From an uncultured Anaerolineales bacterium (GTDB taxonomy: Bacteria > Chloroflexota > Anaerolineae > Anaerolineales > UBA4823), in NCBI GenBank assembly GCA_937968125.1, contig CALBUI010000163.1, forward strand, positions 1 to 43,311: DNA of 43,311 nucleotides, given 5' to 3'. The position numbers were made by a program, and so were the translations under genes. Within the stretch, counting starts at the first letter, position 1. Each line of letters starts with the position of its first letter. The notes under the pieces were generated by a model that saw only the letters and a list, made by a program, of their open reading frames with translations, did not search any database and was not told where the DNA came from. Of this stretch, positions 1 to 43,311 are shown in pieces.

Positions 1-2
1 AG

Positions 3-221
3 ATGCAGACAACTGTAGAAAAGTTCTTTAGCGGCAAGAAGGAAATTGAGGATCTGCCTGATGTTGAGGGTGAGAGTTATGTCTTCATCGGTCCAAGAGA
101 GCAGAAACTTGGTAGAAATGGGATCGAAGGAGAATTTGAACTCGTATATTCATCTCAGCAAATTCGTATTTACGAAGTGATTGGTCAAGAAAATGTCTCT
201 TCTTTAGAGGATATTCAATAA
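3..221 (+). CDS. C-terminal end of a membrane protein (partial, cut by window start)
   Basis: The open frame runs in from the left edge, so the ATG at base 3 is probably internal and the true start lies outside the window. The 72 visible residues contain a YVFIGPREQK stretch followed about 30 residues later by QQIRIYEV. From memory, this resembles the soluble C-terminal tail of large Chloroflexota membrane proteins related to glycosyltransferases, where a 'YVYVGPLER ... VRIYRV' pattern is usual. No membrane segment is present in the visible part. The next gene starts within about 25 bases on the same strand and is a YfhO-like membrane protein, which fits a run of cell-surface or polysaccharide membrane proteins. 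The family call is tentative; that this is a real coding end is fairly safe. Confidence 0.5.
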   Translation: MQTTVEKFFSGKKEIEDLPDVEGESYVFIGPREQKLGRNGIEGEFELVYSSQQIRIYEVIGQENVSSLEDIQ

Positions 222-246
222 GTGCTGGTTGATTTCAGGTGCCCGC

Positions 247-2436
247 GTGAGCAATCTCAGTATATTGGTAAGTGAAATTCGCAGTGGAAAATTCTTTCAG
301 CAATTTCAACTTGGAATAATACGATTTCCAATAACCCGTTTTTCACTCTTGCTGTTAGCCCTACCATTGCTCCTGCTGCTCCCATCCATAAACCTATTCC
401 CTTATCCCTCCACAGAATCACAATTCTCAGACCTGACGATATCACATTATCCAAATGCACTCTTTTTGAAGGATTCCATATTCACATACAGGCAAATACC
501 ACTCTGGTCGTCAACAATCCTAAGTGGGTACCCATTTGCAGCGAATCCATTATCTGGATTGTGGTATCCACCTGGCTGGTTGGTTTTGATCACACCTTTA
601 CCGCTAGGTTTCAACCTTCTGATCGGTGTCCACTTGATCTGGGCCGGATTAGGTCTGTATTTCCTGATGAGGGAAGAAGGGTTAGGGTATGCCGCGAGTT
701 TATTCTCCGGTTTAGCTTTTGCATTACTCCCCAAGCTTTTCTCGCATTATGGAGCAGGTCACTTGACTCTGCTGTATGCCATTCCCTGGACGCCCTGGCT
801 CCTGTGGAGCCAAAAGGTATTTACGTCACGGAATGAGGGGAAAAAGATCCGAATTCCACCAGGATTAATCCTGGGGATGATCTTACTTGCGGATGTTCGC
901 TGGGGAGCATTCGCATTCATCTTGTGGTGGACATATTCAATTGCTCACAATAATAGTAAATGGACGAAAGTAGTTTTAGAATTGGTAGTTCAATCAATCC
1001 TTGGATTGTTGTTGGCGGCGCCATTATTGATACCTCTTTTTGAATACTCACAACTTTCAACCAGGGCAATGCTAAGCGCAGAGGATGTCCTGGTTTTTTC
1101 CTTACCCGTATTCAATTTGTTGGGGCTCTTGTTCCCGAACAGCAATGGATTGCATGAATGGGTCTTATACAGCGGGGGAATTGTGCTCCTGCTGGCAATG
1201 TCCCCGTTGGCTGCGAGAAGGTGGAAAAGTAATCGATTTTATTGGGGGGGAGTCTTTCTGGGTAGTTTGATAATTGCTCTTGGTTCGGCAATTCCGGGAT
1301 CAAGACTTGTGGCCAGTTTGCCACTGGTGAGCTTTTTCAGGGTTCCAACACGGGCTTTGTTCCTGACAGGCTTAAGTCTGGCTGCTCTGGCGGGTTATGG
1401 GCTTGAGACATTGATTTATTCAACAAGGGGGGACATTTCTCGCAAAATTAATATCATTTTGGTACTTACTTTCGGTTTTTCGTTATCTCTAAGTCTGGGG
1501 ATTTTCTTCTTCCAAGGTGGTATTCCTGAAACGATGATTTGGGGGTCGATCGGATTAGTATTGAGTTCTGTTTGGATCTGGCTGGGAGTAAATATTAAGA
1601 AAATACCCACCAGCGTATGGTTGACTGGAATTTTTATCCTTGCTTTGTTGGAATTGGGTAGGGTGGATTTGAACAGCTTTCAAGGAAAATCCGGCTCAAC
1701 GGTTTTGGCCGAGGGAGAGGCCGCTGCCCAATACATATCTGCACAGTCTGGAATTTTTCGAACTTATTCACCTTCCTACAGCATTCCACAACAAACTGCT
1801 GCCCAATATGGGATTCAAATGGTGGACGGTGTCGATCCACTTCAGAATGCAAATTATGTGGGGTTCATGGATGAGGCAACAGGCGTTCCGAGGAAAGGAT
1901 ACAGCGTCACCGTTCCTCCTTATGCTAATGGAGAACCGAATTCAGATAATGTTTCATACAAACCGGATGCAGAAAAGCTGGGATTATTGAATGTTGGCTA
2001 TGTAATCTCGGAATTTGAATTACTTGAGCAAGGATTGCGACCCATCAAGAAAATTCAAGATACATACGTCTACGAGAATTTGAAATTCAGGCCTCGTGCC
2101 TGGATGGCGGAAATTTCAGGAGGACAAAATTCAGCTTCTCAAGTGAAGATCGTTGAATCAAGTCCAAATCAAATGATCTTATCGACAGTTGGTCCGGGTT
2201 CTTTGACTGTTTCGAAAATAAATTATCCGGGATGGCAGGTAAGGGTGGATGGTGTAAGTGAATCAGTTTTAACCAGGTATGGATTGCTGATGGGGGTCGA
2301 TCTTGGGCCAGGACAGCATGAAATAGAATTCACTTTTCGACCAAGCAGTGTGGCAATAGGTTTAATTTTGTTTGCAATTGGTTTGACAGGTATCGTGATA
2401 AGTCTCTTTAGTTCTAACCGAGCAAGAATACCTTAA
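247..2436 (+). CDS. YfhO-like polytopic membrane protein
   Basis: A protein of about 729 residues with many hydrophobic segments and a soluble C-terminal part. The N-terminal loop after the first membrane segment carries the YfhO pattern: HYPNALFLKD, then IPLWSSTILSGYPF and GLWYPPGWL. The extreme C-terminus has the matching INYPGWQVRVDG motif, a GQHEIEFTF strand and a last membrane helix. YfhO proteins are GT-C-fold-like membrane proteins. In Firmicutes YfhO glycosylates lipoteichoic acid, but most members have unknown substrates. No ATG lies near the beginning. I chose GTG at 247 because AGG lies 7 bases upstream; a TTG at 229 would add six residues. It follows the partial gene closely and probably shares its transcript. 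The sugar donor and acceptor cannot be read from the sequence. Confidence 0.8.
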   Translation: MSNLSILVSEIRSGKFFQQFQLGIIRFPITRFSLLLLALPLLLLLPSINLFPYPSTESQFSDLTISHYPNALFLKDSIFTYRQIPLWSSTILSGYPFAANPLSGLWYPPGWLVLITPLPLGFNLLIGVHLIWAGLGLYFLMREEGLGYAASLFSGLAFALLPKLFSHYGAGHLTLLYAIPWTPWLLWSQKVFTSRNEGKKIRIPPGLILGMILLADVRWGAFAFILWWTYSIAHNNSKWTKVVLELVVQSILGLLLAAPLLIPLFEYSQLSTRAMLSAEDVLVFSLPVFNLLGLLFPNSNGLHEWVLYSGGIVLLLAMSPLAARRWKSNRFYWGGVFLGSLIIALGSAIPGSRLVASLPLVSFFRVPTRALFLTGLSLAALAGYGLETLIYSTRGDISRKINIILVLTFGFSLSLSLGIFFFQGGIPETMIWGSIGLVLSSVWIWLGVNIKKIPTSVWLTGIFILALLELGRVDLNSFQGKSGSTVLAEGEAAAQYISAQSGIFRTYSPSYSIPQQTAAQYGIQMVDGVDPLQNANYVGFMDEATGVPRKGYSVTVPPYANGEPNSDNVSYKPDAEKLGLLNVGYVISEFELLEQGLRPIKKIQDTYVYENLKFRPRAWMAEISGGQNSASQVKIVESSPNQMILSTVGPGSLTVSKINYPGWQVRVDGVSESVLTRYGLLMGVDLGPGQHEIEFTFRPSSVAIGLILFAIGLTGIVISLFSSNRARIP

Positions 2437-2555
2437 CGTCAGTTCCAAGTCCGGAAATAGTCTATTTAGTAAGTTTGAATTTGGATGCCTCCAAGGATTC
2501 CAGCTCGGACGGGACAAAGTATGATTATCTATTCAAACCAAATAAAAACTTACAG

Positions 2556-2584
2556 TTGTGAAAGTGCCTAATTGATGATAAAAT
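2556..2584 (+). promoter_or_regulatory. Predicted sigma-70-type promoter of the response regulator gene
   Basis: TTGTGA at 2556-2561 and TAAAAT at 2579-2584 are separated by 17 bases. Transcription would start near 2591, giving a leader of about 50 bases before the start codon at 2644. The rest of the 207-base gap after the YfhO-like gene (from 2437) shows no other recognisable element. Confidence 0.55.
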
Positions 2585-2643
2585 GGTAACAAATCAATAA
2601 CAGTCATGTAAGAGAATAGGTGTTTTTTTCCTGGAGGAACAGG

Positions 2644-3426
2644 ATGCTTAACCTCCCGACTGAATACCAGGATGAGGTCGTTTCCCAAAGAGGGATGGAT
2701 CTGGACACCATCCAAACCAGGCCGTCTGCCCGGCGAGCCTTAATCATCGACGACGATCCGGATACAGTAGATTTAATCAAAATAATATTTAGAAATGCAG
2801 GGATGGATGTGGTTGGCGCTTTCAGCGGAAAGGAAGCCATCCAGAAGTGTACCGATTCCGTTCCATCCGTGATATTGCTAGATTTAATGATGCCGGATAT
2901 GGATGGATGGGAGACATATCACAATATCCGCCAAATGACCGATGTCCCCGTGATTGTGGTCTCGGCAGACACAAAGAAAGAAAATGTGGTCAAGGGGTTG
3001 AATATTGGTTTTGATGATTATGTCACCAAACCTTTCTTCCCGCCCGAATTAGTTGCCAGGGTAAATACGGTCCTTCGTCGGGCCAGCGGCGTGACCCCAT
3101 TGACGAAACGGGTTTACCCGGAAATCGATCTGACCATCGATTTCGATACCCACGAAATTCAACTGCGCGGAGATGATATCCACCTCTCTTCTCGTGAGTT
3201 CGCATTGCTCGAGGTTTTAGCGGTAAAAGCTCCACGCTTAGTACGATATGAAGAGATCGCGACGAAAATTTGGGACAGTGATAATTACAAAGTCCGCAAT
3301 CGGATAAAATACTTGATTTATCTTCTGCGCCAGAAGGTTGAGCTAGATCCCAATGATCCCCAGTTGATTATTAATCGGGAAGGATTAGGCTACCAGCTAA
3401 ATATCGGGCAAAGCGAAGAATCTTGA
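2644..3426 (+). CDS. OmpR/PhoB-type response regulator
   Basis: A 260-residue two-component response regulator. After about 30 less conserved residues comes a receiver domain: acidic pocket IIDDDPD near residues 34-40, phospho-acceptor Asp80 in LLDLMMPDMDGW, the conserved Ser in VIVVSAD and Lys in YVTKPF. A winged-helix DNA-binding domain follows (about 170-255) with LSSREFALLEVL, then a recognition-helix region and a GLGYQL wing. All receiver catalytic residues are present, so phosphorylation by a histidine kinase is expected, but no kinase gene is in the window. The start at 2644 is supported by GGAGG at 2633-2637, 6 bases upstream; an upstream GTG at 2620 lies before this site and is rejected. 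A hairpin terminator follows directly, so this is probably a single-gene transcript. Confidence 0.93.
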   Translation: MLNLPTEYQDEVVSQRGMDLDTIQTRPSARRALIIDDDPDTVDLIKIIFRNAGMDVVGAFSGKEAIQKCTDSVPSVILLDLMMPDMDGWETYHNIRQMTDVPVIVVSADTKKENVVKGLNIGFDDYVTKPFFPPELVARVNTVLRRASGVTPLTKRVYPEIDLTIDFDTHEIQLRGDDIHLSSREFALLEVLAVKAPRLVRYEEIATKIWDSDNYKVRNRIKYLIYLLRQKVELDPNDPQLIINREGLGYQLNIGQSEES

Positions 3427-3453
3427 AGTCATAGTGGAGTGAGCTCAAATACA

Positions 3454-3490
3454 AGAGACCAGGCGATACCTGCCTGGTCTTTACATTTTT
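3454..3490 (+). terminator. Rho-independent-type terminator after the response regulator
   Basis: AGACCAGGC at 3456-3464 pairs perfectly with GCCTGGTCT at 3472-3480 around a 7-base loop, and is extended by weaker pairs at the base. The 3' side runs into a T-rich stretch (TTTACATTTTT). It lies 27 bases after the stop codon. Confidence 0.75.
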
Positions 3491-3542
3491 GTACTTAATC
3501 CAGTTCTATCTAACCTGTCGTAATCTGATAGAATTTTTAAGA

Positions 3543-6053
3543 ATGTCCGAGCGTGCACCCTGGTATACCTACTTACCCTTGCTCGTCTTCCCCTTCTTCA
3601 TATTTGCACCAATTATATTGAGCGGGAATGCTTTATTTTGGGGGACTCCTCTAACCCAGTTCATCCCCTGGTGGACCCTGGCTTGGGAATCTATCCTTGA
3701 TGGGAAGGTTCCTTTATGGAATGATTTCCTTGGTATGGGTGCCCCTCTTTTAGCAAATTACCAATCTGCACTTATTTACCCTCCGACCTGGTTGTACCTG
3801 TTAATGTATATGCTCGGAGGTGTATCGACGATGGCCTGGTTCCAGGCGATCATGGTGGTGCTTCACCTTGCATGGGCCTCATTTGGAATGGCGCTGCTTA
3901 TCCGGCAGTTAAGGCTTGGCAGATTGGCGCAAGTCATCGGGGGTTTATCATTTGGTCTGAGTGGCTATTTAGTGGCGCGGGCAGGTTTCATGTCAATCAA
4001 CGCAGCGGTCGCCTGGATGCCGTGGATTGTCTTAGGGGCGACGAAGCTTGCTGAAGCAAACATCCTATGGGGAAACTCTCGAGGTGGGAACTCAAGCGAA
4101 AAAAGCCGTCGAATCCACACCCTTTTTTCAGCATCCTTGCTGTTAATCGGCTGTCTGACTCTACAACTGTTAGCCGGACATGCCCAGTCGACCTGGTACA
4201 CAATTCTTCTCGCTTCGATCTGGTTTTTGTATTTCTCGGTCAGTCGTCCCTGGGGAGCAAAAGAGGCGGATGTTCAAGAGGGCGGAGAAAACGACAAAAA
4301 TGGATTGGAATTGGATACTCAAGAGAATAAGAATCCTGTTTTCGATCGTATTCGAAATGTATTATCTCAACCAGTCTCAACAGGGATTTTAATCTTCGGT
4401 TCTGTGTTGCTGGTAGCCGTTTTGTTGGCATCAGTCCAACTTTTACCGACAGCCGAATATTTGCTTCAATCCCAACGGTCGGCTGCAGTGGATTATGAAT
4501 TCGCCATGAATTATTCGTTTTGGCCATGGCGTTTTCTATCCTTCCTGACACCAGACCTTTTTGGCAATCCTGCTGTGGGGGATTATTGGGGGTTTGCCAA
4601 CTACTGGGAGGATGCGATTTACGTCGGCTTAATACCTTTTGTTTTGGCGATTTCTGCGTTGGTAACCCGTGGGAAAGGTGTCTCAGTTAAAACTGTTGTA
4701 AAACCAAAATTCGTATATTTTTTGCTAATTCTGATCTTGTTTTCCTTCATAATTGCCTTGGGTCGCAATACTCCTGTTTTTCCATGGCTTTATCAGTTCA
4801 TACCTACCTTTGATATGTTCCAGGCGCCTACCCGGTTCTCCATCGTGGCGGTTTTTTCCCTCTCGGTCCTCGCAGCGATTGGCGCTGATTCCTGGTACCG
4901 TCCTCGAGACAGATCATTGTATTGGTTGCGATTGGGAATCATGGCAGCTGCAGCAGTGACAATTGGAGCAGGGCTGGCCTTATTATTTTCCAGATCTTTG
5001 ACGATGGACATCAGGCCTTCGTTCATCAGGGCAGTCGCGTTGCTTGGTATCTGGGGGATCGGATTAGGGTTCTTAACCTTAAGGGCTCCCCAAAAAAATC
5101 CCAACCAATCCCAGAAGAAATGGGGCTGGTGGCATTGGGCTGTAGTTATCTGGGTGGGTCTCGATCTGGTCGTCGCTGGTTGGGGACTGAATCCGGGAGT
5201 TGACCTCCATGTCTACACGGAAGAATCTCCGACGACGGCAGAGATTATGAGCAAGTTAGGGGTCGGTCGTCTCTACTTGCCAGCTAAGGATGAAGACCAA
5301 TTGAAGTTTGACCGCTTCCTGCGCTTTGATACCTTTTATCCTTTCAATGAAGAAGGTGAATGGCTGGATTTGCGGGCGGTTCAACTGCCGAATGTCTCCA
5401 TTTTGGATGGGATTCCTACGGCGAACAATTTTGACCCATTGCTCCCAGGACGCTATACTCATTGGATGGAGAAGCTTGCAGAAGTAAATTTGGATACGAG
5501 AGATAGGATGCTGAACCTGATGGGTGTCTCAGTAGTAGAAACCATAGATTCCAGTGGACAATTTGGTGTCCGATTTGATCAAAGGGAAGCTTTTCCAAGA
5601 ATCAGGTGGTCCTCCTGTGGGAAGGAGGTTGAATCAGGTGAAAGTGCTCTCGAGGTTATCACCGATGGGACTATCGACTTTGAGACCAATGTTGTTCTCG
5701 AAAACCCTGCTCAATATTGTTCTCCCACGGGTTCAGCAGATTTGAAAATTATGACTTCGGATGCAGGTCGGATGACCCTGAAATCTTTCTCAGCAGAACC
5801 GGGCTACATGGTTATCGCGGATGTATGGTATCCTGGTTGGAGTGCTTATATGGATGGAAAATCCGTCCCATTATTGCGCGCCAATTACCTATTTAAAGCG
5901 GTGCCGGTTCCAAAAGGGGAACATGAAGTAACCGTTGTTTACCAACCAATACTGATATATTTGGGTGCTGGGCTGAGTGGATTGACCTTTGTAACATTAA
6001 TCATCTTGGTTGCGGTTTGGTTGGGAAAATTTAGATCGAAGATGAGAACCTGA
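3543..6053 (+). CDS. YfhO-like polytopic membrane protein
   Basis: A protein of about 836 residues and the second YfhO-like protein of the window. The first extracellular loop has the full signature: FWGTPLTQFIPWW, then GKVPLWNDFLGMGAPLLAN and SALIYPPTWLY. Many membrane helices follow, with a charged cytoplasmic insert near residues 190-270, then a large soluble region. A YPGWSAYMDG motif and a closing membrane helix near the end complete the family pattern. The role is probably transfer of a sugar or other group from a lipid carrier at the outer face of the membrane; the substrate is unknown. I chose ATG at 3543: a TTG at 3489 lies inside the upstream terminator. No clear ribosome binding site precedes 3543. 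Sequence divergence from the first YfhO-like gene argues against a recent duplication. Confidence 0.82.
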   Translation: MSERAPWYTYLPLLVFPFFIFAPIILSGNALFWGTPLTQFIPWWTLAWESILDGKVPLWNDFLGMGAPLLANYQSALIYPPTWLYLLMYMLGGVSTMAWFQAIMVVLHLAWASFGMALLIRQLRLGRLAQVIGGLSFGLSGYLVARAGFMSINAAVAWMPWIVLGATKLAEANILWGNSRGGNSSEKSRRIHTLFSASLLLIGCLTLQLLAGHAQSTWYTILLASIWFLYFSVSRPWGAKEADVQEGGENDKNGLELDTQENKNPVFDRIRNVLSQPVSTGILIFGSVLLVAVLLASVQLLPTAEYLLQSQRSAAVDYEFAMNYSFWPWRFLSFLTPDLFGNPAVGDYWGFANYWEDAIYVGLIPFVLAISALVTRGKGVSVKTVVKPKFVYFLLILILFSFIIALGRNTPVFPWLYQFIPTFDMFQAPTRFSIVAVFSLSVLAAIGADSWYRPRDRSLYWLRLGIMAAAAVTIGAGLALLFSRSLTMDIRPSFIRAVALLGIWGIGLGFLTLRAPQKNPNQSQKKWGWWHWAVVIWVGLDLVVAGWGLNPGVDLHVYTEESPTTAEIMSKLGVGRLYLPAKDEDQLKFDRFLRFDTFYPFNEEGEWLDLRAVQLPNVSILDGIPTANNFDPLLPGRYTHWMEKLAEVNLDTRDRMLNLMGVSVVETIDSSGQFGVRFDQREAFPRIRWSSCGKEVESGESALEVITDGTIDFETNVVLENPAQYCSPTGSADLKIMTSDAGRMTLKSFSAEPGYMVIADVWYPGWSAYMDGKSVPLLRANYLFKAVPVPKGEHEVTVVYQPILIYLGAGLSGLTFVTLIILVAVWLGKFRSKMRT

Positions 6054-6070
6054 TCTAAGCATCCAGAAAG

Positions 6071-6076
6071 TATAAT
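6071..6076 (+). promoter_or_regulatory. Possible -10 element upstream of the moxR gene
   Basis: A consensus TATAAT lies in the 115-base gap before the MoxR gene, but I find no convincing -35 element at the right distance. It would leave an untranslated leader of about 85 bases. Confidence 0.25.
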
Positions 6077-6168
6077 TTAGCGTATTAATATTGCAGGAGA
6101 TGGATTGAATGTATGCGATCCATGAGGCGATTATCTAAGCAGAAAATAAACCAACCTTGGAGAAATTT

Positions 6169-7125
6169 ATGACTAATGTTCAGGAGTTTTCCGACCGCCT
6201 GGTGGCAAATATTGAGGAAGTTATCGTCGGCAAGCGGGAGACAGTTGAGTTTGCAGTGATCACGTTACTGTGCCAGGGACATCTGTTGATCGAGGATGTG
6301 CCAGGTGTTGGAAAAACGATGCTGGCACGCAGTGTTGCACGTTCGATTGGCTGCTCATTCAGCCGGATACAGTTTACACCAGATATGCTGCCCAGCGATG
6401 TCACCGGGGTTTCAATCTTCAATCAAGTCAGTCGGGAGTTTGAATTCCGGTCTGGACCTATCATGGCGCAAATTGTTTTATCAGACGAGATCAATCGCGC
6501 AACCCCAAAGACTCAGGCAGCATTGCTGGAAGCGATGGAAGAACGGCAGGTCACGGTTGATGGTGTGACTCACTTTCTCCCCAAGCCATTTATGGTGATG
6601 GCCACCCAAAACCCAATTGAGTATGAAGGAACTTTTCCTCTCCCAGAAGCCCAATTAGATCGGTTTTTACTCCGGGTTAAACTAGGTTATCCTGATTCAT
6701 CCGATGAAATTAAAGTTCTCGATCGACAGCAATTTCTTCACCCTATTGAATCTCTTGAGAAAGTGATTACTGAGAAAGAAGTGATTGCGGCACAGGAGGA
6801 GGTGAAAAAAGTTCATGTCTCCCCAGCAGTGAAAGCGTACATGGTGGCCATTACCCGCAGGACAAGAGAATTTCAAGATGTTTATTTGGGCGCCAGCCCT
6901 CGTGGGAGCCTGACGTTATTTCGCACCAGCCAGGCCAGGGCGGCAATGGCAGGGCGTGAATTTGTCCTCCCAGATGATGTGAAAGCACTTGCAGAATCTG
7001 CTTTGTGTCACCGGGTGATTTTAGGACCTGCAGCCCGATTGAGAGACCTGGAAGCCGCGGATGTTATCGGAGAAATAATCTCCAGCGTACCAGTTCCCGG
7101 TGGGGATTTGAATAAAGGAGGCTGA
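6169..7125 (+). CDS. MoxR-family AAA+ ATPase
   Basis: A 318-residue AAA+ ATPase of the MoxR branch. Walker A is VPGVGKT (about residues 44-50), Walker B is [10 protein letters not shown] (about 102-111), and the sensor region is [22 protein letters not shown] (given in the sequence around 145-166). The helical lid follows with [15 protein letters not shown]. MoxR ATPases act as chaperones that help assemble or activate partner proteins, commonly those with von Willebrand A domains or DUF58. The start at 6169 is set by GGAG at 6159-6162, 6 bases upstream; the TTG at 6157 overlaps this site. The next gene starts after a single base, with an AAGGAGG site inside the end of this gene, so the two are certainly co-transcribed. 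No vWA-domain protein or transglutaminase, which often complete such loci, is seen nearby. Confidence 0.93.
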
Positions 7126-7126
7126 G

Positions 7127-8383
7127 ATGACGGTGGGAGCCCGCATCGTCATTATTCTATTGTTGGTCAGCGTTGTCGCTGGCGTGGTGAGCGGAGTGAG
7201 TATTTACTTCCGCCTGGCTTATATCTGGGCGGTTCTGTTAGTCGTTAGTTGGCTTTGGTCCTGGCAGATTTTACGCGGCGTGTTGCTGGTTCGCAAACCT
7301 CGCGCCACCCGGGCACAGGTTGGCCATATCCTTGAAGAGAAGATCGAGCTCGACAACACCGGTCGGCTACCGCGCTTGTGGTTAGCTGTCAGAGACCGCT
7401 CGTCTCTCCCAGATTCGGCAGGCTCGCGTCTTTTTCCCTTAGTCGAATCCAGAAGAGGTAGGACTTATTTATCCAGAGCGCGGTTGCTGCAACGGGGAGT
7501 ATATCCACTCGGTCCAACTTCCTTGGAATCGGGTGATCCATTTGGCTTGTTCCCGGTGGAAAGAGTTTATCCGGCCGGCGATACCTTATTAGTCTACCCA
7601 TTGCTGGTTGATATCGATGATTTCCCAAATCCTGCCGGGATCCTACCTGGTGGTGAAGCATTGAGGAGGAGGACTCCTCAAGTCACCCCCAATGCGGCTG
7701 GAATCCGTGAGTATGCTCCTGGCGACTCGCTTAATAGGATTCATTGGGTCAGCACAGCCAGAAGAAACCGGCTGATGACCAAGGAATTTGAGCTCGATCC
7801 CCAAGCAGAAATCTGGATCTTCCTGGATGCAACCGAAACCGGGCAGGCTTCGCTGCCATTTATCTGGCCTAAAAGAAGCAAAGAAGACCTCTGGAAACAC
7901 AAGTTTGAGTTTACTCTGCCGCCTTCAACTGAAGAATATGGAGTAAGCGCAGCTGCATCAATTGCCAGGTATTTTTTGCGCCAGGATCGATCGGTTGGAT
8001 TTGTAAGTTCTGGCCAAACATTGGCGATGATCCCTCCAGACCGGGGAGGCCGGCAGCTCGGGAAAATACTTGAATCACTGGCCCTATTGCGAGGTGAAGG
8101 AACCCTCCCAATCTGGGGATTGATTGATATTCAGGCTCAGCATTTAGCCCGCGGCAGTACAGTAATCCTCATCACTCACTCGGTGGAACAAGATGTCGTC
8201 ATCGCCACAGATTTTTTGGCTAGACGTGGATTGCGTCCAATTGTGGTATTAATTGATGCTGCCTCGTTTAATGGTCCGGCTGGGTCTGATGATTTAGCGG
8301 TTGCTCTTAAATCGATGCGGGTGCCAATTCGGATGGTTCGAAGGGATGATGACTTAGGCAATGCGTTGTCAATTGATGGATAA
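7127..8383 (+). CDS. DUF58 domain protein, partner of MoxR
   Basis: A 418-residue protein with two membrane segments near the N-terminus (about 8-28 and 31-50), then a cytoplasmic part. The DUF58 signature lies at residues 194-222: REYAPGDSLNRIHWVSTARR and the following LMTKEFE. The C-terminal region resembles the vWA-like fold usual in this family, with IWIFLDAT as its first strand. DUF58 proteins are nearly always beside MoxR and are thought to be its membrane-anchored partner, acting in envelope or stress functions. Their exact activity is unknown. The gene is translationally coupled to moxR. The following FAD oxidoreductase starts 12 bases after its stop and may belong to the same transcript, though nothing links the functions. 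Confidence 0.88.
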   Translation: MTVGARIVIILLLVSVVAGVVSGVSIYFRLAYIWAVLLVVSWLWSWQILRGVLLVRKPRATRAQVGHILEEKIELDNTGRLPRLWLAVRDRSSLPDSAGSRLFPLVESRRGRTYLSRARLLQRGVYPLGPTSLESGDPFGLFPVERVYPAGDTLLVYPLLVDIDDFPNPAGILPGGEALRRRTPQVTPNAAGIREYAPGDSLNRIHWVSTARRNRLMTKEFELDPQAEIWIFLDATETGQASLPFIWPKRSKEDLWKHKFEFTLPPSTEEYGVSAAASIARYFLRQDRSVGFVSSGQTLAMIPPDRGGRQLGKILESLALLRGEGTLPIWGLIDIQAQHLARGSTVILITHSVEQDVVIATDFLARRGLRPIVVLIDAASFNGPAGSDDLAVALKSMRVPIRMVRRDDDLGNALSIDG

Positions 8384-8395
8384 AAGAGAGGGATC

Positions 8396-9568
8396 ATGAT
8401 GAGCCAAACCGGGGATGTGATCATCGTTGGCGGGGGCATTCATGGTGCCAGCCTGGCTTTCCATTTGACTCAAAAAGGTCTCAAACCAATTGTCCTTGAA
8501 AAAGAGTTTATCGCTTCAGGGGCGACGGGTCGATCCAGTGGTTTGGTTCGCATGCACTACGATCTGGAACCCGAATCTCGCTTGGCATGGATATCATTCA
8601 ATTATTTCTGCAATTGGGAGGATTTGGTAGGTGGTGCAAGTGGATTCAAACGGACTGGCTTTATGCAGTTCATTGAGCCAGATGCAATCGAAAATCTTAA
8701 AGCTAATGTACTGATGCATCAAAAAATTGGCATTCCCTCTCTATTAATTACAGGAGATGATGTTGGGCGATTAGCGCCATCATTCTATCGGGAGGATATC
8801 GAAATGGCTGCCTATGAGCCAGAATCGGGGTATGCCGATCCATCCAGCTGCACTGGCGCATTTCTGGAGTCAGCCCGAGAAGGGGGAGCCCAATTAATCC
8901 AGGATTGCGAAGTTTTAGAAATGATTGTAGAAGGGGATAAGATAAGCGGAGTTAAAACGAGTCGTGGTAAGTTTTTTGCTCCTGTCGTGGTAAATGCAGC
9001 CGGAGCTTGGGCAGGAAAAATCGCAGCCAAGGTAGGTTTAGAATTTCCAATTGACACCTGGCGGCACGATACAATGTTCATCCGGCGCCCAGATACATTG
9101 AAATCTGAACATCCGACGGTGATCGATTTCCCCAATTCAATGTATTTTCGTCCTGAAACCGGTGGATTAACTTTGGTTGGTTTGGAAGATGACAACCCCA
9201 TCGGTGAAGCACCGGAAACTGATAGCGACAAGGCTAAACCAGGATTCGTTGAACGCGCAATAGAGCGCATTTGTAAGAGGATACCAGGGATGGATCAGGG
9301 ATCGCTGCACAGCGCGCACGGGGGTTATGACGGAATTACTCCTGATCAACGGGCGATTTTGGGTGCAGCCGGGCCAGAGGGTTTCTACCTGGATTGTGGG
9401 TTTAGTGGGACAGGGTTTAAGATTGCACCTGCAGTTGGAGCCTGTATGGCTGAATTGATCGTAGATGGAGAATCAAAGACCTTAGATATCAAGCCTTTCA
9501 ATCCCCAGCGATTTGCAGAGGGAGATTTATTAGTAGGTGATCACTCCTATGAAAATATCTGGCGGTGA
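8396..9568 (+). CDS. FAD-dependent oxidoreductase, DAO family
   Basis: A 390-residue flavoprotein of the D-amino-acid oxidase superfamily, close to the sarcosine oxidase beta subunit and glycine oxidase type. The N-terminus has the dinucleotide-binding fingerprint VIIVGGGIHGASLAFHL (GxGxxG at 11-16), then an Glu-ending strand (VLEKEF) and GATGRSSGLVR. The C-terminus has CGFSGTGFKIAPAVG, which closes the FAD site. Such enzymes oxidise the C-N bond of amino acids or N-methyl amino acids. The substrate is not readable here. Two adjacent ATGs (8396, 8399) are possible starts, with GAGAGGGA just upstream. It lies directly after the DUF58 gene and faces the MetF operon, whose second gene is another DAO-type protein, so related substrates are possible. 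Confidence 0.87.
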   Translation: MMSQTGDVIIVGGGIHGASLAFHLTQKGLKPIVLEKEFIASGATGRSSGLVRMHYDLEPESRLAWISFNYFCNWEDLVGGASGFKRTGFMQFIEPDAIENLKANVLMHQKIGIPSLLITGDDVGRLAPSFYREDIEMAAYEPESGYADPSSCTGAFLESAREGGAQLIQDCEVLEMIVEGDKISGVKTSRGKFFAPVVVNAAGAWAGKIAAKVGLEFPIDTWRHDTMFIRRPDTLKSEHPTVIDFPNSMYFRPETGGLTLVGLEDDNPIGEAPETDSDKAKPGFVERAIERICKRIPGMDQGSLHSAHGGYDGITPDQRAILGAAGPEGFYLDCGFSGTGFKIAPAVGACMAELIVDGESKTLDIKPFNPQRFAEGDLLVGDHSYENIWR

Positions 9569-9636
9569 GGAAGAAGATGTCGTATGATTTTTTAACACCT
9601 TTGGTTCATAATTATTAGTAATTGGTTATTCGTATT

Positions 9637-10518
9637 TCAAAGAATTCCATTTTTTCTTAATCGATTAACAATTTCGGTAACCGATTTATAGCGATCCATG
9701 GTGTATATGTGGACACCAGGAACGCCAGCTTTTAACAAGTCTTCGCATTGGTGATAGGCGAATTCTATTCCGAATTCTAGTACAGCCTGTTTGTCGCCTT
9801 CAGGTAGTTCAGCTAAACCATGGCGGATTTCATCAGTAATTGTTGCCCCGCATAACCGGGCTAATGAAGACATCATCTTCTCACTGTAAATTGGCATCAC
9901 TCCAGGGATTATTGGGATATCGATCCCAAGCGAATGGCAGCGATCAATAAAGTCGAAGAAAAAACGATTATCGTAGGTGTAATTCGTGATAATGTACTCA
10001 GCTCCTAGATCGACTTTAAGCTTAAGGAATTCCATATCCTTGTCCCTCGATTCAGCTTCGATATGTCCCTCGGGATAAGCGGCAACTCCCAGGCAGAAAT
10101 CGTATCTCGGCAGGATGAATTCCAATAAACTTGAGGCATGCATAAAACTATCCGGATGAGGGGTGAATCCTTCGTCATCCCGGGGTATGTCACCTCTGAC
10201 AACCAGCAAGTTTTCAATTCCCAAATCACGGTAGCTGTCGAGAACAGTTTGAATATCATCTGGTCCCAATCCATAACCTGCAAAATAGCCGACCGCATTC
10301 AGGTTCTTCTCGTTCTTTAGTTGATCGAGAAGTTGGTAGGATCCTTCTTTAGTAGAACCACCTGCTCCAAAAGTCACAGATCCAAAATCCGGCTTTAAAT
10401 CTGCTAGCGCTTTTAAAGTTGTGTCAAACCGGTCAGCTGCTTTTGGAGTTCGTGGTGGAAATAATTCGAATGATATTGATTGATTTTCTCCATCCTGCCA
10501 CAATTCGGTAAGTCTCAT
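9637..10518 (-). CDS. metF: Methylenetetrahydrofolate reductase
   Basis: A 293-residue protein of the MetF family. It reduces 5,10-methylene-THF to 5-methyl-THF on an FAD-bearing TIM barrel. Visible family features are the SFELFPPRTPKA start of the barrel with its catalytic Glu, DFGSVTFGAGGST, the LLVVRGDIP strand, and VAAYPEGH. The length equals that of bacterial single-domain MetF. The start is supported by AGGAGA 6 bases upstream. It is the last gene of a four-gene minus-strand operon; the preceding aminotransferase ends 19 bases before it. The 68-base gap to the convergent plus-strand oxidoreductase holds no clear hairpin. The position after an amine-oxidising flavoprotein suggests that methylene-THF made upstream is its source, but this is an inference. 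Confidence 0.93.
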   Translation of the reverse strand: MRLTELWQDGENQSISFELFPPRTPKAADRFDTTLKALADLKPDFGSVTFGAGGSTKEGSYQLLDQLKNEKNLNAVGYFAGYGLGPDDIQTVLDSYRDLGIENLLVVRGDIPRDDEGFTPHPDSFMHASSLLEFILPRYDFCLGVAAYPEGHIEAESRDKDMEFLKLKVDLGAEYIITNYTYDNRFFFDFIDRCHSLGIDIPIIPGVMPIYSEKMMSSLARLCGATITDEIRHGLAELPEGDKQAVLEFGIEFAYHQCEDLLKAGVPGVHIYTMDRYKSVTEIVNRLRKNGIL

Positions 10519-10537
10519 GGTTTTCTCCTAGATTCGA

Positions 10538-11686
10538 TTAGTAGAGTAATTCCTGCAGAGCGTTTAGCAAAGTATCCAAATCTTCCTGCGTGTTGTATGC
10601 CTGGAAAGATATTCTAATGAGCGGGGTATCATTCCACAAGAGTGCAGGAACTTCAATTCGGTACTCTCCATACAATCGTTCTTTGAGCCTGTCAGGGTCA
10701 GTTGCCTGTGGCAGTCGCAAAGCCACCATTTGTCCGAGCCATTCGTGGTTGTTGGGTGATAAGGGCTCCAAGCTAGCGAGATCGCTTATATCTCGGTGTG
10801 CATTGTGAGCCAATAAATAGCATCGCTGGCGGATTTCTTTCCAATTATTCTCTTCTTGATATTGGATAGCCGTCGGCACGGAAAGAAATGCAGCCAAATC
10901 GCGGGTACCCTGCCATTCATGGTAGTCAATGAATTGGGAAGGACCAGGCTCTTCCGCTTCATATCCCCAACTCACCACCAACGGTTCGAGCAGGGGTTGT
11001 AGTTTCGGGTTGGCATAAAGAAAAGCTGACCCCTTTGGTGCGCATAGCCACTTGTGACAGGCGCCAGTGTAAATATCAGCACCAATCGCAGTTAAGTCAA
11101 CCGGGATTTGTCCAGGAGCATGAGCACCGTCTACAATGCTTATGATGCCAGCTTCCCTTGCCCGACGACAGATCTCTTGAGCAGGGAAAATTAAGGCAGT
11201 GGGGCTGGTTATATGTGAGAAAAAAACCACTCTCGTTTGAGGAGTGACCCCTTCCCAGAAGGTTTCCACAAAATCCGCATGGTTGGACATAGGGAACGGG
11301 ATCGGTAGTTGAAGATACTCTGCACCGGATTTTGAGCATAAGAATCGCCAGGTGCGATCCATTGCGCCATATTCATGGTTTGTGGTTAGTATCTCATCGC
11401 CCTCCTGTAAATCTAGCGAACGGGCGACCATATTGATCGCCGTGGTCGGATTGGGAAAATAAACGATATTGTCAGGGACTGTGTTGAGGTATGCTGCCAG
11501 CTTTTCTCTGGCATCTGACATCAATTTGGTTGCTTGGCGGCCGAGGAACTCAACCGGCTGCTCTTCTAGCCTTGACTGCCAAGCTTGGTAGGTCTGAAAT
11601 ACTGGGCGAGGGCAGGCGCCAAATGACCCATGGTTGAGGAAGATCACCCCCTCGTCGATCAGGAATTCATCTTTGAAGTTATCCAT
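10538..11686 (-). CDS. Class V aminotransferase-like PLP enzyme (isopenicillin-N-epimerase type)
   Basis: A 382-residue PLP enzyme. The N-terminal FLNHGSFGACPRPVF motif is typical of the isopenicillin N epimerase and hercynylcysteine-lyase-like group of the class V fold. PLP-site residues visible are Asp186 and His189 in IVDGAHAPG and the Schiff-base Lys212 in GACHKWLCAPKG. The family includes epimerases, lyases and desulfurases as well as transaminases, so the reaction is open. The open frame extends upstream to 11839, but that would run 107 bases into the preceding oxidoreductase gene. The ATG at 11686 begins exactly where family homology starts, though no good ribosome binding site precedes it. 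It is the third gene of the AlaX-DAO-PLP-MetF operon. Confidence 0.85.
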   Translation of the reverse strand: MDNFKDEFLIDEGVIFLNHGSFGACPRPVFQTYQAWQSRLEEQPVEFLGRQATKLMSDAREKLAAYLNTVPDNIVYFPNPTTAINMVARSLDLQEGDEILTTNHEYGAMDRTWRFLCSKSGAEYLQLPIPFPMSNHADFVETFWEGVTPQTRVVFFSHITSPTALIFPAQEICRRAREAGIISIVDGAHAPGQIPVDLTAIGADIYTGACHKWLCAPKGSAFLYANPKLQPLLEPLVVSWGYEAEEPGPSQFIDYHEWQGTRDLAAFLSVPTAIQYQEENNWKEIRQRCYLLAHNAHRDISDLASLEPLSPNNHEWLGQMVALRLPQATDPDRLKERLYGEYRIEVPALLWNDTPLIRISFQAYNTQEDLDTLLNALQELLY

Positions 11687-11732
11687 ATGATGGTCAAGAA
11701 CTCCACAGAAAATGTAGCAATTTATTATGCAA

Positions 11733-13100
11733 CTACAACTGGCCGAAATCTTCCCATTGGTCAACCATTTTTTTGTATTCATGATCTTGGTACCGGTTGA
11801 GATCGAACGCGGGAGCATAGCTGGGAAGCGGTTCATCAAGAATATGATTAGCTAACAATTCGCCGGAAGCCATTGAAGCCATAATTCCAAATCCAGAAAG
11901 TGCACCGATTACCCATGCACCTTCAATCGGCAGAGGACCAATTAAGGGCCGGTTTTCCCTGGTTTTTGTGTAATAGCCGCCATCCAGGAAAGGCCGCGGT
12001 GGTCGATCGAAATAGCTGTTCAAACCCGGAAGCATTGTTGATAAACCACGCAGGGCGATGTCCGGGTAATCCTCATTCAATGGTGGCGGCCAAATTGGAT
12101 CAACCTTCATGGTTTGATATTCCCAGAGCATAAGTACAATCTGGCTATCATCTAAACCTTCCGGTCGCGTATGTACGCCAGAAGGAAATTCATCTAACAG
12201 CCAGCGACTTTCTGGATCTTCAATAATGAACTCGCGCTCATCTTTGGTCCAGGGTAATTCTTGCGGATCGTTCCAAATCAACATGGGGGCATCTCTCGGG
12301 ATAACCTCCAGGTGATCCGAGGTGGATACTTTCAGATGAAGTTCACAAAATACCGGTAATTCAACGCCGAATGTACTGGCGAGTGTCTTGATATAGGGAC
12401 CGGCTGCATTCACAAAATGTTGGGTCGGGATTTGTTCCCCACCCTCTAAATTCACACCAGTGACCTTGTTTCCAACAATATTTACATCTTGAACACGATT
12501 TTCGATCAGCTGCACCCCTTGTGCTTTCGCTTTTTTCAACAAAAGGCTGCCTAACTGCTGTGCGCTGAGCCAGCCTGCCCGGCGGATGTGAAGTGCAGCG
12601 ACAGCTTCCACGGTGATATCCGGATAGTGCTTCCGAATTAATCTTTGGTCTAAAATTAAATCCGCACCACCAGGACTATCAGCAAATCCATGGGCAGCTG
12701 CGACTTGATATAGAGGATCGTTAGGGTCTCCCTGGTGAATGCGCAATTCCCCTGCCCCCAGGCGTGATGATTCCTGGGCCTTGCTCAACATGCCTGGGAT
12801 ATAATCTTCGTTTCCGGTCAGGAAAAGGTATCCGCGACGGTTGAGATGGAATAAGTTACCGTTCTTGAAGGCCAGGTCTTCGAGCAAATCAATACTACGA
12901 TTCATCAAAGAGACCATCGCGGTCCCAGGTCCTGGCCACCAATTACGATAGCACTCGGTTGATTTGTCGCTGGTTAAGCTTAGGGGAGGGCGTTCATCGA
13001 TAATTAAGATGTCCTTTACCCCGTGGTTGACTGCAAGGTGGTAGGCTGTGCTTATCCCCGCGATTCCGGCCCCACAAATGACAATGTTTTTCCGATCCAT
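11733..13100 (-). CDS. FAD-dependent oxidoreductase, DAO family
   Basis: A 455-residue flavoprotein of the D-amino-acid oxidase superfamily. The FAD fingerprint is IVICGAGIAGISTAYHL (GxGxxG at 10-15), followed by an acidic-ended strand LIIDER and a region STECYRNWWPGPG that resembles dimethylglycine and sarcosine dehydrogenase relatives. Near the C-terminus, PLIGPLPIEGAWVIGALSGFG completes the FAD site. It is longer than the plus-strand DAO protein at 8396 by about 65 residues, with an added C-terminal tail. It begins 6 bases after the AlaX gene on the minus strand. The close presence of MetF suggests that its substrate may be an N-methyl or other one-carbon-yielding amine, but no glycine-cleavage T-like folate-binding domain is fused to it. 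Confidence 0.87.
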   Translation of the reverse strand: MDRKNIVICGAGIAGISTAYHLAVNHGVKDILIIDERPPLSLTSDKSTECYRNWWPGPGTAMVSLMNRSIDLLEDLAFKNGNLFHLNRRGYLFLTGNEDYIPGMLSKAQESSRLGAGELRIHQGDPNDPLYQVAAAHGFADSPGGADLILDQRLIRKHYPDITVEAVAALHIRRAGWLSAQQLGSLLLKKAKAQGVQLIENRVQDVNIVGNKVTGVNLEGGEQIPTQHFVNAAGPYIKTLASTFGVELPVFCELHLKVSTSDHLEVIPRDAPMLIWNDPQELPWTKDEREFIIEDPESRWLLDEFPSGVHTRPEGLDDSQIVLMLWEYQTMKVDPIWPPPLNEDYPDIALRGLSTMLPGLNSYFDRPPRPFLDGGYYTKTRENRPLIGPLPIEGAWVIGALSGFGIMASMASGELLANHILDEPLPSYAPAFDLNRYQDHEYKKMVDQWEDFGQL

Positions 13101-13106
13101 GTAACT

Positions 13107-13829
13107 TCAGGTTACTAATCGTACGTATATTCGTTTATTTATCTTGCCTTTACTCTTATAGTCGACGATCTCAATATTGCCTACCTCGGAGGTGTTGTTG
13201 ACATGAGTGCCTCCATCTGCTTGGAGGTCTAAGCCCTCAATCTCTACCACACGAACCTCTTGGATCCCATCAGGAAGCAGGTTGATCTTGGTACGAATTA
13301 AGTCTGGAATTTGGAAAGCTTCTTCCCGGGGAAGGATATCAACCTTGACCGGGCGAGCATTATCAACTTCTTCGTTAATTGCAGTGTCTATTGCCTGGAC
13401 CAGATCTTTGTGCATGGTCTCAAATTCAAAATCCATTCTGCCGGACATTGGCTCCATCTGTCCACCAGTGACGGAAGCGCCATAATCGCGAAATATCACC
13501 CCGCAAAGTATATGCATCGCGGTATGCGTTCGCATTAATTGGTAGCGACGATCCCAGTCAATTTTTCCAATGACAACTTGGCCGATTTCTGGTAAAGGTG
13601 CGTCCTTTTCGATTATGTGGAGAATATCCCCACCAGATTTTCGAGCTCGCTTGATTGCATATGAGGTTTCCCTCTCAGTAAGCGATCCTGAGTCTGCAGG
13701 TTGACCACCACCACCTGGATAAAATGCTGTTTGATCCAGGATCACTGCATGGTTCTCAGGATCTATTTTGGAAATTGTCGCTTGAAATTCTTTCAAATAG
13801 CTGTCTTTCTGATAGAGTAATTCTGTCAT
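13107..13829 (-). CDS. Alanyl-tRNA editing protein, AlaX type
   Basis: A 240-residue free-standing homologue of the AlaRS editing domain, which hydrolyses Ser- or Gly-mischarged tRNA-Ala. The N-terminal part has the AlaRS-like barrel with TAFYPGGGGQPADSG (34-48). The zinc site begins with HTAMH (His102, His106) and ends with DGGTHV (His209). Asp205 stands where AlaRS has the Cys of the CxxxH zinc ligand pair. From memory this also occurs in many AlaX proteins, so it need not mean inactivation. Length agrees with the AlaX-M class. It starts with GAGGG 6-7 bases upstream and is the first gene of the minus-strand operon, about 31 bases after the predicted transcription start. The neighbours are amino-acid enzymes, so a metabolite-processing role is also conceivable. 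Confidence 0.88.
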   Translation of the reverse strand: MTELLYQKDSYLKEFQATISKIDPENHAVILDQTAFYPGGGGQPADSGSLTERETSYAIKRARKSGGDILHIIEKDAPLPEIGQVVIGKIDWDRRYQLMRTHTAMHILCGVIFRDYGASVTGGQMEPMSGRMDFEFETMHKDLVQAIDTAINEEVDNARPVKVDILPREEAFQIPDLIRTKINLLPDGIQEVRVVEIEGLDLQADGGTHVNNTSEVGNIEIVDYKSKGKINKRIYVRLVT

Positions 13830-13866
13830 GATCTGCCCTCGTCTGCAATTTTTAGAGATTGGAGAC

Positions 13867-13895
13867 AGTATACAGAATATTCTCTATCCATGCAA
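13867..13895 (-). promoter_or_regulatory. Predicted sigma-70-type promoter of the AlaX-DAO-PLP-metF operon
   Basis: Read on the minus strand, TTGCAT (13895-13890) and TATACT (13872-13867) are separated by 17 bases. Transcription would begin near 13860, about 31 bases before the AlaX start codon. On the plus strand the same 223-base gap has only an isolated TATAAT (14000-14005) as a possible promoter for the next gene, without a matching -35. Confidence 0.65.
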
Positions 13896-14052
13896 GACGC
13901 AGTGCAATTAGATGAATTAAATCTATGGTTACCCAAATTCGCCAGATTATCTGCTAAAATACTTCATATCCAACCATCCCAAAAATTGATCAATGTATAT
14001 ATAATTATCAAGTGGTTTATAAATAACTCCCAGACTAGGAAGGATTATTGGC

Positions 14053-15513
14053 ATGAACACAATTCAATCTGAATCAAATGTCCGCACCGCGCATTCTTGG
14101 TGGAAGAAAATCAGCCTTTCTTATGTTCCCGCTGAGGACTCTCCAATGCTGGAGGAATTTGCGCGCATTCTGCTGGACAAATTTCGCCAGGCTGGACATA
14201 CAGTTTATGATGAACCAGGTCCAGACACGGAGGTTTTAGTCACTACATCGAAGTTCAATGAACCTGTTCGGTGGCGAGATGCAATGATTTTTACTGCAAG
14301 GCGGCGATATAAACTCGATCACTCGCCAACGGTATTCACTTTGGTTCAAGCCACCCCCGATCAAATAAATGAGAAATTGGCTTATTTCGAAAAAGCATTG
14401 CAAAAAGATCCCGCCGATCCAATGGACTTCGCTCTCCCAGGTTTAGGACCCGAAGCCTACCAGACGCTTTACGAACAGGGAAAGCGTGGTGGACCCATTC
14501 TGGCCTTACTTCGAACGGTTCAAACCCAGTCGATGAGCATCCGCGTGGTTCTAGTTGTTGGCGTTGATGAACCTGAGGAAGCATATGTGTTTGACTTAGT
14601 TGGTGCACATCCCCGAATTAAAGTTTCGGATCCAGATATATTCTATGAAGATATCATGGGGAGAATGGTGACCGCAATGAGTACTGAGGAGATAACAGAC
14701 CACCAGATCGTTGGTGAACCAATAACCAAAGAGGTCTGGGAATCGCTTGAATCTCCTGCTGCAATGCAAAATGCTGGCTCCGAACTTGGAAAGCGTCAGT
14801 TCTTTACCGAAATGGTGATGGTCACAAACCTGGCCACTGTCCCTTCGGTGCCGGATGCCATTGCCAGTCAATACAGCGAAGGCTGTTTTGCCACCTGGGA
14901 ACCGAAGATAGATGGCCTGGTTACGACTGTTACCGGGAGCGCCAGGCCTGTGATCAAGGACAAATTGACCGATGATGAGTTAGCAGTCATTGTCGGAGTA
15001 AGACAAGATGGAAAGGGGGCATTGATCAGACAAGTTGAGGGGAAAAGGAACGATCCCCCTTCTTCTGAAGCGGTTGAATTAATGGATATGGATCGAGATC
15101 TGCCAGTGATTAAATTAGAAAATGGGCTCGAAGTTCCAGTTTCCAGGTCGAAACTTCATGGGCACAGGGGAGTTACCGCGTATGATCCCCGATATGTCGA
15201 ACATGTCTATCTTGAAACACCTTTCTATCACTACCCGGTTTCCTGTTCAACGGAAGCGCAAGCAAGCGCAATTCATAATGCCTTTTCAAGATCTGAATCG
15301 CTGCAAGATCCCGGAGATCCCCGGCAGGTTGTTTTCACCATTCTCCCAGGTCATGGAATCGTGATCGCTGAAAAATGGGTCTCGGAGAAAGAGCCATTTC
15401 AGGTAATGTGGGAATACATGGATGAAGGCTGGCTGGTCGTTGATAATATTGTCCCACAAGGCGTGCTTACGTTTGAACCAGACAACGGAAGTATGGTTCT
15501 GAGGATGGATTGA
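14053..15513 (+). CDS. Uncharacterised soluble protein, 486 residues
   Basis: I do not recognise this family. The protein has no signal peptide or membrane segment. The first third is mixed alpha/beta and includes a TVFTLVQAT strand and a RRRYKLDHSP region. A central segment holds conserved-looking stretches EGCFATWEPKIDGLVTTVTG and SARPVIKDKL. A C-terminal segment has SKLHGHRGVTAYDPRYVEHV, then YHYPVSCSTEAQA. The dense clusters of His, Asp, Glu and Cys in the last two regions look like an enzyme active site. From memory the GxFATWEPxIDG pattern faintly recalls sugar-isomerase-like C-terminal domains, but I would not name it on that. The start has AGGAAGGA about 8 bases upstream. It appears to be a lone transcription unit ending at the hairpin at 15625. 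Confidence 0.75.
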   Translation: MNTIQSESNVRTAHSWWKKISLSYVPAEDSPMLEEFARILLDKFRQAGHTVYDEPGPDTEVLVTTSKFNEPVRWRDAMIFTARRRYKLDHSPTVFTLVQATPDQINEKLAYFEKALQKDPADPMDFALPGLGPEAYQTLYEQGKRGGPILALLRTVQTQSMSIRVVLVVGVDEPEEAYVFDLVGAHPRIKVSDPDIFYEDIMGRMVTAMSTEEITDHQIVGEPITKEVWESLESPAAMQNAGSELGKRQFFTEMVMVTNLATVPSVPDAIASQYSEGCFATWEPKIDGLVTTVTGSARPVIKDKLTDDELAVIVGVRQDGKGALIRQVEGKRNDPPSSEAVELMDMDRDLPVIKLENGLEVPVSRSKLHGHRGVTAYDPRYVEHVYLETPFYHYPVSCSTEAQASAIHNAFSRSESLQDPGDPRQVVFTILPGHGIVIAEKWVSEKEPFQVMWEYMDEGWLVVDNIVPQGVLTFEPDNGSMVLRMD

Positions 15514-15624
15514 GATACATTCTTAGAAGTCACATAAGTGTGGTGGAGTGGTGCTTCTCAGCCATAGGACCATTTACGATTTAGATTATTATCCTCAACA
15601 ATTGATTCCATTCTGCGTGTCGCT

Positions 15625-15648
15625 AAATACCCCATATTCGGGGTATTT
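15625..15648 (+). terminator. Hairpin terminator after the 486-residue protein
   Basis: AAATACCCC at 15625-15633 pairs perfectly with GGGGTATTT at 15640-15648 around a 6-base loop. The sequence after it (GTTTAATC) is only weakly T-rich. It sits between two plus-strand genes and supports a transcription boundary there. Confidence 0.6.
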
Positions 15649-15701
15649 GTTTAATCTAAATTTCATGCGATAGTGCCGGCAATAATAAAATTAATCCTTT
15701 C

Positions 15702-18152
15702 ATGACCAGAATCTACTTGAGTGTTGCAGCGTTGTCTGCAGCAGCCTTGATGCTGGAGAGCACCTACACCCGCTTGCTCGCTGTTGCCCAGTTTTACCAC
15801 TTTGCTTTCCTTGTGGTAAGTCTGGCGCTGTTGGGTTTTGGTGCCAGTGGTTCTCTTCTCAGCATTTTTCCTGGTTGGTATAAGAACAATGAGAATCACT
15901 CCGAAGAAAATAAATTACGACGTTTGCTTGCAGTTTCTGGTCTGGGTTTTACCGCCAGTGTCGGTGTTTCATACCTGATTGTCAACTGGCTGCCATTTGA
16001 CAGTTACAGCATCGCCTGGGATTCCACCCAGGTGTTGTACTTTGGCCTGTATTACTTGGGGCTGACGATCCCATTCGTATTCGCAGGTCTAGGGATAGGC
16101 GCGGCTCTGTCCAGTTCTCATGGGAGGAGCAATCAAGTTTATGCGGTAAACCTGTTCGGTTCTTCAGCTGGAATCCTCCTGGCGTTGATCGTCATGCAGT
16201 TCGCGGGAGTACCTGGAGCGATGTTGGCATGTGTCATTATTGGTCTTTTCGTCATTCTCTTGCCAGGTTGGCAGATTCCAAAGTTAGGGGGGTCATTGGT
16301 TTGGGGTATAGGAATTATTGGCATCATCATTTTCGTAATCATTTCCAGCACGAATCTACAGCACGCTTCCTCAATTGGGGTGACCTTATCACCTTATAAG
16401 GGACTGTCCTACGCATTGCGCATTCCCGGAGCAGAAAAAATATTTGGGGCATGGAACGCAGTTTCTCGAGTAGATGTCGTATCCGGAGCCACCACCAGAG
16501 TCATGCCGGGTTTAAGCTATACCTTCACTGGTAATCCACCCCCACAACTCGGCATGGGTTTGGACGCAGATTCACTGCAGCCAATAACCTTGACTGATCC
16601 AAAGGACATCCCGGCTGCAGGATATTTGCCCGAATCAATTGCTTTTCAAATTAAACCTGAGGCGAAAGTATTGGTCCTGGAGGCTGGTGGGGGATTGGGG
16701 GTCATTCAGGCTCTGGCAGGCGGAGCAAATCATGTGACAGCCGTGTTGAACAATCCATTGGTGCTCGACGCGATTTCTACGAGTGCACCCGAAAAGGATG
16801 TGTATTCATTGTCAGAAATCACAACCCATGTTGAATCAAGCAGGGTGGCACTGCGTTCATTAGAGGAAAACTTCGATCTTGTTTATCTGCCCCTTAACGA
16901 CCCTTACCGTCCGGTCGCCAGTGGTGCGTATAGCCTTTCTGAAGATTATTCGCTAACGGTTGAGGCAGTGGAAGATATGATTGGGAGCTTATCTCCGGAT
17001 GGGATATTGGTGGTAACTCGCTGGCTGCAAACACCAGCCAGTGAATCATTGAGAATGTTTGCCACGCTGATCGAAGGATTGGAAAGGCAAGGGATTAAAA
17101 GCCCTGAATCCAAGATAGTAGCCTTCAGAGGAATTCAGACAATGACTTTCCTGGTGCAGCCAGAGGGATGGAAGGGCGAGCAGCTTATTCAAGTTCGAAG
17201 CACCTTGGATGAATTGCGTTATGACCTTGTCTGGTCGCCTGGCATTAAACTAGAAGATGCAAACCTGGTTAATATACTTCCTCAACCTGATTACTTCAAC
17301 AGTTTTAGAGATTTTATATCCGCTGAAAATCGGCAAGACTTCTATTCAGAATACCAATTTTCAATCCAACCAGCGAGAGACGACAGCCCTTTCTTCTTCC
17401 ATTTCTTTAAATGGCAGCAAACCCCTGACATTCTGGCCACCATCGGCCGGGTTTGGCAGCCTTTTGGAGGGAGTGGATATTTCGTCCTGTTAGCATTATT
17501 AATTTTGGTTGTCCTGTTGAGTTCTTTGTTGATTGCCCTTCCGCTATTAATCCAATCCAGAAGACTTTCTAGATTTCACGATGAAGAAGAGATAAACAGG
17601 AAAGGGACGAATGGTATTAAAACCTGGCGGGTGTTTACCTATTTTGGAAGCATCGGCGTTGCTTTTTTGTTCCTCGAAATTCCCATCATTCAGAAAAGCA
17701 TTCTTACGATGGAACATCCAATATATGCTTTTACCTTGGTCGTGTTAACCATTTTGATGTTTTCTGGAATAGGCAGTCTTCTGGCTAAAAAATTTTGGAA
17801 TGCTCGCCGTATCGTTATGATCACTTTATTTGGAATATCTATTCTTACTCCATTGTGGGTGAGTCTGGTTCAAGATCAATCCCTTGGGTGGCCAATCATT
17901 CCAAGGAGCCTGATCCTGGTAATCAGCATGGCGCCGTTGGGTTTACTAATGGGATTTCCATTTCCTATGGGTTTGATTTGGCTGGAAAAAAATGATTCCC
18001 CACTTATTCCATGGGCGTGGGCTGTAAACGGTTGTGCTTCAGTTATCGCGGCCGTCCTGGCTGCGATCCTTGTATTGAGTACAAGTTTTTCTGTAGTTCT
18101 GGTGATTGGGGCGTTATTCTATGGCCTTGCTGCTATATCGTTGGAAGGTTAG
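15702..18152 (+). CDS. Membrane-embedded spermidine-synthase-like protein
   Basis: An 816-residue protein with a membrane/Rossmann/membrane layout. About seven hydrophobic helices fill residues 1-217, a methyltransferase-like Rossmann domain occupies about 310-560, and further helices run from about 590 to the end. The Rossmann domain starts with [16 protein letters not shown], the spermidine-synthase version of the SAM-binding glycine motif. The usual catalytic Asp after strand four is not evident: the strand reads [12 protein letters not shown]. It also has [16 protein letters not shown], typical of this group. Such proteins are usually annotated as spermidine synthase, but transmembrane members probably do other work. 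No ribosome binding site is visible; a TAAAAT at 15686-15691 lies only 10 bases before the ATG. Its stop codon overlaps the stop of the convergent methyltransferase gene. Confidence 0.8.
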
Positions 18153-18982
18153 TGCTCCCCAGTAAAAGGGACGAAAGATACACCGCCGAGATTGGTTGCC
18201 TGCAGCTCACCCGATTCTTTTTCAAACAGCCACAATGTTTGCACGAAACCTACTGGCCCAATCGGGATGACCAGGCGACCACCTTCAACTAGTTGGTTTG
18301 CCAAAGGCTGGGGGAGATGGTCAGGTGCTGCAGTTACAATAACCGCATCGAATGGAGCAAATTCCTCCCATCCAAAGTAACCGTCGGCATTAAGTGTGTG
18401 GACATTCGTATAGCCAAGGTCTTCGAGCCGCTTGGTGGCTTGTTCTGCCAATTCAGGAATGATCTCGATCGTATACACTTCAACGTCTAATTCGGCTAAG
18501 ACTGCTGCCTGGTACCCAGAACCGGTCCCGATTTCGAGGATGCGTTGACCAGGTTTGGGCTCCAGGGTCTGAGTCATTAGCGCGACGATAAAAGGCTGGG
18601 ATATTGTCTGTCCATAGCCAATTGGCAAGGGATGGTCCTCATAGGCCTGTTCAACCATGTCATCAGGGACAAACTTGTGCCGGGGAACTGTACGCATTGC
18701 ATCCAGAACTGAAGGATCCGCAATTCCGCGCGGCGCGATTTGATCGGCGACCATTTGAGAACGCAAAACTGTGAATTTCTCATCCTCGACTAAGACTGGG
18801 TTAGGAGTAGGAGTAGGTTCAGGTGTTGGTTCTATGGATGTAGGAGTTAGCTCTTGAGTTGGAGGATTTGTTACGGAAATAGTTGACTCAGGTTGGCTTT
18901 CTCTCGTTTGGCAGGCGAATAACAAGAGAGAGGTGAGGATTAGAGGAATGAGTTTCCGAGAAATATAAGAGTGAGTGTTCAC
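18149..18982 (-). CDS. Protein-L-isoaspartate O-methyltransferase as a predicted lipoprotein
   Basis: The methyltransferase part is full and normal: [20 protein letters not shown], then the PRHKFVP segment, [15 protein letters not shown], the SAM motif [13 protein letters not shown] (about residues 144-156), and [12 protein letters not shown]-like closing strands. PCMT transfers a methyl group from SAM to isoaspartyl residues in damaged proteins. Unusually, it has an N-terminal lipoprotein signal: basic SRK, hydrophobic [13 protein letters not shown] and Cys24, followed by a Pro/Thr-rich linker of about 40 residues. The enzyme should therefore sit outside the membrane. I chose GTG at 18982 rather than TTG at 19018, because the TTG lies in the -35 box of a near-consensus promoter whose start point falls on the GTG. 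The stop overlaps that of the convergent membrane protein. Confidence 0.85.
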
Positions 18983-18988
18983 ATACCT

Positions 18989-19018
18989 ATTATAGAGAAG
19001 ATTTTCTCTTTGGGTCAA
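18989..19018 (-). promoter_or_regulatory. Near-consensus promoter predicting a leaderless mRNA
   Basis: On the minus strand TTGACC (19018-19013), an 18-base spacer and TATAAT (18994-18989) form one of the best promoters in the window. Six bases separate the -10 box from the GTG at 18982, so the first base of the start codon would be about +1. There is no ribosome binding site. Confidence 0.7.
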
Positions 19019-19070
19019 GTTGGGTTTCTCTGACCTTCGGAAAAAAATCGGACATTAAAACCCAAGTGCC

Positions 19071-19157
19071 TGTCATTGCGAGCCGCAAGAGCTCTCCTTG
19101 CGGCGTGGCAATCTCCCGGTGATGAGATTTCTTCGCAAAAAAACGCTCGCAATGACA
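19071..19157. repeat. Palindromic MITE/REP-like element, 87 bp
   Basis: The ends are perfect 13-bp inverted repeats: TGTCATTGCGAGC at 19071-19083 and GCTCGCAATGACA at 19145-19157. Inside are two further stems: CCGCAAG (19083-19089) with CTTGCGG, and AATCTC with GAGATT. The element can thus fold into a branched structure on either strand. From memory, the pattern 'TGTCATTGCGAGC ... GCAATCTC' is a widespread short repeat in many bacterial genomes, including Chloroflexota. Only one copy lies in this window. It sits in a gap between divergent genes and encodes nothing. Confidence 0.7.
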
Positions 19158-19204
19158 TCCAAAATAGGTTTGTCCGAACTCTTGTCCTAACATGTGGGGT
19201 TTAA

Positions 19205-19233
19205 TTGACGGAGGATAATATCGGCTGTACAAT
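19205..19233 (+). promoter_or_regulatory. Predicted sigma-70-type promoter of the histone-deacetylase-family operon
   Basis: TTGACG at 19205-19210 and TACAAT at 19228-19233 are 17 bases apart. Transcription would start near 19240, about 20 bases before the ATG at 19261, with AAGGA at 19249-19253 as ribosome binding site. Confidence 0.7.
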
Positions 19234-19260
19234 TGGTCATGTTTTGCTAAGGAATCTACA

Positions 19261-20289
19261 ATGGACGATTTGGTCTTTTTTTATCCAGAAGGACATGAAA
19301 AACACTATGAGGTCGGTCATCCCGAACGGCCGGAGCGGGTTGAATCGATCAGAACTGCCCTTGAAGCAAAAGAATATTGGGATAGGTATCCTCATTTGGA
19401 GCAATTACCAATCTCGGACGAAGTAATGCATCCAATCCATACTCCCGATTACCTCCTAGCTTTAGAAGAAGTTTGCAAGAAGGGCATACATTTTGATGCA
19501 GATACATATACTACGCCCGAATCGTGGGAATTAGCACATAACTCCGCTGGAGGTGCAATTTCAGTCGCTCGGTCTGTATGGAAAGGGGAAGCTAAACGAG
19601 GATTTTCTCTCAACCGGCCGCCAGGCCATCATGCCACTCCGAATCGAGCAATGGGCTTTTGCCTGCTGAATAATGTTGCTCTTGCTGCTCAATACTTGAT
19701 CAATGTTGGAGCCAATCGGATAGCTATTATTGATCTGGACCTGCACCATGGAAATGGCACCCAAGACATTTTCTACTCCCGAGAGGATGTATTCTATTTA
19801 TCCACTCACCAATACCCGCATTATCCGGGTTCAGGTTGGTTGAATGAGACAGGTGAAGGTCCAGGCCAAATGAAAACTGCTAATATTCCATTGCCGCCCT
19901 TCTCCGGCGATAACGCCTTCTTTATAGTTATGAATGAAATCATCTTGCCATTAATGGATCGAATAAAACCTGAGATGATTTTGGTCAGTTACGGTTTTGA
20001 CCCTCATTTCGCTGATCCGTTAGGTAATCTGCAGTTAACTGGAGATGGTTATGGAAGGTTAATCGAGAGTTTGGTTTCGTGGGCGGACGAGAATTGCAAT
20101 GGCCGGATCAGCCTTTTTTTGGAGGGGGGCTATGATTTAGGGGCTGCTAAAGAGTGTACCTTGGCGGTCGTAGCAGCACTCTTAGGGGAAAAGAGCAGTC
20201 AAACGGCTGCAAGTATTGCTGAGAATGGGGAACCAACCACGTTTTATTCAATCTTGGAGCAAGTCAAGCTCATATGGGAGTTACAGTGA
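19261..20289 (+). CDS. Histone deacetylase / acetylpolyamine amidohydrolase family protein
   Basis: A 342-residue zinc amidohydrolase of the arginase-deacetylase fold. Visible family motifs are GHPERPERVESI near the N-terminus and RPPGHHATP (119-127) with the His pair of the charge relay. DLDLHHGNGTQ carries zinc ligands Asp160 and His162, and GFDPHFADPLG carries the third ligand Asp247. LEGGYDLGA near the C-terminus carries the active-site loop. All catalytic residues seem present. In bacteria such enzymes remove acetyl groups from polyamines, acetoin-related proteins or other small amides. A polyamine link to the spermidine-synthase-like gene nearby is possible but unproved. It is the first gene of a plus-strand operon, and its last 16 bases overlap the OsmC gene. 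Confidence 0.92.
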   Translation: MDDLVFFYPEGHEKHYEVGHPERPERVESIRTALEAKEYWDRYPHLEQLPISDEVMHPIHTPDYLLALEEVCKKGIHFDADTYTTPESWELAHNSAGGAISVARSVWKGEAKRGFSLNRPPGHHATPNRAMGFCLLNNVALAAQYLINVGANRIAIIDLDLHHGNGTQDIFYSREDVFYLSTHQYPHYPGSGWLNETGEGPGQMKTANIPLPPFSGDNAFFIVMNEIILPLMDRIKPEMILVSYGFDPHFADPLGNLQLTGDGYGRLIESLVSWADENCNGRISLFLEGGYDLGAAKECTLAVVAALLGEKSSQTAASIAENGEPTTFYSILEQVKLIWELQ

Positions 20290-20744
20290 AAATAAAAAAC
20301 CAAGATCCTGAAACACCAGGCTCATCAAGCACGGTGAGTTTGCAGTGGATTAATTCCACCGACACGCTTATGGCTGGGGTAGATTCGCGTGGTACCCCAA
20401 CTGTGATAGGGATATGGGGTGACGATGATACACAATGGAAAGGATTGAAGGCATCAGACCTCTTGCTACTATCAGTTGCTGCCTGTTCTGCCTATGATGT
20501 GGTCACTATTTTGAAAAAGAAGCGTGAGCCTTTGGAGAATTTGGAAGTAGTTTGTAAAGGTGAATTGCAAACCAATCCTCCAAAAAAGTTCACCCATATC
20601 CATCTTCATTATGCACTGAAAGGTGCTGTGTCCCGAAAAAATGTCAAAGAGGCAATAAATCTTTCAGAAGAGAAATACTGCACTGTGATAAATACGCTCA
20701 AAGGCTCAGTAGAGATTACCAGCGATTTTGAAATACTTAAGTAA
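20274..20744 (+). CDS. OsmC family protein
   Basis: A 156-residue protein of the OsmC/Ohr fold, thiol peroxidases or their relatives acting on organic peroxides. The two family cysteines are present, in LLLSVAACSAYDVV and in SEEKYCTVINTL. Their setting (AACSAYDVV, no Ohr-type signature) puts it with the OsmC/YhfA group rather than Ohr. YhfA-like members have no firm function. The ATG lies inside the end of the deacetylase-family gene with a 16-base overlap, which implies translational coupling. The M24 gene starts 11 bases after its stop. Confidence 0.87.
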   Translation: MGVTVKIKNQDPETPGSSSTVSLQWINSTDTLMAGVDSRGTPTVIGIWGDDDTQWKGLKASDLLLLSVAACSAYDVVTILKKKREPLENLEVVCKGELQTNPPKKFTHIHLHYALKGAVSRKNVKEAINLSEEKYCTVINTLKGSVEITSDFEILK

Positions 20745-20755
20745 AGGAAATCAGT

Positions 20756-21949
20756 ATGGAAACATCGATCAGCATAACCAGTGAAGAATTTTCTGAGCGT
20801 GTAGATAAATTATTGGGAAAGGTCATCGATGATGGCTTAAGCGGAGCGGTAATATTCGATAGTCACTACATTTTGTACTACACCGGGTTTGCTTTCATCC
20901 CAACCGAACGACCAATCGCTTTTGTAATGAATTCTTCTGGAGAAATGGGGTTGTTCGTGCCCCGATTGGAAGTTGAACATGCTCAATCAAATTCATTGAT
21001 TCAACGTGTTGATCACTATTTGGAGTATCCATACAAGCCTCATCCTACCTCCGTATTGAAAGATATGCTTCTGGACATGGGTATCACCGGTCAAATTGGA
21101 GTCGATCATGACGGCTATCCCTGGATCCTGGGTTATCGTGGACCCGATCTGAGCGAGTTGATGGAGAGCAGGACAGCGAAGTTGACCGGATTTATTGAAG
21201 ACCAGATGATGATCAAAAGCAAGGCTGAACTGGCGCTAATCCGGGAAAGCGTTAAATGGGGGCACCTGGCACATGTTCTCCTTCAGCGCTATACAGAAGT
21301 AGGTGCCACTGAAACGGAGGTCAGTCAGCTAGCCAGCCAGGAAGCGAACCAAACCATGCTCGATACCATCGGGCCAATATATCGCGCCCAGAGCCCTTTC
21401 TCTGATGGGGCAGGAGCGGGGTACCGGGGTCAAATTGGTCGCAACGCAGCTATTCCTCACGCCCTGGCGAATAATATCGTTTTCATGGAGGGTGATATCC
21501 TGGTTACCGGTGCTGGCGCTCCGGTCTGGGGGTACAACTCCGAATTAGAACGGACGATGATCATTGGATCCGCCAATGATCATCAAAAGCACATGTTCGA
21601 GCATATGGTGGCTCTCCAGGATATTGCCATGTCTGCTATTCTGCCAGGAGTGAAATGTGCGGACATTGATAAAGCTGCGCGCGCTTATTATGAAGCCAAT
21701 AATTTGATGAATTATTGGAAACACCACGTAGGACATGCAATTGGCCTCCGCTACCATGAAGCCCCATTTTTGGATATTGGTGACCAGACGGTGATCCAAC
21801 CGGGTATGGTTTTTACAGTTGAGCCTGGATTATATTCACCGGAATTGGGAGGCTTCCGGCACTCTGACACCGTTGCAGTCAACGAGGAGGGGAATGAAAT
21901 ATTGACTTATTATCCACGAGATTTGGAAAGCTTAACCATCCCAGTATAA
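20756..21949 (+). CDS. M24 (creatinase/aminopeptidase P fold) protein lacking several metal ligands
   Basis: A 397-residue protein with a creatinase-like N-terminal domain and the C-terminal pita-bread fold. Of the five metal ligands of M24 peptidases, His327 (GHAIG) and Glu356 (TVEPG) remain. The other three differ: the first Asp position is Thr251 (ILVTGAG), the second is Glu263 (NSELERT in place of SDxTRT), and the last Glu is Ser370 (GFRHSDTV). Creatinase itself, a metal-free member, has a comparable ALERT motif. So this is probably not a dinuclear Xaa-Pro peptidase. It may be a metal-free or altered-metal C-N or C-S hydrolase or lyase. It follows OsmC by 11 bases; AAGGAAA precedes its ATG. 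The substrate is unknown. Confidence 0.85.
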   Translation: METSISITSEEFSERVDKLLGKVIDDGLSGAVIFDSHYILYYTGFAFIPTERPIAFVMNSSGEMGLFVPRLEVEHAQSNSLIQRVDHYLEYPYKPHPTSVLKDMLLDMGITGQIGVDHDGYPWILGYRGPDLSELMESRTAKLTGFIEDQMMIKSKAELALIRESVKWGHLAHVLLQRYTEVGATETEVSQLASQEANQTMLDTIGPIYRAQSPFSDGAGAGYRGQIGRNAAIPHALANNIVFMEGDILVTGAGAPVWGYNSELERTMIIGSANDHQKHMFEHMVALQDIAMSAILPGVKCADIDKAARAYYEANNLMNYWKHHVGHAIGLRYHEAPFLDIGDQTVIQPGMVFTVEPGLYSPELGGFRHSDTVAVNEEGNEILTYYPRDLESLTIPV

Positions 21950-21956
21950 ATTTTTC

Positions 21957-22532
21957 ATGCCAAATATTCTGACCGAAAGATTTGAAGAGGCGCTGATCTA
22001 TGCAGCTCGTTTGCATGCAGAGCAAAAACGAAAACGTTCCTCTGTGCCATACCTGGCTCATTTGTTAGGTGTGACCAGTCTGGTTCTTGAAGATGGCGGC
22101 GGCGAAAATGAAGCCATTGCAGCTTTGCTGCATGATGCTGTCGAAGATCAGGGTGGGCTGGATACATTGGCAGAAATTGAGGTGAGATTTGGTCCAGAAG
22201 TAGCTGAGATCGTAGATGGATTGACTGATGCTTATTCCGATCCAAAGCCTCCTTGGAAGGAAAGAAAAGAGGCTTACATTGCCTCAATTCGCACAGCAAA
22301 TTCTGCCGTAGTCCGGGTGTCTTTAGCTGATAAAGTTTATAATGCCAGATCAACACTGCGCGACATCCGTCTTGAAGGGGAGGCGGGTTGGGAAAAGTTT
22401 AATGGTGGCAAAGAAGGCACATTGTGGTATTATCGCCAACTGATCCATGAATTCGAGTATCATGGATCGAGAAGTCTTCTTAGTGAACTTATCAGGATCG
22501 TCAGTGAGTTGGAAAGGTTGACTGCTGGTTGA
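21957..22532 (+). CDS. HD-domain phosphohydrolase, single-domain RelA/SpoT hydrolase-like
   Basis: A 191-residue protein made only of an HD domain of the SpoT/Mesh1 kind. Motifs in order are ARLHAEQKRKRSSVPYLAH (about 17-35, with His35 as a ligand), LLHDAVED (58-64, His59-Asp60, then the Glu-Asp pair), and RVSLADKVYNARS (about 118-130, with the last Asp ligand). This is the full set seen in (p)ppGpp hydrolases. There is no synthetase domain. A small alarmone hydrolase function is therefore plausible, though many such proteins act on other nucleotides. It starts 7 bases after the M24 gene in the same operon. No strong ribosome binding site is visible; translation may be coupled. Confidence 0.83.
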   Translation: MPNILTERFEEALIYAARLHAEQKRKRSSVPYLAHLLGVTSLVLEDGGGENEAIAALLHDAVEDQGGLDTLAEIEVRFGPEVAEIVDGLTDAYSDPKPPWKERKEAYIASIRTANSAVVRVSLADKVYNARSTLRDIRLEGEAGWEKFNGGKEGTLWYYRQLIHEFEYHGSRSLLSELIRIVSELERLTAG

Positions 22533-22563
22533 GCAGTTTGAAAGAAACTCGATGTAATCTCTT

Positions 22564-23415
22564 ATGAATAATGATTTTCCATTAATACTTGCATTTGTAA
22601 AAGACTTGAATTCCTCTGTTCGCATAGAAAGCGCTGCTGAAAAGCAGGGATTTGAAATAAAAATCTTTGAATCGGCTGATCAAATTGCCCCACCTGACGA
22701 CCATGAACCTGGGCACCAGGTCGCAGAACCGGTTCAAGGGCGAAATGGGATTTTCCTCGATAAGGTTACCAGGTGGCAGCCGGCGTTGATTATTTTCGAC
22801 CTCGGAAATGATTCAATTCCATGGATTGATTGGATCGGGATAATTTCTTCTGGATCCGCAACAAGAGGCATGCCACTACTATGTTACGGTTCACATGTAG
22901 ATAGTGAGACATTGAAATTAGCAAAACAGGCTGGAGCAGATCAAGTAGTTGCCAGGTCTAAGTTTTTTACAGAATTGCCGGAGTTGATCTCAAAACTAGC
23001 CAGGGTAATTGACATTGACCAGATTGAAGATGCCTGTAAAGAGCCTTTACCCCACTATGCTGTGAAAGGGCTTGAAAAATTTAATCGCAGAGAGTATTTC
23101 GAGGCTCATGACTTGCTTGAAATTGCCTGGATGGAAGATAAATCCCCTGGACGTGATTTGTACCGGGCGATTTTGCAGGTATCCGTCGCATACTATCAAA
23201 TTATGCGCGGGAACTATAATGGGGCAGCGAAAATGTTTTTGCGAGTTCGAAAATGGATAGATCCCTTGCCAGATAACTGCCGGGGAATAAATATCGAGAA
23301 ACTTCGCAATGAGGTCAACGAGATAAACCAGGAATTAGTCGAATTAGGTCCTGAGAGGATGGATGAAATTGATCTCGCTTTGATGAAACCGGTTGAATAT
23401 AAAATTTTAAATTGA
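22564..23415 (+). CDS. Pseudo-receiver / DUF309 fusion protein
   Basis: A 283-residue protein with two parts. Residues 1 to about 150 look like a response-regulator receiver fold: a LIIFDLGND strand with Asp79 at the phospho-acceptor position and a PLLCYGSH strand after it. The acidic pair after the first strand and a clear KP motif are missing, so it is probably not phosphorylated. Residues about 165 to 235 are a DUF309 domain: KFNRREYFEAHDLLEIAWM, then YRAILQVSVAYYQIMRGNYN, and GAAKMFLRVR. DUF309 is a small helical domain of unknown function with conserved Glu and His that suggest a catalytic or metal site. It is the last gene of the deacetylase operon; the trpS promoter lies inside its 3' end. 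Confidence 0.82.
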   Translation: MNNDFPLILAFVKDLNSSVRIESAAEKQGFEIKIFESADQIAPPDDHEPGHQVAEPVQGRNGIFLDKVTRWQPALIIFDLGNDSIPWIDWIGIISSGSATRGMPLLCYGSHVDSETLKLAKQAGADQVVARSKFFTELPELISKLARVIDIDQIEDACKEPLPHYAVKGLEKFNRREYFEAHDLLEIAWMEDKSPGRDLYRAILQVSVAYYQIMRGNYNGAAKMFLRVRKWIDPLPDNCRGINIEKLRNEVNEINQELVELGPERMDEIDLALMKPVEYKILN

Positions 23416-23421
23416 TACAAT
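23393..23421 (+). promoter_or_regulatory. Predicted promoter of trpS inside the preceding gene's end
   Basis: TTGAAT at 23393-23398 and TACAAT at 23416-23421 are separated by 17 bases. TGA directly before the -10 box also makes an extended -10. Start would be near 23428, 26 bases before the trpS ATG. Confidence 0.6.
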
Positions 23422-23453
23422 TTGCTCTTCAATGAAACTTCAAGGGATAACTA

Positions 23454-24452
23454 ATGTCAAATAAAATTGCGCTAACTGGAATTAAACCTTCTGGTACTCC
23501 TCACATAGGCAACTATCTGGGCATGAACAGACCAGCATTGGAGCTGGCTAAAAATTATCAGGCATTCTATTTTATAGCCGACTATCATGCTTTAACGACT
23601 GTCAGAAATCCAGAGACTATGAACCAGTTGACGTATGATGTCGCTGCCACCTGGCTCGCGCTGGGTCTTGACCCGGATAAGGTGATTTTTTATCGCCAGT
23701 CTGATATTCCTGAAGTAATGGAGCTGACCTGGATTTTAGCTTGTTTCACCTCGAAAGGTTTACTGAACAGGGCTCATGCATACAAAGCTGCTGTAGATGA
23801 AAATGTGGAGAAAGGACTCGATCCTGACAAAGGGATAAACTCTGGATTGTTTTTTTACCCGGCATTGATGGCTGCGGATATCCTGTTGTTCGATACGAAT
23901 TTTGTCCCAGTTGGTCTTGACCAAAAGCAGCATATAGAAATTGCTCGGGATATTGCCCAGGCGATCAACAGCAACTATGGTAGTAATGTGCTCACCTTAC
24001 CTGAGGCATCCATCCGAGAAGAAGTGATGACTATTCCAGGGCTGGACGGTCGCAAGATGAGTAAAAGTTATGACAATGTAATTCCGATTTTTGCGCCCTC
24101 CAATCAGCTGCGTAAAAGCGTGATGCGAATTGTCACCGATTCTCGTCGTCCAGAAGATCCTAAAGATCCTGAGACTGACAACGTGTTTGCAATATATAAG
24201 CACTTTGCTACACCCGAAGATATCGCCAGGGTGGAAAAGGGATATCTGGAAGGTGGGTTGGCCTATAGTCAAATAAAAAATGAGCTGTATGAGCTGTTAG
24301 AGGCTGAATTCTCGGAAGCCCGAGAGCGCTATGGGGAATACATTCAGGATCTGGAATATCTAGACCAGGTCCTGTTGCAAGGTGCAGAAAAGGCGCGTAA
24401 ACTTTCGATTCCGAAAATTGCTAAGGTCCGAGCCGCACTAGGCATCGATTAA
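23454..24452 (+). CDS. trpS: Tryptophanyl-tRNA synthetase
   Basis: A 332-residue class I aminoacyl-tRNA synthetase, the usual length for bacterial TrpRS. The HIGH-type signature is in TGIKPSGTPHIGNYLG (8-23) and the KMSKS loop is GRKMSKSYDN with Lys201 to Ser205. Also visible are YFIADYHALT for the substrate pocket and GLDQKQHIEIARDIA. It charges tRNA-Trp. AAGGG at 23442-23446 lies 7 bases before the ATG. It has its own predicted promoter and no T-box or trp-leader is visible in the 38-base gap, so its expression looks constitutive. Its neighbours have no evident link to tryptophan. Confidence 0.97.
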   Translation: MSNKIALTGIKPSGTPHIGNYLGMNRPALELAKNYQAFYFIADYHALTTVRNPETMNQLTYDVAATWLALGLDPDKVIFYRQSDIPEVMELTWILACFTSKGLLNRAHAYKAAVDENVEKGLDPDKGINSGLFFYPALMAADILLFDTNFVPVGLDQKQHIEIARDIAQAINSNYGSNVLTLPEASIREEVMTIPGLDGRKMSKSYDNVIPIFAPSNQLRKSVMRIVTDSRRPEDPKDPETDNVFAIYKHFATPEDIARVEKGYLEGGLAYSQIKNELYELLEAEFSEARERYGEYIQDLEYLDQVLLQGAEKARKLSIPKIAKVRAALGID

Positions 24453-24496
24453 TCTCTAAACGACATATCATCAAACAATATTTAGGAAGAGATTTT
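24451..24496 (+). terminator. Weak hairpin after trpS
   Basis: AATCTCT at 24451-24457 can pair with AGAGATT at 24488-24494 across a 30-base loop, with an inner AAA/TTT, and T-rich sequence follows. The long loop makes this a weak candidate. The rest of the 203-base gap to the next gene shows only the -10 element at 24600. Confidence 0.25.
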
Positions 24497-24596
24497 TATT
24501 TCCGAACATGCAAGTATCTGTTTTAAATTAGTTGAACAAGAATACTTTTCGATCCCCCAAGTTTGCACACTTGAAAAGTGGATAGGGTTTGTGTTT

Positions 24597-24605
24597 TGAT
24601 ACAAT
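24597..24605 (+). promoter_or_regulatory. Extended -10 promoter of the zinc-ribbon membrane protein gene
   Basis: TGA followed by TACAAT forms an extended -10 element. A TTGAAA at 24571-24576 is 23 bases away, too far for a normal -35. The leader would be about 44 bases. Confidence 0.4.
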
Positions 24606-24655
24606 GTTTTAGATAAAAAAAACATATTGTTATTATCTTTGGAGAATGGGAATAC

Positions 24656-25732
24656 ATGGCGCGAAAAAAAATCGGTCATGTCGAACTTCAATGGACATGC
24701 CCCAACTGCAATAGCATCAATCCTGGCTCTGAGGAAGTGTGCGGTAACTGCGGTGCCCCACAACCCCAAGATGTTCAATTTGAACAGCCAACCAATCAAG
24801 AGCTGATTACAGATCCCGACAAGCTTGCCCAGGTTGAAGCTGGACCGGACATTCATTGCCCCTATTGTGGAACCAGAAATCCTGGCAGCGCGGAAATCTG
24901 TAAACAATGCGGGGGAGATCTTATTGAAGGGATGAAGCGTGAGTCGGGCAGAGTTGTAGGTGCCTATACTGTTGGTCCAACGGCAACGATCACCTGCCCT
25001 CACTGTGGGGAAGAAAATCCAGAAACTGCCAGTAACTGTGCCAACTGTGGGGGCGGTCTCGGGGAGGAAATAATCACCGAAAAGCAATCGGCGGTAGTAT
25101 CAGCACCAGTATCAAAATCTCGAATTTGGATCATTATTGCCGTGGTTGCTATACTGGTTTTAGCTTGCGGAGCATTTCTATTCTTTTCGACTCGCACTAA
25201 TCCCACAACTGGGGTTGTTGAAAATGTCAACTGGGAGCGTTCTGTGCCAGTTGAAGCCCTGGTGCCGGTGGAATATAAGGATTGGGAAGATGAAATCCCG
25301 GCCGGTGCGGTTATAGAAACATGTAGTGAAGAGGTGCGCAACGTCCAATCAGAATCTGCTCCGAATTCAGTTGAAGTTTGCGGCACACCTTACACAGTGG
25401 ATACGGGTGATGGCTTTGCGGAAGTTGTCCAAGATTGTGAATATGAGGTTTATGCCACGTTTTGCAACTTTACCGTGGAGGAGTGGAGCGTAGTTGATAC
25501 GTCTGTTTTGACAGGAGATGATTATTCACCCATCTGGCCTGAACCAATATTGGAGACAGGGCAGCGAATCGGTGAAGAGCAGGGAGAAACCTATAAGATC
25601 ATTTTCAGGTCGGATGATAAGACTTTCGTTTATTCGACCGAAGATCTTAATCTATTCCAGGCTGCCCAAATCGGAAGCAAGTGGACTTTGAACATCAATA
25701 CCTTTGGCAGCCTTGTATCGATTGAGCAGTAG
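24656..25732 (+). CDS. Triple zinc-ribbon, single-pass membrane protein
   Basis: A 358-residue protein with three CxxC-x(10)-CxxC zinc ribbons in tandem. Their cysteines are 15/18/29/32, 68/71/82/85 and 114/117/128/131, each with a CGxxNPxxxxxC pattern. They are separated by linkers of 28 to 36 residues. One membrane helix follows at about 157-178. The remaining 180 residues should lie outside the cell and contain two Cys pairs (ETCSEEV/VEVCGTP and QDCEYEVYATFC) that may form disulfides. No family function is known to me. Zinc ribbons of this type often mediate protein contacts. GGAG lies 11 bases before the ATG. It is a single-gene unit closed by a strong hairpin. Confidence 0.8.
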   Translation: MARKKIGHVELQWTCPNCNSINPGSEEVCGNCGAPQPQDVQFEQPTNQELITDPDKLAQVEAGPDIHCPYCGTRNPGSAEICKQCGGDLIEGMKRESGRVVGAYTVGPTATITCPHCGEENPETASNCANCGGGLGEEIITEKQSAVVSAPVSKSRIWIIIAVVAILVLACGAFLFFSTRTNPTTGVVENVNWERSVPVEALVPVEYKDWEDEIPAGAVIETCSEEVRNVQSESAPNSVEVCGTPYTVDTGDGFAEVVQDCEYEVYATFCNFTVEEWSVVDTSVLTGDDYSPIWPEPILETGQRIGEEQGETYKIIFRSDDKTFVYSTEDLNLFQAAQIGSKWTLNINTFGSLVSIEQ

Positions 25733-25753
25733 CCTCTAATATTGATTGAAATT

Positions 25754-25784
25754 AAGTACGCCTGGATTATCCAGGCGTACTTTT
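25754..25784. terminator. Strong bidirectional terminator between convergent genes
   Basis: AAGTACGCCTGG (25754-25765) and CCAGGCGTACTT (25771-25782) form a perfect 12-bp stem with a 5-base loop, followed by TTTT on the plus strand. It serves the zinc-ribbon gene and, read the other way, may also stop the Mut7-C gene. Confidence 0.85.
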
Positions 25785-25811
25785 GTGTAAGTGATATTAG
25801 TTAGAATTTGG

Positions 25812-26573
25812 TTAAGTTCTGGTTTCATGCGCCGAATAATCCAGTAAATCTGCTATTTTCCGATCCATGCATTCATAATGGGACCCCATCCAGTATATCC
25901 GCTCACATTGCGGGCAGATGTGAAATTCATCGAAGTATTTTTTAGTTTTCGGCTGTAACCGATCTAGAATTGTCTCCTTCTCAACTGGCGCCAATGAAGT
26001 GTTGCAGCGTAAACAGCGGTTGAAGGGTTTGACAACACCAGCCAGGTTAAATCGGTTTAATACCTCAATGACCTGCAAATCTGGCTCTAAGGCGCGGATT
26101 AGATAGCCGAAACGGATGGTTTTGCGCATTAGGAGCTGCCGATCGCGAGTCAGCAAAATTCTGTTCAGATCAACTGAATTATGCGCCAGTTCATCATCCT
26201 GGAAGTCATTATGGTAGATAGCGTCAAACCCAAGAATACGGAGATAGGTTGCTAATTTTCCCAAATGATTGTCCAAAATGAATCTTGGTTCGATGACTAA
26301 TTTGCCTTCATTGAACATCCCAGAGTAGTGATCTTTATCCGGCATAGCGGGCTGGACGATGACACGGTCCTCATCCTGAACCAGGTAGTCAAAATCGACT
26401 TGGTTTTCATTGATGGTGATGAAGCCAATTTCAGTATGAGGAATGCCAAGTGATTCGATAATGTGCTTAACCGATTGGCGTCCCTTGAACTCGATTTCTA
26501 ACTCCTTGAACCTATTTCTCTTTGGCAGCAAATTATTAAGCTCCTCAAGGACAGAAACATATACATTCGGCAT
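25812..26573 (-). CDS. Mut7-C RNase-domain protein with ubiquitin-like N-terminus
   Basis: A 253-residue protein with two Pfam-type parts. Residues 1 to about 80 match the Mut7-C ubiquitin-like domain, with a beta-grasp pattern ending in DRVIVQPAMP. Residues about 93-245 match Mut7-C: a PIN-like nuclease core with Asp101 in FILDNHLGKLATYLRILGFD and Asp144 in LLTRDRQLL, plus a zinc ribbon with Cys187/190 and Cys220/223. The animal Mut-7 homologue is an exonuclease in RNA silencing; the bacterial proteins are thought to be RNases but are poorly studied. There is no ribosome binding site before the ATG, and a -10 box lies just 9 bases upstream. It is a single-gene unit. Confidence 0.88.
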   Translation of the reverse strand: MPNVYVSVLEELNNLLPKRNRFKELEIEFKGRQSVKHIIESLGIPHTEIGFITINENQVDFDYLVQDEDRVIVQPAMPDKDHYSGMFNEGKLVIEPRFILDNHLGKLATYLRILGFDAIYHNDFQDDELAHNSVDLNRILLTRDRQLLMRKTIRFGYLIRALEPDLQVIEVLNRFNLAGVVKPFNRCLRCNTSLAPVEKETILDRLQPKTKKYFDEFHICPQCERIYWMGSHYECMDRKIADLLDYSAHETRT

Positions 26574-26582
26574 GGTGAAATA

Positions 26583-26610
26583 ATTTTACGCTATTCTTAA
26601 TAATCGACAA
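26583..26610 (-). promoter_or_regulatory. Promoter of the Mut7-C gene with a very short predicted leader
   Basis: On the minus strand TTGTCG (26610-26605), 16 bases, and TAAAAT (26588-26583). Nine bases separate the -10 from the ATG, so the leader would be about 0 to 3 bases. Confidence 0.5.
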
Positions 26611-26769
26611 TATGTTTAGGATCAACGAGATAGCGCAACCATTCAATAATTCAATTATGGTATCCTCGCGAAACAATGCTATTAATTGGAAAATTCTGTT
26701 CAATATATAAAAAAGACGTTTCCCGTTTTTCAACTTGCAGTATTATCAAATGGGAATTGCCCAGACAGT

Positions 26770-26778
26770 TGATATACT
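26770..26778 (+). promoter_or_regulatory. Extended -10 promoter of the nucleoside phosphorylase-like gene
   Basis: TGA followed by TATACT forms an extended -10 element in the 258-base divergent gap; no -35 match is seen at 16 to 18 bases. The leader would be about 47 bases. Nothing else is recognisable in this gap besides the opposing Mut7-C promoter. Confidence 0.4.
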
Positions 26779-26831
26779 CCTGGATTGAATTGAAGAGCCA
26801 CGAAGATTGAAGTCGGATTGAAAGGCTGTTA

Positions 26832-27548
26832 ATGAAATCAGATATTGATATCGTTGTCATCATCTCAGCGGATATCGAGTGGAGAGCCACTCGATATTTG
26901 GTCCCTTCAGATCGAATCCAAACTTCACCATTTGGAGAGTATTTCTTTTATCCAATAGAGTCAATACCATCCGGTCACTCAATGGTTTTCTTCCACGGTG
27001 GTTGGGGAAAAATCTCTGCGGCCGCCTCCTCTCAATATGTCATCGATCGTTGGAATCCAAAACTGCTGATCAACCTCGGCACCTGTGGGGGTTTTGAGGG
27101 AAAGATAGACAGGGGTACCATCATTTTGGCCGACCGGACGATAGTTTATGATATTTATGAGCAGATGGGAGATGCGGAGTCTCACATCGCGAAATATTCA
27201 ACAATATTAGACCTTTCCTGGCTGCAAGAACCATATCCTGAGCAAATCGAGAAAACTCTATTAGTCTCAGGGGATCGCGATCTTGATCCCGGAGAGGTAA
27301 AGAAACTCCAAGCCAAGTATGGTGCTGTTGTCGGAGATTGGGAGTCTGGGGCAATTGCTTATGTAGCAAATCTAAATGATGTACCTTGCCTCATCCTGCG
27401 TGGAGTATCAGACTTGGTAAGCGAATCTGGTGGAGAGGCTTATGGGGATAACGACTTCTTCGATAAGTCAGCGATGATGATTATGGATCAGTTGATTAAG
27501 TCTCTGCCTAAGTGGATACAAGCTGCGGATGTATTTACTGTTAGATGA
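26832..27548 (+). CDS. Nucleoside phosphorylase-superfamily protein (MTA/SAH nucleosidase-like)
   Basis: A 238-residue protein of the purine nucleoside phosphorylase/uridine phosphorylase superfamily. Motifs are the first strand DIVVIISADIEW, the substrate loop NLGTCGGF, the ribose-binding VGDWESGAIAYVA with its Glu, and LRGVSDLVSE with the catalytic Asp. These match the nucleosidase branch, which splits methylthioadenosine and S-adenosylhomocysteine. Overall similarity looks low, so the exact substrate is uncertain. AAAGG lies 6 bases before the ATG. Its 3' end overlaps the convergent GNAT gene by 8 bases. Removal of SAH produced by the methyltransferases in the window would be a reasonable but unsupported link. 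Confidence 0.82.
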   Translation: MKSDIDIVVIISADIEWRATRYLVPSDRIQTSPFGEYFFYPIESIPSGHSMVFFHGGWGKISAAASSQYVIDRWNPKLLINLGTCGGFEGKIDRGTIILADRTIVYDIYEQMGDAESHIAKYSTILDLSWLQEPYPEQIEKTLLVSGDRDLDPGEVKKLQAKYGAVVGDWESGAIAYVANLNDVPCLILRGVSDLVSESGGEAYGDNDFFDKSAMMIMDQLIKSLPKWIQAADVFTVR

Positions 27549-28032
27549 TGAGTTCAAGTTCGATTTCATCCCTCAAAGGAATCCCATCCTGCCCAAAAAT
27601 TGGAATCTCGGGTTTCAGTTTACGGGAATATTCTAATGCATTGCGATGTACCGCAACCAGATGGAATCCTAATTTCTGGTAGAAACGAAGTGCGGAAGAA
27701 TTGTCATTCGTCGTAATCAACCAGATTCTGCGGCAGCTCTCAGAACGAGCTGTTTCAACGGCTTTTTCGATTAAAGCTGAACCGACTCCGATTTTCTCCT
27801 CCAGACTGTCAAGGGTGACAATTTCGAAATCTTGATTATCGATTCGGTAACACAGTAGACCAATCCTTTTGTCCGATTTCATTGCTATAAATCCCCGCAA
27901 GCTGGGAACATCGTGGATTACTCCTCGTGTAACCACATGGCTCGATCCCCATCGTCGCTGATAAAAATCAGTAATCCAGGTGCTGTCGCTTCCCGAGATT
28001 TTTTTGATGCGAATATCTTCATCTTTACTCAT
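27541..28032 (-). CDS. GNAT family N-acetyltransferase
   Basis: A protein of about 163 residues with the GNAT fold. The central strands are RGFIAMKSDKRIGLLCYRI and FEIVTLDSLEEKIGVG. The acetyl-CoA loop is in EEKIGVGSALIEKAVETARS, a Q/RxxGxG/A variant with KIGVGS. Near the end NDNSSALRFYQKLGF is the classic C-terminal motif. The acceptor is unknown. I chose ATG at 28032: the upstream ATG at 28050 lies beside a TATACT box whose predicted start point falls on 28032-28033. There is no ribosome binding site at either. Its stop overlaps the nucleosidase-like gene end to end. Confidence 0.85.
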   Translation of the reverse strand: MSKDEDIRIKKISGSDSTWITDFYQRRWGSSHVVTRGVIHDVPSLRGFIAMKSDKRIGLLCYRIDNQDFEIVTLDSLEEKIGVGSALIEKAVETARSESCRRIWLITTNDNSSALRFYQKLGFHLVAVHRNALEYSRKLKPEIPIFGQDGIPLRDEIELELII

Positions 28033-28039
28033 CCTAACC

Positions 28040-28045
28040 AGTATA
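28040..28045 (-). promoter_or_regulatory. -10 box of the acetyltransferase gene, leaderless candidate
   Basis: TATACT on the minus strand, 7 bases before the ATG at 28032. A convincing -35 element is missing (TGGATC is the only sequence at a suitable distance). Confidence 0.35.
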
Positions 28046-28137
28046 ATCATTATTATTGAGATGATCCATGGTCAGGTAGTTAACTTCTGGTAAACTTCTT
28101 TCTTGATTGAAATTATGTAAAAGGATATTCACAAACA

Positions 28138-29958
28138 ATGCAGCCAATCCTCAGGGTTAATTTGTCCACAGGGGACATTGATCAATTCCAAGTTCCAAGA
28201 GAATGGGAGGTTGAATATCTGGGGGGTGCTTCACTCGCCGCTCGTCTGCTGTATGAGTATTTGACACCGGATTTGGATCCCCTGTCTCCAGAGGCGCCAT
28301 TACTCTTTCTGAACGGTCCGTTATCCGGAACCGCTGGTCCTGCTGTTGGACGCTACGTTATTTGCGGACGCTCTCCAGCAACGCATTTATGGGGAGAATC
28401 AAACTGCGGTGGTTTTTGGGGTGTAGAGCTGAGAAAAACTGGTTTCGATGGTTTGTTCATCACTGGAGCATCCAAAGATCCAATCTATCTATGGATCAAG
28501 TATGGAGAAGTCCAGATCAAACCGGCGGACCACCTATGGGGAATGGAGACATACCAAACACAAGATACATTAATTGAAGAACTTGGCATTGCAGGAACCA
28601 GAGTGGCCTGTATCGGACCTGCCGGCGAATCATTAATCCCATTTTCGTTAATTCTCAGTGACCATGGTAGAGTCGCTGGCAGGACTGGGATGGGAGCGAT
28701 CATGGGCTCTAAAAATCTAAAAGCTGTCGCGGTAAAAGGCAATGGCTCGATACCGGTTCATGATCTAGACAGATATGCATCATTTAGGTCGAACGTTAAC
28801 CGTGAATTGCGGGATGATGCAATGTCACAAGTTATTCGGGATTTGGGTACTGCAGGTATTGTCGATTATTTTGATTATCTAGCATTCATGCCCAAGAAGT
28901 ATTACACCCAAGGAAATTCAAGAGGCGATCTAAATATCTCTGGTGTGAATATTAATAACTCAATCAATGTGGGGGTGTCTGCTTGTCATGGCTGTGTGAT
29001 TGCATGCGGAAGAGTAGTAGACCTTGGCGATGATAGTAAGAGGAAAGGTGCGGAATTTGAAACCCTGGTTGGATTTGGTCCAAATTTGTTAATTGATGAC
29101 CCAATTCGGATCACTTTATTTGGTGAAATGTGTGACAGGAAAGGGGTGGACAGTATCAGTATGAGCAATGTGATTGGCCTGGCAATGTTGCTCTTTGAGC
29201 AAGGAAAAATCGGAGTCAAAGAGACGGATGGAATGGAAATTCGATGGGGAGACATGGATGTTGTGGATAAATTGATCTGGAAGACTGTTCACAAAGATGG
29301 ATTTGGAAAATATCTATCCATGGGCGCAAGGGAATTCGGCCGTCATTTCAATGCAGAGAGAGCTGCCATTCAAGTGAATGGTCTAGAAGCTGCTTATCAA
29401 GATCCTCGGGGAGCTTCAGGTATGGGACTAATATATGCAACCTCCCCACGGGGTGCGTGTCACAATCAGTCAGATTACTATTTGGTAGAAGTTGGTCAAG
29501 TTTATTCAAGTCTGGGAATGACTTTACAATCCCCACGTGGCGGAATCGAGAAAGTCTTAAATATCGTCATCCATCAAGACTGGCGGACTGTATTTAATGC
29601 TCTGGTTATGTGCATTTTTGCGAATGTTCCACCAGATAACCTTACTGAGTTGATAAATTCCGCGGTTGGTCTGGATTTGTCAGTTGAAGAAATGTTGAAA
29701 ATTGGTGAACGCGGCTGGAATTTGAAGCGGGTGATCAACAATCGATTGGGATTAAGCAGTGTTGACGACAAAATTCCTGATGGCTTTTTGAGACCATACG
29801 AAGATGATGAAGATGAGTTTATTCCAGATTTTCAAGGCATGCTGAAAGAGTACTACAGTCTCCGGGGCTGGGATGCTCAAAGTGGTTATCCTGATCTAAA
29901 AAAGCTGGAAGATTTAAACCTGGGTTGGGTTATGGAAGACCTTGAATTGTTAGAGTAA
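28138..29958 (+). CDS. Aldehyde:ferredoxin oxidoreductase
   Basis: A 606-residue enzyme of the tungsten-pterin AOR family, which oxidises aldehydes to acids with ferredoxin. The N-terminal domain has ILRVNLSTGDI, LGGASLAARLLYE and GPLSGT, and the cofactor loops include ESNCGGFWGVELRKTGFDGL and GRVAGRTGMGAIMGSKNLKA. The 4Fe-4S cluster ligands are Cys283, Cys286 and Cys290 (CHGCVIAC) and Cys492 near the C-terminus, at nearly the same position as the last ligand of the archaeal enzyme. All expected parts are present. No MoaD-like or ferredoxin gene is adjacent, unlike in many AOR loci. AAAAGGA lies 14 bases upstream of the ATG, rather far. It implies at least partly anaerobic metabolism. The aldehyde is unknown. 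Confidence 0.92.
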   Translation: MQPILRVNLSTGDIDQFQVPREWEVEYLGGASLAARLLYEYLTPDLDPLSPEAPLLFLNGPLSGTAGPAVGRYVICGRSPATHLWGESNCGGFWGVELRKTGFDGLFITGASKDPIYLWIKYGEVQIKPADHLWGMETYQTQDTLIEELGIAGTRVACIGPAGESLIPFSLILSDHGRVAGRTGMGAIMGSKNLKAVAVKGNGSIPVHDLDRYASFRSNVNRELRDDAMSQVIRDLGTAGIVDYFDYLAFMPKKYYTQGNSRGDLNISGVNINNSINVGVSACHGCVIACGRVVDLGDDSKRKGAEFETLVGFGPNLLIDDPIRITLFGEMCDRKGVDSISMSNVIGLAMLLFEQGKIGVKETDGMEIRWGDMDVVDKLIWKTVHKDGFGKYLSMGAREFGRHFNAERAAIQVNGLEAAYQDPRGASGMGLIYATSPRGACHNQSDYYLVEVGQVYSSLGMTLQSPRGGIEKVLNIVIHQDWRTVFNALVMCIFANVPPDNLTELINSAVGLDLSVEEMLKIGERGWNLKRVINNRLGLSSVDDKIPDGFLRPYEDDEDEFIPDFQGMLKEYYSLRGWDAQSGYPDLKKLEDLNLGWVMEDLELLE

Positions 29959-30014
29959 AAAATGTGAGGTCGTTCGAGTTGAACAATAATTTATCACCGA
30001 TCATGGAGGCCTAA

Positions 30015-31649
30015 GTGAAATTAGTAAGCACCAAAGAAATGCTGGCCGTTGAAAAGGAAGCGGATGCGAACGGCTTACCCTACTCCGAAATGATGGAGAA
30101 TGCTGGCAGTGGCTTGGCGGAGACGATCGAAGTAAATTACAGTTCATTCAAAAGCCTAGGTATCCTTGGCCTGGTGGGTTCTGGTAACAACGGTGGCGAT
30201 ACCTTAGTAGCGCTGGATTTACTCTCTGAATGGGGATGGAAGGCTACTGCATATATTGTGCGAGCGCGACCAAAAAATGATTTGCTTATGGAGCGCCTAA
30301 TTTCATCCGGTGGGGTAGTCCTGGATGCTGCTGAAGATAAAAAGTTTAAGCAATTAAAGTCTGCACTGGCAGAGCATGGCATTCTGATGGATGGAATTCT
30401 CGGTACAGGGATCAAACTACCGTTAAGGGGAACTGTCAAAGATGTTCTTAGATTCACCAAGAAAACGCTAAGTCGAATTTCTCCAAAACCTTTAGTTGTG
30501 GCAGTTGATTGCCCATCCGGGGTGGACTCGGATACTGGAGAAACTTCTCCAGATAGCCTGGCAGCTGATCTTACCGTGACCATGGCAGCCATAAAACGCG
30601 GTTTGCTTGAGTTTCCTGCGAATGATTTGCTAGGGGACTTGGTCTTAGTTGGCATTGGATTACACGATCAAGATAAAAGATCAAAAACCTGGCAGGCTTT
30701 GAAGCGAGAAGTGGTAGATGAGGAGTGGGTTCAATCGACTTTACCGAAAAGGGGACGGGATGCCCATAAAGGTACCTTTGGGACAGCATTCATCATTTCG
30801 GGTTCGGTGAATTACACTGGGGCGGTCCTTTTGTCTGGTAAGGCTGCTTATCGAGCAGGTGCAGGTTTGGTTACCCTGGGCGTACCATCTCCGCTGCATA
30901 ACATCCTGGCAGGTCATATTCCGGAAGCAACCTGGTTGCTATTACCACACGAAATGGGCGTAATTGCTGATAGTGCTGCAGAAGTTGTTTTTGAGAACTT
31001 GGGAAAGGCATCTGCCATGCTGCTTGGTCCAGGTTTTGGATTGGAGGATACCACTAGAAATTTCATGGAAGATTTATTCAATCCGAGCACATCTGGCGGA
31101 AAATCAGGGATTGGATTCATCACCAGCGCCAGCGAAAGCCCAGGCAGTGGAAAACCAGAGCTGCCTCCATTGGTCATTGATGCTGATGGGCTAAAACTGC
31201 TGGCAGCATTACCAGATTGGGCAGAAAAAATAAATGGCAAGGCAATCTTAACTCCACATCCAGGGGAGATGGCAGAACTGACCGGCCTCAAAGTGAGGGA
31301 AATCCAGGCTGAACGAATATCCATTGCAGAAAAATATGCAAATGAATGGGGGCACATTGTTGTATTGAAAGGCGCTAATACGGTAGTTGCTGAACCTGAT
31401 GGCAGGACATCCGTCATACCTGTTGCCAGTGCGGCCCTATCCAGTGCAGGTTCAGGAGATGTATTGGCCGGAATTATTGTGGGTTTTCGGGCACAAGGAT
31501 TGGGGGGATATGAATCGGCTGTTAGCGGAGCTTGGATTCATGCTCAAAGCGGTTTGAAATCAGCAGAATATCTAGGAACAAATCGCTCAGTGATCGCTGG
31601 TGATTTATTAACATCGATGGTGGACGTGATCCACGAACTGGAAAATTAA
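30015..31649 (+). CDS. nnr: Bifunctional NAD(P)HX epimerase / ADP- or ATP-dependent dehydratase
   Basis: A 544-residue metabolite-repair enzyme that restores hydrated NADH and NADPH. The N-terminal epimerase domain (to about 220) has ENAGSGLAE, LVGSGNNGGDTLVALDLL and DGILGTGIKLPLRG, then VAVDCPSGVDSDTG. The C-terminal ribokinase-like dehydratase domain has HKGTFGTAFIISGS, LLGPGFG, PLVIDADGL, LTPHPGEMAEL and the catalytic SSAGSGDVLAGIIVG. Length fits the fused bacterial form. The GTG start at 30015 has GGAGG at 30005-30009, 5 bases upstream. It follows the AOR gene by 56 bases without a hairpin and is probably co-transcribed with it. A hairpin lies right after its stop. Confidence 0.95.
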   Translation: MKLVSTKEMLAVEKEADANGLPYSEMMENAGSGLAETIEVNYSSFKSLGILGLVGSGNNGGDTLVALDLLSEWGWKATAYIVRARPKNDLLMERLISSGGVVLDAAEDKKFKQLKSALAEHGILMDGILGTGIKLPLRGTVKDVLRFTKKTLSRISPKPLVVAVDCPSGVDSDTGETSPDSLAADLTVTMAAIKRGLLEFPANDLLGDLVLVGIGLHDQDKRSKTWQALKREVVDEEWVQSTLPKRGRDAHKGTFGTAFIISGSVNYTGAVLLSGKAAYRAGAGLVTLGVPSPLHNILAGHIPEATWLLLPHEMGVIADSAAEVVFENLGKASAMLLGPGFGLEDTTRNFMEDLFNPSTSGGKSGIGFITSASESPGSGKPELPPLVIDADGLKLLAALPDWAEKINGKAILTPHPGEMAELTGLKVREIQAERISIAEKYANEWGHIVVLKGANTVVAEPDGRTSVIPVASAALSSAGSGDVLAGIIVGFRAQGLGGYESAVSGAWIHAQSGLKSAEYLGTNRSVIAGDLLTSMVDVIHELEN

Positions 31650-31650
31650 A

Positions 31651-31675
31651 AAGAGATCGGAAATTCCGATCTCTT
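31651..31675. terminator. Terminator between the convergent nnr and YtxH genes
   Basis: AAGAGATCGG (31651-31660) pairs perfectly with CCGATCTCTT (31666-31675) around a 5-base loop. It starts 2 bases after the nnr stop and is preceded by A-rich and followed by T-containing sequence, so it can work in both directions. Confidence 0.75.
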
Positions 31676-31704
31676 CTTAAATTATCTATAGTTCTTGGAT
31701 CTGA

Positions 31705-32028
31705 CTACGATTCTGCTGGTGCTTCCTCTGCCGGCGCTTCTTCGCCACCTTCGGGCGGTTTCTTGCCCGCGTCAACAGCGGCCTGAATGCGCTTTACCTG
31801 CTCGTCATAGGCTTGAGCAGTCTGTGACGCAAACTCACCTGCTCGGGCCTGATAATCCTCAGCGGTTTCGGCAGCGCGATCTCGCAGTTCGATGCTCTTG
31901 TCTGAGATCAATGCGCGGGTTTCCTCACCCGATTGGGGAGCCATCAGGAGCGCAACACCTGCTCCGATCAAACCACCGATTACAAATCCAGCCAAGAAAG
32001 ATCCCAAATCTCCACTATTGTCAGCCAT
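31705..32028 (-). CDS. YtxH-domain small membrane protein
   Basis: A 107-residue protein with the YtxH pattern: a single N-terminal membrane helix FLAGFVIGGLIGAGVALLMA followed at once by PQSGEETRALI. After this comes an amphipathic helical stretch and a tail rich in Glu, Ala and Pro (EEAPAEEAPAES). YtxH proteins are general-stress-associated envelope proteins without known activity. AAGGAG lies about 9 bases before the ATG. It is the last gene of the long minus-strand run, 43 bases after the preceding small membrane protein. Confidence 0.88.
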   Translation of the reverse strand: MADNSGDLGSFLAGFVIGGLIGAGVALLMAPQSGEETRALISDKSIELRDRAAETAEDYQARAGEFASQTAQAYDEQVKRIQAAVDAGKKPPEGGEEAPAEEAPAES

Positions 32029-32071
32029 CTCGTTTACTCCTTTCGATTTTCTTTGTTGTGACGTAAGTAGA

Positions 32072-32545
32072 TTATTTCTTACGGGTTAATCCAATTAACT
32101 CAGTGAGCCTCATAAAACCTGCTAAATATTGATTAAGTTTTATAACTGGCTCGGTCAAATTCTCACTCAAGAACTCTGTTGTACCTCTTAATGTATTTGC
32201 TGTCTCATTAGTTGATTCGACAATTGGAATGATCTCGTTTTGGAGCAAGTTTAACAATGTTGCCAATTGAACGATCAATACCATTAATGCAATGCCAAGG
32301 AACATGAATTCTAAACCCATGATAATAATCATGATGTCACGAATTCTCTCGGTATTGGTGGCTGGCAATGCCAGGTAAATCACTACCGTGACCAACAATG
32401 CAAGGAGAAGGATTGCTCCGACAACAATTCCTGCAACTGCCATTTGCCTGCGGCGGAGTTCCTCCTGGTTGACTGGGTGAGTCTCAGGAACGAATTCCGA
32501 TTCAGAAACAGGTTGAGGTTCCAGCGATGTTCCTTCCGAATCCAT
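32072..32545 (-). CDS. Small membrane protein with two helices and a coiled tail
   Basis: A protein of 157 residues. A charged N-terminus of about 37 residues precedes two hydrophobic helices, GIVVGAILLLALLVTVVIYL and one from IMIIIMGLEFMFLG to LVIVQL. Then comes a helical tail with LLNLLQNEIIPIVESTNETANTLRGT, where small and polar residues recur in a coiled-coil-like manner. The layout recalls DUF948/YtxG-type proteins, which often sit beside YtxH genes as here; this supports a stress-envelope pair. I chose ATG at 32545, since the alternative TTG at 32566 is upstream of the -10 box of the predicted promoter. The name is tentative. Confidence 0.72.
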   Translation of the reverse strand: MDSEGTSLEPQPVSESEFVPETHPVNQEELRRRQMAVAGIVVGAILLLALLVTVVIYLALPATNTERIRDIMIIIMGLEFMFLGIALMVLIVQLATLLNLLQNEIIPIVESTNETANTLRGTTEFLSENLTEPVIKLNQYLAGFMRLTELIGLTRKK

Positions 32546-32554
32546 GGCGTGCAG

Positions 32555-32563
32555 ATTATACCA
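32555..32563 (-). promoter_or_regulatory. Extended -10 promoter with near-leaderless start
   Basis: On the minus strand TGG-TATAAT (32563-32555) is an extended consensus -10. Nine bases follow before the ATG at 32545, so the leader would be about 2 to 3 bases. No ribosome binding site exists. Confidence 0.55.
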
Positions 32564-32653
32564 CAATCGATATTAATTCTTTTGGGGTGGTTGTCAATTA
32601 AAATAGAATTTTGAAGACTGAGGCTCGCAATTTTATTAGTCAAGTAGTTCAGA

Positions 32654-35191
32654 TTATTCTTCAGTTTTCGGGATGGGGAGAACTCCATTAAACCATCTGC
32701 TTAATTCAGTTTGGGCTGGTTTCCCATGAATTGAAGCTGATTTATCTCGCAGCTCCGCTGGTGAGTAGTAACCAGTGGAAACAAATCCATCAATCCATTC
32801 TCGATCGTTTATTGCATTCATTAAGGCCTGATATGCAAGCTGCTGTTCCCCCAAATCTGAAATCACTTCCGGATTGTCAGGATGAGGTGGGTCAAGATAA
32901 CCAGGATCGAAACAAGTGCTTTCTCCGGTTTCGTCAGGTACTACCAGGCACCCCTGCAGGCTGCCGCTGGCCGAAGGATATCCTGCTGCAATGACAATCG
33001 GCATTTCCAGGCTGATGTCCAGTAGGAACACTTCGCTATCCAGGTATTCTGCAGCAGCTGCACTCAACTGTGGGAGGTCTGCATCAGGTTGCTCGGTAAG
33101 GGGCAGCGACCACATCAAGTAAACCTGGTCCAGGTCCTCAATGAATGGAGGGGGGGTGATGCCTGACTTTGTTGTCGGCAATGCCCAAAATAACGTACCC
33201 TGGTAACGCTCTCTCACTTCTGAGATGAGAGTCCGCCAGCGATCTTCAGCATCTGCTGGAACTCCGGAGGGCGTGCCATCTGGGAGTGCACCGCCTGGCA
33301 GCGCTGGAGATACCCAATCGCCTCCGATGACCAGACCGCTAGCACCATCTTGTTCAGCTTTATCTGCGAATGTGAGGATGAAATTGCGGTACCGTTCAAA
33401 CCAGACCTGCCACCAGGGAAAATCTCTGGGTGAAGTTGACCACCAGTCATCGATACTTTCCGGGAAATTTGGGGTGGGACTATAAGCCACATTTAGATCA
33501 AACGATCGGGCTTTATCGGCTGCAGAGCTTAGATCTGACCAGGAAATATCTTTTCCTGTGACTGCCTCCAGCACAGGAGGGGTTTGACGAGTGTATGTCC
33601 ATGTCGGTGACAGGAACATCCAGTTTGCACCAAGAGTATTTACTTCTCGGAAGCTCACTGGGAAGCGAGGAGTTATCGAAGGATGATGGTACTGTTGGTA
33701 CTGAATCCCGCTAATAAATCCTTCAGATCGAGGCTTTATCTCGGTAGGTTCACCTTGCTCAATCGATTCACCGAGCTGCATCCAATACCAGGATTCAACG
33801 GTGTCATTTATTGTTTGAGTTCCACCAGTGATTTCGATCGTGCGTCCAGTTGGGGAACTTCCCGGTGTTGTAATGTCGTCTGCTCTGCCACACTGGTCAT
33901 TCCTGCAGTAGCGATAAATGAATTGTTCCGACTGGGTAATTGGGCTGAAAAGCATATACACCCAGTGGTCTTCGCCAAGTTTCCACATGGGTATCGGCTC
34001 AGTCCATCCAAAGGGGTTGAATTGGATCGAGACATGGTCGAAATCTGGTGTGGAAGGTGGAATGGTTAGATCAAACAAGATCGGCCCGGCGGTGGAGTTA
34101 TCTCCCCAATTATCAATTTGATCGTCAATGACCATAGCGACATCCGGGACAGTCATCGTCCTGACTCGAAAATCCCCACTCGGTGTATATTCGGCATTCC
34201 AAAAACCATCCCCAAGCGTGTATTTGTATTCAAGAAATGCTCCAGCCGGAAGCTCGATTTCTAAGGCATAACGTCCATCATTGAGGGGAACTAAGGTTGG
34301 CATGCGAGATGCCAGCGTATTTACCCCGCCTGATAAATCGGCGAATGTGTTCCCAAGTTGGTCGAGATTTCCTGCTAGGCGGATGGGCACTGCAGGCAAT
34401 GTCCCTTCAGGTACAGTTGCAGTGAAGATTAGCTTCACTAATGGAGCAGGGTTCAATTGTATATCAGCCGGAGTGGTCGATTTATCTGCCACAATGGCGC
34501 CTTGCTGGTAAGTATTGTATCCGCCATCGAATGCGTACAGTACCAGGTTGTGTAGCCCGGGATGTAAACCCTCTAAGAGATAATCACCCGTGGAGGAGGT
34601 TACAGATTGGCTTCCTCCCGCAGTAACCAACAAATTAGGAATTGGCGAACCATCTTCTTGATTGGTCACTTTCCCCATGATGCGACCAGTCGAACCAACA
34701 TATGTTCCATCACTCCAAGAACTGACGATATCCTTCACGGTTCCTGGGCCATCAACCCGGTAAATGCGGTACCTTACTGGCCTCTGATCCGTCGTGTGTT
34801 CTTCGAAGATAGAATCACCCTGACGTGAATAGCGATATTTTAAATTCGCTCCAACTGGGAATGGGAGGGTTATCGAATAGGTGAAGTCATCGATTTGTTG
34901 CATTTCCCTGCGGCTGATGTTCAGTGCCAGCCCGGTGACTTCATCCAGAAGGCTGAGCAAGACAGGTTGACCGGGTGGTGTATCTCCGGGCACATCGACC
35001 TGGAAGGTCACCGTGGAAAGTGGATCAATTTCGATCGGTTCAGTTGTTGCATCGGGTTGCTCGGGTTCGAATGACACTAATGGGGGCAAGGATTGAGAAC
35101 ACCCTGTAAGGATCATTGCGATACAGATGGTTAGAACCAGGATCAAAAAAGATGGTTTTTTTTCAAATGGGAGGGAGATGTTACTCGTCAT
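32654..35191 (-). CDS. Large lipoprotein with starch-binding-like modules and an inactive-looking glycosidase barrel
   Basis: An 845-residue predicted lipoprotein (lipobox ILTGC, Cys31). A CBM20/48-like beta module (about 57-135) begins VTFQVDVPGDTPPGQPVLL and ends KYRYSRQGD. A carboxypeptidase-regulatory-like domain follows (about 165-235, GRIMGKVTNQEDGSPIPNLL), then two more starch-binding-like modules (about 240-350 and 355-460). The C-terminal 360 residues look like a GH113-type TIM barrel with GISGIQYQQYHH-like start, WWQVWFERYRNFILTFADKA and GLVIGGDWVSPALPGG. In that family I expect Glu where Asp625 is, and a second Glu where Ala735 is (PIVIAAGYPS). It may thus bind rather than cut glycans. 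ATG at 35191 overlaps the preceding stop (ATGA). Confidence 0.75.
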   Translation of the reverse strand: MTSNISLPFEKKPSFLILVLTICIAMILTGCSQSLPPLVSFEPEQPDATTEPIEIDPLSTVTFQVDVPGDTPPGQPVLLSLLDEVTGLALNISRREMQQIDDFTYSITLPFPVGANLKYRYSRQGDSIFEEHTTDQRPVRYRIYRVDGPGTVKDIVSSWSDGTYVGSTGRIMGKVTNQEDGSPIPNLLVTAGGSQSVTSSTGDYLLEGLHPGLHNLVLYAFDGGYNTYQQGAIVADKSTTPADIQLNPAPLVKLIFTATVPEGTLPAVPIRLAGNLDQLGNTFADLSGGVNTLASRMPTLVPLNDGRYALEIELPAGAFLEYKYTLGDGFWNAEYTPSGDFRVRTMTVPDVAMVIDDQIDNWGDNSTAGPILFDLTIPPSTPDFDHVSIQFNPFGWTEPIPMWKLGEDHWVYMLFSPITQSEQFIYRYCRNDQCGRADDITTPGSSPTGRTIEITGGTQTINDTVESWYWMQLGESIEQGEPTEIKPRSEGFISGIQYQQYHHPSITPRFPVSFREVNTLGANWMFLSPTWTYTRQTPPVLEAVTGKDISWSDLSSAADKARSFDLNVAYSPTPNFPESIDDWWSTSPRDFPWWQVWFERYRNFILTFADKAEQDGASGLVIGGDWVSPALPGGALPDGTPSGVPADAEDRWRTLISEVRERYQGTLFWALPTTKSGITPPPFIEDLDQVYLMWSLPLTEQPDADLPQLSAAAAEYLDSEVFLLDISLEMPIVIAAGYPSASGSLQGCLVVPDETGESTCFDPGYLDPPHPDNPEVISDLGEQQLAYQALMNAINDREWIDGFVSTGYYSPAELRDKSASIHGKPAQTELSRWFNGVLPIPKTEE

Positions 35192-35958
35192 AATTGGAAA
35201 CCCCAATCTACAACTTTGAGTAGAAGCTCAAGGTTTAGAATTTGTGAAAGGGGCACTCGTCCTTTGGAATCTCGGTACATTTCTACCACCAGGTACCCGG
35301 AATCTACCCATATCTTTTTTATTGTATTCCAGGGGATTTTTTTCTTTGCAATGGACAAATAATTCTTATCTAGCGAAATACGCCCAAAATGAAGATTTTC
35401 CCCTTGAAGGAATCCGGTTTTCATCTCTGGCCATATAATGGGATAGAGATTGGATTTGATAATTCTTATCAACTTGGGAACTCCTTCAAGCCGGTTGGAC
35501 AATTCGATTGGTCGACCATATTTTGGAATTATTCTGCCACTTGGTATCGTGCGCAAGTTTTTTCCTAATAAAGTTGACCTGGTTGCAGATGTTGATATAC
35601 CAAATAAATCTGACCATAGATAAGAACGCTGTTGAAAAAGTCTGTTCCTGTAACGAATCCCTTCGCTGAAGACTTCGAGTCGCTGAAACGACCGCAATAT
35701 TAGAAACAATAAATAGGTTGCCAACACAATCAACAGCAATATTCCAAGAGCAAACCAACCTCGAGACCGCAGAAGAGCTAGTGCAGGGCCATGCTGCTGG
35801 AATGCGTTTCCAGCAAGCAGCGCGCCATAGGTGAAGCAGAACAAGGTCAACAATCCAGCTGGAAAAATAATTAGCAGCCAGGTTTTGAATCCAATTGGCC
35901 GGCAGCGAAAGTTGGCAATCTTTTTTCCAAGAACTGGTTGCACCCTCTGTGATGTCAT
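35188..35958 (-). CDS. Membrane protein with bacterial PH-like segments
   Basis: A protein of about 256 residues. Two membrane helices (LLIIFPAGLLTLFCFTYGAL and GWFALGILLLIVLATYLLFL) form a hairpin. A cytoplasmic part follows, with a RLEVFSEGIRYRNRLFQQRS strand pair and a YLWSDLFGI motif. A similar second half contains HFGRISLDKNYLSIAKKKIP and WNTIKKIWVDSGYLVV. Each half resembles a bPH domain (strand, 'W.dI..i' motif). I know no function. ATG at 35958 has GGAG only 3 bases upstream; a TTG at 36021, inside the preceding gene, is an alternative. It is coupled by a 4-base ATGA overlap to the large lipoprotein gene, so the two products may act together at the envelope. Confidence 0.7.
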   Translation of the reverse strand: MTSQRVQPVLGKKIANFRCRPIGFKTWLLIIFPAGLLTLFCFTYGALLAGNAFQQHGPALALLRSRGWFALGILLLIVLATYLLFLILRSFQRLEVFSEGIRYRNRLFQQRSYLWSDLFGISTSATRSTLLGKNLRTIPSGRIIPKYGRPIELSNRLEGVPKLIRIIKSNLYPIIWPEMKTGFLQGENLHFGRISLDKNYLSIAKKKIPWNTIKKIWVDSGYLVVEMYRDSKGRVPLSQILNLELLLKVVDWGFQL

Positions 35959-35986
35959 TATCTCCGGTTTCTCTGTTTCGGATTTC

Positions 35987-36454
35987 TCAACCTGCGACCA
36001 GCTCGAAATGTTGGATATCAAGGATTGAACCTTCCCGATCCGTTTTGGGTTTGAAGACCGCCTGGGCTTTCATGCCAATTTCAATTTCTTGAGAGTCTGG
36101 AGACGCTAGTCTATGGATAATGCCACCGTCTCCAAGCCTGATAAAGGCGATTGTTTCTGGTTCAGTGCGGTGAGAACCATCATAATTAGCATACAAATAG
36201 GTGAAGGTTACGATTTCTCCGGTGGTACCGACATCCACCCATTCATCTAACTGGTCAAGGCAACGTTCGCAAAACATTGAGGCGGGCACGTAAGTCCTTT
36301 CACAGTTGCTGCATCGGGTGCCGTAGATTTTTCCATCATCTTTAATCGCCCGAAAGAAGCGCTCGCCAGCTACACCAACGGTATACCGGTTGGTAACCTG
36401 CATCTCATCTTGCCAGGCTGAAGGAGCAGTTGGATCTCGTTCTAGTAGGGTCAT
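35987..36454 (-). CDS. DUF35 zinc-ribbon/OB-fold protein
   Basis: A 155-residue acyl-CoA-associated protein. A rubredoxin-like zinc ribbon has Cys48/51 and Cys62/65 (YGTRCSNCERTYVPASMFCERC). The OB-fold follows with GEIVTFTYLYANYDG, IAFIRLGDGGIIHRLA and IGMKAQAVFKPK. DUF35 proteins bind and support thiolase-fold enzymes, as in archaeal HMG-CoA synthesis and in the steroid side-chain aldolase Ltp2. The start at 36454 is favoured: GAGAGG lies 7 bases upstream and only one base separates it from the preceding stop; the open frame itself extends to 36517. It is the second of two consecutive DUF35 genes after two thiolase-like genes, a pairwise arrangement suggesting two complexes or one four-protein complex. 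Confidence 0.88.
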   Translation of the reverse strand: MTLLERDPTAPSAWQDEMQVTNRYTVGVAGERFFRAIKDDGKIYGTRCSNCERTYVPASMFCERCLDQLDEWVDVGTTGEIVTFTYLYANYDGSHRTEPETIAFIRLGDGGIIHRLASPDSQEIEIGMKAQAVFKPKTDREGSILDIQHFELVAG

Positions 36455-36455
36455 T

Positions 36456-36974
36456 TCATTGCCTCTCTTCGAAAGGTTTGAAGTATAGAATGTCTGTAAT
36501 GGCACCCTGGCGTTCATCAGGAGATTTCCACACAGCTTTCACCCGCATACCGATCTTAATCTCTTGTGGTTCCACTTCGCCTAGTTTGTGCATGATGCCA
36601 TGCAGCGGGGAGGCGCCATCCAACTCGATCACTGCCGGAATCTCTGGATCTTTAATGCGGCGAACATCCCAGGTCACATAGCAAAGTGAGAAAGTATTGA
36701 CAGTCCCTGTGTCCTCCAGCAGGATATACTTCTCCATCGGCCGGAAACACAATTCACAAATGTTTCTCGGGGGGACTACAGTTCTCCGGCAGTTGGCACA
36801 GTAGGAGCCAAAAATGACACCATCTTTTAATCCTGCAAGATATTTGCCAATTCCAATACCGGTATCCCACGAAAACTTGCCAGGCATTTGATCGTGAATC
36901 GAGAGCACTATTCCATCACGAATATCTTTTTCACTCAAAGGTGTGCCTGGATAGAATGTAATTTTGTCAGACAT
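36456..36974 (-). CDS. DUF35 zinc-ribbon/OB-fold protein
   Basis: A 172-residue DUF35 protein with an N-terminal extension of about 50 residues. Zinc ligands are Cys59/62 and Cys73/76 (GSYCANCRRTVVPPRNICELC). OB-fold strands follow: TGTVNTFSLCYVTWDVRR, PAVIELDGASPLHGIMHKL and IGMRVKAVWKS. Clear similarity to the following DUF35 gene indicates an old tandem duplication: both keep the zinc site and an IxIGMxxxAV(W/F)K motif. It starts 10 bases after the thiolase-like gene with GGAGG just upstream, so both are translated from the same mRNA. It is probably the partner of one of the two thiolase-like proteins. Confidence 0.88.
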   Translation of the reverse strand: MSDKITFYPGTPLSEKDIRDGIVLSIHDQMPGKFSWDTGIGIGKYLAGLKDGVIFGSYCANCRRTVVPPRNICELCFRPMEKYILLEDTGTVNTFSLCYVTWDVRRIKDPEIPAVIELDGASPLHGIMHKLGEVEPQEIKIGMRVKAVWKSPDERQGAITDILYFKPFEERQ

Positions 36975-36984
36975 ATTTACCTCC

Positions 36985-38151
36985 TCAACGCCCCATAATC
37001 ACGACAGTTCCGACTTGCATCAAATCGCCCCACGCCTGGGCAAGCCCTCGTTTCGGCTGACCGGGTACCTGCCGATCGCCAGCTTCTCCCCGCAGCTGCC
37101 AGAATAGTTCAGCAATTTTCATTAACCCTGCAGCAGCGATAGGATTTCCTACTCCCAATAAGCCTCCGGATGGGCACACGGGCATATTGCCGGTGCGTTG
37201 GGTAATTCCATCAATCACCATTTGGGGCGCTTCACCTCTATCCGCCAGCAGGAGCCCTTCCATATGGTGAAGCTCTTTGTAATCAAAAGGATCGTAGGGT
37301 TCAACAATATTAATCTGCTTGCGGGGTTCTTTGATGCCAGCCATGTCATATGCCATCCTGGCAGCATATTCGACATAACGTGGATAAGCCAGATCGCGGT
37401 TGGTCCAATAAGCGGTGTCCAGATTCCAGCCCACCCCTTCAATCCATACTGGTATATCGGTAATCCTTTTGGCCACATGCTCGGCTGCGAGGACAAGGGC
37501 TACCGCTCCATCAGAAACAGGGCTGACATCCAACCGGTTTACCGGCCAGGCTAATACTTCTGAATTCAATACGTCTTCGACAGTGATGTCGGGATCTCCG
37601 AGCAGGGCGCTGGGGTGATCTGCTGCATTGCGCTTATTCTTGACCGCTACCTGGGCAATATCTTCTTTGGAGATGCCATAGGTTTGCATGTAGCGATTCA
37701 TCTCGAGTGCAAAGATCCATAATAAATTAGGCTTCAAAGCTCGCTCTGTTGTATGGTCGAATATCGTCAAGAATGCACCTTGTGCATGCGGGTAATAACT
37801 GGACATCTTCTCTTCAGCCACAACTAGTACTACATCAAATAATCCCGAAGCGACATGGTACCAACCCTGAATAGGTGCAAAAACTCCTGTCCCGCCGCCG
37901 ACATAAGATCGCATGTAGGGCTTTCTCCAGGCTCCCGCACCATCACTCAAATATTCACCATTCATGTGAACACCGTCAAAAGCATCAGGGGCAGTCCCCA
38001 GGCAGACGGCTTCTACATCATCCATGGTCATCTCGCAAGATTGGAGAGCCATACTCGAGGCATGCCAGGAAAGCTCTTTTCCGGTTTCGAGTGCGCGACG
38101 GACGAATTTGGTCATTCCCGCGCCGACTACGGCTACTTTACGCATAGACAT
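36985..38151 (-). CDS. Thiolase-superfamily protein without the catalytic cysteine (SCP-x/Ltp2-like)
   Basis: A 388-residue thiolase-fold protein of the SCP-x type. The start KVAVVGAGMTKF is typical. At the nucleophile loop it reads SYVGGGTGVFAPIQGWYHVASG (about 83-103) without Cys. The GHPxGA histidine is replaced by Asn336 in GGLLGVGNPIAAAGL. The end QLRGEAGDRQV also marks the subgroup. True thiolase chemistry is therefore unlikely. The steroid aldolase Ltp2, a Cys-less relative that needs a DUF35 partner, is the closest known model. Conserved Tyr and His in EPYDPFDYKELHHMEGL may serve catalysis. ATG at 38151 is supported by GGAG 7 bases upstream; two more in-frame ATGs follow. It stands 11 bases after the second thiolase-like gene. 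Confidence 0.88.
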   Translation of the reverse strand: MSMRKVAVVGAGMTKFVRRALETGKELSWHASSMALQSCEMTMDDVEAVCLGTAPDAFDGVHMNGEYLSDGAGAWRKPYMRSYVGGGTGVFAPIQGWYHVASGLFDVVLVVAEEKMSSYYPHAQGAFLTIFDHTTERALKPNLLWIFALEMNRYMQTYGISKEDIAQVAVKNKRNAADHPSALLGDPDITVEDVLNSEVLAWPVNRLDVSPVSDGAVALVLAAEHVAKRITDIPVWIEGVGWNLDTAYWTNRDLAYPRYVEYAARMAYDMAGIKEPRKQINIVEPYDPFDYKELHHMEGLLLADRGEAPQMVIDGITQRTGNMPVCPSGGLLGVGNPIAAAGLMKIAELFWQLRGEAGDRQVPGQPKRGLAQAWGDLMQVGTVVIMGR

Positions 38152-38162
38152 ATGTACACTCC

Positions 38163-39314
38163 TCAATTGCTCAAGATCATTACTGCGCCGCTGGCTGTTG
38201 GTACCCCTCGCCAGGAATGAGCTAAACCTACGCTGACCCCATCCAGCTGCCTGGAACCAGCTTCACCCCTGAGCTGCAAGATTACTTCAAGCGCACGAGC
38301 AAGGCCGTTCGCATCGAGTAAATTACCCATACCTAAACTGCCTCCGGATACATTTACCGGAAAGTCACCATCTCTGTGGGTGAGACCTTCCTCCGTCACC
38401 AGCCCAGCTTCGCCTGATTGAAAAAGTCCCAACTCCTCTAAAGATTGCAGCTCCTTGTATGCATACAAATCACTCACCTCAGCAAAGTCTACTGTCCGGT
38501 ACGGGTGGTGAATTCCCGCCTGGCGATAGGCCATTCTGGCTGCGTTCTTGGTGTATTTGGCACTCGACCAATCGCGGTTTTCTAATCCCGGTGAATCATT
38601 ATTCCATCCTGCGCCGATAATCCAAATTGGATTTTCAGATAATGCGTTAGCTTTTTCTTCACTGGCCAGGACCATTACAATTGCACCATCAGAATGTTCT
38701 GCAGTTTCACGCACACCGAGTGGCCAGGATAGTGGAGGTCCAGAAAGGACATCGTTCACTGTCAATTCAGCCCCGAAAGGTGCTGAAGGATTATACAAAG
38801 CGTTCCAGCGGTTTTTGACGACGACCTGTGCACATTGTTCTTGTGTTGACCTGCTGTCAAAAAGGTAGCGATTCATTTCCATTCCCCCAATGAAATGTGA
38901 ATTCAGCCTCAGTGGCCTGTTCAAAACTGGATCCTGGGCATACGCAGTCACGTCATCATGAGTTAACAGATTAGAGGCTTTGCTGTGTCCCTCCACAGCT
39001 ACCAGCGAGAATTGGCCTGTCTTGACCAACATGAAGGCAGTCGCCAAACCGTGTAATCCATCACCAGTGATTGTGTGCATCGGCTTGAGAACTGCACCAA
39101 GCTGATCCGGTGTATATTCATCAAATATACTCGTCCCTTCGTGAAAATCTTCGGCAACTGTGACATAGCTCTCAATATCCTTCCGCGGATCGACGCCAGC
39201 ATCAAAATATGCGCGTCTGGCAGCTTCATACATCAATTCTTTGTATGAGTATTCGGGTGTGACCGCCCGAAATCCAGACCATCCGATCCCGATTATTGCA
39301 ACGCGATCACTCAT
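38163..39314 (-). CDS. Thiolase-superfamily protein without the catalytic cysteine (second copy)
   Basis: A 383-residue thiolase-fold protein related to the next gene downstream. It has VAIIGIGWSGF at the start. The nucleophile region TITGDGLHGLATAFMLVKTG (about 81-100) again lacks Cys. The C-terminal loop GGSLGMGNLLDANGLARALE has Asn in place of the GHP histidine. EVSDLYAYKELQSLEELGL corresponds to the EPYDPFDYKELHH region of its neighbour. The two have diverged well, so they may form a heteromer with one catalytic and one structural member. AAGGAGG 6 bases before the ATG at 39314 gives a firm start; a TTG at 39320 is rejected. Confidence 0.87.
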   Translation of the reverse strand: MSDRVAIIGIGWSGFRAVTPEYSYKELMYEAARRAYFDAGVDPRKDIESYVTVAEDFHEGTSIFDEYTPDQLGAVLKPMHTITGDGLHGLATAFMLVKTGQFSLVAVEGHSKASNLLTHDDVTAYAQDPVLNRPLRLNSHFIGGMEMNRYLFDSRSTQEQCAQVVVKNRWNALYNPSAPFGAELTVNDVLSGPPLSWPLGVRETAEHSDGAIVMVLASEEKANALSENPIWIIGAGWNNDSPGLENRDWSSAKYTKNAARMAYRQAGIHHPYRTVDFAEVSDLYAYKELQSLEELGLFQSGEAGLVTEEGLTHRDGDFPVNVSGGSLGMGNLLDANGLARALEVILQLRGEAGSRQLDGVSVGLAHSWRGVPTASGAVMILSN

Positions 39315-39357
39315 TGGCAACCTCCTTGAAAGTATGGCATTAAATCATTATGTGAAT

Positions 39358-40230
39358 TTATATTTTCCCCGCAGCCTGGGCTCGTTGAATAATTGATTGG
39401 GCTGACTTGACAATCGGCGCATCGATCATTTTTCCATCAAGCGCGAATGCACCTTGACCGGCTTCTTGATGTTGGTTGTATGCATCCAAGATCTTCTTTG
39501 CATCAATGATTTGATCTTCACTCGGAGTGAACGCTTCCTGGACAGGCTCAACTTGATCGGGATGAATCACTTGCTTTCCAACATATCCCATTTTTGCTCC
39601 CTGCCTGGCTGAGAAAATTAAATTATCGAGGTCTTTAAAATCAATATTGACCAGATCAATGGGTTGCAGACCAAATGCGGCTGCGTAAGTTACAACCGCG
39701 CTCCTGGCATAGAAAACCTCCCAACTAGATTTTGATCTGTCAGCTCCGAGGTCTGCAGCTAAATCCTCCGCCCCGAAAATTAAGGCTTCGAGTCTTGTGC
39801 TGGCTGAAGCAATATCTTTAAGATTTACAATCGCCAGTGACGATTCGATGATTGCGATGAAAATAATAGATCCTAAAGGTATGTTAGATTGGTTTTCTAA
39901 TTCGGTTAATCTTTCTTCCAGCCATTGAATCTGATCTCTGGATTTTACTTTAGGGATGACGATGCCATCTGGTTGGATTGGGATGATCGCAACCAGATCG
40001 TCATCTATGAATTCAGATCCGACTGGATTGATCCTTACGAGCCGTTCAGAATGACCAAAGTCCAATTCTGGAAAGAGTTTGACAATTGTTTCCCTGGCAG
40101 CTTCCTTCTGATTAATAGCAACCCCATCTTCAATGTCCAGGCAAACACAGTCCACTTCCAAGGCGGCAGCTTTACGAACCTTATGTGGATCGTCACCTGG
40201 TGAGTAGAGTAGAGCGCGACGAGCGCGCAT
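39358..40230 (-). CDS. HpcH/HpaI-family CoA ester lyase (CitE/malyl-CoA-lyase-like)
   Basis: A 290-residue TIM-barrel lyase. Family motifs are RRALLYSPGDDPHKVRKA, the VDCVCLDIEDGV strand, the substrate Arg in LVRINPVGSE, the Mg-binding Glu in IIESSLAIVN and the Mg-binding Asp in FGAEDLAADLG. The C-terminus has GYVGKQVIHPDQV, which links CoA and substrate. Such enzymes split or form beta-hydroxyacyl-CoA thioesters such as citramalyl- or malyl-CoA. GGAGG is 5 bases upstream of the ATG. It starts 29 bases after tatC and leads the thiolase-like/DUF35 block, 43 bases before the first thiolase-like gene. Together these genes point to acyl-CoA carbon-carbon bond cleavage. Confidence 0.9.
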   Translation of the reverse strand: MRARRALLYSPGDDPHKVRKAAALEVDCVCLDIEDGVAINQKEAARETIVKLFPELDFGHSERLVRINPVGSEFIDDDLVAIIPIQPDGIVIPKVKSRDQIQWLEERLTELENQSNIPLGSIIFIAIIESSLAIVNLKDIASASTRLEALIFGAEDLAADLGADRSKSSWEVFYARSAVVTYAAAFGLQPIDLVNIDFKDLDNLIFSARQGAKMGYVGKQVIHPDQVEPVQEAFTPSEDQIIDAKKILDAYNQHQEAGQGAFALDGKMIDAPIVKSAQSIIQRAQAAGKI

Positions 40231-40259
40231 ATTACCTCCAATTCAATAATTGATAGAAG

Positions 40260-41153
40260 TTATGGTGATGGAGAAATCGAGTCGCTTTGGGACTCCTGTT
40301 CTCTTAAATCTCTTGCACGAGATCGTTCTGCAAACTTAGCTAAAACTACCCCCAAAAAATAAAGGATGATCATAGGTCCCATCACCAGACCCATGTTGAC
40401 AGGATCGATCGTAGGCGTGATCATTGCAGATAGTATCGCAATAATTACCACAGCCAAACGCCAATTTTCGATCAGGACTTGCGCTCTAATTAATCCTACT
40501 CGTGCAAGAACATAAATTAACAACGGAAATTGGAACGCTATCCCAATCCAGAACATGATCGAAGTCACAAAACGAATATATGATGAAGGCCGAATTTGAC
40601 TGGTAATACCGCCGAAGTTCACCAGGAAAGGAATTGCAGTCGGCAGCAACACAAAATATGCGAATGCCATGCCACCGATGAAGAATATCACTGCAATTGG
40701 GATGGCATAAAGACCGAAGATACGAGAGTCACGGCTCAAACCTGGTGCGATAAACAACCACAATTCAAGGATGATGTAGGGCAAGGTGATGGCAAACGCA
40801 GTCAACAGGGCGACCCGCATAAATGTTCCGATCGGCTCTGTCGGATCGATAGCCACGAGGGCTTCTATACCCCCAACTGGAAGCGCTAAGAGATTGATGA
40901 TCTGGGAAGCGAATGCGAATGCGACCACTGTCATTAAAATCAAAGCTAACGCGGCTCTGAACAAGTGTTTCCGCAAGGCATCGAGATGGAGTAATAAGCT
41001 TTGAGGATTGCTGACTGCTTTTTCTAAAGAATCCCCCAACGGGGTGTCTTCAGGTTCATCAGACAGGAATGATTTAACTTCGTTGATCATCGTACGGAGC
41101 CAGCGGAATGGGGCTAAAATGATATTCTTTATACCGCGCAAAAATATCCGCAT
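40260..41153 (-). CDS. tatC: Twin-arginine translocase subunit TatC
   Basis: A 297-residue membrane protein of the Tat export system, which moves folded proteins. Six hydrophobic helices are visible from about residue 68. The TatC signature HLDALRKHLFRAALALIL marks the core start (about 56), with PYIILELWLFIAPGLS in the first cytoplasmic loop region and Glu in FQFPLLIYVLARVGL-type helices. An N-terminal extension of about 55 residues precedes the core, with a possible amphipathic segment (IILAPFRWLRTMI). It begins 3 bases after tatA and is co-transcribed with it. In the window no product has an evident twin-arginine signal. Confidence 0.95.
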   Translation of the reverse strand: MRIFLRGIKNIILAPFRWLRTMINEVKSFLSDEPEDTPLGDSLEKAVSNPQSLLLHLDALRKHLFRAALALILMTVVAFAFASQIINLLALPVGGIEALVAIDPTEPIGTFMRVALLTAFAITLPYIILELWLFIAPGLSRDSRIFGLYAIPIAVIFFIGGMAFAYFVLLPTAIPFLVNFGGITSQIRPSSYIRFVTSIMFWIGIAFQFPLLIYVLARVGLIRAQVLIENWRLAVVIIAILSAMITPTIDPVNMGLVMGPMIILYFLGVVLAKFAERSRARDLREQESQSDSISPSP

Positions 41154-41156
41154 AGT

Positions 41157-41564
41157 TTAGGCTTCGCTATCTGGCGATGAAGGTGGATCTGGTGGAAGTT
41201 CCTCGTCGGTCATCTCGCTGTCTGGCATTGGTTTCCCAATAGTTGGAGGAGTGGTCCAAGAGTCGATATCTTCTTGCCATTTCGACAATTCAGGATTCAA
41301 ATCGTCTTGTAAAGCGCTCTTGGTAGCATCTTGAATATCTTTGAGGTCTTCTTCTAAACCAGCGTCCCGGATTAGCTTATTGGGCAGGGTTTTTAATTCA
41401 TCAGATGTACGGGTCACGGCTCGCCAGGTGGGGGAGGTAACTACCTGGCGTAAGAACTTCCCGATCGTTCGCCCGGCTTTCACCATATCAGAAGGACCCA
41501 ATACAATGAGGGCAATGATGAGGATGAATATTAATTCAAGAGGACCTACTCCTAGGAAATCCAT
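41157..41564 (-). CDS. tatA: Sec-independent translocase protein TatA/TatB
   Basis: A 135-residue protein with the TatA/B layout: N-terminal membrane helix LGVGPLELIFILIIALIVLGP, then an amphipathic helix DMVKAGRTIGKFLRQVV, then an acidic tail. The length and long tail favour TatB, but in organisms with a single gene the distinction is loose. It lies 2 bases after nusB and 3 bases before tatC. Only one TatA/B-like gene is present in the window, so a second copy may lie elsewhere or this one may serve both roles. Confidence 0.9.
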   Translation of the reverse strand: MDFLGVGPLELIFILIIALIVLGPSDMVKAGRTIGKFLRQVVTSPTWRAVTRTSDELKTLPNKLIRDAGLEEDLKDIQDATKSALQDDLNPELSKWQEDIDSWTTPPTIGKPMPDSEMTDEELPPDPPSSPDSEA

Positions 41565-41566
41565 AA

Positions 41567-42010
41567 CTATGTTGGGTTGTGGAGGCGTCTTAATGACTGC
41601 CGGATTTCATTTTGCCGGGAAGCAAGACTCCCCAATACACCATTTATAAACCTTGGTGAGCTGTCAGATCCAAAAACCTTGGCAAGCTCAACGGCTTCAT
41701 TTATGGCTACTTTAATGGGAATATTCTCGCTGACTGCAAATTCCCATAGTGCAATTCGTAAAATGTTGCGGTCAATTGTCGCGATTTGATCGAGCGGCCA
41801 TTCTTGGGCGTGCTCAGCAATGAACGCGTCCAGCTCCTCGACGATTGGCCAGACACCTAAAGCAATTTGACTGACAAAGTCGCCCATTTTTTCATCGAGC
41901 TCATTTTCAGACAAACGATTGCTGATCACCAGTAAAGGTGGGTGGTCAACCATGTCAATTTCGTAAAGTGCCTGCAGGGCAACTGCTCGCGCCCTGGTTC
42001 GAGCTTTCAT
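41567..42010 (-). CDS. nusB: Transcription antitermination factor NusB
   Basis: A 147-residue all-helical protein of the NusB family, which binds boxA RNA with NusE and promotes rRNA transcription. Family marks are the N-terminal [29 protein letters not shown] in the middle, and [18 protein letters not shown] followed by [12 protein letters not shown] at the end. Length is normal. The start codon overlaps the asp23 stop in an ATGA arrangement. The asp23-nusB order is common in Gram-positive and related bacteria. Confidence 0.96.
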
Positions 42011-42381
42011 ATAGTTTCAGCAACCTCGGTTGCCACTGGGTATGCAATATCTTCAACATGGACATTAATCACACCAACTTGCATTCCAATCATGTCTGTA
42101 ATTGCACGGGAAACCGCGGATTGAATATTTCGACCTACCTCTCGTATGTTGACATCAGAATCAAGGATAACGTATATATCGGTGTAAACGACATCGTCCA
42201 CTACCTCGACATGCAGGCCATCCTCCTCCTGGCGATGAAGGAGCATTGTTCTGAACCGCCTGGAGGGAACCTGACTCATCTGGTTGACCCCGTGAACATC
42301 AAGAGTAGTCAGCCGTGTTATGGTCAATATGACATCTATCGAGATCGTAGTTTTTCCGGGTGTAACAGATTTATCACTCAT
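42007..42381 (-). CDS. Asp23/Gls24 family envelope-stress protein
   Basis: A 124-residue protein of the Asp23 (YloU/AmaP-linked) family. The typical central part is present as [26 protein letters not shown] followed by [16 protein letters not shown], with the terminal [14 protein letters not shown] strand. The first 45 residues differ from the usual family start. Family members coat the membrane or act in cell-wall homeostasis. It is preceded by fabG with a 13-base gap and coupled to nusB by a 4-base overlap. AGGA-type sequence (CCGGAGGAC) lies just before the ATG. Confidence 0.9.
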
Positions 42382-42394
42382 AGTCCTCCGGAAA

Positions 42395-43159
42395 TTACAT
42401 CATGGTAATTCCGCCATCAACACCTAGAACTTGTCCGGTAATATAGGCGGCCTGATCTGAAGCCAGAAATGCAACCGCATCGGCTATCTCTTGCGTTTCG
42501 CCTTTCCGTCCTAAGGGCACCATTGAAAGAATCGCGTCTTTAGCTTCTTCTGGGACACCTTCCCAGATATCCGTCTCCACATAGCCAGCTGCGATCGCAT
42601 TTACAGTGATATTGCGAGAGCCAACTTCTCTGGCCAGTGCCTTTGTAAATCCAATTTGTCCAGCTTTTGAAGCCGAGTAATTTGTTTGCCCAGGATTGCC
42701 CATCTGACCAGCGATCGAGGTGATATTTATTATCCGCCCATATCGTTTTCGCATCATATGTCTAACTGCAGTTTTAGAGCAGTTGAATGTGCTTTTCAAG
42801 TTTGTATCCTGAACGATATCCCAATCATCTTCACTCATCATCATGATCAATTTGTCTCTGGTTATGCCGGCATTATTCACTAAGATATGGAGTCCATCGA
42901 AAGTATCGACAGAAAACTTAACCAGGTCTTGGGCTTCTTTGAATTTTGATACATCCGCTTGATGAACTGCCGCTTTTCCCCCTGAGGCAGTGATATCCGC
43001 CACGACCTGATCGGCTGCTTCCGAAGATTTTAGATAATTGACTACTACGACAGCCCCTCGCAGTGCCAGTTCTTTTGCGATGGTTCGCCCGATTCCTCTC
43101 GAGGATCCGGTAACGATGGCAACTTTTTCTTCAAGGGAGAGACTGCTTGGTAAGGTCAT
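42395..43159 (-). CDS. fabG: 3-oxoacyl-[acyl-carrier-protein] reductase FabG
   Basis: A 254-residue short-chain dehydrogenase that reduces 3-oxoacyl-ACP with NADPH in fatty acid synthesis. It shows the cofactor motif VTGSSRGIGRTIAKEL, the NNAG motif (LVNNAGITRDKLIMMM), the catalytic Ser in INITSIAGQMG, the Tyr/Lys pair in NYSASKAGQIGF, and the C-terminal GVDGGITMM typical of FabG. All catalytic residues are present. GGAG lies 6 bases before the ATG. No other fab or acp gene is seen to its left. It is the first gene of the long minus-strand run. Confidence 0.94.
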   Translation of the reverse strand: MTLPSSLSLEEKVAIVTGSSRGIGRTIAKELALRGAVVVVNYLKSSEAADQVVADITASGGKAAVHQADVSKFKEAQDLVKFSVDTFDGLHILVNNAGITRDKLIMMMSEDDWDIVQDTNLKSTFNCSKTAVRHMMRKRYGRIINITSIAGQMGNPGQTNYSASKAGQIGFTKALAREVGSRNITVNAIAAGYVETDIWEGVPEEAKDAILSMVPLGRKGETQEIADAVAFLASDQAAYITGQVLGVDGGITMM

Positions 43160-43188
43160 GGACGACTCCTGATCAGAAAACTGTGGTA

Positions 43189-43216
43189 ATTATACCGTAA
43201 TCAATTACCTTGTTAA
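43189..43216 (-). promoter_or_regulatory. Predicted sigma-70-type promoter of the fabG-asp23-nusB-tat run
   Basis: On the minus strand TTAACA (43216-43211), 16 bases, then consensus TATAAT (43194-43189). Start would be near 43182, about 23 bases before the fabG ATG. The remaining bases up to 43311 hold no recognisable gene. Confidence 0.65.
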
Positions 43217-43311
43217 GTTACGATATTATGTTGGTTACTGTCAAGAATTTCCATATCTATAAGTACTCCATAGAGAGAACTCGGCGATTGTGGAACTTTC
43301 TTTTGAGCTCC

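Follow-up and report, generated by a model that had tools for sequence, protein, structure and literature searches.

A lipoprotein encoded on the minus strand at 32,654-35,191 of the window (the whole stretch of DNA analysed, 43,311 nucleotides) carries, behind its N-terminal modules, a GH113-type (β/α)8 barrel from which the family's nucleophile glutamate has been deleted and in which the acid/base glutamate is replaced by Asp. It is very probable, as judged from the sequence, that the GH113 mechanism of glycoside cleavage is not available to the barrel, and on balance we favour the view that the lipoprotein is a surface-anchored pseudoglycosidase whose dead barrel serves in binding or docking. 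All features described below lie on the minus strand unless marked otherwise.

Architecture of the lipoprotein and identity of its barrel

The reading frame, which is supported by orthologues and by dN/dS, opens with an ATG at 35,191 and encodes 845 residues. Its lipobox cysteine, Cys31 (LTGC; 35,099-35,101), is invariant in all 41 relatives covering that position, and with its signal peptide and this cysteine the 845-residue protein is a predicted lipoprotein. A sequence-only reading of this DNA had described a modular glycan lipoprotein here, and both the frame and the LTGC lipobox are indeed present. The AlphaFold model of the full-length protein (mean pLDDT 88.7, pTM 0.88) has β-rich segments at the sites where that reading had placed its modules, with the barrel following them.

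One of the modules had been described as a carboxypeptidase-regulatory-like domain, and residues 171-246 (34,454-34,681) match CarboxypepD_reg (PF13620) with 32.7 bits, over the curated cut-off of 32.3; the same domain is found in 42 of 44 relatives at E 0.01. Three further modules had been called starch-binding-like, a description to which the sequence gives weak and uneven support. The support is clearest, though sub-threshold, for the highly conserved module D3 (residues 250-366; 34,094-34,444), which is CBM20/X25-like: CBM_20 is matched weakly in 12 of 28 relatives, the glucoamylase starch-binding domain 1ac0 is matched with E = 0.0034, and the window protein itself reaches CBM_20 or X25, both below cut-off (18.9 bits for X25 against a cut-off of 27). 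Module D1 (residues 58-160; 34,712-35,020), a starch-binding-like β-sandwich as seen in its AlphaFold strands, is the weaker case, with a weak CBM_20 match in 4 of 28 relatives. Module D4 (residues 370-470; 33,782-34,084), which has an invariant C429 and C434 and is β-rich in the full model, gave no match when searched alone by sequence, but it has the pattern 'Y-[KR]-Y ... R ... W' that D1, D3 and D4 each repeat. The resemblance to CBM20 and pullulanase X25 starch-binding domains is thus one in which D3 aligns, D1 aligns more weakly, and the matches lie below the family cut-offs. When the full model was used for a fold search, the barrel and unrelated β-sandwich repeat proteins with low TM scores took up most of the matches, and the N-terminal modules were not identified. 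We also note that residues 163-267 (34,391-34,705) weakly match a model of an anammox S-layer glycoprotein (24 bits, far below cut-off), which probably reflects a shared CarboxypepD_reg-like fold.

The barrel (residues 493-836; 32,684-33,715) had been proposed to be of the GH113 type, and sequence and structure agree on this. PF22612, the GH113 family of Pfam, matches residues 513-669 with 44.8 bits (cut-off 27) and is matched by all 44 orthologous barrels, with no second Pfam family at E 0.01; when a profile of these 44 barrels was compared with solved structures, GH113 mannanases were the sole significant matches (E 8.9e-25 to 6.5e-23), the best being 5ylh (E 8.9e-25). The AlphaFold model of the barrel (pLDDT 94.4) superimposes on GH113 chains with Z 32.2-32.9 and an rmsd of 2.3-2.6 over 293-300 residues, and the next family by structure is represented by a GH5 mannosidase at Z 23.2. 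The structure-based comparison with GH113 and related barrels that the earlier reading had asked for therefore ranks GH113 at the top, and the alternative that would have undone that reading, a barrel of another glycoside hydrolase family with intact residues elsewhere, was rejected: all 11 GH113 entries come first, about 9 Z units ahead. Residues with structural roles are kept as in GH113 (W584, Y601, W652, D688, Q783, W799, K824, and P825). A loop between C748 and C760 (32,912-32,950) is specific to the family, with Cys in 37 of the 37 rows that have the loop, and a C748-C760 disulfide is probable. No second GH113 match was found in the window's genome.

Loss of catalytic and substrate-site residues

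The control set consisted of 15 GH113 barrels of catalytic type, drawn from genomes belonging to the same class and all strong matches to PF22612 (191-266 bits); each of them has Glu at both catalytic positions, in VGTEL for the acid/base and in IFTEIGYRS for the nucleophile. Aligned with these barrels, Asp625 (VIGGDW; 33,317-33,319), at the end of β4, occupies the position of the acid/base Glu, just as had been read from the sequence. The companion claim, that Ala735 takes the place of the second catalytic Glu, is right in that the Glu is absent but not in the substitution. At the end of β7, VIA-AGYPS in the window protein faces IFTEIGYRS in the catalytic barrels, and MAFFT places a one-residue gap opposite the Glu; hhalign, run on two profiles and independent of MAFFT, places a gap at the same Glu (probability 99.95%, E 2e-38). 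Because both aligners put the gap there, between A735 and A736 (codons at 32,984-32,989), the nucleophile has been deleted rather than substituted.

An orthologue survey at the two positions, which had also been called for, shows that this gap is common to all 135 family barrels aligned, in 57 of 57 rows of an existing alignment and in 78 of 78 rows added onto it, and that position 625 drifts. Once near-copies were removed, the 135 rows came to 109 sequences; among these, 103 have A, G or S at position 735 and 3 an acidic residue there, all have a hydrophobic residue at 736, and at position 625 there are 61 with D, 25 with E, and 23 with another residue (A, P, T, K, S, Y, F or G). Acidic residues near the nucleophile were considered as replacements and rejected, as those at 735 in 3 relatives and at 737 in ten more (of the 135 rows) are not in the nucleophile register. 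One barrel, L070, has Glu at columns 625 and 735, the latter one residue ahead of the nucleophile register, and is possibly a divergent or independently altered barrel.

Other residues of the GH113 substrate site are, by alignment, also lost from the window barrel. All 15 catalytic-type barrels have Tyr at column 696 and Trp at column 806; the window has L and T, and across the family these columns are mostly A/E/L and R, respectively. Matched by motif to PcMan113 numbering, they correspond to residues of the Tyr204 and Trp282 type, which are listed among the substrate-binding residues that are strictly conserved in GH113 (PMC10992819). The family has conserved strand-end residues of its own (W531, W626, W669, W694, and Y738), to which most members add E497 and R806, found in 76 and 74 of 78 close relatives. 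The window protein is unusual within the family in having Gln497 on β1 (33,701-33,703) and Thr806 on β8 (32,774-32,776), the latter being Arg in most of the family and Trp in catalytic GH113. E497 and R806 tend to disappear jointly (Fisher p 2e-9, a raw association). We do not claim a co-varying salt bridge between them: 5 independent pairs on supported branches gave a median sign-test p of 0.375, which is not significant.

Taken against the GH113 β-mannanases (AaManA, 3civ/4cd6; AxMan113A, 5ylh; BaMan113A, 7dv7), with which it shares the barrel fold and sequence family, the window barrel thus differs in its deleted nucleophile, in having Asp for the acid/base Glu, and in the loss of the sugar-site Tyr and Trp, and also in being part of a lipoprotein, where four modules precede it, and in its Cys-Cys loop after β7.

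Distribution, constraint, and genomic setting

Public genomes contain 266 relatives, of which 80 were kept, all from Chloroflexota-type and mostly Anaerolineae assemblies; the names of orders and families used here are those in the titles of these records. A match to the lipoprotein is present in 49 of 61 near relatives, and in a class-wide draw the full N-terminal half was found in 19 of 20 genomes of the order, with only single-module matches to it in other orders. The feature is real and is additionally order-wide, a point missed from the sequence alone: the gene is single-copy and near-universal in the order. In a quick tree of the barrels, which has several long branches, the 109 family members are split from 16 other GH113 sequences by a branch with SH-aLRT 100.

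Purifying selection acts on the gene, its barrel included. For the barrel, dN/dS is 0.066 between the window protein and an 80%-identical relative (L002), an approximate value as dS is high, and 0.23 between two other relatives (L003 and L004); for the modules it is lower, at 0.03-0.08 where measurable. Mean identity to the window across relatives is likewise 0.49-0.55 for the modules and 0.44 for the barrel. Two relatives have a barrel-less form (L047:1239-2729 and L048:1406-2731), located in the tat locus; because the reading frame there closes behind module D4, with another gene starting at once, the barrel is dispensable in that lineage.

The commonest setting of the gene, which had escaped the earlier reading, is a tat-type operon and not a sugar-utilisation locus. 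In 47 of 80 loci tatC lies immediately upstream of the lipoprotein gene, the order being fabG - asp23 - nusB - tatA - tatC - lipoprotein, and in 19 of 80 the immediate upstream neighbour is a gene for a DUF6585 protein. The window is of the latter kind, with a DUF6585 PH-like membrane protein (PF20226, 84 bits) at 35,188-36,021, and it also keeps the fabG-asp23-nusB-tatA-tatC cluster at 40,260-43,159: tatC (40,260-41,153; PF00902, 182.6 bits), a tatA/B-like gene (41,157-41,564; PF02416, 20.8 bits, just under the cut-off of 21), nusB (41,567-42,010; PF01029, 115 bits), an asp23/Gls24 family gene (42,007-42,381; PF03780, 72.5 bits), and a fabG-like SDR gene (42,395-43,159; PF13561, 229.6 bits). 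The DUF6585 stop and the lipoprotein start overlap in the four bases ATGA, so that the coupling to a bPH-like membrane protein noted earlier is there; it is not unusual, as had been supposed, because 4-base overlaps recur with both DUF6585 (9 of 19 loci) and tatC (10 of 47). A literature search on DUF6585 found no paper.

Between the tatC cluster and the lipoprotein gene, the window contains a citrate-lyase-like gene, two thiolase-like genes, two OB-fold genes, and the DUF6585 gene. The thiolase-like genes (36,985-39,320) and the OB-fold genes, which are of the ChsH2 type (35,987-36,974), are each in tandem and inserted between tatC and DUF6585, and genes of both kinds also occur upstream of DUF6585 in several relatives. 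Downstream of the lipoprotein gene, some relatives have a gene that by eye resembles penicillin acylase (cluster 7, 29 loci). Elsewhere in the window, on the plus strand at 28,138-29,958, is an aldehyde ferredoxin oxidoreductase-like gene of 606 codons' worth of protein (606 aa), which matched its NCBIfam model partially.

The lipoprotein signal in the window lacks a twin-arginine (RR) motif, and the protein does not class as a Tat substrate. RR is present in the signals of 26 of 47 tatC-adjacent relatives versus 3 of 19 DUF6585-adjacent ones, counts that are confounded by descent, and some of the relatives with RR signals may be Tat-exported.

Proposed role and alternatives

The barrel originates in an active glycosidase family, appears to have lost its catalytic residues and is retained under purifying selection, and is in that sense a predicted pseudoglycosidase. 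Because the deletion is common to all members, the gene is under purifying selection, and it is single-copy and near-universal in the order, it looks like an old, stable pseudoglycosidase rather than an enzyme with altered chemistry. That the protein may bind or sense had been suggested before, and with both Glu missing, binding is indeed predicted from the sequence to be likelier than enzymatic activity.

The GH113 nucleophile was lost through a one-residue deletion, which the alignment and the tree support as an event in the family's ancestor, and the substrate site was rebuilt with other conserved residues. In the working model that we favour, the protein would be exported and its Cys lipidated on the membrane's outer face, the β-sandwich modules would form a stalk touching a glucan of the envelope or outside the cell, and the barrel, no longer catalytic, would act as a binding or docking domain, such that the whole protein keeps a glycan or a partner close to the membrane. 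Since the gene adjoins tatC and DUF6585 and not glycan-uptake genes, its context suggests a constitutive envelope function rather than foraging. Because a barrel-less form exists and the constraint on the barrel is weaker, we favour the modules over the barrel as the functional core. Two observations count against this model: the modules reach starch-binding families below threshold, and the barrel changes more quickly than they do and is absent from one lineage, a pattern equally compatible with a spacer or scaffold.

We give distinctly less credence to the possibility that the barrel has no sugar ligand and is an inert scaffold or a domain for protein docking, the function lying with the conserved modules (which might, for example, anchor the protein to the cell wall or S-layer, or touch DUF6585 or Tat). 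It would account for the barrel-less orthologue in the same tat locus and for the stronger conservation and constraint of the modules relative to the barrel, and the weak S-layer match of residues 163-267 is in line with it; moreover, the usual replacement of the sugar-site Trp by Arg, together with the usual Glu497 in the same site region, could fill the pocket. The strand-end aromatics (W531, W626, W669, W694, and Y738), however, are kept beyond the needs of a plain spacer.

That the barrel is an enzyme of altered chemistry had also been raised. Such an enzyme would use another set of residues, for example Glu497, Asp/Glu625 and Arg806, and we regard it as improbable because no carboxylate pair is conserved throughout the family. 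Although E497 and R806 are nearly constant in close relatives and D or E is found at 625 in 86 of 109 sequences, the tree requires at least 27 changes of state (D, E or other) at position 625, which is neither D nor E in about a fifth of the family, and the window protein has Gln at 497 and Thr at 806. E497 with D/E625 was accordingly rejected as an alternative pair, and the family alignments yielded no carboxylate pair that is both conserved in the family and present in the window protein. A decaying gene, in which the missing residues are simple degeneration, could explain a barrel dN/dS above that of the modules and an in-frame stop in one relative (L013), but is the least credible reading and is largely refuted by conservation across the order: dN/dS is low, the 266 relatives have long intact frames, structural residues are invariant, and all aligned members have the deletion in common.

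The pseudoglycosidase that we favour would have parallels elsewhere. Surface glycan-binding lipoproteins of Bacteroidetes utilisation loci are lipid-anchored, modular, and non-catalytic; they are alike by general description, although here the gene adjoins tatC or DUF6585 and not sugar-uptake genes. Pseudoglycosidases as such are known from other glycoside hydrolase families, and some that bind glycans are on record (PMC7828330). The chi-lectins YKL-39 and YKL-40 and klotho are examples of pseudoglycosidases (PMC7828330). These are likewise glycosidase-derived barrels without catalytic residues that are kept by selection, but they are animal proteins of other GH families whose ligand is known. 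In the literature searched, no description of a GH113 pseudoglycosidase was found, which does not show that none exists, and no paper was recognisably about this lipoprotein family.

With GH113 above its Pfam cut-off, automatic annotation would label these proteins mannan-degrading enzymes across an abundant environmental order, in hundreds of its genomes, and the residues present indicate that this would be wrong. The family offers a defined case in which the deletion of one residue would have made a glycosidase into a non-enzyme, and it can be compared both with catalytic cousins from its own class and with a barrel-less form. The main interest lies in the order-wide conservation and the tat-operon context: conserved beside tatC, the lipoprotein is a candidate core envelope protein of a group with a little-understood cell surface. 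More speculatively still, it may be an envelope protein found throughout the order in Anaerolineales-type Chloroflexota, in which one ancestral deletion gave a GH113 barrel the role of a receptor or docking domain; encoded together with the Tat translocase, it would have a functional link to export or to the surface layer.
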